From the NCBI GenBank assembly GCA_902777355.1, contig CACYTU010000027.1:1-53080 (forward strand): 53,080 nucleotides of DNA, read 5' to 3'. Under the pieces are notes generated by a model that did no database searches, had not been told where the DNA came from, and was given only the letters and a program-made list of their open reading frames with translations. Source of the stretch: an uncultured Lachnospiraceae bacterium. Lineage in GTDB: Bacteria > Bacillota > Clostridia > Lachnospirales > Lachnospiraceae. Below are positions 1 through 53,080 of this stretch, one piece after another. The translations under genes and the position numbers were made by a program. Each line of letters opens with the position of its first letter. The first letter of the stretch is position 1.

Positions 1-183
1 AACCGTTGATAATGCATTCGAAGTTTGGGCTGTTCCAAATGAGCAGCTTAAGTCTCTGTGCAGCTTTAAGTAAAGTTAATTTTGTCGTTTACTATAATTC
101 TTTTCCTTTGTCTTGCTCCTGCCGCCGGAGCGCCCTCATATCAGGCTATACCAGTGCAGCCCCCTCTTCTGTGCTGTATGCAA

Positions 184-1167
184 TCAGGACAGAGCCGCAG
201 TGATGATGGACATGGAGTAAACTTCCAGAGCGTTGCAGCCTCTGGACAGGTCATTGATCTGAGCGTTCAGGCCGAGAAGGATCGGGCCGTAAGCGTCGAA
301 GTTACCGAAGCGCTGCGCGATCTTGTAGCCGATATTACCTGCGTTGATGTCAGGGAAAATGAAGGTGTTGGCATGACCAGCTGCTGCCCAGCCGGGAACC
401 TTGGTTGCCGCGACACGGGGAGAAACAGCTGCGTCGAACTGGATCTCACCTGCGATCGGGATATCCGGATATTTCTCTTTCGCCTTCTGAGCGGCATTGT
501 GCATCTTGGTGACATCGGGATCCTTTGCGGAGCCGTTGGTGGAGAAGGAAAGGAAGGCGACCTTGGGATCTACACCGAAGACCTTTGCGCACTCTACAGT
601 CTCGCCGCAGATCTCAACCAGCTCATCCTCAGAGGGATGGATGTTGATCGCGCAGTCAGCCATTGCCACGACTTCGTTTTCACCGGTCGCTGAGGGACGG
701 ACCAGAATGAAGCAGGAAGACACGATGCTGTTGCCGGGTTTTGTCTTGATGATCTGAAGAGCGGGACGAACTGTATCAGCAGTGGAATAGGTGGCGCCGC
801 CGAGCAGGCAGTCCGCAATTCCCATCTTGACCAGCATGGTACCGAAGTAGTTGCCCTGCTTGAGAATAGGAAGAGCCTTTTCGGGAGTCATGCCTTTGCT
901 CTTTCTGAGCTCGCAGAACTCTGCAACCATCTCATCCATCTTATCATAATTCTCAGGATCCAGAATCTGAGCGCCGCGGATATTGTAGCCGGCCTCTTCT
1001 GCCGCTTTCTGTACTTCATCTTCCTTACCCAGAAGGATAGGAGTCAGAAAGCTGCTGGCCAGAAGGCGGGAAGCCGCCTCAAGGATACGGGGATCAGATC
1101 CCTCTGTGAAGACAATTGTCTTGGGATTCTTTTTCAGCTGCTTGATCATTGCACCAAAGCCGTACAT
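184..1167 (-). CDS. pta: Phosphate acetyltransferase
   Basis: Converts acetyl-CoA and phosphate to acetyl phosphate and CoA, the first step of acetate formation and ATP gain in fermenting bacteria (family knowledge). The 327-residue product has the length of short-form Pta. It opens with a typical IVFTEGSDPRILEAA stretch, has the GGATYSTADTVRPAL segment in the middle, and ends with the VPGWAAAGHANTFIFPD and RGCNALEVYSM regions of the PTA/PTB family. The start is the ATG preceded by GGGAGG six bases upstream. Acetate kinase, the usual partner, is not seen; the 183 bases downstream hold no recognisable gene. Assignment is secure. Confidence 0.96.
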   Translation of the reverse strand: MYGFGAMIKQLKKNPKTIVFTEGSDPRILEAASRLLASSFLTPILLGKEDEVQKAAEEAGYNIRGAQILDPENYDKMDEMVAEFCELRKSKGMTPEKALPILKQGNYFGTMLVKMGIADCLLGGATYSTADTVRPALQIIKTKPGNSIVSSCFILVRPSATGENEVVAMADCAINIHPSEDELVEICGETVECAKVFGVDPKVAFLSFSTNGSAKDPDVTKMHNAAQKAKEKYPDIPIAGEIQFDAAVSPRVAATKVPGWAAAGHANTFIFPDINAGNIGYKIAQRFGNFDAYGPILLGLNAQINDLSRGCNALEVYSMSIITAALS

Positions 1168-1604
1168 ATTAAACCTCCCTAAAAACTAAATCACTGAAAA
1201 AAATACAACTAGTAAAGCAGGAGATAATCATATAAAACAGCAGACCGGAAAAACATCCCCCTACTACCGGCATTAACTGTCTTATTGCCTTATTCCTGTG
1301 CATTATTGTACCATGATTTTAAAAAAAAAGCGCCTCTCTTTCTCTTTTTTCAACTACTTTCTGCACAGAATTGTATACAACAATTCAATAAAAGCAGTGC
1401 AGAGGCGGTCCTGCCGCCCTCTGCTCCCAGGCAGGCCCCTGCCCCTGTCCGCCGAAACATGGAAAAGGCACCGGACCGGCAGTGTTACAATAGGGTAGAG
1501 GCGTCAATATGAACTGCCATGCAGTTCATATGCCGCCCTCTGCCCTCCTACCGTCCCGCGTCTGCCGCAAGGCGGAAAACACATCGCACGGATCGTGTTA
1601 TAAG
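1168..1604. other. Intergenic spacer with GC-rich dispersed motif
   Basis: No gene is supported here. The left part is AT-rich and should hold the pta promoter, which I could not place with confidence. Bases about 1395-1590 are GC-rich with GCAGAGGCGG, CCGCC and GGCGGAAAA motifs. Related sequence occurs near 10050-10115 and weakly near 6400-6450, so this may be a degenerate dispersed repeat. Confidence 0.35.
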
Positions 1605-1636
1605 CAAAAAAAGACCATGAGCTTTGCTCATGGTCT
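1605..1636 (-). terminator. Intrinsic terminator after tRNA-Pro
   Basis: A perfect 10-bp stem (GACCATGAGC pairing with GCTCATGGTC, loop of three bases) is followed on the minus strand by seven T residues. It lies directly downstream of the tRNA-Pro gene. Confidence 0.9.
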
Positions 1637-1641
1637 CTTCA

Positions 1642-1715
1642 TCGGAGTGACGGGATTCGAACCCACGACCCCTTCGTCCCTAACGAAGTGCGCTAGCCAG
1701 CTGCGCTACACCCCG
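1642..1715 (-). tRNA. tRNA-Pro (anticodon AGG)
   Basis: Read on the minus strand this 74-nt sequence folds as a tRNA. The acceptor stem is CGGGGTG with CACTCCG and discriminator A, the T arm contains GGTTCGAATCC, and the anticodon stem CTTCG/CGAAG encloses the loop TTAGGGA, giving anticodon AGG. The CCA end is not encoded. A promoter lies upstream and a strong terminator just downstream, so it appears to be a single-gene transcription unit. Confidence 0.95.
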
Positions 1716-1766
1716 ATCTGAAATAATTCAGCTGCCTGTCACGGTTCTTCGTAACACGCAAAATGT

Positions 1767-1795
1767 ATGTTACCATGCCCGCTCGAAAAAAGCAA
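1767..1795 (-). promoter_or_regulatory. Probable promoter of tRNA-Pro
   Basis: On the minus strand TTGCTT (1790-1795) and TAACAT (1767-1772) are separated by 17 bases, about 50 bases upstream of the tRNA 5' end. This is a good SigA-type match. Confidence 0.6.
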
Positions 1796-1805
1796 GTACT
1801 ATTTT

Positions 1806-1876
1806 AAAAAAATTCAGCAAAAAATTCAGCAAAAAAATTCAGGTTTTCTCTCAGGTTTTCTCTCAGGTTTTCTCTC
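1806..1876. repeat. Tandem 12-bp repeats downstream of the ABC permease
   Basis: Two short arrays lie side by side: three copies of an AAAAATTCAGC unit (about 1806-1838), then three exact copies of the 12-base CAGGTTTTCTCT unit (1840-1875). They sit about 65 bases beyond the stop codon of the ABC permease gene. Placement just after a gene end recurs across the window. Confidence 0.85.
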
Positions 1877-1939
1877 CCCGGGGAGCCCCTCCTCTCAAGG
1901 CTCAGACTCCCCTATACTCCTTACAGGATGCTTTTTTGA

Positions 1940-4378
1940 TCACATCACGTCTTTGAGTGCGTCCGCCATGGGGACAGCCCGGATCTTGCGGATCTCTAAG
2001 ACCGCCACCGACAGATAGGCTGCCGCCCCGGTCAGGAACATTTTTATAAAGAGGTCAGGGGGGATGTCATAGGTTATCCATCCCGTCATCCTGGCAGCCA
2101 GATAATTCTGAAAGATCAGCCGCATGATCACATTATCCAGGGGAATGGTGACAGCCAGCATGATCAGTGTCACAATGGATGTCGTCACGATATAGAGTCC
2201 GCCTATCTCTGCGTCCGTGTAACCCAGGATCTTGGTCATGGAGATCGGATGGGCATTTTTTTCAATGATCATGCGGGACATCAGATAGATCAGGATAATG
2301 AAGAGGCCCACGGCAAAGACATCGACCAGCCCCATCATGCCTCCCATGGACACATCCAGCTGGCGGCTGATCTTGATCAGGGCTTCGTAATCGACTACCG
2401 ACGCGATCAGGTCCCTGCTGATATCCGTGATCTTAGTGTCCGAAAAATACCCGGCAGTGTAGTCTTCGAAGAGATCGAAGGTCCGTGTCAGGTCCTCCCT
2501 GCGCATGAACATACAGAGGGCGCCCTCGTAGTTGTAAATTCCGTCCACCCTGAATTCATAATATTTATCCTCATAGGGTTCCCGGAGACGCAGGGTATCT
2601 CCGACCTTTTTTCTGCACTTATCGGCATAGGCGGAGGAGATCCAGATCTCTCCCCGCGCGATCGGAGCCTTCACATAACGGCTGTTCTTTTTGACACCGT
2701 AGACATTGATGTTTTCGACGCGCAGCGCCTCCCCCTCCGGGATCTTTAATGTATAGGAAGAAAAAGCTTCAGCATCCGGATTGGAAGTCATGGCGGACAG
2801 GCGCAGAAAAGAAAAGGACATGATTTTGTCCATCTCATAGTCCCGGTCCATGCGGTAAGCAGGAATCTTCAGATAATACTGATAGTTGCAGAGCATATTG
2901 TCCTTCATGGATTCCTGGTAGCGGTCCAGGACGACCGGCAGGGCCATACCGAACAAAAGAAGCAGGTTGGCGAAGAGAATCCCCACCAGCAGGATCAGAT
3001 AGCTGCCAATATTCTGAAAAAAGATTCTGAGCCGGAAGCGGGTGTAAAAAGGAATATGAGCACTGAGCCGGACAGCCCGGCTTCTTCCGCGCCTGTGCAG
3101 GTCCCTGCGCAGAAACTGCAGGGGCGAAAGGGAGAGTTTCTGCCGCAGGGTCAGAAACGTGGTCACAGCCATGATCAGGCAGGGCACGACTGTAGTCAGT
3201 CGGAAGGCTTCCGCGTTCCAGACCGTGACGTAGGTCGGAAGGCTGTAGCTTCCGTAATACATGTCGGCGCAGACATTTTTAAAGACAGTATAGCCCAGCA
3301 GGTTTCCGATCAGGGCGGCCGTCAGGGTCACGATCAGGGGCAGGGTCATGTAGTGCCTGACCAGCTCCATCCGTGTGAAACCTGTCGCGCGCAGGGTACC
3401 GATCACCGCCGCTTCCTTTGCGATCGTGTCATTGATTGTAATCACGAACACAAAGGCTATAATGGCGATGACAATATATAGAAGGATCAGCATCATAGCG
3501 CGGTCACCTCCCATATCCTCGCCCGTGAACTGGATCGCCTGGTTGAGATACCTTGGAATATAGTCCTCCAGATACACCTCCTCTGAAATATCCTCCATCA
3601 GGCGGTCCGACACCTTCTTTTCCTCTTCGGCGGATGAGGGAGGATTCCTGTATTTCCAGCTGTAGCAGTATTCGAATTCATCGGACGGAAATCTCTCAAA
3701 ATCCTCCTTTCCGACCGCCGCGATCCCGAATTTCACCGAGTCGAACATGGTGTCATTATTGTCCTGGAAGAGGGCGCTGTAGTCAGGGAAGGCCACAAGT
3801 CCCGTCACCACGAAATCATATCTCCCGAAACGGATGCTGTCCCCCACTTTGATACTGTTGTTATCCGCGTACATGCGGTCCAGGACCAGTTCTCCTGTCT
3901 TTTCGGGGAACCTCCCCTTCATCAGGCAAAGGAGATTTATTTCCTCCCTGTTTTGAAAGAGGCGGAGGGTGCTGCCATTCTCAATGCCCTTCTCTATATA
4001 AAAATTTTTATAAAGAGTCACTCCCAGCTCTTCGATGTCCCTGCGGTTTGACTTGGAAATCTCTTCATCCGTACGGAAATTGCCGTCTTCGATCCTGTAT
4101 TTTTCGAAGCTGTCATTATAGGCGATGACCATGCTCCCGTCCGCCACAAGAAATCCGGAAATAAACCCGATCGTGAAGATCAGCAGCAGAAAAATGACCA
4201 GGTATTTGCCAAATTCGGTCCTCAGCTCCCGAAGATAGCGGTGGCGGAGCGGATTCCCGGTTTTATTGTGTATTTTGTCCGGTCTCTCAGACTGATCTCT
4301 GCTCTTCCCGGCTCTTTGGTCCGGGCTTCCGGTTAACAGGGAGCCGGCTTCATCTCTGCTTTTATGTGCAATGCTCAT
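1940..4378 (-). CDS. FtsX/MacB-type ABC transporter permease
   Basis: An 812-residue membrane protein that should form the permease of an ABC exporter with the ATPase encoded just upstream. After a polar N-terminus there is one membrane segment (about residues 57-77) and a long extracytoplasmic domain. A first cluster of three to four segments follows (about 290-410), then a second FtsX half with a segment near 450-480, another extracytoplasmic domain, and three C-terminal segments. Two FtsX domains in one chain are typical of large Firmicute exporters of peptides or lipids. The substrate cannot be read from sequence. Repeats separate it from the ATPase gene. Confidence 0.88.
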   Translation of the reverse strand: MSIAHKSRDEAGSLLTGSPDQRAGKSRDQSERPDKIHNKTGNPLRHRYLRELRTEFGKYLVIFLLLIFTIGFISGFLVADGSMVIAYNDSFEKYRIEDGNFRTDEEISKSNRRDIEELGVTLYKNFYIEKGIENGSTLRLFQNREEINLLCLMKGRFPEKTGELVLDRMYADNNSIKVGDSIRFGRYDFVVTGLVAFPDYSALFQDNNDTMFDSVKFGIAAVGKEDFERFPSDEFEYCYSWKYRNPPSSAEEEKKVSDRLMEDISEEVYLEDYIPRYLNQAIQFTGEDMGGDRAMMLILLYIVIAIIAFVFVITINDTIAKEAAVIGTLRATGFTRMELVRHYMTLPLIVTLTAALIGNLLGYTVFKNVCADMYYGSYSLPTYVTVWNAEAFRLTTVVPCLIMAVTTFLTLRQKLSLSPLQFLRRDLHRRGRSRAVRLSAHIPFYTRFRLRIFFQNIGSYLILLVGILFANLLLLFGMALPVVLDRYQESMKDNMLCNYQYYLKIPAYRMDRDYEMDKIMSFSFLRLSAMTSNPDAEAFSSYTLKIPEGEALRVENINVYGVKKNSRYVKAPIARGEIWISSAYADKCRKKVGDTLRLREPYEDKYYEFRVDGIYNYEGALCMFMRREDLTRTFDLFEDYTAGYFSDTKITDISRDLIASVVDYEALIKISRQLDVSMGGMMGLVDVFAVGLFIILIYLMSRMIIEKNAHPISMTKILGYTDAEIGGLYIVTTSIVTLIMLAVTIPLDNVIMRLIFQNYLAARMTGWITYDIPPDLFIKMFLTGAAAYLSVAVLEIRKIRAVPMADALKDVM

Positions 4379-4398
4379 GTTGTCCTTTCAAAGATCTG

Positions 4399-4570
4399 CC
4401 ACTCGATTTTTCAACGGGCATCCGGATTCCGCCACTCGGGCTTTTCAGCGGGCATCCGAGTCTCACCACTCGGGTTTTTCAGCGGGCATCCGGGATCTCA
4501 CCACTCGAGTTTTTCAGCGGGCATCCGGGATCTCACCACTCGAGTTTTTCAGCGGGCATCCGGATCTCAT
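4399..4570. repeat. 33-35 bp tandem array copying the 3' end of the ABC ATPase gene
   Basis: Five units start at 4399, 4432, 4466, 4501 and 4536, each beginning CCACTCG on the plus strand. The last unit is the 3' tip of the ATPase gene, whose stop codon is at 4533-4535. Read on the minus strand, the adjoining copies repeat the terminal codons for MPAEKLEW followed by TGA. The array fills the whole spacer between the ATPase and permease genes. The copy nearest the gene is the best conserved and the most distant is the most diverged. Confidence 0.95.
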
Positions 4571-5231
4571 TGACCAGGCGTTCCCTGATCATGCCGTCGC
4601 GGAGTCGGATTATGGTGTCTGCCATCGCTCCGATCGCCTCATTGTGAGTGACCATCACCACTGTCGTGTGATACTTGAGACTCACTCTCTCGATCAACTG
4701 CAGAATTTCCCTGGATGTGTTGTAATCCAGCGCGCCTGTCGGCTCGTCACAGAGCAGGATATCCGGATTCTTGACAATCGCTCTCCCTATGCTGGTACGC
4801 TGCTGCTGACCGCCCGAGAGCTGGCCGGGCAGCTTGTCCCTGTGATCATACAGCCCCAGTGTGTGCAGAATCTCATTTACATCCAGTGGCCTGCGGCTCA
4901 GAAAAGCTCCCACTTCAATGTTTTCCCTGACCGTCAGGTTCGGAATCAGATTATACATCTGAAAAACATATCCCAGATGCTGTCGGCGGTAGCGCGTCAG
5001 CTTTTTTTCATTCATCCGGCTCATCATCTCTCCGTCGATCAGAATCTCACCGCTGTCCGCGGTATCGATGCCTCCGACAATATTTAAAAGAGTGGATTTG
5101 CCAGATCCCGAAGGTCCGAGCAGAACACAAAACTCCCCCTTTTCCACCCCCAGGCTGATCCCCTTCAGCACTTGGACGCGGCTGTCGTCCTTTCCGTAGG
5201 ACTTTCTGATTTCATTCAGTTCCAGCAGCAT
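4533..5231 (-). CDS. ABC transporter ATP-binding protein (MacB/LolD-type)
   Basis: The nucleotide-binding subunit for the FtsX permease encoded next. In the 232 residues: Walker A GPSGSGKST (about 39-47), Q-loop near residue 91, signature LSGGQQQR (about 138-145), Walker B ILLCDEPTGALD (about 158-169) and the switch histidine in VMVTHNEA (about 195). This set is the MacB/LolD subfamily that drives mechanotransmission exporters. The start has GGAGG six bases upstream. The last ten codons and the stop are duplicated four more times in the downstream spacer. Confidence 0.95.
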   Translation of the reverse strand: MLLELNEIRKSYGKDDSRVQVLKGISLGVEKGEFCVLLGPSGSGKSTLLNIVGGIDTADSGEILIDGEMMSRMNEKKLTRYRRQHLGYVFQMYNLIPNLTVRENIEVGAFLSRRPLDVNEILHTLGLYDHRDKLPGQLSGGQQQRTSIGRAIVKNPDILLCDEPTGALDYNTSREILQLIERVSLKYHTTVVMVTHNEAIGAMADTIIRLRDGMIRERLVNEIRMPAEKLEW

Positions 5232-5298
5232 TTTTTCCTCCGGGTTATTCTATAGTTATGACATGATGTAAAGGTCAAAAGCCAGGAAAAGGCTCTGA

Positions 5299-5411
5299 GT
5301 CTCGTCAATATGCACATACAACCGCAGGACCATTGCGCAGCTCCGAAGGAGATGTTGCGAGCGAGGATTGAGCGAGAGCGTGTCCAAGGTGTTTGTGCAT
5401 ATTGACGAGAC
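5299..5411. repeat. 113-bp element bounded by a perfect 18-bp inverted repeat
   Basis: GTCTCGTCAATATGCACA (5299-5316) is matched by its exact reverse complement at 5394-5411. The 77-base interior carries a smaller hairpin around GCTCCGAAGGAG. No coding capacity is credible. It could be a MITE-like insertion or a structured RNA; nothing decides between them. Confidence 0.75.
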
Positions 5412-5510
5412 GGATTATCTTTAACCACCTTTTGACCCCGACATCATGACATGAGTTATGGCATGTGAAAAAATTACTTCCAAGACTCGCCCGTGAAGCC
5501 CCGCGCCACA

Positions 5511-5590
5511 CATAATTCAAGACTCGCCCGCGATTCCTGCGCGCGTATCCCACGACTGAAGTCACGGGTATTGCGCGATGAAGAATAAAC
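5511..5590. repeat. Dispersed repeat with IS605-end-like palindrome (copy 1)
   Basis: This stretch holds ATTCAAGACTCGCCCGCG and, at 5556-5589, a 34-base sequence found again without mismatch at 24892-24925; a diverged version is at 16122-16155. The core CGACTGAAGTC resembles the GACTTAAGTC palindrome at the end of the TnpB element at the right edge of the window. I infer a non-coding remnant or miniature derivative of an IS200/IS605 element. The rest of this 635-base spacer holds no gene. Confidence 0.6.
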
Positions 5591-5728
5591 ACAAACACAA
5601 CAGGGGTATCCATTGCCCTTTGGCAAAAGACACCCTGTTGATACATTTTTCAGATTATGTCCCCCGCAGAGCGGGGGTGTGAAAAGCACCGGCTGAAAGC
5701 AGAACCTGTATTTTTACAGCATAATGGT

Positions 5729-5830
5729 TTTAAAAGATAATGCTTTTTCTTCTAAAAGATAATGTAAAAGATAATGATTCTTCTTTTAAAAGATAATCCC
5801 ATAAAAAGAATCAGGCTTTTTTAAGGATCA
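5729..5830. repeat. AT-rich degenerate repeats downstream of flavodoxin
   Basis: Four copies of AAAAGATAAT and two of a GATCAGGCT-containing unit lie within 140 bases after the flavodoxin stop codon. The pattern of short repeats trailing a gene end matches other sites in the window. Confidence 0.6.
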
Positions 5831-5866
5831 GGCTATTTAAAAAATAAGCTTATTAAAGATCAAAGC

Positions 5867-6289
5867 TCATGCAAGCGCAGCTCCGAGTGCCTTGCAGTCA
5901 GCCTCGCCTTCGTCATCGGGAGCGCCGTTGATCATAAGACCGTCGGCTGCCAGCACAGCGCCTGAGCTCTTAGCCTCATCTTCCCAGAGGCGCATCCATT
6001 CGCCGTCTCCCCAGCCGTAAGAGCCGAACAGGGCAACCTTCTTGCCGGACAGTTCGCCCCTGACCTCATCCCACATGGGCTGGACTTCCGCTTCTTCAAG
6101 CTGCTCAGCGCCCATCGCGGGGCATCCGAAAGCGATCGCGTCATATTCAGCAACGTTTGCGGCACCGAAATCGGAAGGGCCCATCACGGTAACTTCCGCG
6201 CCCTTTTCCTCAGCGCCGGCTGCCACTGCATTTGCCATTGCCTCTGTGTTGCCTGTGCCGCTCCAGAAAACTACTGCTACTTTGCTCAT
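5867..6289 (-). CDS. Flavodoxin
   Basis: A soluble FMN-binding electron carrier of 140 residues, a normal short-chain flavodoxin length. The phosphate-binding loop WSGTGNTEAMA (about 9-19) and the GSYGWGDGEWM segment near residue 88 are diagnostic. Flavodoxins replace ferredoxin under iron limitation in many anaerobes (family knowledge). Its neighbours are DUF3793 and DUF2325 proteins and a metal P-type ATPase, which suggests the cluster belongs to metal homeostasis or iron-sparing metabolism (inference). GGAAG lies upstream of the ATG. Confidence 0.95.
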   Translation of the reverse strand: MSKVAVVFWSGTGNTEAMANAVAAGAEEKGAEVTVMGPSDFGAANVAEYDAIAFGCPAMGAEQLEEAEVQPMWDEVRGELSGKKVALFGSYGWGDGEWMRLWEDEAKSSGAVLAADGLMINGAPDDEGEADCKALGAALA

Positions 6290-6555
6290 TTGAATGTCTT
6301 CCTTTCCTTGTTTTTTGTCTTTTGAAGTGGGTTATTATTTTTTACAGCCCCGGCAAAGCGCAGGAGCGCATCGACGGACTGCTGTCTGCACATCGAGAAG
6401 GTGGTCCCGCCAGGGCAGGTTCTCCGCCCCCGCGCGGAAACCGTCTTCTCTGAAAAACACGTCATTTCATGCCGGCAGCATCTGCTTACGGATTTCCATG
6501 ATGACGGGGGGATGCTGCATTATTCCGGGATGTGAAATCTTTTGCAGATGTTTTG

Positions 6556-7113
6556 TTACACTGCCACGGCAAGACGCACCAGCGGCACTCCGGTCGACCA
6601 CTGTCTGCAATAAGACTCGGTGCACCTGCGGTATTTGTCAAAAATCTCCCGCGCCCTTTCCTCATCGCCGTAGACACGCCATGTTCCGATGAGCTTGCAT
6701 CCTGCTTCCCGATGCTCGATAAAACCTCTCACATCTTCAGGCGGATAGCTCAAAAACAGACCGATCTCATGGGGAAATTCCCCGTCCAGATTATTGAGTC
6801 TGTGGATCAGTTCCACTACGCACTGATTCGCATTCCCAAACTTGTACCCCGCCTGTTCCAGAAGGTCTGCCGCCTCAGCGGCGGAAAGATCCTTTTCGAG
6901 CCGGTCCGGTCTGTAGAGATAGACCAGGACCCTCTTGTCGGAATACCGAAGGGGCAGGACCCTGAGTCCCTTGGGAACCAGCTCCCTGTTCAGCCTGCGG
7001 AGCTCGCGCATCGTCTGCCCCCGGTCCTTGAAAGGACACGTAAACAGATTCCCGGTCTTGATCCCCGCCAGGGTCGGGGATCCGTATTGTACGATGATTT
7101 CCTCCGACATCAT
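6556..7113 (-). CDS. DUF3793 family protein
   Basis: A 185-residue soluble protein matching the DUF3793 family, recognised by LAGIKTGNLF, the VLVYLYRPDRL stretch and FPHEIGLFLSYPPEDVRGFI near residue 125. No catalytic motif or membrane segment is visible. The family is common in Clostridia, often beside flavodoxin and ferrous-iron genes, but its biochemical role is unknown. It lies 69 bases after the DUF2325 gene and 266 bases before flavodoxin in the same direction, probably in one transcript. Two adjacent ATGs follow GAGGAG; either may be used. Confidence 0.85.
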   Translation of the reverse strand: MMSEEIIVQYGSPTLAGIKTGNLFTCPFKDRGQTMRELRRLNRELVPKGLRVLPLRYSDKRVLVYLYRPDRLEKDLSAAEAADLLEQAGYKFGNANQCVVELIHRLNNLDGEFPHEIGLFLSYPPEDVRGFIEHREAGCKLIGTWRVYGDEERAREIFDKYRRCTESYCRQWSTGVPLVRLAVAV

Positions 7114-7182
7114 TTCTCCTCTCAGGCAGCGGCGGTCTCTGTTCCGCCTGGAATCTCTGCTCCGGTCAAAAAATAAACAGCT

Positions 7183-7476
7183 TCATGCGGTCTCTGCCAT
7201 TGTGTGTTTCTCCAGAATGCTGCGAAGAGCAGCCATGGAGGCAGTCCTGGAATGCTCAACCTTAGTATCCATGCCTCTGATCTCATTCTGGGCACATTTC
7301 AGCACCTTGTGTGAAAGCGCTCCGGTAAAACAGATCATCAGGTCCGGCCTGCCCAGCTTGTTTTTCAGGCTTCCGGAAGGTTTTATAAATACTTTAGCGC
7401 GGCATTTATACTCCTTACACAAATCCTTATACTGACGCTCCATACACTCATTTCCGCCCAATATAATCACGCTCAT
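7183..7476 (-). CDS. DUF2325 domain protein
   Basis: A small 97-residue protein of the DUF2325 family. It begins MSVIILGGNECMERQYKDLC and has a second typical segment DLMICFTGALSHKV near residue 46. The fold is expected to be a small Rossmann-like domain with no known enzyme activity. I chose the ATG at 7476, which has AAAGG at proper spacing, over an upstream in-frame start. It is the first gene after a strong promoter overlapped by a palindrome, so it probably heads the DUF2325-DUF3793-flavodoxin transcript. Confidence 0.8.
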   Translation of the reverse strand: MSVIILGGNECMERQYKDLCKEYKCRAKVFIKPSGSLKNKLGRPDLMICFTGALSHKVLKCAQNEIRGMDTKVEHSRTASMAALRSILEKHTMAETA

Positions 7477-7517
7477 ATCTGTCCTTTTCTGCCGCGGCAG
7501 CATCCCGCGGCCGTATT

Positions 7518-7535
7518 GGTTAGTGATAAATAACC
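7518..7535. promoter_or_regulatory. Candidate operator, GGTTA-N8-TAACC (copy 2)
   Basis: The 18 bases GGTTAGTGATAAATAACC share the GGTTA-N8-TAACC frame with the palindrome at 7665-7682. It lies in the 5' leader of the DUF2325 gene, 42 bases upstream of its start codon. DtxR/MntR-type regulators bind palindromes of about this size, but the identity of the regulator is inference. Confidence 0.5.
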
Positions 7536-7664
7536 TCTCGGGTGAAAGAAAACGCCTGGCGGCGTGTTAAAAAACAGAATCAAAACAGTATCAAAACAAA
7601 GTCTATAACAGAATCCAAAGTAAAATCAAAAGCAGACCCATGATTGGATCCGGTCCGTTTATGT

Positions 7665-7698
7665 GGTTAATTATAACTAACCCGCTTATCGTTAACAA
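7665..7698 (-). promoter_or_regulatory. Promoter with overlapping palindromic operator upstream of DUF2325
   Basis: On the minus strand TTGTTA (7693-7698) and a perfect TATAAT (7670-7675) are separated by 17 bases. The -10 box lies inside GGTTAATTATAACTAACC (7665-7682), an 18-bp palindrome with one mismatched pair, so a bound repressor would block RNA polymerase. The leader to the DUF2325 start is about 190 bases. TTTGGAGTTG just upstream recurs in front of the DUF6110 gene. Confidence 0.7.
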
Positions 7699-7833
7699 CT
7701 CCAAAGGGACACATTTTCCCGGGTGATTATGATGTGTCCGCCGAAAATCGGAAAACATTCTCACGCACCTTGTCCGAACATAATTTTATCATTGTTGGCT
7801 CTGCCATCGGGCAGCCGGAATTTCCTATAAAGT

Positions 7834-7860
7834 AAAAAAAGAGCCCCGTTTGCGAGGCTC
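7834..7860 (-). terminator. Intrinsic terminator of the P-type ATPase transcript
   Basis: On the minus strand an 8-bp stem GAGCCTCG/CGGGGCTC with loop CAAA is followed by seven T residues, 70 bases after the ATPase stop codon. It separates the ATPase unit from the DUF2325 unit. Confidence 0.9.
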
Positions 7861-7931
7861 CCTCGCCGGGCGGGAAGACACATGCCTCCCCGCCCGGACT
7901 GCAATCTTATACTGATCTGCCTTCTTTCTTG

Positions 7932-10010
7932 TCAGGGCAGCAGGTTTTTCATACTGTCCACGCTGAAATAAATCGTGGAAATATTGTGGAGCAGAGCAGC
8001 CCGTGCCGAGGGCATATAGCCCAGCAGTCCCAGCGCGATCAGCGCTCCGTTGAAAGTCATGATCCTGCGGTAGTTGTTGTCGATCCGCTTTGTCAGACCG
8101 TTGCTGAGCCTGCGCAGCACCACCAGTTCTCTCAGGTCATCCGCAGAGATCGTGATATCAGCAATCTCTCTGGCGATCGCCGCGCCCGCCGCGATAGCAA
8201 CACCTGCATCCGCCTCGGACAGGGCCGGCGAGTCGTTGATTCCGTCTCCGATCATAACGACCCTGCGCCCGGCTTCATGCTCCCGCCTGACAAAGGCTGC
8301 CTTATCCTCCGGAAGGACCTCGGCGTAAAATTCGTCCATTCCAAGACGGCCGGCAACCACTGCGGCTGTCTTGCGGCTGTCACCGGTCATCATTACAACT
8401 CTTGAGAAGCCGGCTTCATGAAGATCATTCACTACATTGGCCGCCTCCCGGCGGATCGGATCCTCTATGCAGATCACCGCAGCCAGCCGGCTGCCCAGAG
8501 CAAGATACAGAAGAGAGCAGTCTCCGGGAAGAGCGTCAAATTTCTCCTGCTCCCCCTCAGGCAGAGTACATTTTTCATCTTCAAAGATAAAATGATAACT
8601 GCCGATCAGGGCCCTCCGGCCGTTAATGGAAGAGGCGATCCCATGGGCAACGACATACTCGACCGTGGCGTGTCTCTCCTCGTGGATCAGCCCTTTCCGC
8701 GCCGCCTCCTTCACAACCGCATTGGCGATCGAATGGGGGAAGTGCTCTTCCAGGCAGGCCGCCAGACGGAGCATCTCGTCCGCGTCTGTATTTCCGAACG
8801 GAATCACTTCCCTGACACTGGGTGTGGCGTAGGTCAGGGTGCCGGTCTTGTCAAAGACGATCGTGTCCGCCTCCGAGACTGCCTCCAGGAATTTTCCTCC
8901 CTTGACATTAATATGGTGGTCACTGCACTCGCGCATGGCTGAGAGCACCGAAATCGGCATTGCCAGCTTCAGCGCGCAGGAGAAGTCGACCATGAGGAAG
9001 GAAAGCGCCCTTGTCGCGTTGCGTGTCAGCAGCCAGGTCAGCAGGGTGCCTCCCAGCGACCAGGGCACCAGTGAATCAGCCAGGTGCTCCGCCCTGCTCT
9101 CCGTGGCGGACTTCAGCTTCTCGGAGTCCTCGATCATATGGACGATCTTATCATAGCGGCCCGCACCCAGCGCTTTTTCGACCCTGATCTGCAGTTCCCC
9201 TTCTTCCAGAACTGTTCCGCCGTAGACATAGGCTCCCTCCTCCTTGCGGACAGGAAGCGATTCGCCGGTCATGGACGCCTGGTTTACACTGCCGCCTCCG
9301 CTCAGGACAACACCGTCCAGGGGAATCACATTTCCGGTTCTGACGATCACACAATCTCCGGGCTGGACATCCCGGACGGAAACCAGCACCTCACCCTGAT
9401 CCGTTCTGATCCAGGCCTTGTCGATATTGAGGTACATCCGGCGGGCCAGATCGTCGACGGATTTTTTGTGTGTCCACTCCTCCAACAGTCCGCCGGCCTG
9501 CAGCAGGAACATCACGGAATCTGCCGTCCTGAAATCCCCGCGTACCAGGGAGACAACTATCGTCGTCGCATCCAGGACCGGCACTTCCAGTCTGCCCTGC
9601 CGCAGACAGCGCAAACCATCCCTTACAAATCTCACAGCTCTTCCGACACACAATACTCTGCGCACGGGATCGGGAAACAGCAGTATTCTGATCAGCCTCC
9701 CCGCCACCATGAAGAAAAGCTTCTCCTCATAAGTGCGGCTGAGTTCCCGCCCTGTGTGTTCGGGGACCTGCACTTCGGTTCTGTCATAACCGAATTCCGA
9801 GAGAGCCGCCAAAAGACGATCCCTGCCGTCTCTCTCCTCTTTATATAGAATCACAGCGTCGGCAGTGCGCTCCGACACCTTTACTTTCGTAATCCAGTCC
9901 AGAGAGAGCAGATGGCAGCTGAGCAGATCTGCCTGTGCGGCTGTCATGCGGCGCTGCATCATGCGCACCCTCATCCGCCCTCTCGACTCATGTAGTATTC
10001 TGCATTTCAT
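7932..10010 (-). CDS. P1B-like heavy-metal P-type ATPase
   Basis: A 692-residue integral membrane pump that should export a transition metal with ATP. Seen: actuator TGES (248-251), phosphorylation motif DKTGTLT (from D387), GDGINDSPAL in the hinge, and an N-terminal domain resembling HMA folds but lacking a CxxC metal site. The transmembrane metal motif, usually CPC or SPC, reads S344-C345-A-L in SCALKLAMP, so the proline is missing. Manganese or iron export would fit the neighbouring flavodoxin and DUF6110 genes, but the metal cannot be named. The gene has its own terminator and follows DUF6110 by 262 bases. The start lacks a clear Shine-Dalgarno sequence. Confidence 0.9.
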   Translation of the reverse strand: MKCRILHESRGRMRVRMMQRRMTAAQADLLSCHLLSLDWITKVKVSERTADAVILYKEERDGRDRLLAALSEFGYDRTEVQVPEHTGRELSRTYEEKLFFMVAGRLIRILLFPDPVRRVLCVGRAVRFVRDGLRCLRQGRLEVPVLDATTIVVSLVRGDFRTADSVMFLLQAGGLLEEWTHKKSVDDLARRMYLNIDKAWIRTDQGEVLVSVRDVQPGDCVIVRTGNVIPLDGVVLSGGGSVNQASMTGESLPVRKEEGAYVYGGTVLEEGELQIRVEKALGAGRYDKIVHMIEDSEKLKSATESRAEHLADSLVPWSLGGTLLTWLLTRNATRALSFLMVDFSCALKLAMPISVLSAMRECSDHHINVKGGKFLEAVSEADTIVFDKTGTLTYATPSVREVIPFGNTDADEMLRLAACLEEHFPHSIANAVVKEAARKGLIHEERHATVEYVVAHGIASSINGRRALIGSYHFIFEDEKCTLPEGEQEKFDALPGDCSLLYLALGSRLAAVICIEDPIRREAANVVNDLHEAGFSRVVMMTGDSRKTAAVVAGRLGMDEFYAEVLPEDKAAFVRREHEAGRRVVMIGDGINDSPALSEADAGVAIAAGAAIAREIADITISADDLRELVVLRRLSNGLTKRIDNNYRRIMTFNGALIALGLLGYMPSARAALLHNISTIYFSVDSMKNLLP

Positions 10011-10272
10011 AATTGTCTTATCAGAGCATAGCTCTTCTCAAATATAATCGGGCAGAGGCGGCGCCGCCGTCCCCTGCCCCCGACCATCCGTATCCGCCCC
10101 AGGGCGGAAAAATAAACCTGCCGGCAGTATGGTTCCCCATTCTCTGCCGGCAGACTGCTTCATATATCTATCGATCCGATATGCAGCCCGAAGACCGCCA
10201 ACATCATTTATAAGCCGAAAAAACCGGTCAGCCCGCCGATCCGGACAAGAGTCCGGCAATCCCGATCCGGGA

Positions 10273-10581
10273 TCATGCCTCGGTCTCAGGCTCCGCATCA
10301 GCTTCCGCCGCAGCGAGAACAGCCTTCGCGTCCTCGATCTGCTGAGCATCAAATGCCGCCTGTCTCTGCTCATTAATCTCTCTGGCGTCTGCAGCTATAT
10401 CATCACAGTTTTCACGCAGCAGGGACACATCCTTGAGGACCTCATCCTTCATGCGAAGAACTGCTGCTGTGCCGTGTGTGTAAAGTTTTTTCATATCGCT
10501 GCTGGTGAGAATCTTCAATCCATAAGATCCCAGGAGAACTCCCGCTCCGAGCCATCTGAAATATTTCCAATGCCAGTCCAT
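10273..10581 (-). CDS. DUF6110 family protein
   Basis: A 102-residue protein with one N-terminal hydrophobic segment (about residues 9-24, YFRWLGAGVLLGSYGLKIL) and a charged, probably helical remainder ending in an Ala/Glu-rich tail. It matches DUF6110, small membrane-anchored proteins found beside heavy-metal P-type ATPases in Firmicutes. An accessory or regulatory role for the pump encoded downstream is likely but unproven. An AGGAGG ribosome binding site precedes the ATG. Its promoter region shares a motif with the DUF2325 promoter. Confidence 0.8.
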   Translation of the reverse strand: MDWHWKYFRWLGAGVLLGSYGLKILTSSDMKKLYTHGTAAVLRMKDEVLKDVSLLRENCDDIAADAREINEQRQAAFDAQQIEDAKAVLAAAEADAEPETEA

Positions 10582-10648
10582 ATCTTACCTCCTAGTCTTC
10601 TTATATGTCTTTGCCCGGCTTTTGCCGCCCGACATCTTATTTATAAAA

Positions 10649-10698
10649 AATATGATAATTAGTTAGTTTTGACTGCTTCAACTCCAAATAGACACACA
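10649..10698 (-). promoter_or_regulatory. Putative promoter/operator upstream of DUF6110
   Basis: The minus strand reads TGTGTC-N2-TTTGGAGTTG, then ACTAACTAATTATCA. The first part has the same bases as the region upstream of the DUF2325 promoter at about 7694-7712. TTGAAG and TTATCA at 17-base spacing could serve as the promoter. Shared control with the DUF2325 unit is inferred. Confidence 0.45.
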
Positions 10699-10856
10699 GA
10701 GAAAGTTAGACATGACTTTTTTTCGAAGAAATATGGCGATCAGAAGACACGAACTGCACAGAAACAGAAAAAGGAAAGGGCTGAAAGCAGAAAACCGGGC
10801 GCCGGGAAATCAGAAGACTGAAGCAGGGCTGCAGACAACAGGCCAAAGCCGGCCAA

Positions 10857-10985
10857 AATAAGAAATCCAAAATATGCCGGTATAAGCATGCCAGAGTCAG
10901 CAAGAATAAGAATGCCAAAGTCAGCAAGAATAAGAAGTCCAAAATATGCCGGAATAAGAATGCCAAAACTTACCGGAATAAGAAA
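10857..10985. repeat. 24-bp tandem repeat downstream of the AraC-type regulator
   Basis: About five diverged copies of a 24-base unit, best read as AATAAGAATGCCAAAGTCAG plus four bases, begin 44 bases beyond the AraC gene stop. Odd and even copies differ (CAGCAAG versus ATGCCGG endings), which suggests an older 48-base higher-order unit. Confidence 0.8.
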
Positions 10986-11028
10986 AATCCTGCCTTCTGC
11001 CTGTTTTGACCGGGCTTGGTCAGTCAGT

Positions 11029-11433
11029 TCAGACGATTTCAGATTCTGGGGCGTTAGTCTTCTCCCAGGTGATCCTGTGCCTATACTCTCCGGGGGATTC
11101 TCCCATCACATCCCGGAAGGCCTTGGCGAATTTACTCCCGTTCTCGTAGCCTGCCTTACCGGCAATCTCGAGAATAGTTTCGTCCGTCTCCTCGAGCAGC
11201 CTGGCAGCGGCTTCCATTCTCCGCCGGCGTGAATAGGTATAGATCGGAAGTCCATAGTAATTCCGGAAGCAGAGCTTAATCTGTGTCGGAGAGACGTGCA
11301 GTGTCTGCGCTAGCTCAGTAATTTTCATGTGCCTCTCCAGATTTTCCATGATGACACGCTGTGCCTTTTCTGCTATTTCTCTCTGCGACCTGCTGCAATT
11401 TCGTGCCGGCTCAGGCATGTGCTCATTTCGCAT
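11029..11433 (-). CDS. AraC-family helix-turn-helix regulator (DNA-binding domain only)
   Basis: A 134-residue protein consisting almost only of the two AraC helix-turn-helix motifs. The first lies around ITELAQTLHVSPTQIKLCF (about 38-56) and the second around LEIAGKAGYENGSKFAKAF (about 88-106), followed by the usual GESPGEYR end. There is no ligand-binding domain, as in stand-alone AraC regulators encoded near metal or drug transporters. It lies upstream of DUF6110 and the metal ATPase in the same direction and may control them (inference). ATG 11433 follows GGGAG; a TTG just before it is an alternative start. Confidence 0.88.
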   Translation of the reverse strand: MRNEHMPEPARNCSRSQREIAEKAQRVIMENLERHMKITELAQTLHVSPTQIKLCFRNYYGLPIYTYSRRRRMEAAARLLEETDETILEIAGKAGYENGSKFAKAFRDVMGESPGEYRHRITWEKTNAPESEIV

Positions 11434-11661
11434 CAATTCTGTGCTCCCTTCAAAATACGGCTGAATGCACGCAGATCTGCGTTGGCATTCCAGTCGGTGG
11501 TATCCGTCCCGGTATTTCCGTCTGAGGAATCCGCCCCGGCATTACTTTCTTTTTACAGACAACCCGGGGTACAGGCTCACCCGGCTGGGCTACGACAGAT
11601 TCGTACTATTCCCGTGCATATCCGCCTGCATTTTTTGATTAGGCCCATCTAACCGCAGGGA

Positions 11662-11692
11662 CAAAAAATAGTGCCGGCTAACTCCGGCACTT
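11662..11692 (-). terminator. Intrinsic terminator after the Dus operon
   Basis: A 7-bp stem GTGCCGG/CCGGCAC with a 6-base loop is followed on the minus strand by TATTTTTTG. It closes the long operon that ends with the dihydrouridine synthase gene, about 217 bases after its stop codon; the 3' UTR between them carries the 25-bp repeat array. Confidence 0.8.
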
Positions 11693-11735
11693 TCAGTTTA
11701 ATACAGCAAACTCGTCCTGTCAATCTCAAAGCATT

Positions 11736-11835
11736 ATCTGTCCACGCTCTCTAAAATGCAATCCGCCTGCGCCCTCCAAAACGTGATCAGGCTGCGCTCT
11801 CCAAACCGATATCTGTTCACGCTCCCTCGAGGACG
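11736..11835. repeat. 25-bp tandem repeat in the 3' UTR of the Dus operon
   Basis: Four 25-base units start at 11736, 11761, 11786 and 11811, each of the form ATCnGnnnnCGCnCTCnAAA with divergence. The array lies between the dus stop codon and its terminator, so it would be transcribed. Confidence 0.75.
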
Positions 11836-11908
11836 CGGACAGTATCTGCACGATGGGAAATCAACCGCACTTCTAAAAATTCACATGCAGCTGCACTTGG
11901 AAAATGGA

Positions 11909-12901
11909 TCAGACAAAATCACACTGCGAAAAAAGCATCCGCGCCGCCGACCTGTACCTGACAAGATCTTTCGCTTTTCGTATCTCCTTCAGATATTTGT
12001 CGGCATCCGAAAAATTCCTGCCCATATAAAACCAGAGCTCTTTCATCTTTCCCAGAAGAGGTCCCTTGCCCGGCAGTGTCGCCTGCAGCGATTCCAGAAC
12101 AGCGTCGTGAAAGCGCCTGAGTTCCTCTTTCTCAAGGGGACTGCCGCCTGCCGCCTCCCTGGCCAGAGCAGGATTGGCGATCAGGCCCCTTCCCAGCATA
12201 ATAGTCCGGCAGTCCGGAAAACGGCTCCTGATCCTCTCAAAATCTTTGACCGAAAAAATATCTCCGTTATATACGACCGGGTGGGTACCGGCTTTCAGGA
12301 ACATCTCAAAGGTCTCAAGGTCCGGGCTTCCGCCATACAGGTCTTTCTGTGTGCGGGGATGCACGATCAGCTCACAGAGAGGGTACCTGTTGTATATTTC
12401 CAGAAGCTCTTGCGCCTTATCCGCACTGTCAAGGCCGATCCTGGTCTTGATCGAAAAACGGAGCTTGTCCATACCGGCAGAAGGATCCGATATATTTTCC
12501 TCCAGGCCAAATAGTCTGTCCATGCCATGACAGATTTCCTCCAGAAAGCGGTCCAGTGCCTCAGGATCACCCAGCTGGCCGGATCCCCTGCCTTTTTTTA
12601 CGACTGTCGGCATAGGGCAGCCCAGGTTCAGGTTGATTTCCCGGTATCCCAGAGCATAGAGTTCCTCCGCTGCCCACAAAAAGTCCTCCGGGCGGTTTGA
12701 AAGGATCTGGGGGACCAGAGGCACCCCGGCATTGTTGGACGGCGCGACATCCTCCCTCTCCCGCGTCTTGAGATTGTGTGTATAGTTGGGGGCAAGAAAA
12801 GGAGTATAGTACTTGCCGACACCGGTAAAGTGCGCGTGATGAGTGTTTCGATATGCAAAGCCGGTGATTCCCTCAAGGGGAGCACTGTAAATCCCGATCA
12901 T
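11909..12901 (-). CDS. tRNA-dihydrouridine synthase family protein
   Basis: An FMN-dependent enzyme that reduces uridine to dihydrouridine in tRNA D-loops. The 330 residues show SAPLEGITGFAYR at the start, INLNLGCPMPTVVKKGRGSGQL around 90-110 with the catalytic cysteine, KTRIG near 155, and VHPRTQKDLYGG and GRGLIANP further on, all Dus hallmarks. Its ATG overlaps the kinase stop codon (ATGA), so translation is coupled to the kinase gene. Its place at the end of a kinase/phosphatase operon is unusual. Which D position it modifies is unclear. Confidence 0.93.
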   Translation of the reverse strand: MIGIYSAPLEGITGFAYRNTHHAHFTGVGKYYTPFLAPNYTHNLKTREREDVAPSNNAGVPLVPQILSNRPEDFLWAAEELYALGYREINLNLGCPMPTVVKKGRGSGQLGDPEALDRFLEEICHGMDRLFGLEENISDPSAGMDKLRFSIKTRIGLDSADKAQELLEIYNRYPLCELIVHPRTQKDLYGGSPDLETFEMFLKAGTHPVVYNGDIFSVKDFERIRSRFPDCRTIMLGRGLIANPALAREAAGGSPLEKEELRRFHDAVLESLQATLPGKGPLLGKMKELWFYMGRNFSDADKYLKEIRKAKDLVRYRSAARMLFSQCDFV

Positions 12902-13899
12902 TTAATCCGTTTTCCTTTTCCGGCTGCCGCCGGCTGCTTTTTTTCCGGCAGGTCGCCCGCCACATTAAACCAGGCAGCACCCGCAGCCCTGTTTTCTTTT
13001 TCTCTGTTCTGCCGCTGCAGATACTCCCTGACCGCCGGCGCCATCAGGACACGGAGGACCTCCCTCATGGAGCACCGCTCCGCGGGATCAGCCTCCAGCA
13101 TCTTCTGCAGCATAGTCCTCAGTGCCGGATCCCTGATCTCATCGGAAATCTCCGCGGGCTTTCCGTCCAGGACCGCCTCGTGCAGATAGCTGTATTCAGA
13201 GGAGTCATATCCCGGAAAAGATCCGGTCAGATACTGATGGAACAGGATTCCCAGTGAAAAGACATCCAGCCCGGATGTCAGCGGAACGTCCTTTTCCCCA
13301 CAGAGAAAGAGACAGGCCTCCGGGGCCAGATAGATCTGGTCTCCGCTGAATTCGTCCTCACTCTCCGGCGGATAGTTTTCCAGAAAGCTGCAGTCAAAGT
13401 CGATGATCTTGGCCGTCAAAGTTCCCGTCCTGGTCCTTTTGATCAGTACATTTTCGTCCTTCAGGTCCGCGTGCACGACACCCCGCTCATGAAGACCGCA
13501 GATGCTGTGGGCGACATTGCGGCACAGTCCGATCCTCTGCTCCAGAGGAAGGGCAGCGATGTCCCCAATCTTCAGACCGGCGGACCTGACCCTCTCCATG
13601 GCGACATAATAATGAGATCCCCAGCGGAAAAAGGCCTCGATCCGGACAGCATTTCCATCGGATGCCTCATTGATCGCCCGGTAACAGGCACCGCTCTTTT
13701 TTTCAAAGTCGCGGCAGGCCATGATCCTGGCCTTCATCTGCCGCTCCCCGATTTCCGGGCTCACCGGATAGACCGGATCCAGGAATTCCTTGAGAAAAAA
13801 AACTCTCCCGTTTCTTCGCGCGAAAGTCCATCTGGAAAACCCGGCATCTTTATTCTGGAGCGGTTCGATCAGCTCAAACCCGTTAATGTTTTCTCCCAA
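12898..13899 (-). CDS. Ser/Thr protein kinase of a TerY-P-like triad
   Basis: A 333-residue soluble eukaryotic-like kinase. Seen: ATP-binding lysine in VFFLKEF (K37), catalytic loop HADLKDEN (143-150) with D145 and N150, and APE at 192-194. The magnesium motif is DFD (167-169) rather than DFG, and the glycine-rich loop is poor. No extracellular sensor or membrane segment is present. Kinase, PP2C phosphatase and vWA protein in one operon match the TerY-P triad described for tellurium-resistance-like stress systems. The likely start is TTG with GGGAGG nine bases upstream. A phosphorylation substrate could be the vWA protein or the zinc-ribbon proteins (inference). Confidence 0.9.
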   Translation of the reverse strand: MGENINGFELIEPLQNKDAGFSRWTFARRNGRVFFLKEFLDPVYPVSPEIGERQMKARIMACRDFEKKSGACYRAINEASDGNAVRIEAFFRWGSHYYVAMERVRSAGLKIGDIAALPLEQRIGLCRNVAHSICGLHERGVVHADLKDENVLIKRTRTGTLTAKIIDFDCSFLENYPPESEDEFSGDQIYLAPEACLFLCGEKDVPLTSGLDVFSLGILFHQYLTGSFPGYDSSEYSYLHEAVLDGKPAEISDEIRDPALRTMLQKMLEADPAERCSMREVLRVLMAPAVREYLQRQNREKENRAAGAAWFNVAGDLPEKKQPAAAGKGKRIK

Positions 13900-13927
13900 G
13901 TCTTCTCACCTCCCGCGGCCTGATTCT

Positions 13928-14102
13928 CAAAAAGCGCTCATACCCGGCACGGTACTGTCTCTGCCGGTCGTGCCTTGTGCCATTCATTCACCGGGATTTA
14001 CAAAAAGCGCTCATACCCGGTACGGTACTGTCCCTGCCGGTCGTGCCTTGTGCCATTCATTCACCGGGATTTACAAAAAGCGCTCATACCCGGTACGGTA
14101 TT
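13928..14102. repeat. 73-bp tandem repeat copying the 3' end of the PP2C gene
   Basis: Units begin at 13928, 14001 and 14074 with CAAAAAGCGCTCATACCCGG, an exact 73-base period. The first two are nearly identical over their whole length; the third continues for about 30 bases and is the 3' end of the PP2C coding sequence (stop codon 14071-14073). The sequence for the protein's last residues therefore recurs twice in the spacer before the kinase gene. Confidence 0.95.
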
Positions 14103-15120
14103 CCTCCCAGAGATGTTCCTGCATTTCCAGAGAAGGATCCTGCTCCATCCAATCCATATAGTCATGCCTGAGGCGTTTTGCCCGCTCGCGCACACTGTCC
14201 TGCATAGTCCTGAAATCACCGTACCCAAAACTCATAAAGGCAAGGGTATAGTCATCCCCTGCCGTCTCGGAAATACTCTCCTCCAGTTTCTGCCGGAACC
14301 CCGCCGGCGTCCGTGCCTGCAGCAGGCAGGATAATACCATGTCTTCAAAGTCCATGGGCGTCGGAAGATAGCCGAAACATCCGTCTGTCGCCGCAAGCAC
14401 CATGTAGGGTTCGTCCTCTTCAAAGCGGAGCGTCTTTCCTGTATGCAGCGTGAAGGGCTGGTCGGCAGCCACGACATTAGTCAGGGCCCCGTCTGACCTC
14501 AGGTTGGACATGGCATTTTTTCCATGCACATCATCCCGCGTGAGCTGGGCCAGTCCGCCGCGGTCAAGCAGATAGACACGGGAGTCCCCCGCCCAGAAAA
14601 CCTGCAGCTCCGTGCCCTCCAATGTGTTCCTGACAAGGGCGGCGGCTGCTGTGGTGGGAAAGTCCCTGACCATGGATCCGAAGATCCGTGACGTCTGTCC
14701 CCCGAGTTCATTGACAAGATCCAGGGCAGCGCTCATATATGTGCTGATCTGCCTTGCGGTCTCCAGGGAGTCACTGTCCGCTGCGTCTTCTGCATGCTCC
14801 ATATACCTCCCCTGATCCCCCGGTTCATCCCGATCCTTTTCCTGAAATTTTCCCTGATATTTTCCCCGGGATTTTTCCTGATATTTTTCCTGATACCAGT
14901 CGCGCAGAGCTCCGCCGGCAGCCCGGGAAGCCATGTAGGCCCCGGTGTGCTCCCCGTAATTTCTGTATCTCCGGGAACCCAGACCCCCACAGCCATCAAA
15001 AACAGCGGCAATGGCGGAGTTCTCTTTCTGCGCGGAATAAAAACAGTCCTCTCCGCGGTCTTCTATCATTTCTCCCGCTATGAGAAAGCGGAAATCCAGT
15101 TTCTGCAAAAAGCTCTTCAT
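14071..15120 (-). CDS. PP2C-family protein phosphatase of a TerY-P-like triad
   Basis: A 349-residue metal-dependent Ser/Thr phosphatase. PP2C motifs are present: FDGCGGLG (D42), AGDSRVYLL (near 190), ATDGCFGYL (near 265) and DDYTLAFM (near 310). Between the first motifs is an insertion of about 30 residues made of repeated YQEK-type units (residues about 76-97), probably a slippage-prone expansion. It should oppose the kinase encoded 170 bases downstream. The vWA gene lies 146 bases upstream. GGAGAA precedes the ATG. Its final codons are duplicated downstream. Confidence 0.92.
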   Translation of the reverse strand: MKSFLQKLDFRFLIAGEMIEDRGEDCFYSAQKENSAIAAVFDGCGGLGSRRYRNYGEHTGAYMASRAAGGALRDWYQEKYQEKSRGKYQGKFQEKDRDEPGDQGRYMEHAEDAADSDSLETARQISTYMSAALDLVNELGGQTSRIFGSMVRDFPTTAAAALVRNTLEGTELQVFWAGDSRVYLLDRGGLAQLTRDDVHGKNAMSNLRSDGALTNVVAADQPFTLHTGKTLRFEEDEPYMVLAATDGCFGYLPTPMDFEDMVLSCLLQARTPAGFRQKLEESISETAGDDYTLAFMSFGYGDFRTMQDSVRERAKRLRHDYMDWMEQDPSLEMQEHLWEEYRTGYERFL

Positions 15121-15266
15121 CCACGGTTCTCCAATCCTGCCGCTGCGCTGTCTCCTGTATGTATGCGGAATCTTTCCTGCAGGTCCTGCGTCCGCATTCA
15201 GGTCCTCTTCTAAATCATCGGTCCCGATTGTCCGATATTCTGTCTTCCCGGCTTTTGTCAGATCTG

Positions 15267-15956
15267 TCAGATCGTATTTGAGATCGCGTTCAGGATCTGC
15301 TCATAGTCAAACCCGGCGATTCCCTTTCCGGCTTCGGATTCGTAATGAATGACGTTGTTCCAGTTGGAACGGATCGTGGTCCAGGATTCTTTGCTGGGTG
15401 TAAAGAGAATCAGGCGCTTGGCCGACTCATCCATAATGCCCGGCGCATATTTGCTCCCCCACCACTCCGTGAGCTGTTCAAAGTCTTTCGCCATTCCGCG
15501 GGGATAGTTCTGGGCGGGTTTTCCATATCCCAGTTCATGGGTCCCGTCATCCGACCAGAGAGCGATCACATGGCGCTTTCTGTCTGAATCCATATTCCAG
15601 TCAGATTTGATTGCGTAGGCGAGAGCCTCCAGACCATCCTCGGGGGCATCGCCGCCTCCCTTGGCCTCGATACTCCGGATACACAGTTCCAGTTCCTCAG
15701 ACTGTTCAGGCAGTTCGAAGAAATCGGTCACAAGCATCGCCTCGCGCCCGTCCGCCATATAATCGCGGAAAGCGACCACGCGGACCCTGAGCTGCTGCAC
15801 CTTCTTTTTCTTCTGCTCCATCACATCCATGAAGTCCTGATAAAAGTTCAGTGCGTTTTCCTTGACGACATCGAGGAAGGGATCCATGCTCTCAGTCGCA
15901 TCGATACAGAAGACCACATCCACACTATAGGACAAACCGCGCTTATTAAAAACCAT
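15267..15956 (-). CDS. von Willebrand factor A domain protein (TerY-like)
   Basis: A 229-residue stand-alone vWA domain. The metal-ion-dependent adhesion site reads DATES (19-23), a D-x-T-x-S variant; GGGDAPEDG near 110 and LWSDDGTHELG near 145 supply further metal ligands and the Rossmann core. This is the TerY-like component of kinase/phosphatase/vWA triads and probably acts as a scaffold or phosphorylation target. The stop codon lies in a short doubled GATCTGACA unit. A good GAGAGGAG ribosome site precedes the ATG. Confidence 0.92.
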   Translation of the reverse strand: MVFNKRGLSYSVDVVFCIDATESMDPFLDVVKENALNFYQDFMDVMEQKKKKVQQLRVRVVAFRDYMADGREAMLVTDFFELPEQSEELELCIRSIEAKGGGDAPEDGLEALAYAIKSDWNMDSDRKRHVIALWSDDGTHELGYGKPAQNYPRGMAKDFEQLTEWWGSKYAPGIMDESAKRLILFTPSKESWTTIRSNWNNVIHYESEAGKGIAGFDYEQILNAISNTI

Positions 15957-16059
15957 AGTTCTCTCCTCTCTTTTCCTGTATCTCTTTTATGCATCTTATT
16001 TCTGCATCTTATTTTCGGCATCTTATTTCTGCATCTTTTTTGTCATTTCCGCCTGATTC

Positions 16060-16155
16060 GGGATCCGCCGGCGTATTCCACGGCTGTAATCTGAAGCCGC
16101 GGGCGCTTTCCCGGCAGTTATCTGAAGCCGCAGTTACTGCGCGATGAACAATCAA
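16060..16155. repeat. Diverged copy of the dispersed palindromic repeat
   Basis: The segment contains two CTGAAGCCGC units and, at 16122-16155, a diverged version of the 34-base sequence shared by 5556-5589 and 24892-24925, including the GCGCGATGAA block. It directly abuts the 51-bp tandem array. Confidence 0.5.
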
Positions 16156-16156
16156 G

Positions 16157-16388
16157 GGGGCAGAAGTCTCTGATTGACCAGGCTGCGGCGGCAGCATCAA
16201 TGATTCATGGGGCAAAGATTTCTCATTGACCAGGCTGCGGCGCAGCATCAATGATCAATGGGGCAAATATTTCTCATTGACCAGGCTGCGGCGGCAGCAT
16301 CAATGATCAATGGGGCAAAGATTTCTCATCGACCAGGCTGCTGCGGCAGCATCAATGATTCATGGGGCAAAGATTTCTCATTGACCAG
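16157..16388. repeat. 51-52 bp tandem repeat downstream of the zinc-ribbon protein gene
   Basis: Four full units and one partial unit share GGGGCAAAGATTTCTCATTG followed by ACCAGGCTGCGGCGGCAGCA and a CAATGAT end. The array begins 17 bases beyond the stop codon of the 790-residue protein and fills most of the spacer before the vWA gene. Each unit can form a small hairpin (ATTGAT with ATCAAT). Confidence 0.9.
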
Positions 16389-16404
16389 AGCCTGGCAGGT
16401 CCGA

Positions 16405-18777
16405 TCAGGGGATCAGGAAGAGCCAGGGGTTCTCCACAGAATAATATCCGGGAACAGCTTCTCCGGTCAGGAGCGGATCCTCACTGACAAGGAGAGCCTC
16501 GGATTCCGCACCCCCGCTGTCGGAAAGAGCCTCGGATTCCGCACCCCCGCTGTCGGGAAGAGCCTCAGATTCCTGCTCCCCGCTGCCAGGGAGAGCCTCA
16601 GATTCCGGGTTCCCGCTGCCGGAGAGAACCTCAGATTCCTGCTCCCCGCCGCCGTGGAGATTTGCAGAATCTGTGTTTTCATTTTCCGTCTTTTCTCCAG
16701 TGCTGAAGAAAAAGTCTTCCTGCACTGTCTGACCGGCACTGTAAGACCTGGTAAAGCCGGAAAATCCCGCTTTTCCTTCCGCCGGGTGCTCATCCTGAAA
16801 GAATCCCATTCTGACCAGCCTGGGCTGATCGTCATCCTCTTCAAAATAGTATCTGACCGTGATCAGGTCCATCATCACTAAGCCGCCGGCTTCCCGGCCG
16901 GTCTCATTGTCTGCCGCGTAAGAGCTGCTGTCCCAGGCCGCTGTCTCCGCTGTATCTGCGGATTCCTGTGATTTTGCAGCTTCTGATGTGGTGGCCGCAG
17001 ACACCGTCTCCGCTGTCCCCGCGGATTCCTGTGATTCCTGTAATAGCGCGTCCTCAGGTTTGCTGCCTGAAGATGCCGTCTCCGCCGTCTCCGTGGTCTG
17101 CCCGGATGCGGCAGATGTGACACCCGTCCCGGAATCATCCTCCCCGGTCCCTTTGCTCACATAGACCCGGATCGTCTCCTCAACGTAATAATCATAATTT
17201 CCTTCTTCCTCTCCGGAGCCGTTTTTGTCCACCCGGGAGTACTCGTGGACCTCCTCGCGCACAGGCACCGTATCCGATTCCCGAAGGAAATATCTGACAG
17301 TGCCCAGCGCGCCCGGCAGTTCGCTGTCCTGAGACAGGAATGTCCTCTCTGTCTTTCTAAATCGAAAGGCCTCCTTGTCCGCCGCCAGTTCTTCCGGCTC
17401 GAAGATCTCCACCGATACGTTTTCTTCCCCGGATTCCCTGATCCGGCATTCCGCCGTGCAGATCTTCGTGTCCTTGTCCCTGCCTTCAATCATGGCATAG
17501 TACTTCTTTTTCTCCAGAATGCCCTGATCGTCATATTCATATTTAACTCTCGAGAAGCCGGACGTATTGTTTATTTCGTCTCCGTTTTTATCATAATAAA
17601 CCCTGTTCAGTTCTGTCAGGATCCCGTTGGATTGCCCGATGTCGGTCTTCACATAAGAGATCCCGCCCGCACCGGTCAGCCATTCATTTCTGAGTTTTTC
17701 CCCTTCAAAGGTGATGCCGGAGTCCTGAATGCCGTAATACAGGACTGCGTCCTCGATCAAGAGGCCGTTCACTTCCGTCAGGCTTCGTCTGATCAAGTTG
17801 TATCCGCTGTTCTCCTCGCCGCCGGCGCCGGACACGCTCTGGGTGGAACTGACGCTTTGATCCCCGTCTGTCCCGTCTTCAGCATTCAGGGTATTGTCTG
17901 CGCCGTCCTCGTCCTGACCGGATAAAATATCTTGTCCGGCATTCCCGTCCGCCTTCCGGTCATCTGCCTGTGCAAGAGAATCCGACTGAGTGTCTGTTTC
18001 CTGCCCCTGCATGTTTCCTGCTGTCTGAGTGTCTGCGCCTTCGCTGCCGGGGCCTTCCGCTGTCTGCTCTGTTTCTGCGGTCCCTGGTCTTCCGCTGCCG
18101 GATGAAAAAGGCAGGAATCTGCCGGCAAGAAAACCAAGGAGGACTGCGGACGCCAGAATGGCCGCTGCGACAGGCCTGAACCCTCCGATGGATGTCCCTC
18201 TTCCGGAACCTTCCGCCTTATTGCCGGACCCGCTGACTTTTTTGCCGGAGCTTCCTGACTTTTTATCCGGGCTGCCTGACTCTTTGCCGGAGCTGCCTGA
18301 CTTTTTATCCGGGCTGCCTGACTCTTTGCCGGAGCTGCCTGACTTTTTGCCGCAGCTGCCGGCTCCCGTGTCTCTCCGTTCCTTGCCGGATCTTTGGGTG
18401 CCGGCGCCATCTACGGCAGCGTCTTCCTCCAGAATCATCCTGGCAAGCATGCGGTCCGCCTCTGTCACTCCCGGAATCCGTCCCTCGCATGATCCGGCAT
18501 CTTTATGATCCTGTCCGCCGCGGTCTGTTTTTCTGGCGGGACTGCCCGGCTTTCTGCTCTTTCTGTCAGCATCCGTTCCGGCTTCCGTTTCCGTCTTTTC
18601 GCCGCTTCCGCCCTGCAGTGCCTGACCCGAAGCGACCAGTCCCCAGAAACCGCCGCAAAACTCCGCCGTATCCACTGACTGCCCGCATTCGGGACAGACC
18701 GCCGGCTCCCCGGACGGCCTCATCAGTTTTTCCAGTGTCTTCTGATCGATTTCTCTTCCACAGTTTTTACAAAACAT
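16405..18777 (-). CDS. Zinc-ribbon, single-pass membrane protein with low-complexity repeats
   Basis: Function unknown. The 790 residues begin with a zinc ribbon (CKNC at 3-6 and CPEC near 28-31). A long Ser/Gly/Lys region with GSSGKESGSPDKK repeats (about 145-195) leads to one membrane segment (about 205-225, VAAAILASAVLLGFLAGRFL). The extracytoplasmic part has an acidic repeat region, then a plausible folded domain (about 330-520) and a tail with about five 12-residue ESEALPDSGGAE-type repeats. Lying upstream of the vWA, phosphatase and kinase genes in the same operon, it may be their membrane-bound sensor or target (inference). Some of the repeats may be recent slippage products. Confidence 0.75.
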   Translation of the reverse strand: MFCKNCGREIDQKTLEKLMRPSGEPAVCPECGQSVDTAEFCGGFWGLVASGQALQGGSGEKTETEAGTDADRKSRKPGSPARKTDRGGQDHKDAGSCEGRIPGVTEADRMLARMILEEDAAVDGAGTQRSGKERRDTGAGSCGKKSGSSGKESGSPDKKSGSSGKESGSPDKKSGSSGKKVSGSGNKAEGSGRGTSIGGFRPVAAAILASAVLLGFLAGRFLPFSSGSGRPGTAETEQTAEGPGSEGADTQTAGNMQGQETDTQSDSLAQADDRKADGNAGQDILSGQDEDGADNTLNAEDGTDGDQSVSSTQSVSGAGGEENSGYNLIRRSLTEVNGLLIEDAVLYYGIQDSGITFEGEKLRNEWLTGAGGISYVKTDIGQSNGILTELNRVYYDKNGDEINNTSGFSRVKYEYDDQGILEKKKYYAMIEGRDKDTKICTAECRIRESGEENVSVEIFEPEELAADKEAFRFRKTERTFLSQDSELPGALGTVRYFLRESDTVPVREEVHEYSRVDKNGSGEEEGNYDYYVEETIRVYVSKGTGEDDSGTGVTSAASGQTTETAETASSGSKPEDALLQESQESAGTAETVSAATTSEAAKSQESADTAETAAWDSSSYAADNETGREAGGLVMMDLITVRYYFEEDDDQPRLVRMGFFQDEHPAEGKAGFSGFTRSYSAGQTVQEDFFFSTGEKTENENTDSANLHGGGEQESEVLSGSGNPESEALPGSGEQESEALPDSGGAESEALSDSGGAESEALLVSEDPLLTGEAVPGYYSVENPWLFLIP

Positions 18778-18819
18778 CTTCCACTCCCTGCCGGATAAGA
18801 ATTTTCTTGCCCCGGAAAA

Positions 18820-19239
18820 TCACTCCCCGGATTTCTCCTCTTCCCGGCTCATTCCGCAGATCATGCAGATCGGCGATTCCGGTTTATTTTCGCCCTCACA
18901 ATAGGGGCAGACCCACCTGTTATTTTCTTTTGTATATATATAAAGAAAAGTGTGTTCGCCGCCTTCATCCTTTTGAAAGTCCCGGACAGCTTCTTCGACT
19001 TTCCCGTGAATGTAGGCGTTCCTTCTGTCCTCAAGCATTGCGGCAGGAATATGCAGGGCATGCGCTCCCCTGGGAGCATGCGGAACACTCTCTTCTTCCT
19101 CTTTCACTTCCTCCGCAGGATCCGCCGGGCCTGTTTCCCCGGCTTTTTTACCTCTGCCCTTCCCGGAATGCAGGAAAAAGGCGATCAAAATAAAACCTGC
19201 TATGGCAAAAGCCAGAATAATAATACTCGTATGATCCAT
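18820..19239 (-). CDS. Membrane-anchored RanBP2-type zinc-finger protein
   Basis: A 139-residue protein with an N-terminal membrane segment (about 5-24), an acidic linker and a C-terminal zinc finger. WVCPYCEGENKPESPICMIC (about 109-128) fits W-x-C-x2-C-x3-N-x6-C-x2-C, the RanBP2-type consensus, exactly. A small domain containing HTFLYIYTKENNR precedes it. It heads the operon with the second zinc-ribbon protein and the kinase/phosphatase/vWA triad, so it may recruit partners to the membrane. No specific function is known to me. Confidence 0.75.
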   Translation of the reverse strand: MDHTSIIILAFAIAGFILIAFFLHSGKGRGKKAGETGPADPAEEVKEEEESVPHAPRGAHALHIPAAMLEDRRNAYIHGKVEEAVRDFQKDEGGEHTFLYIYTKENNRWVCPYCEGENKPESPICMICGMSREEEKSGE

Positions 19240-19342
19240 TCCCGAACTGCCTCTTCCTTCAAAACTCTCCCGGACTGCTTTTTCTTTCCGGCCTCCTCTT
19301 TATGCCGGCCACTCAGAAATCAGATTAATTCCCACAGAACAA

Positions 19343-19494
19343 CCGGATTACGGTACAATATTAACGAAAGCCCGCATGTCCTTTCCATATCCGGATTGCG
19401 GTACATTATTAACGAAAGCCCGCATGTCCTCTCCATATCCGGATTGCGGTACATTATTAACGAAAGCCCGCACATCCTCTCCATATCCGGATTC
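19343..19494. repeat. 48-bp tandem repeat upstream of the zinc-finger gene
   Basis: Units start at 19343, 19391 and 19439, with a partial copy at 19487; each begins CCGGATTnCGGTACA and ends TCCATAT. The period is exact and a multiple of three, but no convincing gene contains it. It may be the remains of a 3' gene end lost when the adjacent mobile element arrived (inference). Confidence 0.9.
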
Positions 19495-19643
19495 CGGAAG
19501 ATCATCCGCAGATTCGTCTGCAGGGCCATCCATTCCTATCCTGCTCTGTGGAGAATGAAATTGTTTCCTCAAAAATAATAACCCCCGTGCCGCACAATTG
19601 GCAAGTGGGCCTCCGGTTTCTTGACACTTATAACTTATATGAT

Positions 19644-19726
19644 GTTACAGTTCAGGCCATGCTGAAAACAATACGCCTTTTGTGCATCACAGTTTCGGCG
19701 GGACGCTCCCGCTCCGTGAAAAACGC
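19644..19726. repeat. Left arm of long imperfect inverted repeat flanking the IS110-type element
   Basis: Three blocks, GTTACAGTTCAGGCC (19644-19658), CGCCTTTTGTGCAT (19674-19687) and TGAAAAACGC (19717-19726), recur as exact reverse complements in mirrored order at 21508-21522, 21464-21477 and 21436-21445. The two arms are therefore homologous inverted copies. Confidence 0.75.
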
Positions 19727-19750
19727 AGCGGATACTAAGACAATATGTAA

Positions 19751-19844
19751 TGACCTCCGATTTGTAGGTTCGTGGATTTACCTGTATACTACAAGTCGGC
19801 TAAGACAAATGGTAACAGGGATTACCGCATACAAATGGAGGTCA
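19751..19844 (+). promoter_or_regulatory. Hairpin sequestering the transposase ribosome binding site
   Basis: TGACCTCCGATTTGTA (19751-19766) pairs with TACAAATGGAGGTCA (19830-19844) apart from one bulged base. The second arm contains the Shine-Dalgarno GGAGG (19837-19841) seven bases before the ATG. Full-length transcripts would hide the ribosome site, a known device for limiting transposase expression from outside promoters. Confidence 0.75.
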
Positions 19845-19848
19845 TCAA

Positions 19849-20970
19849 ATGAATTATAGCATAGTTTACCTTGGAATAGATGCACACATGCAATCTTTCT
19901 CTCTCTGCTGTTATACAAACGAAAAAGAAAAAGCTGAATATCCTCAGAAAGTTGATGGACATTACAGTAAAGTTATCAACTACATTGAGGCTATGCGTTT
20001 CCATTTCGGGGACGATGCATTGTTCATATGCGGTTATGAAGCTGGGAGCCTTGGGTTCACGCTCTATCATCAGCTCACTGATCATGGCGTAAAATGTGTC
20101 ATCCTTGCCCCTACTACAATGCCAACGCAGAAGGGCGGAAAGAGGATTAAAACTGATAAGCGCGACGCGGCATTGATCGCCAGATGCCTGGCTCATCGTG
20201 ACTACTCGCCAGTACATATCCCAACCGAACAGGATGAACAGACCAAAGAGTATATCCGTATGAGGGACGACCATAAACTTGCTCTCAAAAAGGTAAAACA
20301 GCAGATCCTTTCATTCTGTCTGAGACATAATTACCGTTTTGACGGTACAAAACACTATTGGACACAGGCGCATCTCAACTGGCTGAGGGCACTGAAACCA
20401 GAGGGTTTATACGCAGAGATTCTCATGGAGTATCTCCTGACTTATGATAACCTTACCAATAAGATCGAGCGGCTTGATAAGCGCATTGAGGAACTGGCTG
20501 CAGGTGATGCTTATCGGCAGAACGTTCATAAGCTGTCCTGTTTTCTTGGAGTCAAAACCATAACTGCACTTTCTGTGCTTACAGAAGTTGGTGATTTTAA
20601 ACGTTTTGCTTCTGCTCAGCACTTTTCCTCTTACATCGGGCTTACTCCCGGTGAGGATTCAAGTGGAAACGATAAGAAGCGTCTTGGGATTACCAAGGCA
20701 GGAAACCGTCATGTCCGCACTCTACTGGTGGAAGCAGCTCAAAACTACAGCCGGGGGCGTATTGGAGTTAAATCAAAAGCGCTCATGGCCCGACAGGAAG
20801 GAAATGCTCCCGAAGTGATAGCCTATGCAGACAAGGCAAACGAACGACTGCGCCGCAAATACTATCAAATGGTTCTTAAAAACAACAAAAAGACAAATGT
20901 TGCAAAAACAGCTGTTGCACGGGAACTGGCCTGCTTCATGTGGGGCATGGTTACTGGCAATGTTGTATGA
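19849..20970 (+). CDS. IS110-family transposase
   Basis: A 373-residue DEDD recombinase. The RuvC-like N-terminal part shows D11 in LGIDAH, E64 in GYEAG, and D103/D106 in KTDKRDA. A central coiled region follows. The C-terminal Tnp_20 domain has SYIGLTPGEDSSGNDKKRLG (about 261-280) with the conserved serines 271/272. Such enzymes use a structured bridge RNA made from the element's own non-coding end to choose target and donor sites. The gene appears intact. Its codon use and AT content differ somewhat from the neighbouring genes, as expected for an acquired element. Confidence 0.95.
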   Translation: MNYSIVYLGIDAHMQSFSLCCYTNEKEKAEYPQKVDGHYSKVINYIEAMRFHFGDDALFICGYEAGSLGFTLYHQLTDHGVKCVILAPTTMPTQKGGKRIKTDKRDAALIARCLAHRDYSPVHIPTEQDEQTKEYIRMRDDHKLALKKVKQQILSFCLRHNYRFDGTKHYWTQAHLNWLRALKPEGLYAEILMEYLLTYDNLTNKIERLDKRIEELAAGDAYRQNVHKLSCFLGVKTITALSVLTEVGDFKRFASAQHFSSYIGLTPGEDSSGNDKKRLGITKAGNRHVRTLLVEAAQNYSRGRIGVKSKALMARQEGNAPEVIAYADKANERLRRKYYQMVLKNNKKTNVAKTAVARELACFMWGMVTGNVV

Positions 20971-20973
20971 AAC

Positions 20974-21104
20974 AATCACAACGTTAAGCCGATGTCAAGG
21001 CCGAGCCGCCTACGGCGGTGCTCCGCAGCCTTGACATCACCATCCCGTTGTGATTTTGGACAGCCGTGCCGTTGTAAGACGGCTTACGCCGTCATCAACG
21101 GCAC
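20974..21104 (+). ncRNA. Structured 3' region of the IS110-type element, bridge-RNA candidate
   Basis: Two nested stem-loops follow the transposase stop by three bases. The first has an outer stem AATCACAACG/CGTTGTGATT, an internal loop (TTAAGCC opposite ACCATCC), an inner stem GATGTCAAGG/CCTTGACATC and a GC-rich apical hairpin. The second has GTGCCGTTG/CAACGGCAC around GACGGC/GCCGTC. Two stem-loops with internal loops are what a bridge RNA needs. Assignment is inference. Confidence 0.5.
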
Positions 21105-21121
21105 ATAATTACAAACACTGG

Positions 21122-21326
21122 AGGCATCCTGAAAGAGCTTTAGACCATTCAAGGTTTGAGCTATCTACGAAAAAAACAATGTTGGCACTTTTGTGATCCA
21201 CGTACTAAGACAGTAGGGCTCGCGGCGGACCATTGACCTGTTGGTAAGGGGAGCAATCCCTGAATCCACGTATATCAGAGTGGCCAATGCCGGGAACTGA
21301 TACCCTAAAGCTCTTTCAGGATGCCT
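21122..21326. ncRNA. Possible structured RNA closed by a perfect 22-bp stem
   Basis: The 22 bases at 21122-21143 are exactly complementary to 21305-21326 (AGGCATCCTGAAAGAGCTTT with its reverse complement). The interior has further pairings, such as TTGGCACT with AGTGGCCAA and AGGG/CCCT, and the repeat ATCCACGTA at 21197 and 21274. It could be an IS1111-type bridge RNA, a MITE or another RNA; strand is unknown. Confidence 0.45.
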
Positions 21327-21435
21327 TCAGTTACAACAGTATAAGTTTGTGATGATTCTTGTTATTCTTCTTCTTGACAAAAGTCATTACATATCAGCTT
21401 TTTGCTGCGCCAGGGCTTGCAAAAAGCAAGTACCG

Positions 21436-21522
21436 GCGTTTTTCAAGGCCCGCCTCTACAGCAATGCACAAAAGGCGCTCCAAGAATCAGGTTCCAAGAA
21501 TCAGGTGGGCCTGAACTGTAAC
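21436..21522. repeat. Right arm of long imperfect inverted repeat flanking the IS110-type element
   Basis: Contains GCGTTTTTCA, ATGCACAAAAGGCG and GGCCTGAACTGTAAC, the reverse complements of the left arm blocks. It is longer than the left arm partly because TCCAAGAATCAGGT is doubled in tandem, adding 14 bases. Confidence 0.75.
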
Positions 21523-21609
21523 TATATGATTAAAGACGCAAAGCAACATGAAAAAATAACTGCCGAGGCATTTTTTTAGAAATGAATTTTTCTGGAAAGG
21601 AGAAAAGAA

Positions 21610-22284
21610 ATGACCCTCAGAGAAGCCATCAAAAACAGGCACAGTGTCCGCAAATATCTTCCCGGCCCCATCCCGGCGGAGTGCCGGGAAGAACTGGAAA
21701 ACTGCATTCAGGAATGCAACGAGGAGAGCGGTCTGCATCTGCAGGTGATCTATGATGAACCCGGCTGCTTTGACACGCTGTTTACAAAATACGGAATGTT
21801 TGAAAATGTTGAAAACTATATTGCCATTGTCGGCGACAAGTCTCTGAAAGACCTGGCCTGTAGAGGCGGTTATTACGGGCAGAAAATCGTCCTGCGTGCG
21901 CAGCAGCTGGGTCTGAACACCTGCTGGGTCGGAGGAACCTTCAGCAGAGGAAAATGTTCCGCCCGGATTCTTCCGGACGAAAAACTCCTGTGCGTGATCG
22001 CAGTCGGATACGGAGCTGAACAGGGGGTGCCGCACAAGTCAAAGCCTGTCGGCAAGCTGTGCGGTGTTAAGAGAAGCGACATGCCCACATGGTTCAGAAA
22101 CGGAGTGGCAGGTGCCATGATGGCCCCGACTGCCATGAACCAGCAGAAGTTTTTCATCACCATGGAGGACAACGAAGCCGTCATCACTGCGAAAAAGGGA
22201 TTCCTGACCGGGCTGGACCTGGGAATCGTGCAGTACTCCTTCGAGGCGGCTTCAGGACACGCCTGCAGGATTCAAATGAAATGA
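21610..22284 (+). CDS. Nitroreductase family protein
   Basis: A 224-residue FMN-dependent oxidoreductase-like protein. The N-terminus LREAIKNRHSVRKY has the flavin phosphate-binding R-x-S-x-R motif. The middle AQQLGLNTCWVGG is also typical of the family. The C-terminus GLDLGIVQYSFEAAS is less usual; the family normally ends in a longer helix pair. Substrate unknown; possible roles are quinone, nitro-compound or flavin reduction. It follows the mobile element on the plus strand, alone against its minus-strand neighbours. GGAAAGGAG precedes the ATG. Confidence 0.88.
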   Translation: MTLREAIKNRHSVRKYLPGPIPAECREELENCIQECNEESGLHLQVIYDEPGCFDTLFTKYGMFENVENYIAIVGDKSLKDLACRGGYYGQKIVLRAQQLGLNTCWVGGTFSRGKCSARILPDEKLLCVIAVGYGAEQGVPHKSKPVGKLCGVKRSDMPTWFRNGVAGAMMAPTAMNQQKFFITMEDNEAVITAKKGFLTGLDLGIVQYSFEAASGHACRIQMK

Positions 22285-22354
22285 GGACCGGATCGGCATC
22301 ATGCCTTGCCCGCCTGATGCCGATCCGGGCATATTGCAATCCTTTTCAGTTGTT

Positions 22355-23605
22355 TTAACATGCCCCGATACAAGCCGAAAATTTCTCTCCGATCCTGATC
22401 AGTTCCTCTTTTTTCCTCAAGGCGTCAAGCCAGCCCTGCGGAATCCCGCTGCTGCCATACATTGCACCGGCGATCGATCCCGTAATAGCTGCGTTGGTGT
22501 CCGTATCATAGCCGAAATTGACTGCCATCATGACCGCATCTTTGTAATTGTCCGTATGAAGGATGCTGTAGACTGCAACCGTAAGACTGTCAACTACATA
22601 ACCGCTCTCCGGTATGCAGTCGGGGTCAAAGTCTTTTTCTGTAATCTCCCGGAAAAGCAGTTTATGGGCTTCCATTGACTTCGCGGAAAAAGAAGATCTG
22701 TAATTATCGAAAAACCGATTGACCGCACTCTGGTATGCCCGTTTAGGATTGCGCATCCTGATACATTCATTGAGAAAGAGGGTGTAGAAGAAACAGCTGA
22801 ACAAGTTGATCTCATGCCCGTGAGTGATTCTCGAGGCATTGCGGATCAATTCCAGGCTTTCAACCTGCGTGTAATCATTTAGTATACAGTACATGGAGAA
22901 GGGGAACATTCTCATCAGCGCACCGTTGCCGTTGTCTTTGAAGCCGCTGCCCCCGCACCAAAGGGCCGGGACCCCTCTATGATATTTTTCAAAGGCCCCG
23001 GCAACTGTGCTCCCCAGCCCGAAGGGGAAGTTGTCCAGACATGTATATTCCGCCCTTTCCCACCAGTTCAGGAACTGCTTCATGATGTCTTCGTAATCAA
23101 TCTCTCCCTCACAGCCTATGATCGAAGACATGGCGGCGACTGTCATGGATGTGTCGTCGCTCCAGGCTCCGGCAGGAATCAGGCCATTCCAGCGGGACTT
23201 GAACGCAAGCCCGCTGTCACAGCCGACCATGTCCCGGAGGTTGATCTCTCTCACTTCTCTTCTGCTCAAAAACTCAACCGGAACTCCGAAAGCATCCCCG
23301 ACTGCCTGTCCCAGCAGTCCGTCCACTACAGGATTGCGTTCAAAAAATTGCGGATTCAGCTCTTCAAAGGTACAGTCAATCTTCTCCAGCTCGGGAATGA
23401 TATAGGGGTCATGTGCAAATATGGATCCCATGAGCAGTCCTTCCATAGAGATCCTTCCGTGTAAATCCGTCTCGAATACCCGGGTAAGGGATAAGGACGG
23501 TTTTACTTCATTCGTCAACAGATATTTTCCCCTGCCTTTGATTCTGAACAGAACTTTTGTGCTGGGTTTTATGTGTTCTTCATATCCTTTTTCATTTCTG
23601 ATCAT
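22355..23605 (-). CDS. ADP-ribosylglycohydrolase family protein
   Basis: Predicted to remove ADP-ribose from proteins or small acceptors in a magnesium-dependent reaction. In the 416 residues the family domain starts near 93 with VDGLLGQAVGDAFGVP. WSDDTSMT (near 150) and GYDTDTNAA (near 372) supply the metal-binding acidic residues. An extra N-terminal region of about 90 residues precedes the domain and is not a motif I recognise. The stop lies 70 bases from the nitroreductase end, in convergent orientation. No partner ADP-ribosyltransferase is visible nearby. Confidence 0.92.
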   Translation of the reverse strand: MIRNEKGYEEHIKPSTKVLFRIKGRGKYLLTNEVKPSLSLTRVFETDLHGRISMEGLLMGSIFAHDPYIIPELEKIDCTFEELNPQFFERNPVVDGLLGQAVGDAFGVPVEFLSRREVREINLRDMVGCDSGLAFKSRWNGLIPAGAWSDDTSMTVAAMSSIIGCEGEIDYEDIMKQFLNWWERAEYTCLDNFPFGLGSTVAGAFEKYHRGVPALWCGGSGFKDNGNGALMRMFPFSMYCILNDYTQVESLELIRNASRITHGHEINLFSCFFYTLFLNECIRMRNPKRAYQSAVNRFFDNYRSSFSAKSMEAHKLLFREITEKDFDPDCIPESGYVVDSLTVAVYSILHTDNYKDAVMMAVNFGYDTDTNAAITGSIAGAMYGSSGIPQGWLDALRKKEELIRIGEKFSACIGAC

Positions 23606-23692
23606 TCTTCTGTTACCTTGATCTGACAGCAGTCTTCCAAAAAATGTGAATGCGGGAACATTTTCTTAAAAAATGTCGCTAAAATATGCCAC

Positions 23693-24646
23693 TCAGTCCA
23701 CTCTGTTGACTTTCTCCCCTCTGCGATAGCCATCGATTCCATCTTTCAGGATCGAAACAAGACGCTGACGGGTCTCAAGGCCCTTCCATCCCATATGGGG
23801 AGTCACGATGACATTATCCAGGGCAAAGAGCGGGCTTGACGCGGCCAGAGGCTCCACCTCCTGGACGTCCAGGCCGGCACCGGCGATCTTTTTAGCCTTC
23901 AGTGCATCGATCAGGTCCTCCTCATTGATCAAAGGACCGCGCGCCGTATTAATAATGAAGGCAGTCGGCTTCATCAGAGCGAGTGTCTCTTTATTTACCA
24001 GGTGCCTGGTCTGATCGTTCAAAGGGCAGTGCAGCGAAATGAAATCGGAATTTTTAAAAACCTCTTCAAGGGTCGTGAAGTGCACGCCCTCGGAATCCTC
24101 TCTTTTCGTCCTGTTATAGACGAGGACATTCATGCCCAGCGCGCGGCCGACAGCTATGGTCTGTCTGCCGATATGTCCGGCTCCGACGACGCCCAGTGTT
24201 TTTCCGTTCAGTTCCACATGCGGCACAGACAGGCATTTGTCAAAATTCGTGTGATCTCCCTTTGCCAGCATTCTGATCTGGGTCTGCATGGTGGAAGCCA
24301 GCATCAGCATCATCATAACTGCCGTGTGGGCTACTCTCTCCGAGCTGTAGGAGGGGACATTACAGACCCCGATCCCGCGTTCCCGGCATGCTTCCAGGTC
24401 GATATTGTTATAACCTGTCCCTGCCTCGCAGATCAGCTTTACGGAATCCGGAAGCCCCATAATATCCTCGCGGCTGATTGGAAGCTCCTTGCTGACGATC
24501 ACCTCCGCTCCTTCCGAGATCTCTCCGTAACCGTGGTCCTCGCAAGTGTCAAAGACAACGAGCTGATCCTCTTTCTCCGCAAGGACACTGTAATCAATGA
24601 TCCCGTCATAATTCACTTTTGCTCCGTTTAAGATCACAATTTTCAT
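23693..24646 (-). CDS. D-isomer-specific 2-hydroxyacid dehydrogenase
   Basis: A 317-residue NAD-dependent enzyme interconverting 2-oxoacids and D-2-hydroxyacids. The nucleotide loop GVVGAGHIGRQ lies near 153. Catalytic residues are the arginine in NTARGPL, glutamate in VQEVEPL and histidine in VTPHMGW. The exact substrate (lactate, glycerate, phosphoglycerate or hydroxypyruvate) cannot be read. There is no ACT domain, which argues against a regulated SerA. GGAGG lies ten bases upstream of the ATG. Confidence 0.93.
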   Translation of the reverse strand: MKIVILNGAKVNYDGIIDYSVLAEKEDQLVVFDTCEDHGYGEISEGAEVIVSKELPISREDIMGLPDSVKLICEAGTGYNNIDLEACRERGIGVCNVPSYSSERVAHTAVMMMLMLASTMQTQIRMLAKGDHTNFDKCLSVPHVELNGKTLGVVGAGHIGRQTIAVGRALGMNVLVYNRTKREDSEGVHFTTLEEVFKNSDFISLHCPLNDQTRHLVNKETLALMKPTAFIINTARGPLINEEDLIDALKAKKIAGAGLDVQEVEPLAASSPLFALDNVIVTPHMGWKGLETRQRLVSILKDGIDGYRRGEKVNRVD

Positions 24647-24784
24647 TCTTCCATTCCTCCCCGGGCTTAACTGTATTAAATGTTGCCAGAGGTCTCATTC
24701 AGAAAAAAATCATCAGGACTCTCTATAAAAAATATATCATGAAATGGTTGATGATTATACAAATTTCTATTTGTTTTCAGTTAT

Positions 24785-24925
24785 TGATGAAGATTCAAGA
24801 CTCGCTCGCGAGTCTTGCGCGCCGGATGCGGGTTGACATGTCTTGTTTTTCAAAGACATGTCAACATCTTCCGCATCGCATCCGTGCGCATCTGAAGTCA
24901 CGGGTATTGCGCGATGAAGAATAAA
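24785..24925. repeat. Dispersed repeat with hairpins (copy 2)
   Basis: Starts with ATTCAAGACTCGCTCGCG as in copy 1 and ends with the same 34 bases (24892-24925). Between them is an added hairpin, GTTGACATGTCTT with AAGACATGTCAAC, inside a CGGATGC/GCATCCG stem. It begins 139 bases upstream of the hydroxyacid dehydrogenase start and ends 23 bases past the thiE stop, and fills most of this 302-base spacer. Confidence 0.7.
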
Positions 24926-24948
24926 AACCTTGAAGACATCCGGTGTGG

Positions 24949-25512
24949 TCAGTTCCGCATAAAACCGCTCATCATGCAGCCCCCGGCCGCTCCGGCATCC
25001 ATGACCTCCCTGAGATTATCTGTTTTAATGCCTCCAATGGCGAAGACAGGCACAGGGCAGACATCACAAATCTCTTTCACAAAGGAAAGGCCTCTCCCGC
25101 GGAGGCCTTTTTTACATTCTGTCTCAAAAATAGTTCCCAGTATGATCCTGTCTGCTCCGGCGGCGACCGCCTCCCGCATGTCCTCCATACTGTGGCAGGA
25201 GACACTGACGCTGTCAAACCCCTCCGGGCGGCCTCCGAGAGAACGGAGGACCGGAAGAGGAAGATGGATATTTTTGCAGCCGATAGCCCGCGCGACCTCC
25301 ACGCGGGCATGAACATAAAAGTCAACCCCTTCCCGGCTGCAGATTTCCCGGATCCCTTCCGCCATTTCCCGGTATTCCTCATCGGAAAGATCCCTCTCTC
25401 TCAGAATCAGGGCACAGGGATGCAGCGAGGCGGCTTTTTTGATCTGTGCCTCGAATTCCCCGGGGCAGAGGGTGCGGTCTGTGACGGCGATCATAGATTG
25501 ATAAGGTGACAT
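24949..25512 (-). CDS. thiE: Thiamine phosphate synthase (ThiE/TenI-like)
   Basis: Should join the thiazole phosphate made by ThiG/ThiH to hydroxymethylpyrimidine pyrophosphate, giving thiamine phosphate. The 187-residue product shows the TIM-barrel pattern: LILRERDLSDEEY, FYVHARVEVARAIGCKNIHLP, SVSCHSMEDMREA, LGTIFETECKKGLRGRGL and FAIGGI. The family is close to TenI, and some motifs are shortened, so a TenI-like role is the alternative. I chose the internal ATG at 25512 because AAAGGA sits properly upstream. It is the last gene of the thiS-F-G-H-E operon. Confidence 0.88.
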   Translation of the reverse strand: MSPYQSMIAVTDRTLCPGEFEAQIKKAASLHPCALILRERDLSDEEYREMAEGIREICSREGVDFYVHARVEVARAIGCKNIHLPLPVLRSLGGRPEGFDSVSVSCHSMEDMREAVAAGADRIILGTIFETECKKGLRGRGLSFVKEICDVCPVPVFAIGGIKTDNLREVMDAGAAGGCMMSGFMRN

Positions 25513-25628
25513 TCCAATATATCCTTTCGTGTCAGTCCGCGTCCATGAAGTCATGTACCAATGGATGATGTACCCATGGACTATTTGCCGGCCTGGATTT
25601 TCGCGCCATTTCGATGATGCCCCGGCCG

Positions 25629-26915
25629 TCAGACGTAAATATAGTCGTTCAGGACCGGCTGGAGACCGCCCTGTTCCATATCTCCGTACATCTGGGCTAT
25701 GGTCCGGTTGTCACTGATTTCGAACTGCTCATCTCCGACGTCGCTGCCACTGTCAGCATGTCCGACAAAATGATCCGGCTGGTCCTCGTATTTTTCCTCA
25801 TGGTCGCCGATTCCGGTGGATACGCCCGCCGACACCTTGGTCGCGCATATTTTGGCGATGCCATTGCGGAAAGCAGCGCTTTCCCGGCTGGAGACCGTGA
25901 TCCCTGCATAGGGCAGGAAAATGCGGTAGGCGCAGAGAACCTGACAGAGCTCGCGCTCGCCGACATCACGGGGATTGATGCGGTCGTTGTTGACGATGGG
26001 GCGCAGGCGGGGACAGCTGAGGGAGAGCTCGGCATGAGGATAATTGCGGTTTATATAATAGGCATGGAGGGCTGTCGCCAGGGCATCCTTCCTGTAATCG
26101 GCCAGACCCAGCAGTGCGGAGAAGGCTACTCCCCTCATGCCGCCCAGCAGAGCGCGCTCCTGGGCGTCGAAACGATAGGGCCATACGCGTTTGTGCCCCA
26201 GCAGATGAAGCGTCTCGTACTTGTCTGTGTCGTAAGTTTCCTGAAAAACGGTCACATAATCGACGCCGCATTCATGCAGATAACGGTACTCATCGACATT
26301 GACCGGATAGATTTCTATGCCGATATTGCGGAAATATTTCTTCGCGATTTTCACTGCCTCACCGATGTACTGAACATCGGAGTACTTGCGGCTCTCACCG
26401 GTCAGCATCAGGATCTCCTCCATGCCGGTATCTGCGATGACTTTCATCTCGTGCTCGATTTCTTCGAAAGAGAGCTTTTTGCGGCGGATCTTGTTGTAGC
26501 AGTTGAAACCGCAGTAGACGCAATAGTTCTGGCAATAGTTGGCGATATAGATCGGTGTAAAAATATATACAGTATTACCGAAATGGTTTTGGGTCTCAAT
26601 CTCTGCCCTGCGGGCCATCTGCTCCAGAAAAGGAGCCGCGGCAGGTGAGAGCAGGGCTTTGAAGTCCTCGATGGAACAGCTGTCTTTGCTGAGGGCACGC
26701 ATCACGTCCCCTTCCGTGTAAACGGAGGGATCATAGTCCTTCATCTGTGCCAGCACTTTATCCTTGATATCGGAATCGATAACCTCCATGCCCGGCATAT
26801 ATTTCATATGATCTGTGCGGAAAGAAGGATCCTGCTCCAGACGGTGCTTTCTCTCAAGAGCCGCAGGGGGCAATGTATCACTGTCTACAAAATAAACCTG
26901 GTTTTCTTCATTCAT
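25629..26915 (-). CDS. thiH: 2-iminoacetate synthase (radical SAM ThiH)
   Basis: Cleaves tyrosine to dehydroglycine (2-iminoacetate) and p-cresol for thiazole formation in anaerobes. The radical SAM cluster motif is CQNYCVYC (Cx3Cx2C) near residue 130, within IYIANYCQNYCVYCGFNC. GESRKYSDVQYI and the C-terminal ISDNRTIAQMY region are typical. At 428 residues it has an N-terminal extension over short ThiH proteins, as usual in Clostridia. It lies between thiG and thiE in the same direction, with a repeat-rich spacer before it. Confidence 0.95.
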   Translation of the reverse strand: MNEENQVYFVDSDTLPPAALERKHRLEQDPSFRTDHMKYMPGMEVIDSDIKDKVLAQMKDYDPSVYTEGDVMRALSKDSCSIEDFKALLSPAAAPFLEQMARRAEIETQNHFGNTVYIFTPIYIANYCQNYCVYCGFNCYNKIRRKKLSFEEIEHEMKVIADTGMEEILMLTGESRKYSDVQYIGEAVKIAKKYFRNIGIEIYPVNVDEYRYLHECGVDYVTVFQETYDTDKYETLHLLGHKRVWPYRFDAQERALLGGMRGVAFSALLGLADYRKDALATALHAYYINRNYPHAELSLSCPRLRPIVNNDRINPRDVGERELCQVLCAYRIFLPYAGITVSSRESAAFRNGIAKICATKVSAGVSTGIGDHEEKYEDQPDHFVGHADSGSDVGDEQFEISDNRTIAQMYGDMEQGGLQPVLNDYIYV

Positions 26916-26929
26916 GTCCGGCGTTCCTT

Positions 26930-27050
26930 TTTTAATTTCCTTTTTGAATTATTTTGGAGTTCCCGTTTTGAGTTCTTTAGTCCCTTTTACGGAGCTTTTT
27001 AAGTTTCTTTTTTGAGTTCTCTTTTTTTGGAGTTTCCTTTTGGAGCTCCT
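26930..27050. repeat. Degenerate 13-18 bp repeats between thiG and thiH
   Basis: The spacer is a run of diverged units around GGAACTCCAAAAA on the minus strand. It begins six bases after the thiG stop codon and ends just before the thiH ribosome site. Confidence 0.55.
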
Positions 27051-27056
27051 GTGATA

Positions 27057-27827
27057 TCACCTGTCTCCCAGGAATCCGGTCAGGGGATCGGAGGCGCTGC
27101 CGCCCCTTGCAAGAACCCGGCCCATGCCGGTGAGATATGCCTTGCGTCCTGCTTCAATGGCCAGGCGGAAGGCCTCTGCCATGGCAGGTACATCTCCTGC
27201 TGTGGCGATCGCAGTATTTGCCATGATCGCGTCTGCGCCCATTTCCATGGCCTCGCAGGCCTGGGAAGGCTTTCCGATCCCGGCGTCCACGATGATCGGA
27301 AGGTCAATCTCATCGATCAGAATCTGTATCATTTCCTTCGTAGCCAGCCCCTTATTGCTTCCGATGGGTGCCGCCAGGGGCATGACTGCCGCGGCTCCTG
27401 CATTCTGGAGATCCCGGGCTACATTGAGGTCGGGATTCATGTAGGGAAGAACGATGAAACCCTCTTTGGCCAGGACTTCCGTTGCCCTGATCGTCTCGTA
27501 ATTGTCAGGGAAGAGGTATTTGGCGTCGTGCATGATCTCCACCTTGACGAAATCGCCGCAGCCCATGGCTCTGGCCAGACGGGCAATGCGCACCGCTTCT
27601 TCCGCGTTACGGGCTCCGGAAGTATTGGGGAGAAGGGTCACTCCTTTGGGAATGAAATCCAGAATGTTCTCTTTTTCCTGCGTGTTTGCCCTGCGAAGGG
27701 CCAGGGTGATGATCTGCGCACCACCCTGCTCAACAGCCGCCTGAATCAGACGCAGGTTATATTTTCCCGACCCCAGGATAAAACGACTCTGAAATTCGTG
27801 TCCGCCCAAAATCAATGTATCCGCCAT
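27057..27827 (-). CDS. thiG: Thiazole synthase ThiG
   Basis: Forms the thiazole ring from deoxyxylulose phosphate, dehydroglycine and ThiS thiocarboxylate. The 256 residues are standard length. [18 protein letters not shown] starts the barrel, [15 protein letters not shown] (near 97) holds the Schiff-base lysine, and [23 protein letters not shown] (near 175-195) is the phosphate-binding end. It partners with ThiS and ThiH encoded in the same operon. Confidence 0.96.
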
Positions 27828-27949
27828 TTTTTACCGCCTTTCACTTTTAAGATGATTCTCAGTCTCATTAGTCTTTCTGAAGCTGATCTGTGCAGCAGTC
27901 CTCTGCACAGTTCCTCCGCATTGTCTCTGTGTCTTGATCCATTGCATTG

Positions 27950-28127
27950 ATCTTCTGCTTTATTATTCAGCTTTATCATTCTGCATTAATATTCTGCATC
28001 GATCTTCTGCTGTATCATTCTGCGTTGATCTTCTGCTGTATTATCCAGCTTTATTATTCAGCATTAGTATTCTTCATTGATCCTCTGCTGTATCATTCTG
28101 TATTGATCTTCTGCTTTATCATTCTGC
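27950..28127. repeat. Degenerate 12-14 bp tandem array between thiF and thiG
   Basis: About fourteen tandem units of the form ATTCTGCTTTAT, ATCTTCTGCTGTAT and similar fill this 326-base spacer, beginning 27 bases after the thiF stop codon. Paired units give an approximate 26-27 base higher-order period. No gene is hidden in it. Confidence 0.8.
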
Positions 28128-28153
28128 CCGGATTTTCCCCGCAGGACTTTCTT

Positions 28154-28780
28154 TCATGCCCCCGTGATGAGCTGCAGGACTTTGTTTGCCTGGTGGCCTG
28201 CGCAGACCGCGACCCGGGGCGCCATAAGCCCCACTCCCGGCCTGATTTCGGTCATACCGTCCCCGCACACGTAAAGCCTGCGCATCTGCTGTCTCGTTTG
28301 AATGAGATTGGCGTCCCCCAGCCCCGCCATTCCGTTTCCGGATACAACAATTGTATCGGGACATTGGGCCAGAAGGCTGCTGACAAGCATGGCTTTCTGG
28401 TCGGCCCGGTCAAACGCCTCGCAGACGATGGGCCAGCCGCAAAAGAGCTCCCGGACGTTTTCCGGTGTGACCTTTACCTGTTCTGTTCGTACATCCAGCC
28501 ATGGATTGATCTGTGCAAGTATCCCACGCAGAGCTTCCGTCTTGGGCATGCCCAGATGGGGGATCAGATACATCTGCCGGTTAAGATTGGTGACATCCAC
28601 GACGTCGAAATCCACCAGCAGCAGATGCCCAATGCCGGATCTGGCAAGGGATACCGCAATGTTGGATCCAAGTCCTCCCAGCCCGGCTATAGCTGCCCTG
28701 CCATTTCGCAGCTTTTCCCTGATCTCTGCCGGAAAACGCTCGTCAAAAGCCCGGTCCAGTTCTTCTCTTGTGATTTCCAT
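28154..28780 (-). CDS. thiF: ThiS adenylyltransferase ThiF
   Basis: Activates the C-terminus of ThiS by adenylation before sulfur transfer. The E1-like fold is clear: AGLGGLGSNIAVSLARSGIG (near 31-50) binds ATP, VDFDVVDVTNLNRQ (near 55-68) is the second conserved stretch, and CEAFDRADQK and VSGNGMAGLGDAN follow. The 208-residue length and lack of the CxxC zinc pairs of MoeB/long ThiF match the short clostridial ThiF. It follows thiS by nine bases. Confidence 0.93.
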   Translation of the reverse strand: MEITREELDRAFDERFPAEIREKLRNGRAAIAGLGGLGSNIAVSLARSGIGHLLLVDFDVVDVTNLNRQMYLIPHLGMPKTEALRGILAQINPWLDVRTEQVKVTPENVRELFCGWPIVCEAFDRADQKAMLVSSLLAQCPDTIVVSGNGMAGLGDANLIQTRQQMRRLYVCGDGMTEIRPGVGLMAPRVAVCAGHQANKVLQLITGA

Positions 28781-28789
28781 TTTGCGGTT

Positions 28790-28984
28790 TCAGCCTCCTC
28801 CCACGAAGCGCAGGATCTCCAGGCTGTCACCATTCTCCAGCACCACTTCATCGAGCCTGTCCCGCGGAATGATCTCAAGATTTTTCTCCACCACGACCTT
28901 GTCCGGGGAATATCCCGCGCTCTGAAGGTAAGCCAGGATGCTCATACCGACAGCCTGTTCCTGCTTCCCATTGATCGTCACCAT
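28790..28984 (-). CDS. thiS: Sulfur carrier protein ThiS
   Basis: A 64-residue ubiquitin-like sulfur carrier. It begins MVTINGKQEQ, has the AYLQSAGYSPDKVVVEKN core and ends in Gly-Gly-Gly, the terminal glycine being the site of thiocarboxylate formation. It is the first gene of the thiamine thiazole operon. AAAGGAGGG precedes the ATG. The 437-base leader between it and the riboswitch terminator shows no other recognisable feature. Confidence 0.94.
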   Translation of the reverse strand: MVTINGKQEQAVGMSILAYLQSAGYSPDKVVVEKNLEIIPRDRLDEVVLENGDSLEILRFVGGG

Positions 28985-29421
28985 CAGGTCCCTCCTTTCC
29001 CGTCTTTCTTTCCGCCCCGGGTGCAGCGGCCAAATTCCCGGCTCTTCCGATACTCACGCAGGCCAGGGCAGGATGCCCCTCTCTCCCCGAAGCACAAAAA
29101 AAGACGCACTTCTTCTGCCCGTGCGTCCTGCAATGATTCCATATTCATATACATGCGCCGGACATAAACTGACGCTGTACTGTGAACAAAAGCCCCTGTA
29201 CAGGCCCCCCGCGGTGGATCGCGAAATATCACAGTTCAGCTTTTTCCAGTTATCTGTTCAGCGCCTGAGAATTTCCGCCGGTTTTCTTCAGCGCATTCCG
29301 TCAGGGATGCGCATTCCGGCTCCGCCTTTCCGGCTTCTGCCCCATTTTCGGCAGAGTCTCTGTGCGGTAATATTCCGTTCTCTTTTATGACGGCAGAAAG
29401 TGGTGCCCCCGGCCTGCCGGA

Positions 29422-29459
29422 GAAAAGAAAAAGCGGTACCCGCCATTGCAAGGTACCGC
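29422..29459 (-). terminator. Attenuator terminator of the thiamine operon
   Basis: GCGGTACC and GGTACCGC form an 8-bp stem with an 11-base loop, followed on the minus strand by TTTTTCTTTT. It lies 14 bases after the TPP aptamer, so ligand binding should favour termination before thiS. Confidence 0.88.
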
Positions 29460-29473
29460 AAAACATCTCGTGC

Positions 29474-29562
29474 TTATTTCCCTACGTTGGCATTATCCAA
29501 ATCAGGTTCCGGGTCAGGACGAAACAGTCCACTCTCAGCCGGCTGTCAGCCAGCTCCCCTTT
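29474..29562 (-). promoter_or_regulatory. TPP riboswitch (THI element)
   Basis: On the minus strand the aptamer shows GCTGAGAGTGGAC, then CCGGAACCTGATTTGGATAA, then TGCCAACGTAGGGAA, the conserved thi-box order. A promoter lies 18 bases upstream and a terminator just downstream, which fits transcription attenuation of thiS-F-G-H-E by thiamine pyrophosphate. Confidence 0.95.
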
Positions 29563-29579
29563 TTCTTTTCTCTTTCAGT

Positions 29580-29608
29580 ATTTTAAAACCTTCAACGTCA
29601 TGTGTCAA
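29580..29608 (-). promoter_or_regulatory. Promoter of the thiamine operon
   Basis: On the minus strand a perfect TTGACA (29603-29608) and TAAAAT (29580-29585) are separated by 17 bases. Transcription would start just before the TPP aptamer. Confidence 0.85.
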
Positions 29609-29664
29609 GAACAGCCGCGGCCTGCTCTGCGCCAGGCGAGGGCAGGGAGGAAGGGGCCGGTTTG

Positions 29665-29740
29665 GACGGGGACGGTTCTTTCGGAGACAGCGGGAGACAG
29701 CGGAGACAGGGGACGGTTCTTTGTCTCCGAACCGTCCCCG
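29665..29740. repeat. GGGACGGTTCTT hairpin repeat (copy 1)
   Basis: GGGGACGGTTC (29709-29719) pairs with GAACCGTCCCC (29729-29739) around TTTGTCTCC. A second GGGACGGTTCTT and GGAGACAG units precede it. Related sequence occurs at 41020-41150 and 48010-48260. It starts 18 bases beyond the YitT stop codon and may act as its transcript end. Confidence 0.75.
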
Positions 29741-29757
29741 AACCTCAGCGGAATTTT

Positions 29758-30624
29758 TCAATCTTTCTTTTCCTGATGAAAGTGTCCCAGAATCCGGTCA
29801 GTCGGAATCGCATTGATAAAAGCGTCCGGATCGATCTGGCGGATCACTTCAGAGACACGCTTTACGTCAGAGCTGGCCACGACTGAATAGACGACATTGC
29901 GCCACTCCTCCTTGTAGCCGCCCTCTGCAGCCCAGATGGTGGAACCATGGTGAGTGGTATCGTGAATCGCGTTTTTGACCTCCGCCCATTTGTCCGTGAC
30001 AATAAAAAGGGTCTCCTGCCGATAATTGCGATAGAGCAGCCGCAGGATCTGGGTGGATGTATATTGGAAAATAATAGAATACAGCGCTTTATCCCAGCCG
30101 AAGAAATAACCGGCAGCAAGCAAAATGACTGCATTGAAACCGAGGATGATATTGAAGCTGTCCACGCCCCGCTTCTGCGAGAGATAAATGGAAATAAAGT
30201 CGGTACCACCTGTCGTAGCGTTGGCGCGCAGACACATCGTCATCACGAACCCGTTGATCAGACCGCCGAAAATGCTGATCAGAAGCGTGTCATAGGTGAT
30301 CGGATGTGCCGGAATCAGATCCGTCAGGAAACTGGTCAGCAGGATCATCTCGCAGGATAAGAGAGTAAACTTTTTTCCGATGTAACGGAATCCTATGTAC
30401 ACAGGAAATGCATTGAGCAGAAGATTAATAACGGAATACGGCAGTTGCAGTGAAAAATACTGCAGCGCGATGCGCTGGATCAGAATAGTCAAACCGGTCG
30501 CCCCTCCGGGATACAAGCCGCCTGTCCGGACAAACGTCTTGATATTCAAAGCCATCAAGATTGACGCGTATGCCACGATTATTGCTCTCTTTAAATCTTT
30601 CTTCTCCCATTTAATGCTCTTCAA
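29758..30624 (-). CDS. YitT family membrane protein
   Basis: A 288-residue membrane protein of the YitT/DUF161 family. About five or six hydrophobic segments fill the first 190 residues, including the typical GGLYPGGATGLTIL and ANATTGGTDFISIYLS loops. The cytoplasmic DUF2179 domain follows (about 200-285, FIVTDKWAEVKNAIHDT and IDPDAFINAIPTDRILG). Transport substrate is not known for most members. The likely start is TTG with AGAGGA seven bases upstream. Confidence 0.92.
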   Translation of the reverse strand: MKSIKWEKKDLKRAIIVAYASILMALNIKTFVRTGGLYPGGATGLTILIQRIALQYFSLQLPYSVINLLLNAFPVYIGFRYIGKKFTLLSCEMILLTSFLTDLIPAHPITYDTLLISIFGGLINGFVMTMCLRANATTGGTDFISIYLSQKRGVDSFNIILGFNAVILLAAGYFFGWDKALYSIIFQYTSTQILRLLYRNYRQETLFIVTDKWAEVKNAIHDTTHHGSTIWAAEGGYKEEWRNVVYSVVASSDVKRVSEVIRQIDPDAFINAIPTDRILGHFHQEKKD

Positions 30625-30885
30625 ATCAGTATCCTCTCAAGCCTTTGTATTCGTTCTCTTTTACCAATCGCCTGCGGTCCCTTTCATCATATGAGTCTGT
30701 GAGCCATGCTCATAACCACAAATGTGCGGGGCGCTTCTCTTATGATGCAGGGAAAAGCCGGCTCCTCCCTGCTGAAACCATGCCCGTGAGAGGCAAAAAG
30801 CCCTTATGAGTATATATTTCTTTGTCGCAAAAAATCAACACCATAGCAGTCTTTTCAGTTTCCCGGTCTTGAGATTTTAAAAGCA

Positions 30886-30925
30886 AAATGATCTCCGGTA
30901 CCTGTTCCGGCACTGGAGATCATTT
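30886..30925 (-). terminator. Possible intrinsic terminator
   Basis: AAATGATCTCC and GGAGATCATTT form an 11-bp stem with an 18-base apical part, followed on the minus strand by TGCTTTT. It lies in the 769-base spacer between YitT and tRNA-Leu. Its upstream gene may be tRNA-Leu, although 470 bases away. I see no gene in the rest of the spacer. Confidence 0.45.
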
Positions 30926-31393
30926 ATTATCTATATTTCGCAAAAAAGTAATTATGAAACACCCCCGGGAGTATATTTACTGTTTCTACGGCTGTTATGG
31001 CCGCCGCAAGCCGTTCAAACGATAAAAACCGCCGAACCCGACATGACATGCTGCCCGGTCAAGTCCGACGGTTATCCATCATGACTGAAATACACGGTTT
31101 TGCCCCGGGAAAGGGCATAGTTCTCCTCTGCATTGCAGAGTGTACGTCTGTTCCGTATAGCTGTAAAGAAAGCAGGTCTGTTCCACATAGCCGCCAAGCC
31201 TCTTTCTGCTAAAACGCATAGAGATATACGTAAATTTTATCAGAGCCCTTTGCTGAAAGCAACGGATTTTTCCTGAAACGCACGAAAAACCGAACACATA
31301 TTCATGAGTGTTTATGCGGATCTTCACATAAAAAACCCGCATAAATACAGGGATTTTTCATCCCAGCACTCATACGGATTTCACACAAAATCG

Positions 31394-31476
31394 TGCCGGC
31401 GGTGGGACTCGAACCCACACGCCCTCTCGGACAGCAGATTTTGAGTCTGCCTCGTCTGCCATTCCGACACGCCGGC
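31394..31476 (-). tRNA. tRNA-Leu (anticodon CAA)
   Basis: Read on the minus strand this 83-nt sequence has acceptor stem GCCGGCG/CGCCGGC with discriminator A, a T arm with GGTTCGAGTCC, and a long variable arm typical of leucine tRNA. The anticodon stem GCAGA/TCTGC encloses CTCAAAA, giving anticodon CAA. CCA is not encoded. It lies 162 bases after rpsR in the same direction. Confidence 0.95.
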
Positions 31477-31483
31477 ATTCAAT

Positions 31484-31606
31484 ATCTGCCGGCAGAATAC
31501 TGCATCTGCCGGCAGATTATCATTCATTTTTCAAAATCCTGCCGCTTTTTATCAGCGGACAGGTTGCCCTGTCACACGTGTCATATCACACGATATCACA
31601 CGATAC
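31484..31606. repeat. Short repeats between rpsR and tRNA-Leu
   Basis: The palindrome TCTGCCGGCAGA occurs twice (about 31486 and 31507), and TATCACACGA is doubled near 31585-31605, again just after a gene end. Confidence 0.55.
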
Positions 31607-31638
31607 GACTTCACCGCACACAGTGCAGATCAGCGAAA

Positions 31639-31902
31639 TCAGCGCTCTGTGTAGGGCATCAGAGCCATGTGGCGGGCTCTCTTGATGGCGCTGGTCAGCG
31701 CTCTCTGGTGTGTCGCGCAGGTACCTGTGATTCTGCGGGGCAGGATCTTTCCGCTCTCGGAAACGTACTTGCGAAGCTTTGCGACATCCTTATAATCGAT
31801 TGCGTTGTCCTTGCCGCAGAACACGCAGACTTTTCTCTTTCTGTGGAAGCCGCCTCTCTTGCGGAAAGGTGCATCCGAACGATTCTCTCTGTTAAAAGCC
31901 AT
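31639..31902 (-). CDS. rpsR: 30S ribosomal protein bS18
   Basis: An 87-residue ribosomal protein that binds bS6 on the small-subunit platform. The [10 protein letters not shown] start of the core carries two cysteines (a zinc-binding C+ form), and the [20 protein letters not shown] and [20 protein letters not shown] stretches are diagnostic. It is the last gene of the rpsF-ssb-rpsR operon. GGAGG lies seven bases before the ATG. Confidence 0.98.
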
Positions 31903-32074
31903 TTTTAACCTCCTGTATACTCCCTATGGGTGCGGATCCTTTCCGCAGTCGCCGCGGCATACAATCGACATCAGAAAACTGTTCCGGCCACCGCATATAC
32001 TGCGATAGGCATGCCCGCTGCCTGTGCTGCGATACGCAGGCTGCAGCAGCGTACGTTTTCTGTCAGCTCCTGTC

Positions 32075-32617
32075 TCAGTTGAAAGGAAGCTCCTCGTCGA
32101 TGCCGTCAGGGATATTCATAAACCCATCCAGTGTGTCAGATGCGGGAGCCGCGGACTGGTTCTGCGCAGGTGCGCTGTATCCGCCGCCGGCATTTCCATA
32201 GCTGCCGGAACCGCCGCCGTAATTTCCGCCGTTTCCGGAACCGCCGTAATTTGCACCGCCGCTGCCGTAGCCGGCGTTTGCGCCCTGGGCATTCTTGCTC
32301 TCGGCAAACTCAAGCTCTTCGACTACAACCTCAGTCACATAGACCTTCTGGCCGTCGCGGTTTGTATAATTGCGGGTCTGGATCCTGCCGGTGAGGGCAG
32401 TCTTCAATCCTTTGCGGTAATACTTCTCGACATGCTCAGCCAGCTTACCGAAGGCAACGCAGTTGATGAAATCAGCTGTCTGTCCATCCTGGTTGTTGCG
32501 GCTGTACCGTCTGTCTACCGCGATTGAAAAATTCGCGATGCAGAGAGAGTTGTCTCCCTGTGTATATCTGACTTCGGGATCCCTGGTAAGGCGCCCCATA
32601 AGTATGACTTTATTCAT
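32075..32617 (-). CDS. ssb: Single-stranded DNA-binding protein
   Basis: Coats single-stranded DNA in replication, repair and recombination. The 180 residues have an N-terminal OB fold (MNKVILMGRLTRDPEVRYT, then FINCVAFGKLAEHVEKYYRKG), a Gly/Asn-rich linker (about 115-150, itself built of GGNYGG-type repeats) and the acidic tip DEELPFN used to recruit partner proteins. It sits between rpsF and rpsR, the standard Firmicute order. Confidence 0.97.
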   Translation of the reverse strand: MNKVILMGRLTRDPEVRYTQGDNSLCIANFSIAVDRRYSRNNQDGQTADFINCVAFGKLAEHVEKYYRKGLKTALTGRIQTRNYTNRDGQKVYVTEVVVEELEFAESKNAQGANAGYGSGGANYGGSGNGGNYGGGSGSYGNAGGGYSAPAQNQSAAPASDTLDGFMNIPDGIDEELPFN

Positions 32618-32639
32618 GATGACCTCTTCTTTCTGTTGA

Positions 32640-32930
32640 TCAGGCCGCTTCCTGTTTTACGCACAGATATCTGAGGACGTTATCCATGATGCGCATGAAG
32701 CTCTCGATCTCGGCGATCGCGGAGCCGTCAGCTTCGAACTTGATGAAGTAGTAGTAACCTTCGTTCATCTTCTGGATCTCATAAGCAAGTTTCTTCTTGC
32801 CCCAGTCATCGACTTCACCGACTGTACCGCCGAAACGGACGATCAGGTCTTTGCATCTGTCGACAACCGCTGTCCTCGCTTCATCATCGATCTGCGCATT
32901 CACAACAACGGCTAACTCGTATTTACCCAT
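32640..32930 (-). CDS. rpsF: 30S ribosomal protein bS6
   Basis: A 96-residue ribosomal protein that pairs with bS18. It begins MGKYELAVVVNAQIDDEAR and contains GGTVGEVDDWGKKKLAYEI and YYYFIKFEAD. I use the ATG at 32930, preceded by AAAGGAGGT, instead of the longer in-frame start. It is the first gene of the rpsF-ssb-rpsR operon; a promoter is visible about 160 bases upstream. Confidence 0.97.
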   Translation of the reverse strand: MGKYELAVVVNAQIDDEARTAVVDRCKDLIVRFGGTVGEVDDWGKKKLAYEIQKMNEGYYYFIKFEADGSAIAEIESFMRIMDNVLRYLCVKQEAA

Positions 32931-33088
32931 TCTTCTACCTCCTTTTGGTCTCTGGCCCCTGCTGCTGCCCAAAGCAAATACCTCTTCTGCTGTACGGTTT
33001 AATATTTCTCCGCGCAAAACGGCATTCTTGCTTTTACATCATACAGGAGCAAGGAAAAATTATTCCGGGATTAATCCCACGGATGAAT

Positions 33089-33117
33089 ATCATAGCACAA
33101 TAATTTGGATGCCGCAA
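33089..33117 (-). promoter_or_regulatory. Promoter of the rpsF-ssb-rpsR operon
   Basis: On the minus strand TTGCGG (33112-33117) and TATGAT (33089-33094) are separated by 17 bases. The leader is about 150 bases long and may hold autoregulatory structure, which I could not define. The rest of this 449-base spacer carries no convincing gene. Confidence 0.65.
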
Positions 33118-33379
33118 GTAGATATTTCATTATTCCGGCCTGCATTTTTTATACTCCATTTTTATGCGCCATTTTTATGTTTTTAGTTCATCTCATCCTC
33201 CCCAGGCTTCAATGACCTCCCTTGTCCGGTCAAACCAGAGCCAGGTGCTTCCCTTGTCCTCGCGGCCGCAGGAACTGCGTCTGCTCATCCCGGGAATCCT
33301 GACCGGGTCGCCAGTCAGGCCGGATCCATCGTCGGGGGAGTCCTGCGAAGCGGATCCGGAATGTTTCTAATAATGTTCC

Positions 33380-34111
33380 TTAGCCAAATTTTTTCCTCGC
33401 TCTGGCGAGGTCATCGGCATCATCGACCTCACACCACATTGACTCGGGCACTTCCACGATACGGATGTCGCACTCCCGCAGATAGAGCAGGCTCCCGAGC
33501 ACTTTCTCATAGTAGCTCTGCTCGCCCATGTTCTCTACATACCACTTGATCAGAGGCATGTATTTTGCGGCAAAGTCCTTTGTAAACCGGTACATATTGA
33601 CGGTCTTTCTGGTATCGGAATAGTCAAAATCCTCTCCCTGCCATTTGCCCAGTATAAGTTCCAGGGCCCGGTCTTCTTCCACCCGGATGACAGTGCCGTC
33701 CATGGTATCGGGATTAAAGGGGCTGACCAGAATGCTGCACTCTCCTTTTCCTTCCAGGAGGGACTCCAGCATTTCTTTGTGATAGTAAATATCGCATTCC
33801 AGCATGAGCATGTCGTCATCACAGAAATCAATCGCGTTATAGAGGGAGACGATGTTATTGGTCTCCAGATAACGGGGATTCTCATAATAAGAGATCCTGG
33901 CGCCATTGAATTCCGTGCCGATGTGCTCCTCGATATAATCCGCCATGTGGCCGACGACAATGCCGATCTCAGTGATCCCCAGAGAGGTCAGGTTGTTCAG
34001 GGCATTGACCAGCAGCGGTGTTCCGTTCACCTCGACCATAGATTTGGGCATCGTATTTGTAATGGGCTGAAGACGCTTGCCGAAGCCGGCCGCAAGTATA
34101 AGTGCTTTCAT
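33380..34111 (-). CDS. LicC-like sugar/choline-phosphate nucleotidyltransferase
   Basis: A 243-residue NTP transferase. The N-terminal LILAAGFGKRLQPITNTMPK is the nucleotide-binding signature with the catalytic arginine and lysine, and MLMLECDIYYHKEM (near 100) contains a metal-binding aspartate. The family includes CTP:phosphocholine cytidylyltransferase LicC. The adjacent LicD-type gene 162 bases upstream supports a role in activating phosphocholine or a related group for surface glycopolymers. Without licA/licB the substrate remains inference. Confidence 0.87.
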   Translation of the reverse strand: MKALILAAGFGKRLQPITNTMPKSMVEVNGTPLLVNALNNLTSLGITEIGIVVGHMADYIEEHIGTEFNGARISYYENPRYLETNNIVSLYNAIDFCDDDMLMLECDIYYHKEMLESLLEGKGECSILVSPFNPDTMDGTVIRVEEDRALELILGKWQGEDFDYSDTRKTVNMYRFTKDFAAKYMPLIKWYVENMGEQSYYEKVLGSLLYLRECDIRIVEVPESMWCEVDDADDLARARKKFG

Positions 34112-34137
34112 TTTTTCACCTTTTCTTATCGTTTCTT

Positions 34138-34288
34138 TTCATGGCAGGACGTGGTTCTCTGTCTCTGTCCCAATTTTACCGTTTCTAAGGCGGCGGGAGA
34201 TGGTTTTCTGTCGGTGCGCAGAACTTATTTTTTCTCACGTGGCAGAACATGGTTCTCTGACGCCGCGCAGAACTTATTTTTTCTCACG
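34138..34288. repeat. 49-bp tandem repeat copying the 3' end of the LicD gene
   Basis: GCGCAGAACTTATTTTTTCT, continuing to CACG, occurs at 34216-34239 and again at 34265-34288, a 49-base period. The second copy is the gene's own end with its TAA stop (34274-34276), so the terminal Glu-Lys-Lys-stop codons are repeated downstream. Earlier diverged TGGCAGGACGTGGTTCTCTG-type units suggest a third copy. Confidence 0.88.
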
Positions 34289-35227
34289 CTCCGCTCTCTT
34301 TTTCGCGCGGGCAGCAGCCCTTTTTTCTTTTCTCCTGCGGATAAATTCCCCGTAAGGGAGGTCGGGATCCAGAATGGCACCGCCGTGAGCGGGCGCCACA
34401 TTGCGCGGAGTCATGTAATCATTGTATTCCAGCCGAAGGCGGGCGTCATAACCCACGGGGGCAGGAATCATCATGAACTCAAAGGGCAGCATGACAGACT
34501 CGTCAAACCACTCCTTCCGGAACAAGTGCTTTTCTTTGCCCCGGGAATGAGCGACATAGCTCACCCTGTGATTGTCCGTGCCATTGTATTTGGCGCACAG
34601 TTTTTCATACCTTGCGAACAGCTTTTTTACATCCGTAACTTTATAGAGTCCTCCTGTCAGGACACGGAATATCTTTCCCTTGAGTTTGTGAGGGGCGTCC
34701 TTGGTATAGCCGCCGTATTCGATCGTTCTCCAGAGGAAATTGATCTTTGCGATATGCGCCTTGAATTTCTTTTCGTTGTCGGGCACGACGTCCAGGGGGA
34801 AAATATCGAGAAATATTCCCTTATTATAGGGCCGGTCCTCCTCCTGGGGGAGGTAGCCCGTCGTCTCGGAGTTGCGCAGCTGAGCGTGCGGCCGGATCAG
34901 TCCCTCGTCCCGGTACATATCCTGATAAAAATAAGGGTGCTTAAACTCCTCGTCCGCAACATCCCTGAGCTTCTCATAATCCTTCCGAAGCATCACTATG
35001 TCGATGTCATCATCCCAGGGAATATACCCCTTATCGCGCGCTGCGCCCAGCAGAGTCCCCGAGTCCGCAAAATATCGGAGGTTGTATTTTTTGCAGACTT
35101 CGTCAAGCTTATGGAGCAGATCCATCTGTACAGCCCAGGCTCTTTTTGCCTTTGCAGTTACGGTGTAGCCGCAGCGGACCTCCTCGTCCAAAAACCCTTC
35201 CGGGATTTCAATCTCAAGTTTTACCAT
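34274..35227 (-). CDS. LicD family phosphotransferase
   Basis: Predicted to transfer phosphocholine or a similar group to a cell-surface polysaccharide. The 317 residues include the family hallmark YFADSGTLLGAARDKGYIPW followed by DDDIDIVM (about 50-78) with its acidic metal ligands. LDIFPLDVVPDN lies near 145. The C-terminus is very basic (RRRKEKRAAARAKKRAEREKK). It precedes the LicC-like gene in the same direction. Whether the donor is CDP-choline or another CDP-linked group cannot be decided. Confidence 0.9.
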   Translation of the reverse strand: MVKLEIEIPEGFLDEEVRCGYTVTAKAKRAWAVQMDLLHKLDEVCKKYNLRYFADSGTLLGAARDKGYIPWDDDIDIVMLRKDYEKLRDVADEEFKHPYFYQDMYRDEGLIRPHAQLRNSETTGYLPQEEDRPYNKGIFLDIFPLDVVPDNEKKFKAHIAKINFLWRTIEYGGYTKDAPHKLKGKIFRVLTGGLYKVTDVKKLFARYEKLCAKYNGTDNHRVSYVAHSRGKEKHLFRKEWFDESVMLPFEFMMIPAPVGYDARLRLEYNDYMTPRNVAPAHGGAILDPDLPYGEFIRRRKEKRAAARAKKRAEREKK

Positions 35228-35455
35228 ATCACACCTCTTTTAGAAGAGCCCGTTTCCTTAACCCTACTATCATCTCATATTCTCTCAGAAAAAACAACGG
35301 GACAAGCCCCGGCATCCCCTCTCGGTCGATTCCCGATCGGTCCGTTGGGTTTTTCCTGTCACCGCCTGCCTGACTCATGACTGCTGCCTCATGGCTATTA
35401 TTAAGGATGAAGTCATAAAGAGGCGTCTTTTCTTCTTCAGGCTGTATATTGGACA

Positions 35456-35484
35456 GCAAAAAGCAGGCGCATTCCACGCCTGCT
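35456..35484 (-). terminator. Intrinsic terminator after iorB
   Basis: GCAGGCG and CGCCTGC form a 7-bp stem with a 7-base loop, followed on the minus strand by TTTTTGC. It lies 168 bases beyond the iorB stop codon and ends the ilvE-iorA-iorB unit. The spacer between holds AT-rich degenerate repeats with TTCTTAGGAATTA-like units. Confidence 0.75.
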
Positions 35485-35651
35485 ATTCTGCTGAATCCCC
35501 GATATAATTCAAGGGAATCTCTGATATTCTAAGAAATTACTTATTTCCAGGAAATTGCTTATATTCTTAGGAATTATTCTTAAGGATCTCCGGCATTTCA
35601 AGAGTCCTTCTTCATTCAAAGAACCCTGTCTTTTGTTTCACCGGCCTCCTG

Positions 35652-36230
35652 TCACTTTTCGTATCCAACCAGGAAGGCCTTGGTGTTGATCTCGACAGTC
35701 TTGGGAGGAACCTTGGCTTCGATGACCTTGATCCAGTCTTCGCGGGCGAATTCCATGTGCTTTGCGGCAAGACCCAGGACGATATTGTTGAAAACACGGG
35801 AATTGCCCAGCTTCAGGGCTTCGTCCATAGCGTTGATCCTGAAGACTGTGTGGCTCTTCTCGAGATTTTCGATGATGTTCTCAGGATATTTCGCCGTGCC
35901 CATGACGACACTGATGGGGTCAATACGCCAGTCGTTGACGATCAGGACGCCGTCCTTTTTGAGGAAGTTTGCGTAGCGCAGGGCCTCCAGGCGCTCAAAG
36001 GCAATGAGGACATCAGCCTGTCCTTCTTCCACGATAGGTTCCGCGACATCTTTACCGTAGCGGACGAAGGTGACGACGCTGCCGCCCCTCTGAGCCATGC
36101 CGTGAACCTCCGAAACCTTTACTTCATACCCGGCGTTCTCCATGACGCCGCCCAGGATGCGGCTGGTGAGCAGGGTGCCCTGCCCGCCGACACCGACGAT
36201 CATAATATTCTTTGTCATAGTATTCTCCAT
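35652..36230 (-). CDS. iorB: Indolepyruvate:ferredoxin oxidoreductase, beta subunit
   Basis: The small subunit of the enzyme that oxidatively decarboxylates aryl pyruvates to aryl-acetyl-CoA while reducing ferredoxin. The 192 residues start with IMIVGVGGQGTLLTSRILGG and contain EVHGMAQRGGSVVTFVRYG (about 41-59), both diagnostic of the gamma-type domain. It follows iorA by 122 bases of repeat-rich spacer. Confidence 0.95.
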   Translation of the reverse strand: MENTMTKNIMIVGVGGQGTLLTSRILGGVMENAGYEVKVSEVHGMAQRGGSVVTFVRYGKDVAEPIVEEGQADVLIAFERLEALRYANFLKKDGVLIVNDWRIDPISVVMGTAKYPENIIENLEKSHTVFRINAMDEALKLGNSRVFNNIVLGLAAKHMEFAREDWIKVIEAKVPPKTVEINTKAFLVGYEK

Positions 36231-36244
36231 TTCCGCTGGTCAGC

Positions 36245-36350
36245 AGACTGCTGCAGATGCAGGTCTGCTTTGTGCAAATCAGGTCCGCTTCATGCATTTC
36301 CGGTCTGCTTTTTGCAGATGCGAGTCTGCTTACTGCATTTCCGGTCTGCC
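36245..36350. repeat. 20-bp degenerate tandem repeats between iorA and iorB
   Basis: About five units around AAAGCAGACCGGAAATGCAT (minus strand) fill the spacer, beginning at the iorA stop codon and running to the iorB ribosome site. Confidence 0.7.
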
Positions 36351-36352
36351 TT

Positions 36353-38107
36353 TTATGCCTTGACCTGCTCGAGCGCGCCGAATTTGCACATCTTCATGCA
36401 GAGGCCGCAGCCGTTGCACATGGTGGCATCGATGCGGATGCTGCCGTCTTCATTCCTGGTGAGAGCAGGGCAGCCGGGCTGCAGGCAGGCGCCGCAGTGG
36501 ACACATTTGTCCGGGACGGGCTGTACCTTGTAGGGATGCACTTCGCTCTTGAGAAGGGCACAGGGAGCCTGCGCGATGATGACAGACAGTTCATCCTTCT
36601 GTGTCTCTTCCTTGAGGACTCTGGTCAGTTCATCCGTGTCGAATGGATTGACGACGTGGACGTTCTGAATGCCGATGCCCTTGATCAGGGTCGGGAAGTG
36701 GACGGCCGGGACAGTCTCTCCGGAGAGTGTCTTGCCCGTGCCGGGATGATCCTGGTGGCCGGTCATACCGGTCGTGCGGTTGTCAAGGATGATGACAGTC
36801 CCGTGGGACTGGTTATAGTACATATTTACCAGCGAATTGAGGCCGGTGTGCATAAAGGTGGAATCGCCGATGACAGCGACCCAGTTCTTGATGTAGTCGT
36901 GGCCTTTTGCCTTCTCCATGCCGTGGAGGGAGGAGATACTGGAACCCATGCAGACGGTGGTGTCGACGACCGCCAGAGGTGCCAGGGCGCCAAGAGTGTA
37001 GCAGCCGATATCTCCCGCCGCGTGGAGTTTGAGCTTTTTGAGCACGGAATAAGTGGCGCGGTGAGGGCATCCGGGACAGAGAATGGGAGGACGGGGCGGA
37101 ATCTCGGGAGTCGGCTCGATCTCCAGGTCCTGTTTGAGAACGCGCTCACGGATCATGTTGGCGCTGTACTCGCCCTGGATGGTGAAGAGATCTTTGCCGA
37201 TGCAGTCGATGCCCCATGCGCGGACCTGCTCTTCGATCACGGGCTCGAGTTCCTCGAAGATGTAGAGCACGTCCACTTTCTTCGCGAAATCTTCGATCAT
37301 CTTTCTGGGCAGAGGGTTGCACATGCCGAGCTTGAGGATGGAGGCGTCGGGGCAGGCTTCTTTCACGTACTGATAGGGGATACCATCTGTGATAAAACCG
37401 ACCTTTTTGCCGTCGATCGTCATATCGCCCATCTCAACCTTGTTGAAAGGCTGGCTGCAGGCCCACTCTTCCATATCCTTCATGCGCTGCTCGACGATCA
37501 GATGGCGCTTTTTGGCCATGCCGGGCATCATGACACGCTTGAAGGGGTCTCTGGTATATTCTTTGTCAGCGGGCTCGACGCGGTCGCAGAGCTCGACCTC
37601 GCACTGGGAGTGAGCCAGGCGGGTGGTAGTCCTGATGATGACCGGCGTGTCAAACTTCTCACTGATCTCATAGGCGTATTTCATGAAATCCTTGGCTTCC
37701 TGGGAATCCGCGGGTTCCAGGCAGGGCACGACGGCTGCGCGGCAGACACGGCGGGTATCCTGCTCATTCTGGGAGCTGTACAGGCCGGGGTCGTCGGCGA
37801 CGACGAAGACAAGACCGCCGTCCGCGCCGATATAGGACACGGAATAGAGCGGATCAGCCGCCACATTCAGGCCGACCATCTTCATGCAGGCCAGGGAGCG
37901 CACTCCGGCAAAAGAAGCACCGATCGCGACTTCCGCTGCAACCTTCTCGTTGGGAGCCCACTCGGCGTATACGCCGGGATATTTGACAAGTTCTTCACTG
38001 ATCTCCGTGCTGGGGGTTCCGGGGTATGCGGAAGAGACCTTCACGCCTGCCTCCCAAGCACCGCGGGCGATGGCGGCATTGCCCAGCATCATTTTCTTTT
38101 CGCTCAT
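36353..38107 (-). CDS. iorA: Indolepyruvate:ferredoxin oxidoreductase, alpha subunit
   Basis: The catalytic thiamine-pyrophosphate subunit, 584 residues, standard length. It starts with the pyrimidine-binding half (GNAAIARGAWEAGV, SSAYPGTPSTEISE). The TPP-binding half includes CPGCPHRATYSVLK, GDIGCYTLGALAP and the VIGDSTFMHTGLNSL region with its GDS motif. At the C-terminus are two [4Fe-4S] motifs, CVHCGACLQPGCP and CNGCGLCMKMC. It depends on thiamine pyrophosphate, made by the pathway encoded elsewhere in this window. The aminotransferase gene upstream could supply its 2-oxoacid. Confidence 0.96.
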   Translation of the reverse strand: MSEKKMMLGNAAIARGAWEAGVKVSSAYPGTPSTEISEELVKYPGVYAEWAPNEKVAAEVAIGASFAGVRSLACMKMVGLNVAADPLYSVSYIGADGGLVFVVADDPGLYSSQNEQDTRRVCRAAVVPCLEPADSQEAKDFMKYAYEISEKFDTPVIIRTTTRLAHSQCEVELCDRVEPADKEYTRDPFKRVMMPGMAKKRHLIVEQRMKDMEEWACSQPFNKVEMGDMTIDGKKVGFITDGIPYQYVKEACPDASILKLGMCNPLPRKMIEDFAKKVDVLYIFEELEPVIEEQVRAWGIDCIGKDLFTIQGEYSANMIRERVLKQDLEIEPTPEIPPRPPILCPGCPHRATYSVLKKLKLHAAGDIGCYTLGALAPLAVVDTTVCMGSSISSLHGMEKAKGHDYIKNWVAVIGDSTFMHTGLNSLVNMYYNQSHGTVIILDNRTTGMTGHQDHPGTGKTLSGETVPAVHFPTLIKGIGIQNVHVVNPFDTDELTRVLKEETQKDELSVIIAQAPCALLKSEVHPYKVQPVPDKCVHCGACLQPGCPALTRNEDGSIRIDATMCNGCGLCMKMCKFGALEQVKA

Positions 38108-38132
38108 ACAAAACCTCTCGATTCATTTAATG

Positions 38133-38330
38133 AAACGCTGCTGCGCGAAAGAGCCCAGCAGCGTTTATTTCCATTATGTGAAAGCATCCTGCGTCCACGC
38201 AGGCCGGATGCAGGCTTTTCCTGCATACTGTGCGGTGTCAGGTGCCGTCTCCGTCTATACCTGACGCCTCTGCAGGCCGACTCCGGCTTTTCCTGCATCC
38301 TCCGTGGAGTCCGCCGGTCATGCGTATACC
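38133..38330. repeat. Hairpin and degenerate 75-bp repeats upstream of iorA
   Basis: AAACGCTGCTG (38133-38143) pairs with CAGCAGCGTTT (38156-38166) in the iorA leader. From about 38188 to 38330 two diverged units of about 75 bases share GCAGGCCG and GGCTTTTCCTGCATnCT. Together with the 14-bp array they fill the 345-base spacer after ilvE. Confidence 0.55.
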
Positions 38331-38372
38331 TCCTGCAGATTCTGCAGGACCTGCAGGTCCTGCGGATATCAC

Positions 38373-38470
38373 TTGCAGATCTTTATTTGCAAGTCTTTAT
38401 TCGCAAACCTTTATTTGCAGGTCTTTATCTGCAAACCTTTATTTGCAGATCTTTATTTGCAGATCTCCAC
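38373..38470. repeat. 14-bp tandem array copying the 3' end of ilvE
   Basis: Seven consecutive 14-base units of the form TTTGCAGATCTTTA run into the ilvE coding sequence. The gene's last codons (Glu-Ile-Cys-Lys, then TAA at 38453-38455) are the innermost unit, and most outer units keep the same GCAAATAA-like stop context on the minus strand. Confidence 0.93.
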
Positions 38471-39487
38471 GATCCAGCCTTCGGGAGCCTCGATTCGTCC
38501 TGCCTGGATTCCGGTCAGGGTGTCATACAGCTTCTGGATGACGGGGCCGACCTTCTCCATGCCGTTGGAGAAGAAGATCTCTTTGCCGTGGTCGTTGATG
38601 CAGCCCAAAGGAGAGATAACAGCGGCGGTTCCGCACAGGCCTGCTTCCTTGAAGTTTCCTTCTTCCACTTCTGCCAGAGTGACCACACGCTCTGTGACCT
38701 TGAGTCCCAGATAATGCTCCGCTACATAGTGGATACTGCGGCGTGTGATGGAAGGCAGAATACTTTCAGATGCAGGAATGACCAGATTTCCGTCACCATC
38801 GACGAAGATGATGTTGGCGCCGCCGGTCTCCTCAATCTTGGTGCGGGTCGCGGGATCGAGATAGAGGTTCTCGGCAAAGCCTTCTCTGTGCGCCTGCATG
38901 ACGGGCAGAAGGCTCATGGCGTAGTTCAGACCGGCTTTGATGTGGCCTGTTCCCCGCGGTGCCGCGCGGTCATAATCACTGACCTTGATAGCGATAGGAG
39001 TCGCGCCGCCCTTGAAGTAAGGGCCGACAGGTGTCACGAAGACACGATACATATATTCCTCGGCAGGCTTGACGCCGATGACAGGGCTGATACCGAACAT
39101 CAGAGGACGCACATACAGAGTCGCGCCGGTGCCGTAAGGCGGAACCCATGCCGCATTGGCTCTGACTGTCTGAACGACAGAATCAATAAAGCGCTCTGCG
39201 GGGAAAGGAGGCATCTCCATTCTCAGTGCGGAATTGACCATGCGCTCCGCGTTGAGGTCAGGGCGGAAGCACACAATACGACCGTCCTCTGTGGTATAAG
39301 CCTTGAGGCCTTCAAAGACGGACTGCGAATAATGCAGGACACCGGCATCTTCGCTCATAACGATCTTGTCGTCACTGATCAGCGCGCCTTCATCCCATGC
39401 GCCGTCCTTATACATGGAAACATAGCGTTTATCTGTCACCATATATCCAAATCCAAGGTTACTCCAATCAATATTTTTCTTTTCCAT
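38453..39487 (-). CDS. ilvE: Branched-chain amino acid aminotransferase
   Basis: A PLP enzyme interconverting branched-chain amino acids and 2-oxoacids. The 344-residue product has the class IV fold with GLKAYTTEDGRIVCFRPDLN, RAAPRGTGHIKAGLNYAMS holding the PLP lysine, and ILPSITRRSIHYVAEHYLGL. I start at the ATG with GGAGG upstream, 19 codons inside the longest frame. It precedes iorA and iorB in the same direction, which suggests a link between amino acid transamination and 2-oxoacid oxidation (inference). Confidence 0.95.
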   Translation of the reverse strand: MEKKNIDWSNLGFGYMVTDKRYVSMYKDGAWDEGALISDDKIVMSEDAGVLHYSQSVFEGLKAYTTEDGRIVCFRPDLNAERMVNSALRMEMPPFPAERFIDSVVQTVRANAAWVPPYGTGATLYVRPLMFGISPVIGVKPAEEYMYRVFVTPVGPYFKGGATPIAIKVSDYDRAAPRGTGHIKAGLNYAMSLLPVMQAHREGFAENLYLDPATRTKIEETGGANIIFVDGDGNLVIPASESILPSITRRSIHYVAEHYLGLKVTERVVTLAEVEEGNFKEAGLCGTAAVISPLGCINDHGKEIFFSNGMEKVGPVIQKLYDTLTGIQAGRIEAPEGWIVEICK

Positions 39488-39810
39488 CTCGGTTCTATCC
39501 TCCCGCTGTCGCGTTACGGGGCGTCTGTCAGCGCAGCAGGTCATTAGCCTGATCTTCTGCTCCGGCTGCGGTGCCGGCTGTTCAACGGCCGGTCATGCGT
39601 CAGCATTCCGCCAAATTTATACTACGAAAGTCTATTATAAGACGCATATATCGATTTTTCCAGTCCAAATGCCAAAAAAGCGAATAAAAATATACATGTA
39701 TACAAAAAATCCTGTTATTATTCTCAGTTTTATACAGATTCAGCGGTTATTTTTCCGAAAAAAATACTGTATTCGTACCGGAACACCCCTGGTTTTCCTG
39801 AAATTGAAAG

Positions 39811-39855
39811 CAAAAAAAGAAGGCTGGCGGAATATCTTCACTTCGCCAGTCTTCT
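39811..39855 (-). terminator. Intrinsic terminator after the DegV gene
   Basis: AGAAGACTGGCG and CGCCAGCCTTCT form a 12-bp stem with one mismatch, followed on the minus strand by seven T residues, about 130 bases after the DegV stop codon. The rest of the 496-base spacer before ilvE is AT-rich, without a gene; the ilvE promoter should lie there. Confidence 0.85.
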
Positions 39856-39983
39856 GCACTTCCTTATAAATCCAAAAAATTAAATAGATAAAATCTTAAA
39901 AACCGGTCAGCCGGAAACCTCCGGGCGTTTTTTCAATCAACAAATTGCGAATCAGGGATTTTGCCACGCTGATCATATGCGGC

Positions 39984-40859
39984 TCAGGGGTCCAGAATGG
40001 CTGCCACTCCGACAAGGCCGGGGCCTGTATTGAGGGCGAGCGTCGCCGCGATCTGCTTCCTGTACATGACTTCAGCGCGGCCGCCCAGAGCCTGCAGGAT
40101 CATTTTTTCCATCTCCTCCGACTCTTTATCCGCGTCTCCGTGGCCTATTCCCAGCCAGACATGATGGTTCCCGCAGAATTTCACCATTTCCTTCAGCAGC
40201 TTCTCTTTTCCTTTTTTACTGCCGCGGATCAGGGAAACCGTGTAATAGATTCCGTCTTTATTGCAGGAAATGATGGGCTTGATCTTCAGAGCCTGGCCGA
40301 TCACGGATGAGACCGTCCCGATGCGACCGCCGCGCTTGAGATACTCCAGAGTATCCATGTAAAACATGACCTTGGAGTCATAGATTCTGTCCTGCAGCCC
40401 CTGGCAGACGTCGGCATAGGACATCCCCTCCGCAAGTTTGCGGGCCGCCCAGATTCCGAGCAGGCCGGAGGCCACCGAGATATTTTTTGTATCAAAAGCA
40501 AATACTTCCACCCGCTCCTGGTGGAGGGCAGCCAGGCGCACCGCATTCCAGGTTCCGCTCAGTCCGCTGGAAATACATACGGCTATGACCTTCCTGATCC
40601 CCGCTTCAGCCATCTCGTCCAGCTTGTCGATAACCTCCTGAAGAGAAGGAGTCGATGTCTTGGGATAATCTTTCGGGTAACGGTCGTAGACCATCTGGGG
40701 GTCTATATCCACTCCGTCCAGGTAAGCCTTTTCCTCGTAATCAATGTGCAGAGGAAGCAGCCACATACCGAATCTGTCAAGACATTCCTGCGCAATATCG
40801 CAGCCGGAATCCACCAATACAGCCGCCTTTTCATGGTTTGTATTCTCTTTTGAATCCAT
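39984..40859 (-). CDS. DegV family fatty-acid-binding protein
   Basis: A 291-residue soluble protein of the DegV/FakB family, which binds fatty acids and presents them to a fatty acid kinase in Firmicutes. Seen: VDSGCDIAQE (near 16), KTSTPSLQEVIDKL (near 67), CISSGLSGTWNAVRLA (near 96) and FYMDTLEYLKRGGRIG (near 165). No FakA-type kinase is encoded in the window. GAAAGGAAG precedes the ATG. The specific lipid is not predictable. Confidence 0.92.
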   Translation of the reverse strand: MDSKENTNHEKAAVLVDSGCDIAQECLDRFGMWLLPLHIDYEEKAYLDGVDIDPQMVYDRYPKDYPKTSTPSLQEVIDKLDEMAEAGIRKVIAVCISSGLSGTWNAVRLAALHQERVEVFAFDTKNISVASGLLGIWAARKLAEGMSYADVCQGLQDRIYDSKVMFYMDTLEYLKRGGRIGTVSSVIGQALKIKPIISCNKDGIYYTVSLIRGSKKGKEKLLKEMVKFCGNHHVWLGIGHGDADKESEEMEKMILQALGGRAEVMYRKQIAATLALNTGPGLVGVAAILDP

Positions 40860-41009
40860 CTCAACTTCCTTTCTGACAGCTGCCCCGTTTCCGAAGAAGT
40901 ATCAGAAATCATGTCATATAGGGCTTGTCCGGCATCATCTGGTTTTAATAAATACATCATATCATATGAACTGCGGATTCGCACCTGATCATTGCCGGAA
41001 AAGGCAACA

Positions 41010-41165
41010 GACTGAGGAGGAAGGGACGGTTCTTTGGGAGATAAGAGACAGCTTCTGGAGACAACGGAGACAGGGGACGGTTCTTCGTCTCCTGTCCCCT
41101 TCGAGAGGAGACGAAGAACCGTCCCCTGTCTCCGGAAGCTGTCTCCGCTCGTCTCCTGTTTCCGC
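41010..41165. repeat. Large GGGACGGTTCTT hairpin repeat (copy 2)
   Basis: A perfect 28-bp inverted repeat (41066-41093 with 41106-41133) is enclosed by a further 11-bp pair, GAGACAGCTTC and GAAGCTGTCTC (41045-41055 and 41135-41145), making a hairpin of about 100 bases. The arms carry GGGACGGTTCTTCGTCTCCT. It lies in the 316-base spacer downstream of the six-gene dehydratase-like operon, starting beyond its last stop codon. Confidence 0.9.
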
Positions 41166-41175
41166 TCAGAGGGAT

Positions 41176-41823
41176 TCAGGCCTGAATCAGCCCATATATA
41201 CCGGAAAAGAGATAGATAACATACACAATCAGCTGAAAGTATAGCAGCCACGCCCCCAGCTGGGCGCTGATCCTGACAGACAGAGCGCCCGAGAGAACCA
41301 GTGTGATCATTGCGGGAACCAGGGAGGATGCAAGTGAAAAGAGAATTGCCAGGAGCAGGGCGCTGTGAACCGGGAGAAGAGCTGAATAGCCCAGCACCAT
41401 CATGAGCGGCGCGCAGGGGGAAAAGCCGTAGGCCATACCCACTGCAAAAGAGGGAATCCTGCGGCTTCGGGAGGAACAGTGACGACAGTTTTTACAGCCC
41501 TTTCGTTCTCCTGCCCAGGATTTTAAAAGCCATAAAGCGGTGATGATCATGGCCAGGGAAACCAGTCTGCGCAGAAGGAAGCCCGCCAGGTCACCGCTTT
41601 CTGCGATCAATGTTTTGCCCAACAGGGCACCGCCGGTGCAGACTGCGGCAACTGCCAACATCTTTCCTATATAGAAAGCAGCAACCTGTGACATTGCATA
41701 GCGCATGTTTTTTCCTTCGGACAGGACATAGGTTGTAAGGAAAGCAGATGCGGATGAGCCGCAGCCGGCTCCGCATCCGATTCCGACTGCAGCGGCAGAG
41801 GTGAGCGCCTGAGATAACAGCAT
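41176..41823 (-). CDS. UreH/DsbD-like membrane protein with Cys-rich loops
   Basis: A 215-residue membrane protein with about six hydrophobic segments, resembling the sulfite exporter TauE/SafE, UreH or DsbD transmembrane family (AFYIGKMLAVAAVCTGGALLG, AYGFSPCAPLMMVLGYSALL). It has an N-terminal GCGAGCGSS and a cytoplasmic-type loop CKNCRHC (near 113-119), a possible metal or thiol site. Three bases after the activase gene, it ends the operon. Transport of a metal, a sulfur species or reducing equivalents are all open options. Confidence 0.72.
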   Translation of the reverse strand: MLLSQALTSAAAVGIGCGAGCGSSASAFLTTYVLSEGKNMRYAMSQVAAFYIGKMLAVAAVCTGGALLGKTLIAESGDLAGFLLRRLVSLAMIITALWLLKSWAGERKGCKNCRHCSSRSRRIPSFAVGMAYGFSPCAPLMMVLGYSALLPVHSALLLAILFSLASSLVPAMITLVLSGALSVRISAQLGAWLLYFQLIVYVIYLFSGIYGLIQA

Positions 41824-41826
41824 GGC

Positions 41827-42609
41827 TCAGCGTCTCCTTTCACAAGCTATAAGCGCGGCTCCGATGGCACCGTTGAACTGCGGCCAGGCTGCCACGTAGA
41901 CATCCCTCATCAGCTCATCCTCAAAGGCCCGGCGAAGGCCGATATTCATGGCACCGCCCCCGGTCATGAGGATATCGCCGCCCATTTCGTTTTTGCGGAT
42001 CATTTTCACGATTCTTCTGGCCATGGAGGCATGCATACCGGCGAGTATATCCCTGCGGTCGAATTTCCTGGCCACAAGGGAGATAACCTCGGACTGGGCA
42101 AAGACAACACAGGTGCTGTTGATATCGCATGGAGCTTTGCTCTCAAGGGAGATCGGCCCCACCTGGTCGATCGTGGTTTCCAGAATCTGCGCGATCACCT
42201 CCATGAACTTGCCGGTGCCCGCGGCACACTTATCATTCATGGAAAAATTCTTCACCCGGTAATGGTCGTCCAGATAGATCACTTTGCTGTCCTGTCCGCC
42301 GATATCCACGATGAGGCCGGGGCGGTACCCCCCGGGAGCTGTGATCCTGACGCCATAAGCATGAGCCGTGATCTCACTGACATCGTCATCGGCTGTTTCA
42401 AGGATTTTACGGCTGTATCCTGTGGCCATGGTGTAATCAATATGTGAAACACCGGCTTCTCTGCATAATTTATCCAGCAGGTACTTTGCCGAACCGTTAT
42501 TATCAATACCGGTAGACTTTACACCTGTGTTCAGCACCCTGCCCGTATGATCAATCAGGGCCGCCTTGAGGTAAGTTGAACCGCCGTCCAGTCCTGCATA
42601 TACACCCAT
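41827..42609 (-). CDS. 2-hydroxyacyl-CoA-dehydratase-type activase (BadF/HgdC family)
   Basis: A 260-residue ATPase with the actin/hexokinase fold. It drives one electron to a very low potential by ATP hydrolysis and passes it to a dehydratase or double-cubane partner. Seen: GLDGGSTYLKAALID (near 6), DIGGQDSKVI (near 101), NDKCAAGTGKF with the cluster cysteine (near 125), the second cluster cysteine in INSTCVVFAQSEV (near 164), and GGGAMNIG (near 217). Two cysteines per monomer would hold one [4Fe-4S] in the dimer. Five bases separate it from the Cys-rich dehydratase-like gene upstream. Confidence 0.95.
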   Translation of the reverse strand: MGVYAGLDGGSTYLKAALIDHTGRVLNTGVKSTGIDNNGSAKYLLDKLCREAGVSHIDYTMATGYSRKILETADDDVSEITAHAYGVRITAPGGYRPGLIVDIGGQDSKVIYLDDHYRVKNFSMNDKCAAGTGKFMEVIAQILETTIDQVGPISLESKAPCDINSTCVVFAQSEVISLVARKFDRRDILAGMHASMARRIVKMIRKNEMGGDILMTGGGAMNIGLRRAFEDELMRDVYVAAWPQFNGAIGAALIACERRR

Positions 42610-42614
42610 GATGA

Positions 42615-44054
42615 TTATCCTCCGTATTTGATCAGCTCGATGAATGCTTCCACGCGGATTCGCAGCTGTTCCACGTCTTCATCGTTATAGTCTGTTTCCA
42701 CCCGGATCAGGGGAATCCCCAGCTTTCCCATTTCTTCTTCCAACTGCCGGTATTCATAGTCATAGACCAGACAGCCCCGCAGCACATGATAGATCACCCC
42801 CTGGATCCGGTAATCCCTGATCAGCTGCCGGATCCTGTAGATCCGCCTCAGATTATCCGTAAAAGTGGGACAGGTACAGGGCCGGGTCGCACGGTTGGCG
42901 AGCGCGCGGATCATTCCGTCCACGGTCCGGTCACAGACAGCCGGCGGGTCATAAAAGCCTCTTTCACCCATACAGGTTTCATCCGCCGCCAGAAGGCCGC
43001 CCATACTTTCGATCAGCAGCGGAAGTTTGAAATTGGGAAAAATAACGGGAGAGCCGGTTAACAGGATCCTGGGGCGGTTCTCTTTTACTGCCATTTCTTT
43101 TGCTTTTGCCCGGCCTTCCAGTTCCCTGTTCAGCACGGATAGCTGTCTTGTCCATTCCGGCAGCCAGCTGTAGCTTAAGGCATTCATGAAAGCCATTGAA
43201 AAAGTCCCGCGTATGATCAGGGGATTTTTCCTGCGCAGATCGATAAATCTTGACAACTGAAACTGGGCATCCGCAGTCATCCGACAGGCCTCCGAGAGGC
43301 TGTCATAGTCCAGGGCTTTCCCGGTGACCTGCTCCAGACGGCTGCTGAAACGGTACAGTTCACCGACAAACCGCTCCATATCCTCGTCCCTGTCCCGGTT
43401 GGCAGGCACATGGAGAATGGCGGTCGGACGCCGCTCTCCCAGCCATCCTGCCAGTTTCTTTTTGCAGTCGCAGGTGACCGGCACAGCCATCAGGGAGCAG
43501 TTTTGATAAACCGGTATTGTGCCGATTTCTTCAAAGCCCATGACTGCCTTCACCAGGGGGCAGGCATCCTGGGGAGCCGTATCGTCGCCGATCCCAAATG
43601 CAGTACTGCTTCCTCCGCAAAGCTTCACGGGCATCCCTCCCTGGGCATAGATAATCTCGGGCGGCACCATTACACAAAAAGTGCCAATGGTCGGAATGCC
43701 CTGCGGTCTCTGTACATCTTTCCTGTCCGAAAAAATGTTTTCCAGTGTTTCCAGAAAGGGTTCTATGGCATCAGGTTTATGGCTGAGCTCCCTGATCTGC
43801 CGCAGCGTCTTTTGCGCAGCCGCTGTGCTTTTTCTCTCAAAGCGCTCCTGCTGCCGCAGCATTTTTTCTGCAGCTTTGTTTTCCTGCTCAAAACGCTCCT
43901 GCTGCCGCAGCATTTTTTCTGCAGCTTTGTTTTCCTGCTCAAAACGCTCCTGCTGCCACAGCATTTTTTCCACTGCTTTGTTCTCCAGCTCTAAGACTTC
44001 CTGCTGCCGCAGCTGCGCGGGATTCATCGGTGAATTATTCCTGTTCTCATTCAT
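42615..44054 (-). CDS. 2-hydroxyacyl-CoA-dehydratase-like subunit A (Cys-rich)
   Basis: A 479-residue member of the dehydratase D-subunit (HgdB/FldC/double-cubane) family and the likely electron acceptor of the activase. Cluster-ligand candidates are C165 in DACPLVKA, C195/C197 in TCDCKKK and C428 in VLRGCLVYDYE; further cysteines are at 127, 146, 186, 361, 374, 393 and 395. GSPVIFPNFKLPLLIES and RVETDYNDEDVEQLRIRVEA are family marks. The N-terminus carries three copies of a 17-residue unit, QQERFEQENKAAEKMLR (about 34-84), predicted helical and encoded by a 51-bp repeat. The substrate is unknown. Confidence 0.9.
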   Translation of the reverse strand: MNENRNNSPMNPAQLRQQEVLELENKAVEKMLWQQERFEQENKAAEKMLRQQERFEQENKAAEKMLRQQERFERKSTAAAQKTLRQIRELSHKPDAIEPFLETLENIFSDRKDVQRPQGIPTIGTFCVMVPPEIIYAQGGMPVKLCGGSSTAFGIGDDTAPQDACPLVKAVMGFEEIGTIPVYQNCSLMAVPVTCDCKKKLAGWLGERRPTAILHVPANRDRDEDMERFVGELYRFSSRLEQVTGKALDYDSLSEACRMTADAQFQLSRFIDLRRKNPLIIRGTFSMAFMNALSYSWLPEWTRQLSVLNRELEGRAKAKEMAVKENRPRILLTGSPVIFPNFKLPLLIESMGGLLAADETCMGERGFYDPPAVCDRTVDGMIRALANRATRPCTCPTFTDNLRRIYRIRQLIRDYRIQGVIYHVLRGCLVYDYEYRQLEEEMGKLGIPLIRVETDYNDEDVEQLRIRVEAFIELIKYGG

Positions 44055-45780
44055 TGTCCACGGCCTCCTTACCGGATGAGGAAGTATAATCCTTCATAAA
44101 TTTCATCCGGGACGCGGTATAGATCTTTTTCCCGGCCAGGGTCATAAACAGGGCTCCATCCTCCGGGCAGCGGCGGATACATTCTCCGCAGAAGATGCAG
44201 TCCGAAGCAGTCACATCGATGGACAGCTCGTTTTTTCCCTGCCGCACTGTAAATATGGACTTGATCCCCATAGGGCAGGCTTCGTAGCAGGCTCCGCATT
44301 CCGTACAGGCGACAGCATTTTTCCTGAGCCGGACCAGGCTGAACCGGTGAGGCAGCCCCAGCAGGTAACCCATGGGGCAGATATTGCAGAAACACCGACG
44401 CTTAAAGAAGCCGCTCACAAGCACAGCGACCATCATAAAACCGCTGAAATACAGACTGGTCTTGAACCCCGCCAGCGCAGGTGACAGAGTGATGGCCGGG
44501 CAGAGATCACAAAAGCTCCCGCCCACGAGGCCGATTCCCAGAAAGATCAGCAGCATGATCCATTTGATAAAGCGGAGCCAGGCGTATAGCTTCTCATTCA
44601 GAGGGATCCCCTCTGTATGCGTTTTCTGTCTCAGCTCATGCATCACATCCTGCACAAAGCCCAGAGGACAGACGAAACCGCACAGCAGCCTTCCCAGGAG
44701 CGCAGCACAGACAATAAAACTGCCCGCAAACCAGAGAATCTCATCCACGGGCGATCCGGCCAGCACATCCAAATGGCTGAACAGGTAGCAGCCTGCGCCT
44801 GTGCCCTGATCCAGATTGTAGGGACAGGATAAAACCGGCAGCTGGATGGAAGAGAAGGTTGTTCCCAGGATCCTTCCTCCCCAGATCAGCAGTACGAAGC
44901 TGACGGCCATGATGATCCACCGGACCATTGAAAAGCCAAAACGCAGCCGGATCCGTCCTGATCCGATTGCGGATTTCCCCGTCCGGCCTGCCGTCACCCC
45001 GCTCCTGCGATACAGGTGCTTTCTCAGCAAAACATCCAGAATAATACATACCAGAGAGATCCCCAGGATGATGGTGAAAGGCATCATTGCCTGCAGCCAG
45101 CGAAGTGAGAATACTGTATTGTCCTCCCAGAGATAATGAAGCCGGTATGTGTGCTCCGCGTCAGGGCGATAGAGGAAGGTCACCCCGGAGCGGAAATCGT
45201 TCAGTGACAGTTGGGAGGAAGACCCGCTCCCGTCCGTTGTCAAAGCGACTTGCTTCCCGTCGTTCAGCAGGGCTGTAATCCCGGCGCCTGTCAGCGGGCT
45301 GCCGTTCAGGGTGAAGGTGAATGTGCTGTGATCCGTCATTGAGGCTTCAAAGGGCAGGCGGTCGTCCAGAAAAGCATTGCCGCCGGACACATACTCCTGG
45401 GTGTATTCCATATCTGTCTTGGCTGCTTCAATCACCGTTTCGATGATACCGTCTTTATCCAGATCCGCTGTGTACGGATCCCGGACCGCGGCCAGGGTTC
45501 CCAGGCAGTCCCCGGGAAAAGATGCCGCGCTCCCCTCCGGGATTTCAGCCATACCTTCCAGGGTCAGCCCGTAGGCCGTGACATCGCTTCCTGCTCCGTG
45601 CAGAGTCAGGGCGTCTCCGCTGTATGAAAATGAGAGCTGCTGACCATCGTCTGCAGACTGCAGAGATGCTCTTTCCAGCGGTTCCCTCCAGGTGAAGAAG
45701 GGTATTTCAGCAGCGAAATATGCCAGCACGGCAAACACCAGGGCGTCCATGGCCGCAGTCAGTATCTTCTTCGTTTTCAT
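44047..45780 (-). CDS. NapH/NosR-like membrane polyferredoxin
   Basis: A 577-residue membrane iron-sulfur protein. After an N-terminal membrane segment there is an extracytoplasmic domain (about 40-225), then five or more membrane segments with two C-x3-CP motifs (CGFVCPLG and CNICPMG) of the NapH/NosR/CcoG type. At the C-terminus are two ferredoxin motifs, CTECGACYEACP and CIFCGECIRRCP. It should carry electrons at the membrane. Its start overlaps the paralogue B stop, and its end overlaps subunit A by eight bases, so it is built into this operon. A role as electron donor to the activase is inference. Confidence 0.88.
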   Translation of the reverse strand: MKTKKILTAAMDALVFAVLAYFAAEIPFFTWREPLERASLQSADDGQQLSFSYSGDALTLHGAGSDVTAYGLTLEGMAEIPEGSAASFPGDCLGTLAAVRDPYTADLDKDGIIETVIEAAKTDMEYTQEYVSGGNAFLDDRLPFEASMTDHSTFTFTLNGSPLTGAGITALLNDGKQVALTTDGSGSSSQLSLNDFRSGVTFLYRPDAEHTYRLHYLWEDNTVFSLRWLQAMMPFTIILGISLVCIILDVLLRKHLYRRSGVTAGRTGKSAIGSGRIRLRFGFSMVRWIIMAVSFVLLIWGGRILGTTFSSIQLPVLSCPYNLDQGTGAGCYLFSHLDVLAGSPVDEILWFAGSFIVCAALLGRLLCGFVCPLGFVQDVMHELRQKTHTEGIPLNEKLYAWLRFIKWIMLLIFLGIGLVGGSFCDLCPAITLSPALAGFKTSLYFSGFMMVAVLVSGFFKRRCFCNICPMGYLLGLPHRFSLVRLRKNAVACTECGACYEACPMGIKSIFTVRQGKNELSIDVTASDCIFCGECIRRCPEDGALFMTLAGKKIYTASRMKFMKDYTSSSGKEAVDNE

Positions 45781-47015
45781 TGCGCGATCCGCACCCTTTC
45801 CTGATTCCTCTGGCCGAGCATTTCAGCAAAGGCCTCCAGACGGATGCGAAGCTGTTCCACATCCTGCTGCTGATAATCCGTCTCCAGACGAATCACCGGA
45901 ACGTCATATTCGGTAGCCAGAGCCTCAATCTTCGGCAGTTCAAAATCATATTCAATCTGGCCTTTCAGCACATGCCAGACGATTCCACTGACAGGGAGGT
46001 AGTCCAGCCTTTCCTGCACAGCGGCCAGCAGGCCTTTATTTGTGATCCAGGCCCCTGAAGTTTCCATTCCCATACGCAGATCAGCCATCCGCCTGAGAAT
46101 CCTGTTTACAGAATGCGAACGGGCCGCAGAGGGAATATCCGGCTGCAGAGCCACTGAGTCCACCCGGTCCGCCAGATAAAGTCCGGAGGCCTCCAGGAGA
46201 TTTGGCAGTTTTTCGTTGGGGAAGATCACGGGAGACCCTCCCATCAGGATCCATGGACGCCGGTCCTGCTGATGAAAATACTGCCTGGTCCGGTTTCTCA
46301 TCTGCATCGTGAGATTATGCAGATGGGTCACCCATTCCCGCCGGTCAGGAATATACCAGACGCTTTCCAGAATCATATCCCTTAAAGCCGGTGACATAAT
46401 CCCTGTATCCTGCCAGGCAGTGTGTTTGAACGCTGCCGCAGCCCTCCGGACCTGTTCTTTTCGCCGAATCGCCTGATTCAGCCTTCGTGCGGAAAAGTGT
46501 ATGCGGGTATGATCCGATACAATCTCTGCTGTTCTGCGCATTTCAGAAGCCCAGACATCCCTGGCTTCAGCAGTGTCGTAACGCGGCGGAATGTCCACCG
46601 CGACAACCCTGATACCGTTCCCCCTGAGCAGGGATGCCAGTTTCCGGCGATTATCGGAAGAAAGAGCCATAACCACTATTGCATCCCGGACAAGGTTAAA
46701 TCTGTCGTTCAACAGCCATCCGCAGGCGGAGCGGCTGACCGGGTCTGCGTCCCTGGGGAGCAGGGCGTCTGACCAGTGAGTTGTCTCCAGGCTTCCTCCG
46801 AGGATAAAACGTGTATGATCCGACAGTGCCATTGCCAGTTCCTGGGGAAAATCTTCACCCAGAACAATCAGGGAAGGTTTTTCCTGTTTCAATGTCTTTG
46901 CGCTGAAAGAGTCTTCCAGCCTGTCAAGAAACCAGTCCACTTCCGTAAAGCCGCAGTGTTCACGCCCTGCCCGCTCCAGGGCTGAGCAGATTTCATAGCT
47001 CAATTTTTTCATCAT
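45777..47015 (-). CDS. 2-hydroxyacyl-CoA-dehydratase-like subunit B (cysteine-depleted)
   Basis: A 412-residue paralogue of subunit A. Shared: GGSPVIFPNEKLPNLLEASG, GIVWHVLKG and RLETDYQQQDVEQLRIRLEA. Only the first cluster-type cysteine remains (SACGWLL). The position of TCDCKKK reads SSDNRRK, and C428 of subunit A is replaced by glutamine (VLKGQIEYDFE). It therefore probably cannot hold the usual cluster and may be a structural or substrate-binding partner. I start at the ATG at 47015, with GGGAG upstream and one base after the previous stop, rather than at an overlapping upstream start. Confidence 0.85.
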   Translation of the reverse strand: MMKKLSYEICSALERAGREHCGFTEVDWFLDRLEDSFSAKTLKQEKPSLIVLGEDFPQELAMALSDHTRFILGGSLETTHWSDALLPRDADPVSRSACGWLLNDRFNLVRDAIVVMALSSDNRRKLASLLRGNGIRVVAVDIPPRYDTAEARDVWASEMRRTAEIVSDHTRIHFSARRLNQAIRRKEQVRRAAAAFKHTAWQDTGIMSPALRDMILESVWYIPDRREWVTHLHNLTMQMRNRTRQYFHQQDRRPWILMGGSPVIFPNEKLPNLLEASGLYLADRVDSVALQPDIPSAARSHSVNRILRRMADLRMGMETSGAWITNKGLLAAVQERLDYLPVSGIVWHVLKGQIEYDFELPKIEALATEYDVPVIRLETDYQQQDVEQLRIRLEAFAEMLGQRNQERVRIAQ

Positions 47016-47016
47016 T

Positions 47017-47829
47017 TCAGCTCCCATAGGTTTGTTGATATTCAATAGTTGCATTCTCGGCCTTGGAACGGCCTTTCATGCATCGGGGAGAAAGCAGGAT
47101 GCAGTTACGATGGCAGCCGCCGCAGCGCAGCATGGATAAGAACTGCTGCAGGGTGGGAACATCGCCGGAAGGCTCTTCCTGCTGCTGCAGGGCAGGCACA
47201 TCTCCGGAAGATTCTTCCTGCTGCTGAAAGGCGGTCACATCGTCGGATAGCTCTTCCTGCTGCTGCAGGGCGGGCACACCTTCGGATGGTTCTTCCTGCT
47301 GCTGAAAGGCGGTCACATCGTCGGATAGCTCTTCCTGCTGCTGCAGGGCGGGCACACCTTCGGATGGCTCTTCCTGCTGCTCTCCGATCACGCTTTCATA
47401 ACTATCTTTCAGCGCGGAATCCTCTTCTAACTCTTCTTCCTCTTCAAACTGAGTATTGCCGTTTGGGAAATATGAATCAGTATTTTCATTGTTATCCGGA
47501 GCTGAATCCTTATTCCGTCTGCCGTGCCGTCCGCCGCCTTTGCCGCGCCTGCCCTCCCGGGAAGGCTGCACGTCAGGGAATGTATCTTCATTGCTGCTGT
47601 CCTGTCCGTATATGTTGTTTTCCTGAGGAAACGGCTGCTGCTCCTCTGTTTTTTCCTCTTGAATCTCCTCTGTATCCGCGTTTGCGACAATCGCAGCCGG
47701 TGCAATCTGCCAGGCTTCTGCTGCCTGCGCGGCAGGACTTTGGCCTCTCAGTACCTGGGATATACTGCTGTAAAGCAGGCACACACTGAATGTCCCCGCA
47801 GCAAAACAGGAAATGATTTTTCCTCTCAC
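47017..47829 (-). CDS. Secreted or membrane-anchored repeat protein with C-terminal Cys cluster
   Basis: Function unknown. With the GTG start at 47829, seven bases after AGGAGG, the product has 270 residues. The N-terminus looks like a signal sequence or anchor (RGKIISCFAAGTFSVCLLYS). An acidic and basic low-complexity region follows, then six 13-residue units alternating EEPSEGVPALQQQ and EELSDDVTAFQQQ. The C-terminus has CGGCHRNC and a further cysteine (C-x2-C-x3-C-x6-C), suggesting an iron-sulfur, heme or metal site. It heads the six-gene operon, one base before subunit B. A longer start at 47883 is less likely. Confidence 0.7.
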   Translation of the reverse strand: MRGKIISCFAAGTFSVCLLYSSISQVLRGQSPAAQAAEAWQIAPAAIVANADTEEIQEEKTEEQQPFPQENNIYGQDSSNEDTFPDVQPSREGRRGKGGGRHGRRNKDSAPDNNENTDSYFPNGNTQFEEEEELEEDSALKDSYESVIGEQQEEPSEGVPALQQQEELSDDVTAFQQQEEPSEGVPALQQQEELSDDVTAFQQQEESSGDVPALQQQEEPSGDVPTLQQFLSMLRCGGCHRNCILLSPRCMKGRSKAENATIEYQQTYGS

Positions 47830-48009
47830 CACATAACCTCCTGTTAAAGACTGGCATTTACAGATGCCCGGCATAAGCGTCACTGTCTGCCAAAGTCATC
47901 GTATGGGCAGCATTATCTCTGCCTCATCCGGTACTGCGCCTTATGGCTTACAGATACCTCACAGGCCTATTATGGTGTGTTAACCTTTGATGAACCTTAA
48001 AAGAGAAAA

Positions 48010-48260
48010 AAAAGAAACGGTTCTTCGTCTCCTCCGCGCGCAAGAGGAGACAAAGAACCGGTTACTGATCTGTACACGCCCTCTCGAAGGGCGTGTACAG
48101 ATAACCGGCGAAAATCCCATTCCAAATCGCTGCGCGATGGGATTTTCGTCGTAAAACTCGGGTTTTTCGCGAAAAAAACACTGCTTCGCATTGTCGCGAA
48201 AAACGCCTCGAATTTCGTGCCAGTCTGAAAAGTAACAAGAACCGTCCCCTGTCCCCTCCC
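48010..48260. repeat. Multi-hairpin element with GGACGGTTCTT ends (copy 3)
   Basis: Between divergent genes lies a chain of inverted repeats. GTTCTTCGTCTCCT pairs with AGGAGACAAAGAAC. ATCTGTACACGCCCT pairs with AGGGCGTGTACAGAT (15 bp). CGAAAATCCCAT pairs with ATGGGATTTTCG. GTTTTTCGCGA pairs with TCGCGAAAAAC. ACGGTTCTT near the left end and AAGAACCGT near the right end give it inverted borders, so it may be a composite mobile-type element. Confidence 0.8.
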
Positions 48261-48274
48261 TGTTCCCTTCAAGC

Positions 48275-48304
48275 TTGCCAAAATACCTGAATCTGAATTA
48301 TGAT
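48275..48304 (+). promoter_or_regulatory. Probable promoter of the RlmI-like gene
   Basis: TTGCCA (48275-48280) and TATGAT (48299-48304) are separated by 18 bases, just outside the multi-hairpin element; a CAGGAGG ribosome site and the ATG at 48341 follow. Confidence 0.6.
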
Positions 48305-48340
48305 TGATAAGTCTAAAGACCAGACAGGAGGAATGATCCG

Positions 48341-49780
48341 ATGACAGACATCAGGAAAGAAATAAATGAAAATACAAATCTTGCCGACAGCGCTTGTGCC
48401 AGAGTAAAAAAAGGCGGTGCCCGCTCTTTTAAGGCAGGCGGTCTCTGGATTTATGACAATGAAATTGACCGCATAGACGGAAATCCGGAAGATGGAGATA
48501 TTCTGGCAGTGGAAGATTTTGACGGATATTTTCTCGGATGGGGCTTTATCAACCGGGCTTCCACAATCATGATCCGCATGCTGAGCAGGAAAAAAGACCA
48601 GCGCATCACCCCCGCGTTTTTGGAGGAACGCGTGCGCTGCGCATGGGAATACAGGAAGAAAGTGATCGACACCTCTTCCTGCCGTGTGATCTTCGGGGAA
48701 GCTGATTTTCTGCCCGGAATCACCATCGATAAATATGAAGACGTGCTGGTCGTGGAGTCTCTGGCTCTGGGGATTGACCGGCTCAAGCCCATGATCCTCT
48801 CCGCTCTCAAGAAAGTGCTTGCTGAAGACGGGATCAAGATCCGCGGAATCTATGAGCGCAGTGACGCCAAGGTGCGCGAAAAAGAAGGGCTTCCCCGGGT
48901 CAAGGGTTTCATCGGCCAGCCTTTTGACACACTGGTTCCGATCACAGAAAACGGTGTGCGCTATATGGTTGACGTCGAAAACGGACAGAAGACAGGCTTC
49001 TTCCTGGACCAGAAAGAAAACAGGCGCGCGATCGCCCGGCTCTGCCCGGGGGCCCGGGTTCTGGACTGCTTTACACACACAGGCTCCTTCGGTCTCAATG
49101 CAGCCCTTGCCGGAGCAGCCGAGGTCACCAGCGTCGACGCCTCTGAACTCGCCATCGAACAGGCAGCACAAAATGCCGGGCTGAACGGATTTGTACCTGA
49201 ATCCCCCCTGCAGGAATCCGATGTCCCTGTTTTACCTCAGGAATCCATTAAACCAGCTTCAGTTCAGAAATCCGCCATTCCGGCTTCTAATCAGGAATCC
49301 GGCACTCCGGCTTCTACTCAGGAATCCAAAGCCACCGCTTTGGCTCAGGCAGAAGCCTCCGCTTCCCGCTGGCTGGTCAACGGGGCCGGCACACGCCTGC
49401 AGTATCTGTGCGCGGATATTTTTGACCTGCTTCCGGATCTCCACAAAAAGGGGGAATTCTACGATGTCGTCATCCTGGATCCTCCCGCTTTCACAAAATC
49501 CCGCAACTCCATCAAAGCTGCCGTGCGTGGCTACCGCGAGATCAATCAGCGCGGCCTGCGCCTGGTCAGGGACGGAGGCTTCCTGGCCACCTGCTCCTGT
49601 TCGCATTTCATGGACCCTGATCTCTTCCGTGATACCATCGCAAAGGCTGCAAAAGACGCCCATAAGCGCCTGCGCCAGATCGAATTCCGCACCCAGGCAC
49701 CCGATCACCCCATCCTCTGGGCTTCGGAGGAGTCCTATTATTTGAAATTCTACATCTTCCAGGTCGTGGAGGAGAAATGA
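48341..49780 (+). CDS. RlmI-like 23S rRNA (cytosine-C5) methyltransferase with repeat insertion
   Basis: A class I SAM-dependent methyltransferase with an N-terminal PUA domain (ARSFKAGGLWIYDNEI). The middle has NGQKTGFFLDQKENR, and the SAM-binding motif VLDCFTHTGSFGL is near 244. VILDPPAFTKS (near 383) and the catalytic TCSCSHFM (near 425) follow. Family members are about 390-400 residues; this one has 479. About 45 extra residues (near 288-332) consist of five 9-residue QESIKPASV-type units inserted in the Rossmann core after LNGFVPE, encoded by a 27-bp repeat. The frame stays open, so the protein may still work. Confidence 0.92.
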   Translation: MTDIRKEINENTNLADSACARVKKGGARSFKAGGLWIYDNEIDRIDGNPEDGDILAVEDFDGYFLGWGFINRASTIMIRMLSRKKDQRITPAFLEERVRCAWEYRKKVIDTSSCRVIFGEADFLPGITIDKYEDVLVVESLALGIDRLKPMILSALKKVLAEDGIKIRGIYERSDAKVREKEGLPRVKGFIGQPFDTLVPITENGVRYMVDVENGQKTGFFLDQKENRRAIARLCPGARVLDCFTHTGSFGLNAALAGAAEVTSVDASELAIEQAAQNAGLNGFVPESPLQESDVPVLPQESIKPASVQKSAIPASNQESGTPASTQESKATALAQAEASASRWLVNGAGTRLQYLCADIFDLLPDLHKKGEFYDVVILDPPAFTKSRNSIKAAVRGYREINQRGLRLVRDGGFLATCSCSHFMDPDLFRDTIAKAAKDAHKRLRQIEFRTQAPDHPILWASEESYYLKFYIFQVVEEK

Positions 49781-49906
49781 GCCGGATCGTCCGGTATTTA
49801 TGAGGATGGCAGGCATCAGAAAAGTAAATCAGAGGAAACGTCAATTTCCCCGGACGCTCCGGACCATCCAGCCCCGATGCGCAAAATACAAATACAGGAG
49901 AACCCC

Positions 49907-50782
49907 ATGCATCACTATGTCTATCTGGTCAATAGATTTAATCTGAAAGAAAGCACGGATGAAATGATCCGGAGACTGAAAGAAGTCTCGGATGAGTATG
50001 GCCGGGACTACGAGATCATTGTCAATGAGACTCCCGAAGAGGCGGGCGCCGTCATGTCACGCTTTCAGGACACAGAATATATTATCACGGCCATCGGCGG
50101 AGACGGCTCGATCAACCGCCTGCTCAATGACCTTGTCGGCACAAAAAATATTCTCGCTTTCATTCCCGCCGGCACGGGAAACGACTTTGCCCGCACCTGC
50201 ATGAACGACATGGAGGACGGCATCCACGACATCGATCTCATACGGGTCAACGACCGCTACTGCGTCAATGTGGTCTGCTTCGGAATCGACGCGGATATAG
50301 CCAACGATGACACATTCATCCACAACCGTCTCATCCCCCGCAATATGCGCTTCAACGCGGGCGTCCTCTATCATTTTCTGAATCATAAAAAGGGACGTCT
50401 GCTCAAAGTCAAATACGAAGGCAGGACGGAGAAGCGCCGTTTTACAACCATTATCGCGGCTAACAGCCAATACTACGGATGCGGTTACAATGTATCTCCC
50501 GAGAGCCGTCTCGACGACGGATTGATGGAGGTTTTCCTGGTCAGAAGCCTCAGCAGACTGAAAATCGCAAAGCTTATTCTGTCCATGAAAAACGCAGGCC
50601 ACCTGAATAATCCGTCTGTGAAAATTTTAAAGACAAAAAAAATAACGATCACCGCCGCCGGGGAGTTCAAAGCCAATATCGACGGAGAGCCGCTGCCGGG
50701 CAGACATTTCGAACTGGAGATGGTCCCCCGTGCCATCCGCATTGATTTCAACCGGCAGTTTATCGAACGCGTCAGAATGTGA
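49907..50782 (+). CDS. Diacylglycerol/lipid kinase family protein (YegS/DagK-like)
   Basis: A 291-residue kinase that should phosphorylate a lipid such as diacylglycerol in phospholipid recycling. The catalytic-domain signature AIGGDGSINRLLNDL (near 62) and FIPAGTGNDFAR (near 86) are clear, followed by the beta-rich C-terminal domain with LDDGLMEVFLV and FKANIDGEPL. I prefer the ATG at 49907, with AGGAG upstream, over the start ten codons earlier. It follows the methyltransferase gene by 126 bases on the same strand. Confidence 0.93.
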   Translation: MHHYVYLVNRFNLKESTDEMIRRLKEVSDEYGRDYEIIVNETPEEAGAVMSRFQDTEYIITAIGGDGSINRLLNDLVGTKNILAFIPAGTGNDFARTCMNDMEDGIHDIDLIRVNDRYCVNVVCFGIDADIANDDTFIHNRLIPRNMRFNAGVLYHFLNHKKGRLLKVKYEGRTEKRRFTTIIAANSQYYGCGYNVSPESRLDDGLMEVFLVRSLSRLKIAKLILSMKNAGHLNNPSVKILKTKKITITAAGEFKANIDGEPLPGRHFELEMVPRAIRIDFNRQFIERVRM

Positions 50783-50885
50783 GTATATTTACCTGAAGCT
50801 AAAGGCGCGTGTAATTTCCAGTATTTCTCAGTGTGCAGGTTTTGCAAAAACTTCTCCTGATTGACATAATAAACAAAAAATAACC

Positions 50886-50929
50886 ACAAAAAAGTTTCAG
50901 GGGCAGGCCCTTCTTCGGCCTGCCCCTGT
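50886..50929 (-). terminator. Intrinsic terminator after dinB
   Basis: CAGGGGCAGGCC and GGCCTGCCCCTG form a 12-bp stem, followed on the minus strand by AAACTTTTTTG. It lies 15 bases past the dinB stop. On the plus strand the same stem could also terminate the convergent lipid kinase transcript. Confidence 0.85.
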
Positions 50930-50943
50930 CAGTCTTTCTATAC

Positions 50944-52440
50944 TCAAATTGTATCTTTTTTCTCTTTTTTATCTTTTTTATCTTTTCCGCTCCCGCGTTC
51001 ATTCGGGTCTGCTGTCGTCGTTCCGGCGCCGCGGTGTACTGCCCCGTCCCCGAAACGTCTGTTGATCATGGTCTCCATCTCGCGAAGCCGGGCAGCCCGG
51101 TCTGGTTGAGAGGCGGGCTGATCTTTCTGTTTTTCTTGTTCCTTCTGGTTTTTCCGCTTCCCCTGGTCTTTTTGTTTTTTCTGATCTCTCCGATCTTCCT
51201 GATCTTTCAGTTTTCCCGGCTCTTTCCGGTCTGCCTGAATGTCCTCAGGTTCCCAATCCAGCAGGCTCATCTGTCGGTATGCTCCGTCGTCGAGATCGGT
51301 GACGCCTGCCCCGACCAGACGGACTCCGGCACCTTCCGCAAACAGACCTTTTTCCCCCAGAAGCAGTTTATCTGCAAGCCCGGCTGCCGCCTGAAACAGG
51401 ACTTCTGTCCTGTTGGATGCATCAGCCAGCTGTCTCTGCGCCGACCTTCGCCGGAAATCGTCCGTCTTTACCGTGACAACAACCGTTTTTCCGTACACCC
51501 CGTCTCTCTGCAGCCTCCCGGCCACCTTGTCACAGAGATGCTGCAGCAGGGGCATAAACTCGGCCTCATAAGTCTCCTGGGTGATATCACTGGATGTCGT
51601 CCACTCATTCGAGTAGCTTTTTGCGTCCTCCCTCACCGGAGAGACTGCCGCTCTTCCGATCCCGTTTGCCGCGTTGTGAATATATTTTCCGCTCTTTTCC
51701 CCCAGGTGGTCGATCAGGACCTCCACCGGGATCCTTGCCGCATCCCCGATTGTACGGATTCCCAGAGTGAGCAGCCTCTGACTGGTTCTGCTCCCGCAGC
51801 CGTACAGTTCACCAATCGGAAGCGGCCACATCTTCTGCGGAACCTCCTCCGGAAAAAGAGTGTGGGTCCTGTCCGGCTTTTCAAAATCACTGGCCATTTT
51901 TGCCAGCAGTCGGTTCGAGGAAATACCCACATTTACCGTAAATCCGAGTTCCCCGAAAATTCTCTGCCGAATCTCCCCGGCCAGCTGCTTTGCAGTCTCA
52001 CGATGCCGCAGCGGCCCCCCGTCCCTGCTCGTTTCAGTTCGCCGCCGGCACAATTCCGTGGCATCCATATATGCCTCATCGATCGAAGCCTGCTCGACCA
52101 GAGGTGTGTATTCCCTCAGGATTTTCAAGAAGCCGCGGGAATACTCCCTGTAGGTCTGAAAGTCAGAAGGAATGATCACCAGCCCGGGACATTTCTGAAC
52201 TGCGGAGGCAATGGTCTCGGCCGTGCGGATCCCGTACTTTTTGGCCGGCAAAGACTTTGCAGTCACGATTCCGTGTCTTTTGGTCTGATCTCCGCCGACG
52301 ACCGCAGGAATTGTGCGCAAATCAACACTGCCCGGCTCTTCACGAAGTCTCTTCACTGCGGACCAGGACAAAAAAGCCGAATTCACATCAATATGAAAAA
52401 TTATTCTTTCTTCAGGTTTTCCGTTTTTTTCTTTTATCAT
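50944..52440 (-). CDS. dinB: DNA polymerase IV (Y-family)
   Basis: An error-prone translesion polymerase. Catalytic acidic residues are in FHIDVNSAFLSW (near 15-25) and EQASIDEAYMD (near 115-125). The helix-hairpin-helix ELYGCGSRTSQRLLTLGIRTIGD and the little-finger domain follow. After LLDWEPEDIQ comes a highly charged region of KDQ/KKQKDQ repeats (about 55 residues) and a lysine-rich tail, longer than in typical DinB and lacking a canonical clamp-binding end. The chosen ATG is 33 codons inside the longest frame and has only a modest ribosome site, so the start is uncertain. Confidence 0.92.
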   Translation of the reverse strand: MIKEKNGKPEERIIFHIDVNSAFLSWSAVKRLREEPGSVDLRTIPAVVGGDQTKRHGIVTAKSLPAKKYGIRTAETIASAVQKCPGLVIIPSDFQTYREYSRGFLKILREYTPLVEQASIDEAYMDATELCRRRTETSRDGGPLRHRETAKQLAGEIRQRIFGELGFTVNVGISSNRLLAKMASDFEKPDRTHTLFPEEVPQKMWPLPIGELYGCGSRTSQRLLTLGIRTIGDAARIPVEVLIDHLGEKSGKYIHNAANGIGRAAVSPVREDAKSYSNEWTTSSDITQETYEAEFMPLLQHLCDKVAGRLQRDGVYGKTVVVTVKTDDFRRRSAQRQLADASNRTEVLFQAAAGLADKLLLGEKGLFAEGAGVRLVGAGVTDLDDGAYRQMSLLDWEPEDIQADRKEPGKLKDQEDRRDQKKQKDQGKRKNQKEQEKQKDQPASQPDRAARLREMETMINRRFGDGAVHRGAGTTTADPNERGSGKDKKDKKEKKDTI

Positions 52441-52618
52441 CGTTCCTGCCAGTCCTGACATCCTGCAATGTGGTAAAAAGTTATGCAGACCGGAATCAAG
52501 TCCGGTTCCGCACTGTTCCCCTGTCCTGCCCCGGCACATCCGGGCACTGCAAAAAAGCGCATAGCAAAAACGCGCATTACAAAAAAAATCGATTTCCCTG
52601 CTTCACCGGTATAGTCGG

Positions 52619-52731
52619 ATAGAGTGAAACCTCACACGACTTAAGTCGCGTGCTTCCTACTGCCTGCCTTGCGGCAGGTTCCCCTTTCGGGGTTCGGACT
52701 GCCTTTCCACCATACAGCCTGAGTTCAGCTG
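52619..52731 (-). ncRNA. Right end of IS605-type element, possible omega-RNA scaffold
   Basis: Downstream of the tnpB stop, on the minus strand, are CCCC-GAAA-GGGG and CCTGCC-GCAA-GGCAGG hairpins with GNRA loops, then the palindrome CACGCGACTTAAGTCGTGTG. Such folds occur at the 3' ends of IS200/IS605 elements, where the guide RNA of TnpB is made. The element end is near 52619; the guide would lie just beyond it (inference). Confidence 0.6.
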
Positions 52732-53080
52732 TCACACTGCCGCAGCAGTGAGCGCCGCACTGAGGTTAATCAACGTGGATAAGGTGCAGGTGCTCCTCCG
52801 GCTGACTGAAGGATCTTTTGCCTCCAGCAGCTGCTCTGCCGTTTCCGGCAGAGACTTTAAGAGTTCCCGGATGAAATACCGGGCGCCGATATTGTAGCTA
52901 GCGTTCAGGTCACAGTTATAGATCTTTCCTGTGCTGAACTCACATATACTGTAGTTGTCAGCTGTCTTCTCCGATTCCTTCCCTCTTTTTACGCGTCCGC
53001 TCCCGTCGAAGGCGAGCCGGCTCGTGTTCCACGCGCAGACCGTGGAGACCCGGATCCTCCCGCGGTGCGCCTTCTGGGCC
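52732..53080 (-). CDS. tnpB: TnpB-type RNA-guided nuclease, C-terminal part (truncated by window edge)
   Basis: The last 115 residues of a TnpB/OrfB protein; the rest lies outside the window. VSTVCAWNTSRLAFDGSGRV corresponds to the target nucleic-acid-binding region, and ICEFSTGKIYNCDLNASYNI contains the third RuvC acidic residue (D in CDLNAS), followed by GARYFIREL. The zinc-finger cysteines are partly replaced (CAWN, CEF), as in the TnpB-related accessory subgroup of IS605 elements. The frame is open to the window edge, and the stop is followed by a structured element end. Confidence 0.9.
   Translation of the reverse strand, partial: AQKAHRGRIRVSTVCAWNTSRLAFDGSGRVKRGKESEKTADNYSICEFSTGKIYNCDLNASYNIGARYFIRELLKSLPETAEQLLEAKDPSVSRRSTCTLSTLINLSAALTAAAV

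What the first reader, a model, noticed from the sequence alone, without database searches (positions are those of the whole stretch)
41176..47829. Six-gene operon for a putative membrane-linked, ATP-driven low-potential reductase
A secreted Cys-rich repeat protein, two dehydratase-D-like paralogues, a NapH/NosR-like polyferredoxin, a BadF-type activase and a Cys-rich membrane protein follow each other with overlaps or gaps of at most five bases. Activases of this family deliver electrons to (R)-2-hydroxyacyl-CoA dehydratases, benzoyl-CoA reductases or double-cubane proteins (known). Here there is no CoA transferase, ligase or acyl-CoA gene nearby, while a membrane electron carrier is built into the operon. 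I infer a reductase of unknown substrate fed from the membrane.
Basis: partly seen in the sequence, partly recalled or inferred. Interest (0 to 1): 0.82.

Follow-up and report, generated by a model that had tools for sequence, protein, structure and literature searches.

The report
Membrane-wired ATP-driven double-cubane reductase operon
Gut and rumen bacteria share a tightly conserved gene set of unknown purpose that appears to couple an ATP-powered, extremely strong reducing enzyme to an electron wire through the cell membrane and to a small tethered, probably iron-sulfur, protein outside.

Summary
The six genes are real and lie as stated. The order A, NapH-like, B, activase, DsbD_2-like is conserved: of 80 named loci found through B alone, 54 of the 56 with room carry all five and 53 keep the order. 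Most come from rumen or gut Clostridia. B resembles the double-cubane protein DCCP and keeps its cysteines. A has the same fold but almost none of them: at ten cluster positions 57 of 65 A proteins have no Cys and 8 have one. The 'secreted Cys-rich repeat protein' is a membrane tether with a variable linker and a conserved CX2CX3CX6C head; elsewhere this head ends DUF4405 membrane proteins. No CoA gene was recognised nearby. Best reading: the activase charges B with ATP, A docks it to the polyferredoxin, and electrons pass between cytosol and an outside carrier. The gene set is well supported; cofactors, direction and substrate are inferred. It fails the ArsG test for ArsEFG and the cut-offs of CoA dehydratases. 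New variant of a known kind.

The parts
47017..47829 (-). g1: N-terminal membrane anchor (residues 5-23), acidic repeat-containing linker, conserved C-terminal CX2CX3CX6C head (Cys 236, 239, 243, 250 of the 270-aa form)
   Evidence: motif in 44 of 46 called g1 proteins
47143..47381 (.). tandem repeats (39 bp x 6.1; overlapping row 78 bp x 2.9 at 47159-47381) coding part of the g1 linker
45777..47054 (-). A: HGD-D/DCCP-fold subunit nearly without cluster cysteines, 425 aa
   Evidence: PF06050 139.6 bits; Cys at the ten B cluster-type columns: none in 57 of 65, one in 8 of 65; model pLDDT 92.3, closest fold DCCP 6eno TM 0.82
44047..45780 (-). g3: NapH/NosR-like polyferredoxin, 577 aa: predicted TM1, exofacial beta domain (about 25-225), five further TMs, two C-terminal [4Fe-4S] motifs
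   Evidence: Fer4 hits and TIGR02163 77.3 bits; 16 Cys invariant in 71 of 71; model fold search finds DUF4198/Zcp-type proteins
42615..44054 (-). B: DCCP-like, putative double-cubane subunit, 479 aa
   Evidence: NF040772 306.9 bits, cut-off 350; 6eno E 1.3e-59 with shared Cys; nine Cys in 76 of 76
41827..42609 (-). g5: BadF/DCCP-R-type ATP-dependent activase, 260 aa; Cys128, Cys161 and Cys167 invariant
   Evidence: PF01869, TIGR00241 over cut-off; the three Cys in 65 of 65
41176..41823 (-). g6: DsbD_2-like membrane protein with C17/C21 near the start, C137 in a predicted TM and a CX2CX2C loop (110/113/116)
   Evidence: PF13386 matched by 12 of 23 family members but not by the window protein; C17, C21, C113, C137 in 66 of 66

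Best explanation
The operon encodes a membrane-wired double-cubane electron system. SHOWN: the gene set and order, the families, the invariant cysteines in B, g3, g6 and the g1 head, and their near-absence in A. INFERRED: activase g5 takes electrons from reduced ferredoxin or flavodoxin and uses ATP hydrolysis to push them into an [8Fe-9S] double cubane in B. The cluster-free paralogue A fills the second half of the DCCP-type dimer and serves as the docking or gating half that couples B to the membrane. The cytosolic 2x[4Fe-4S] end of g3 exchanges electrons with A-B and carries them through the membrane to its exofacial cysteines, where g1, a four-Cys (probably [4Fe-4S]) head on a 47-200 residue acidic arm, and the g6 thiol relay hand them to an extracytoplasmic partner. 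My preferred direction is outward, cytosol to cell surface: fermenting hosts have abundant cytosolic reduced ferredoxin and I know of no exofacial donor at that potential (recalled), and DsbD/CcdA-type relays move reducing power outward (recalled). The final acceptor is unknown. Rough odds: architecture (ATP-charged B plus cluster-free A coupled to g3) 0.6; outward direction given that, about 0.6.
For: Order kept in 53 of 54 loci holding all five genes, out of 56 with room; the loci were found through B only. Median gaps between neighbours -4, -8, 5, -4 bases. B is closest to DCCP among solved structures (6eno E 1.3e-59, HadC-type 3o3m_B 1.6e-17) and shares its Cys. A adopts the DCCP fold (6eno TM 0.82) with the Cys replaced, in the commonest case C127 by G, C146 by L, C165 by D, C186 by a gap, C195 and C197 by S, C361 by S, C393 by D, C395 by S and C428 by Q. 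A forms one group in the tree, 97/89 support. A lies directly before NapH with a 4-base overlap, and in L066 A-NapH-g1 is a divergent unit of its own. In other genomes the g1 head ends four membrane proteins matching DUF4405, three above the Pfam cut-off, which fits an exofacial redox module. A response regulator and a histidine kinase (families checked on one of each) adjoin many copies: 23 of 33 and 23 of 30 loci with room. No MenA over cut-off in the own genome, against an ordinary quinol-oxidising NapH.
Against: I found no biochemical study of any component. The window's B misses the NF040772 cut-off (306.9 of 350), g3 misses the NapH cut-off, and g6 in the window has no family match by itself. 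Eight of 65 A proteins keep one Cys at a cluster-type column. That g1 binds Fe-S rather than zinc is not shown. No complex was modelled. g1 is not found near 7 of 33 loci with ample room; one of these, L061, has it with A behind an insert, so g1 is not obligatory or is replaced in the rest. L084 lacks A and NapH beside B and its assembly gives no A. In L026-L028 one or two small ORFs stand between A and NapH. The window operon has no two-component genes beside it. The own genome is only 84% complete, so the lack of MenA is weak. Direction of flow rests on recalled physiology.
Confidence: 0.42

Rival explanations
1. Cytosolic substrate reductase fed inward: g3 (with g1 and g6 outside) passes electrons to the activase, and A-B reduces a small or xenobiotic substrate in the cytosol, the substrate sitting in A's emptied cluster pocket. 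This is.
For: DCCP itself reduces acetylene, hydrazine and azide (passages of PMC11971306). A has conserved polar residues at or near the former cluster site (D104, D134, K138, S333, K364, Q366) that could bind a ligand. A two-component system beside many copies suggests induction by an outside signal.
Against: Activases normally take electrons from cytosolic ferredoxin or flavodoxin (recalled), so a membrane feed is not needed. The seven gene clusters shared most widely around B are HGD-D, NapH, activase, g6, g1, kinase and regulator; the next are an ORF on the other strand (13 sources) and one that looks like an aldo-keto reductase by eye (10 sources), so no substrate enzyme is a constant neighbour.
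Confidence: 0.27
2. ArsEFG-type nitroaromatic-arsenical reduction and efflux: B and activase reduce, g6 exports.
For: ArsEFG also combines an activase, an HGD-D protein and a small membrane protein (recalled; of Chen, Zhang and Rosen 2019 I saw only the title in reference lists). g6 is about the size of the ArsG model (225 positions).
Against: The ArsG model NF040495 does not match the own genome at E<=10 nor any of 23 g6 proteins at E<=10. In 196 class genomes none exceeds its cut-off, though 70 have weaker matches; of 14 control genomes 5 ring, one over the cut-off. ArsEFG as recalled has no A, NapH or tethered head.
Confidence: 0.05
3. An (R)-2-hydroxyacyl-CoA dehydratase or benzoyl-CoA reductase whose CoA transferase or ligase lies elsewhere.
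For: PF06050 and BadF families are those of these enzymes.
Against: B scores 85.7 of 700 (HadC) and 55.5 of 453.8 (BzdN). A has lost nearly all cluster Cys. The own genome's other HGD-D pair, on contig 36, lies beside its own activase and a CoA-transferase-like gene; its members score best to BzdN and HadB, both below cut-off. I recognised no CoA gene by eye among the 30 listed neighbour clusters.
Confidence: 0.06
4. A maturation or repair system: the low-potential electrons and the g6/NapH relay reduce metals, disulfides or cofactors of exported redox proteins (as CcoG/RdxA or DsbD do, recalled) rather than a metabolic substrate.
For: NapH-like plus DsbD_2-like proteins outside an enzyme context. 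The fold search with the g3 model finds metal-binding Zcp and DUF4198 proteins (9 matches at E<=0.001, best E 1.6e-4; rank 3 a Ni-bound DUF4198 protein, TMt 0.51).
Against: Pfam finds nothing in the N-terminal 271 residues of g3 even at E<=10. 41 of 71 relatives have a short g3. No client protein is a constant neighbour among the listed clusters.
Confidence: 0.17

Closest known systems
Double-cubane cluster protein DCCP and its reductase DCCP-R (Carboxydothermus hydrogenoformans; PDB 6eno, 7yyl)
   Same: HGD-D fold, conserved cysteines, adjacent BadF-type activase; closest solved structures of A and B by sequence and of A by fold.
   Different: DCCP is a homodimer with a cluster in each half (PMC11971306 passages). 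Here a paralogue A nearly without cluster Cys accompanies B, two further Cys (C186, C197) mark B, and a membrane protein pair and often a tethered head belong to the set.
Class I benzoyl-CoA reductase BzdNO and (R)-2-hydroxyisocaproyl-CoA dehydratase HadBC
   Same: Heteromeric HGD-D pair charged by an activase; one subunit can lose part of the cluster (PMC11971306 passages).
   Different: There both subunits keep Fe-S clusters and bind CoA esters; here A keeps at most one cluster-type Cys and no CoA gene was recognised nearby.
NapH / NosR / CcoG membrane polyferredoxins
   Same: Transmembrane helices, C-x2/3-CP motifs, two C-terminal [4Fe-4S] motifs.
   Different: Below family cut-offs (NapH 77.3 of 213.05; NosR 36.5 of 1000; CcoG not tested); partner is a putative ATP-driven cytosolic reductase.
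DsbD/CcdA (DsbD_2, PF13386) thiol relays
   Same: Small multi-TM protein with Cys near the first TM and in a later TM.
   Different: Extra CX2CX2C loop; the window's own protein is not recognised by Pfam.
ArsEFG
   Same: Activase, HGD-D protein and small membrane protein together (recalled).
   Different: g6 does not match the ArsG model; A, NapH and g1 have no counterpart there (recalled).
DUF4405 proteins ending in the same four-Cys head (L145, L146, L147, L150)
   Same: Same CX2CX3CX6C-type head at the C-terminal side of a membrane domain.
   Different: Attached to a DUF4405 domain (weak prokaryotic cytochrome b561 matches) and not in this operon.

Membership tests
Double-cubane anaerobic reductase (NF040772 / DCCP) | score over the curated cut-off | tested here: not met
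   window B 306.9 of 350, A 133.8; 19 of 19 scanned B proteins match the model, individual scores not shown
Double-cubane anaerobic reductase (NF040772 / DCCP) | cysteines of DCCP | tested here: met
   B shares the 6eno Cys at 127, 146, 165, 195, 361, 395, 428 in the alignment; these are in 76 of 76. Which six are ligands in DCCP I did not read
Double-cubane anaerobic reductase (NF040772 / DCCP) | adjacent BadF-type activase | tested here: met
   75 of 75 loci with room
Double-cubane anaerobic reductase (NF040772 / DCCP) | homodimer with two double cubanes | not testable with these tools
   the linked paralogue A suggests a heteromer
(R)-2-hydroxyacyl-CoA dehydratase | HadB/HadC model cut-offs | tested here: not met
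   85.7 of 700 and 21.8 of 750 for B
(R)-2-hydroxyacyl-CoA dehydratase | CoA transferase encoded nearby | tested here: inconclusive
   none recognised by eye in the window ORFs or the 30 listed neighbour clusters; a full family scan of neighbours was not run
Benzoyl-CoA reductase class I | BzdN/BcrC model cut-offs | tested here: not met
   55.5 of 453.8 and 35.5 of 421.15
ArsEFG | ArsG transporter (NF040495) | tested here: not met
   no match at E<=10 in the own genome or in any of 23 g6 proteins
NapH/MauN ferredoxin-type protein | TIGR02163 cut-off | tested here: not met
   77.3 of 213.05
NapH/MauN ferredoxin-type protein | CP motifs in the membrane part and two C-terminal [4Fe-4S] motifs | tested here: met
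   Cys 367/371, 424/427, 465/468, 492-502, 528-538 in 71 of 71
DsbD_2 (PF13386) | Pfam match over gathering score | tested here: inconclusive
   12 of 23 members match at E<=1, two seen above the cut-off (54.0 and 46.3 of 24.9); the window protein does not match
BadF/HgdC activase | PF01869 and TIGR00241 over cut-off | tested here: met
   178.9 of 31.5 and 209.3 of 125.4

The most novel reading that the evidence does not exclude
An ATP-driven outward electron exporter. A cluster-free DCCP paralogue turns a double-cubane reductase into a membrane-docked pump that lifts ferredoxin electrons to very low potential and sends them through a polyferredoxin to a four-Cys head on a long acidic arm able to reach through the Gram-positive wall. 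It would be a form of extracellular reduction in fermenting gut bacteria that needs neither c-type haems nor quinones.
Probability: 0.27. Interest if true: 0.88.

Novelty: new variant of a known kind. Interest (0 to 1): 0.64.

Why it matters
DCCPs carry the double cubane and are ATP-dependent reductases whose biological function is unknown (PMC11971306 passages). Here a DCCP-like protein is fixed, in a conserved order, to a membrane electron path and often to an exofacial carrier in rumen and gut bacteria, including the named strains Ruminococcus albus AR67 and KH2T6 and Anaeromicropila populeti 743A. That gives a tractable handle on what such enzymes are for. If electrons go outward it would be a new way for fermenters to reduce things at the cell surface; if inward, a gut reductase system of unknown substrate. 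A cluster-free subunit would also be a natural experiment in how this fold evolves.

Tried and rejected
CoA dehydratase and benzoyl-CoA reductase: tested by family models and by the own genome's second pair, rejected. ArsEFG: tested by the ArsG model, rejected. Quinol-fed NapH: no MenA over cut-off in an 84% complete genome (two weaker matches, best 41.5 of 102.15 bits), weak. RNA elements in 39000-50000: 0 Rfam matches at gathering scores. Plasmid carriage: A finds 16 of 72,556 plasmid records; the 10 listed are at 25-26% identity and bear double-cubane, YjiM or dehydratase names or none.

Papers: the listings (20 rows at most each) showed no paper that I recognised as describing this gene set. 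Passages only were seen of PMC9144182, PMC8419240, PMC7306483 and PMC10134865, and passages plus section 8 of PMC11971306. The two DCCP papers (PNAS 2018, 2022) are not held.

An idea that A-NapH and B-activase-g6 are lost as separate modules was mostly given up. L061, which seemed to lack A and NapH, has both about 20 kb upstream. L084 does lack them beside B: a transposase-like ORF (by eye) stands directly upstream of B instead, and its assembly gives no A. L066 has the two sets on opposite strands.

Rows dropped or limited: the search for related loci kept 80 of 145 confirmed loci, from 195 pattern matches. A first, cruder ORF call found all five genes in 54 of 85 sources (80 loci, four others and the window); one search repeats this by HMM on the 80 loci. 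Conservation counts used A 65 of 70, B 76 of 77, NapH 71 of 82, activase 65 of 68, g6 66 of 68 and g1 46 of 46 called proteins, cut by length, window included. The tree lost 14 of 21 generic HGD-D loci because no long open frame was found on the locus plus strand. L025 and L114 look like the same contig (both 14,863 bases, same gene lengths), so the 85 sources hold one duplicate. In one search no match outside the own genome exceeds 175 bits (own A 536) in 398 phylum genomes; that sample is the limit of the statement.

Mended on checking: invariant Cys in g3 number 16, not 18; A was first written as having no cluster Cys in any relative, run for the check, shows one such Cys in 8 of 65.


Full report
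OBSERVATION. The six ORFs lie head to tail on the minus strand between 47829 and 41176, with overlaps of 38, 4 and 8 bases and gaps of 5 and 3. Two are HGD-D paralogues, one is a BadF-type activase, one carries NapH-like and Fer4 matches; g1 and g6 have no match at E<=0.1. The flanking genes are a DegV-family protein (39984-40859) and an RlmI-like RNA methyltransferase below the equivalog cut-offs (48341-49780, opposite strand).

CONSERVATION. A search of 196 order genomes with A found 19 with a match, many of them weak or generic; four (L025, L026, L027, L028) have the order A, NapH-like, B, activase, g6, with one or two small ORFs between A and NapH in L026-L028. A scan of the genome collection (one genome for each of 84,980 species, by the tool's description) with an alignment of B alone gave 195 pattern matches and 145 confirmed relatives, of which 80 were kept. 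Neighbours played no part in the choice, so their conservation is a fair test. HMM searches of the 80 loci, within 7 kb of B, found A in 69, NapH in 78, activase in 78, g6 in 75, g1 in 54, response regulator in 35 and histidine kinase in 35. Where the contig leaves room: NapH 71 of 73, A 66 of 68, activase 75 of 75, g6 66 of 66, g1 26 of 33, regulator 23 of 33, kinase 23 of 30. All five core genes are present in 54 of 56, and 53 of 54 keep order and strand; the exception, L066, has A-NapH-g1 as a divergent unit. Of the two loci without A and NapH, L061 has them about 20 kb upstream; L084 has a transposase-like ORF upstream of B and no A in its assembly. The HMMs were built from these same loci and four others. 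Record titles name mainly Clostridia, Ruminococcus, Lachnospiraceae and Oscillospiraceae, many from rumen or gut samples (the rumen origin of the RUG names is recalled), with strains such as Ruminococcus albus AR67 and KH2T6, Sarcina sp. DSM 11001 and Anaeromicropila populeti 743A, plus three Coriobacteriaceae and one Atopobiaceae MAG. The window itself has no two-component genes beside the operon.

A AND B ARE NOT ALIKE. B matches the double-cubane model best (306.9 bits; cut-off 350) and DCCP among solved structures (7yyl E 3.1e-60, 6eno E 1.3e-59). Cys 127, 146, 165, 186, 195, 361, 393, 395 and 428 occur in 76 of 76 B proteins and Cys 197 in 73. C186 and C197 have no counterpart in 6eno in the printed alignment. 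A has the same fold: its model (pLDDT 92.3) matches 6eno with TM 0.82, and profile comparison with B gives E 2.8e-70. At the ten B columns, 57 of 65 A proteins have no Cys and 8 have exactly one (six at C361, two at C195). The commonest A residues there are G (64 of 65), L (39), D (64), a gap (63), S (42), S (52), S (23), D (39), S (60) and Q (64). The window A has G66, L85, D104, gap, S133, N135, S300, E331, S333 and Q366. In a tree of 48 rows A is one group (97/89), 17 of 19 B rows are another (100/99), and six generic rows with DCCP a third (93/99). The two distant B rows are not firmly placed, three rows have long branches, and 14 generic rows were lost.

THE MEMBRANE PARTS. In g3, 16 Cys are invariant in 71 of 71: an outer pair (319, 331 by my topology), three C-x2/3-CP pairs and eight Cys for two [4Fe-4S] clusters. 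Hydrophobicity gives six helices; the positive-inside reading that puts the ferredoxin end in the cytosol is mine. The fold search with the g3 model (pLDDT 78.2) finds Zcp and DUF4198 metal-binding proteins (9 matches at E<=0.001, best 1.6e-4; the Ni-bound DUF4198 protein at rank 3 has TMt 0.51), by aligned length most likely to the exofacial domain, but Pfam finds nothing in that part even at E<=10. 41 of 71 g3 proteins are short forms and 30 long. g6 keeps C17, C21, C113 and C137 in 66 of 66; 12 of 23 family members match DsbD_2, the window protein does not.

THE TETHERED HEAD. g1 has an anchor (hydrophobicity at least 1.3 in 43 of 44), an acidic linker of 47-200 residues (median 109; net negative in 44 of 44) and a conserved head whose last Cys lies 17-24 residues before the end. 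The motif CX2CX3CX6C occurs in 44 of 46 called g1 proteins and in 4 of 1155 other called proteins of at least 60 residues in these loci. g1 lies upstream of B on the same strand in 23 loci, downstream in 23 and on the other strand upstream in 8. Of 391 class genomes 8 have a head at E<=1e-5, of 295 order genomes 6, the own genome counted in both; one search lists many weaker matches that I did not follow. Of the 8, three (own, G372, G478) are g1 of this operon; four (G531, G222, G437, G447) lie in membrane proteins matching DUF4405, three above the Pfam cut-off; one (G093) is at the start of a protein with winged-helix matches below their cut-offs. The G531 protein has two heads. A weak match to DUF3079 (21.6 of 27 bits at best) is a lead only. 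Whether the head binds Fe-S or zinc is not known.

MECHANISM. For the family (PMC11971306 passages, and recall): an activase uses ATP to push electrons into the HGD-D dimer, DCCP carries one double cubane per subunit, and its biological function is unknown. Here the second subunit has lost its cluster ligands, and the pair is encoded with a transmembrane polyferredoxin. I infer that A became the docking half and that the partner of B is g3 rather than, or besides, a small molecule. Outward flow is favoured because the usual donor of activases is cytosolic ferredoxin, plentiful in fermenters, while I know of no outside donor of that potential; this is recalled physiology, not a result. The rivals are inward feeding of a cytosolic reductase (0.27), a maturation or repair role (0.17), a CoA enzyme (0.06) and ArsEFG (0.05).

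KNOWN OR NEW. The soluble parts belong to known superfamilies, so this is a new variant of a known kind: ATP-driven HGD-D reductases. What I did not find in the paper searches listed under Tried and rejected is the fixed set with a cluster-free paralogue, a polyferredoxin, a DsbD_2-like protein and a tethered four-Cys head. The held library lacks most subscription papers, including both DCCP papers, so absence there is weak evidence.

LIMITS. No complex was modelled; no expression data were available; the own genome is 84% complete with 5% contamination. dN/dS well below 1 for the five other genes and for the g1 head shows they are maintained, not what for.

Noticed in passing
L205 (Ruminococcus albus AR67, G1053 contig 46:40300-60200): Gene A is in two pieces about 17.6 kb apart, with a serine-recombinase-like ORF near one end of the stretch between them and a tyrosine-integrase-like ORF near the other (labels by eye). 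Whether the element excises is unknown.
   Followed up: partly
L206 and L207 (RUG041 MAG, G1050 contig 30): About 18 kb with serine-recombinase-like and mobilisation-like ORFs near NapH, and others (by eye), separate NapH from B, a second interruption of the operon.
   Followed up: partly
L084 5161-6267: A transposase-like ORF (by eye) stands directly upstream of B where A and NapH are expected.
   Followed up: no
L145 7444-8760, L146 7941-8993, L147 8096-9190, L150 9113-9931: Membrane proteins matching DUF4405 (L150 below the Pfam cut-off) carry one or two copies of the same four-Cys head, possibly an undescribed exofacial module.
   Followed up: partly
L148 7433-8098: A protein with sub-threshold winged-helix and MarR matches starts with a relative of the g1 head, possibly a metal- or redox-sensing regulator.
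   Followed up: no
L025 5050-9918 (looks like the same contig as L114): The operon in this MAG looks decayed: a TAG stop inside A and a shortened activase frame of 212 aa.
   Followed up: no
window 43829-44013: A 51-bp tandem repeat (3.6 copies) in the N-terminal part of B; relatives were not compared repeat by repeat.
   Followed up: no
L029 (own genome contig 36): A second HGD-D pair beside a BzdQ-like activase (402.6 of 380.2 bits) and a CoA-transferase-like gene below cut-offs, its members best to BzdN and HadB below cut-offs; perhaps a 2-hydroxyacyl-CoA dehydratase.
   Followed up: partly
window 19849-20970: A transposase-like ORF (IS110-type by eye) lies in the window far from the operon.
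   Followed up: no
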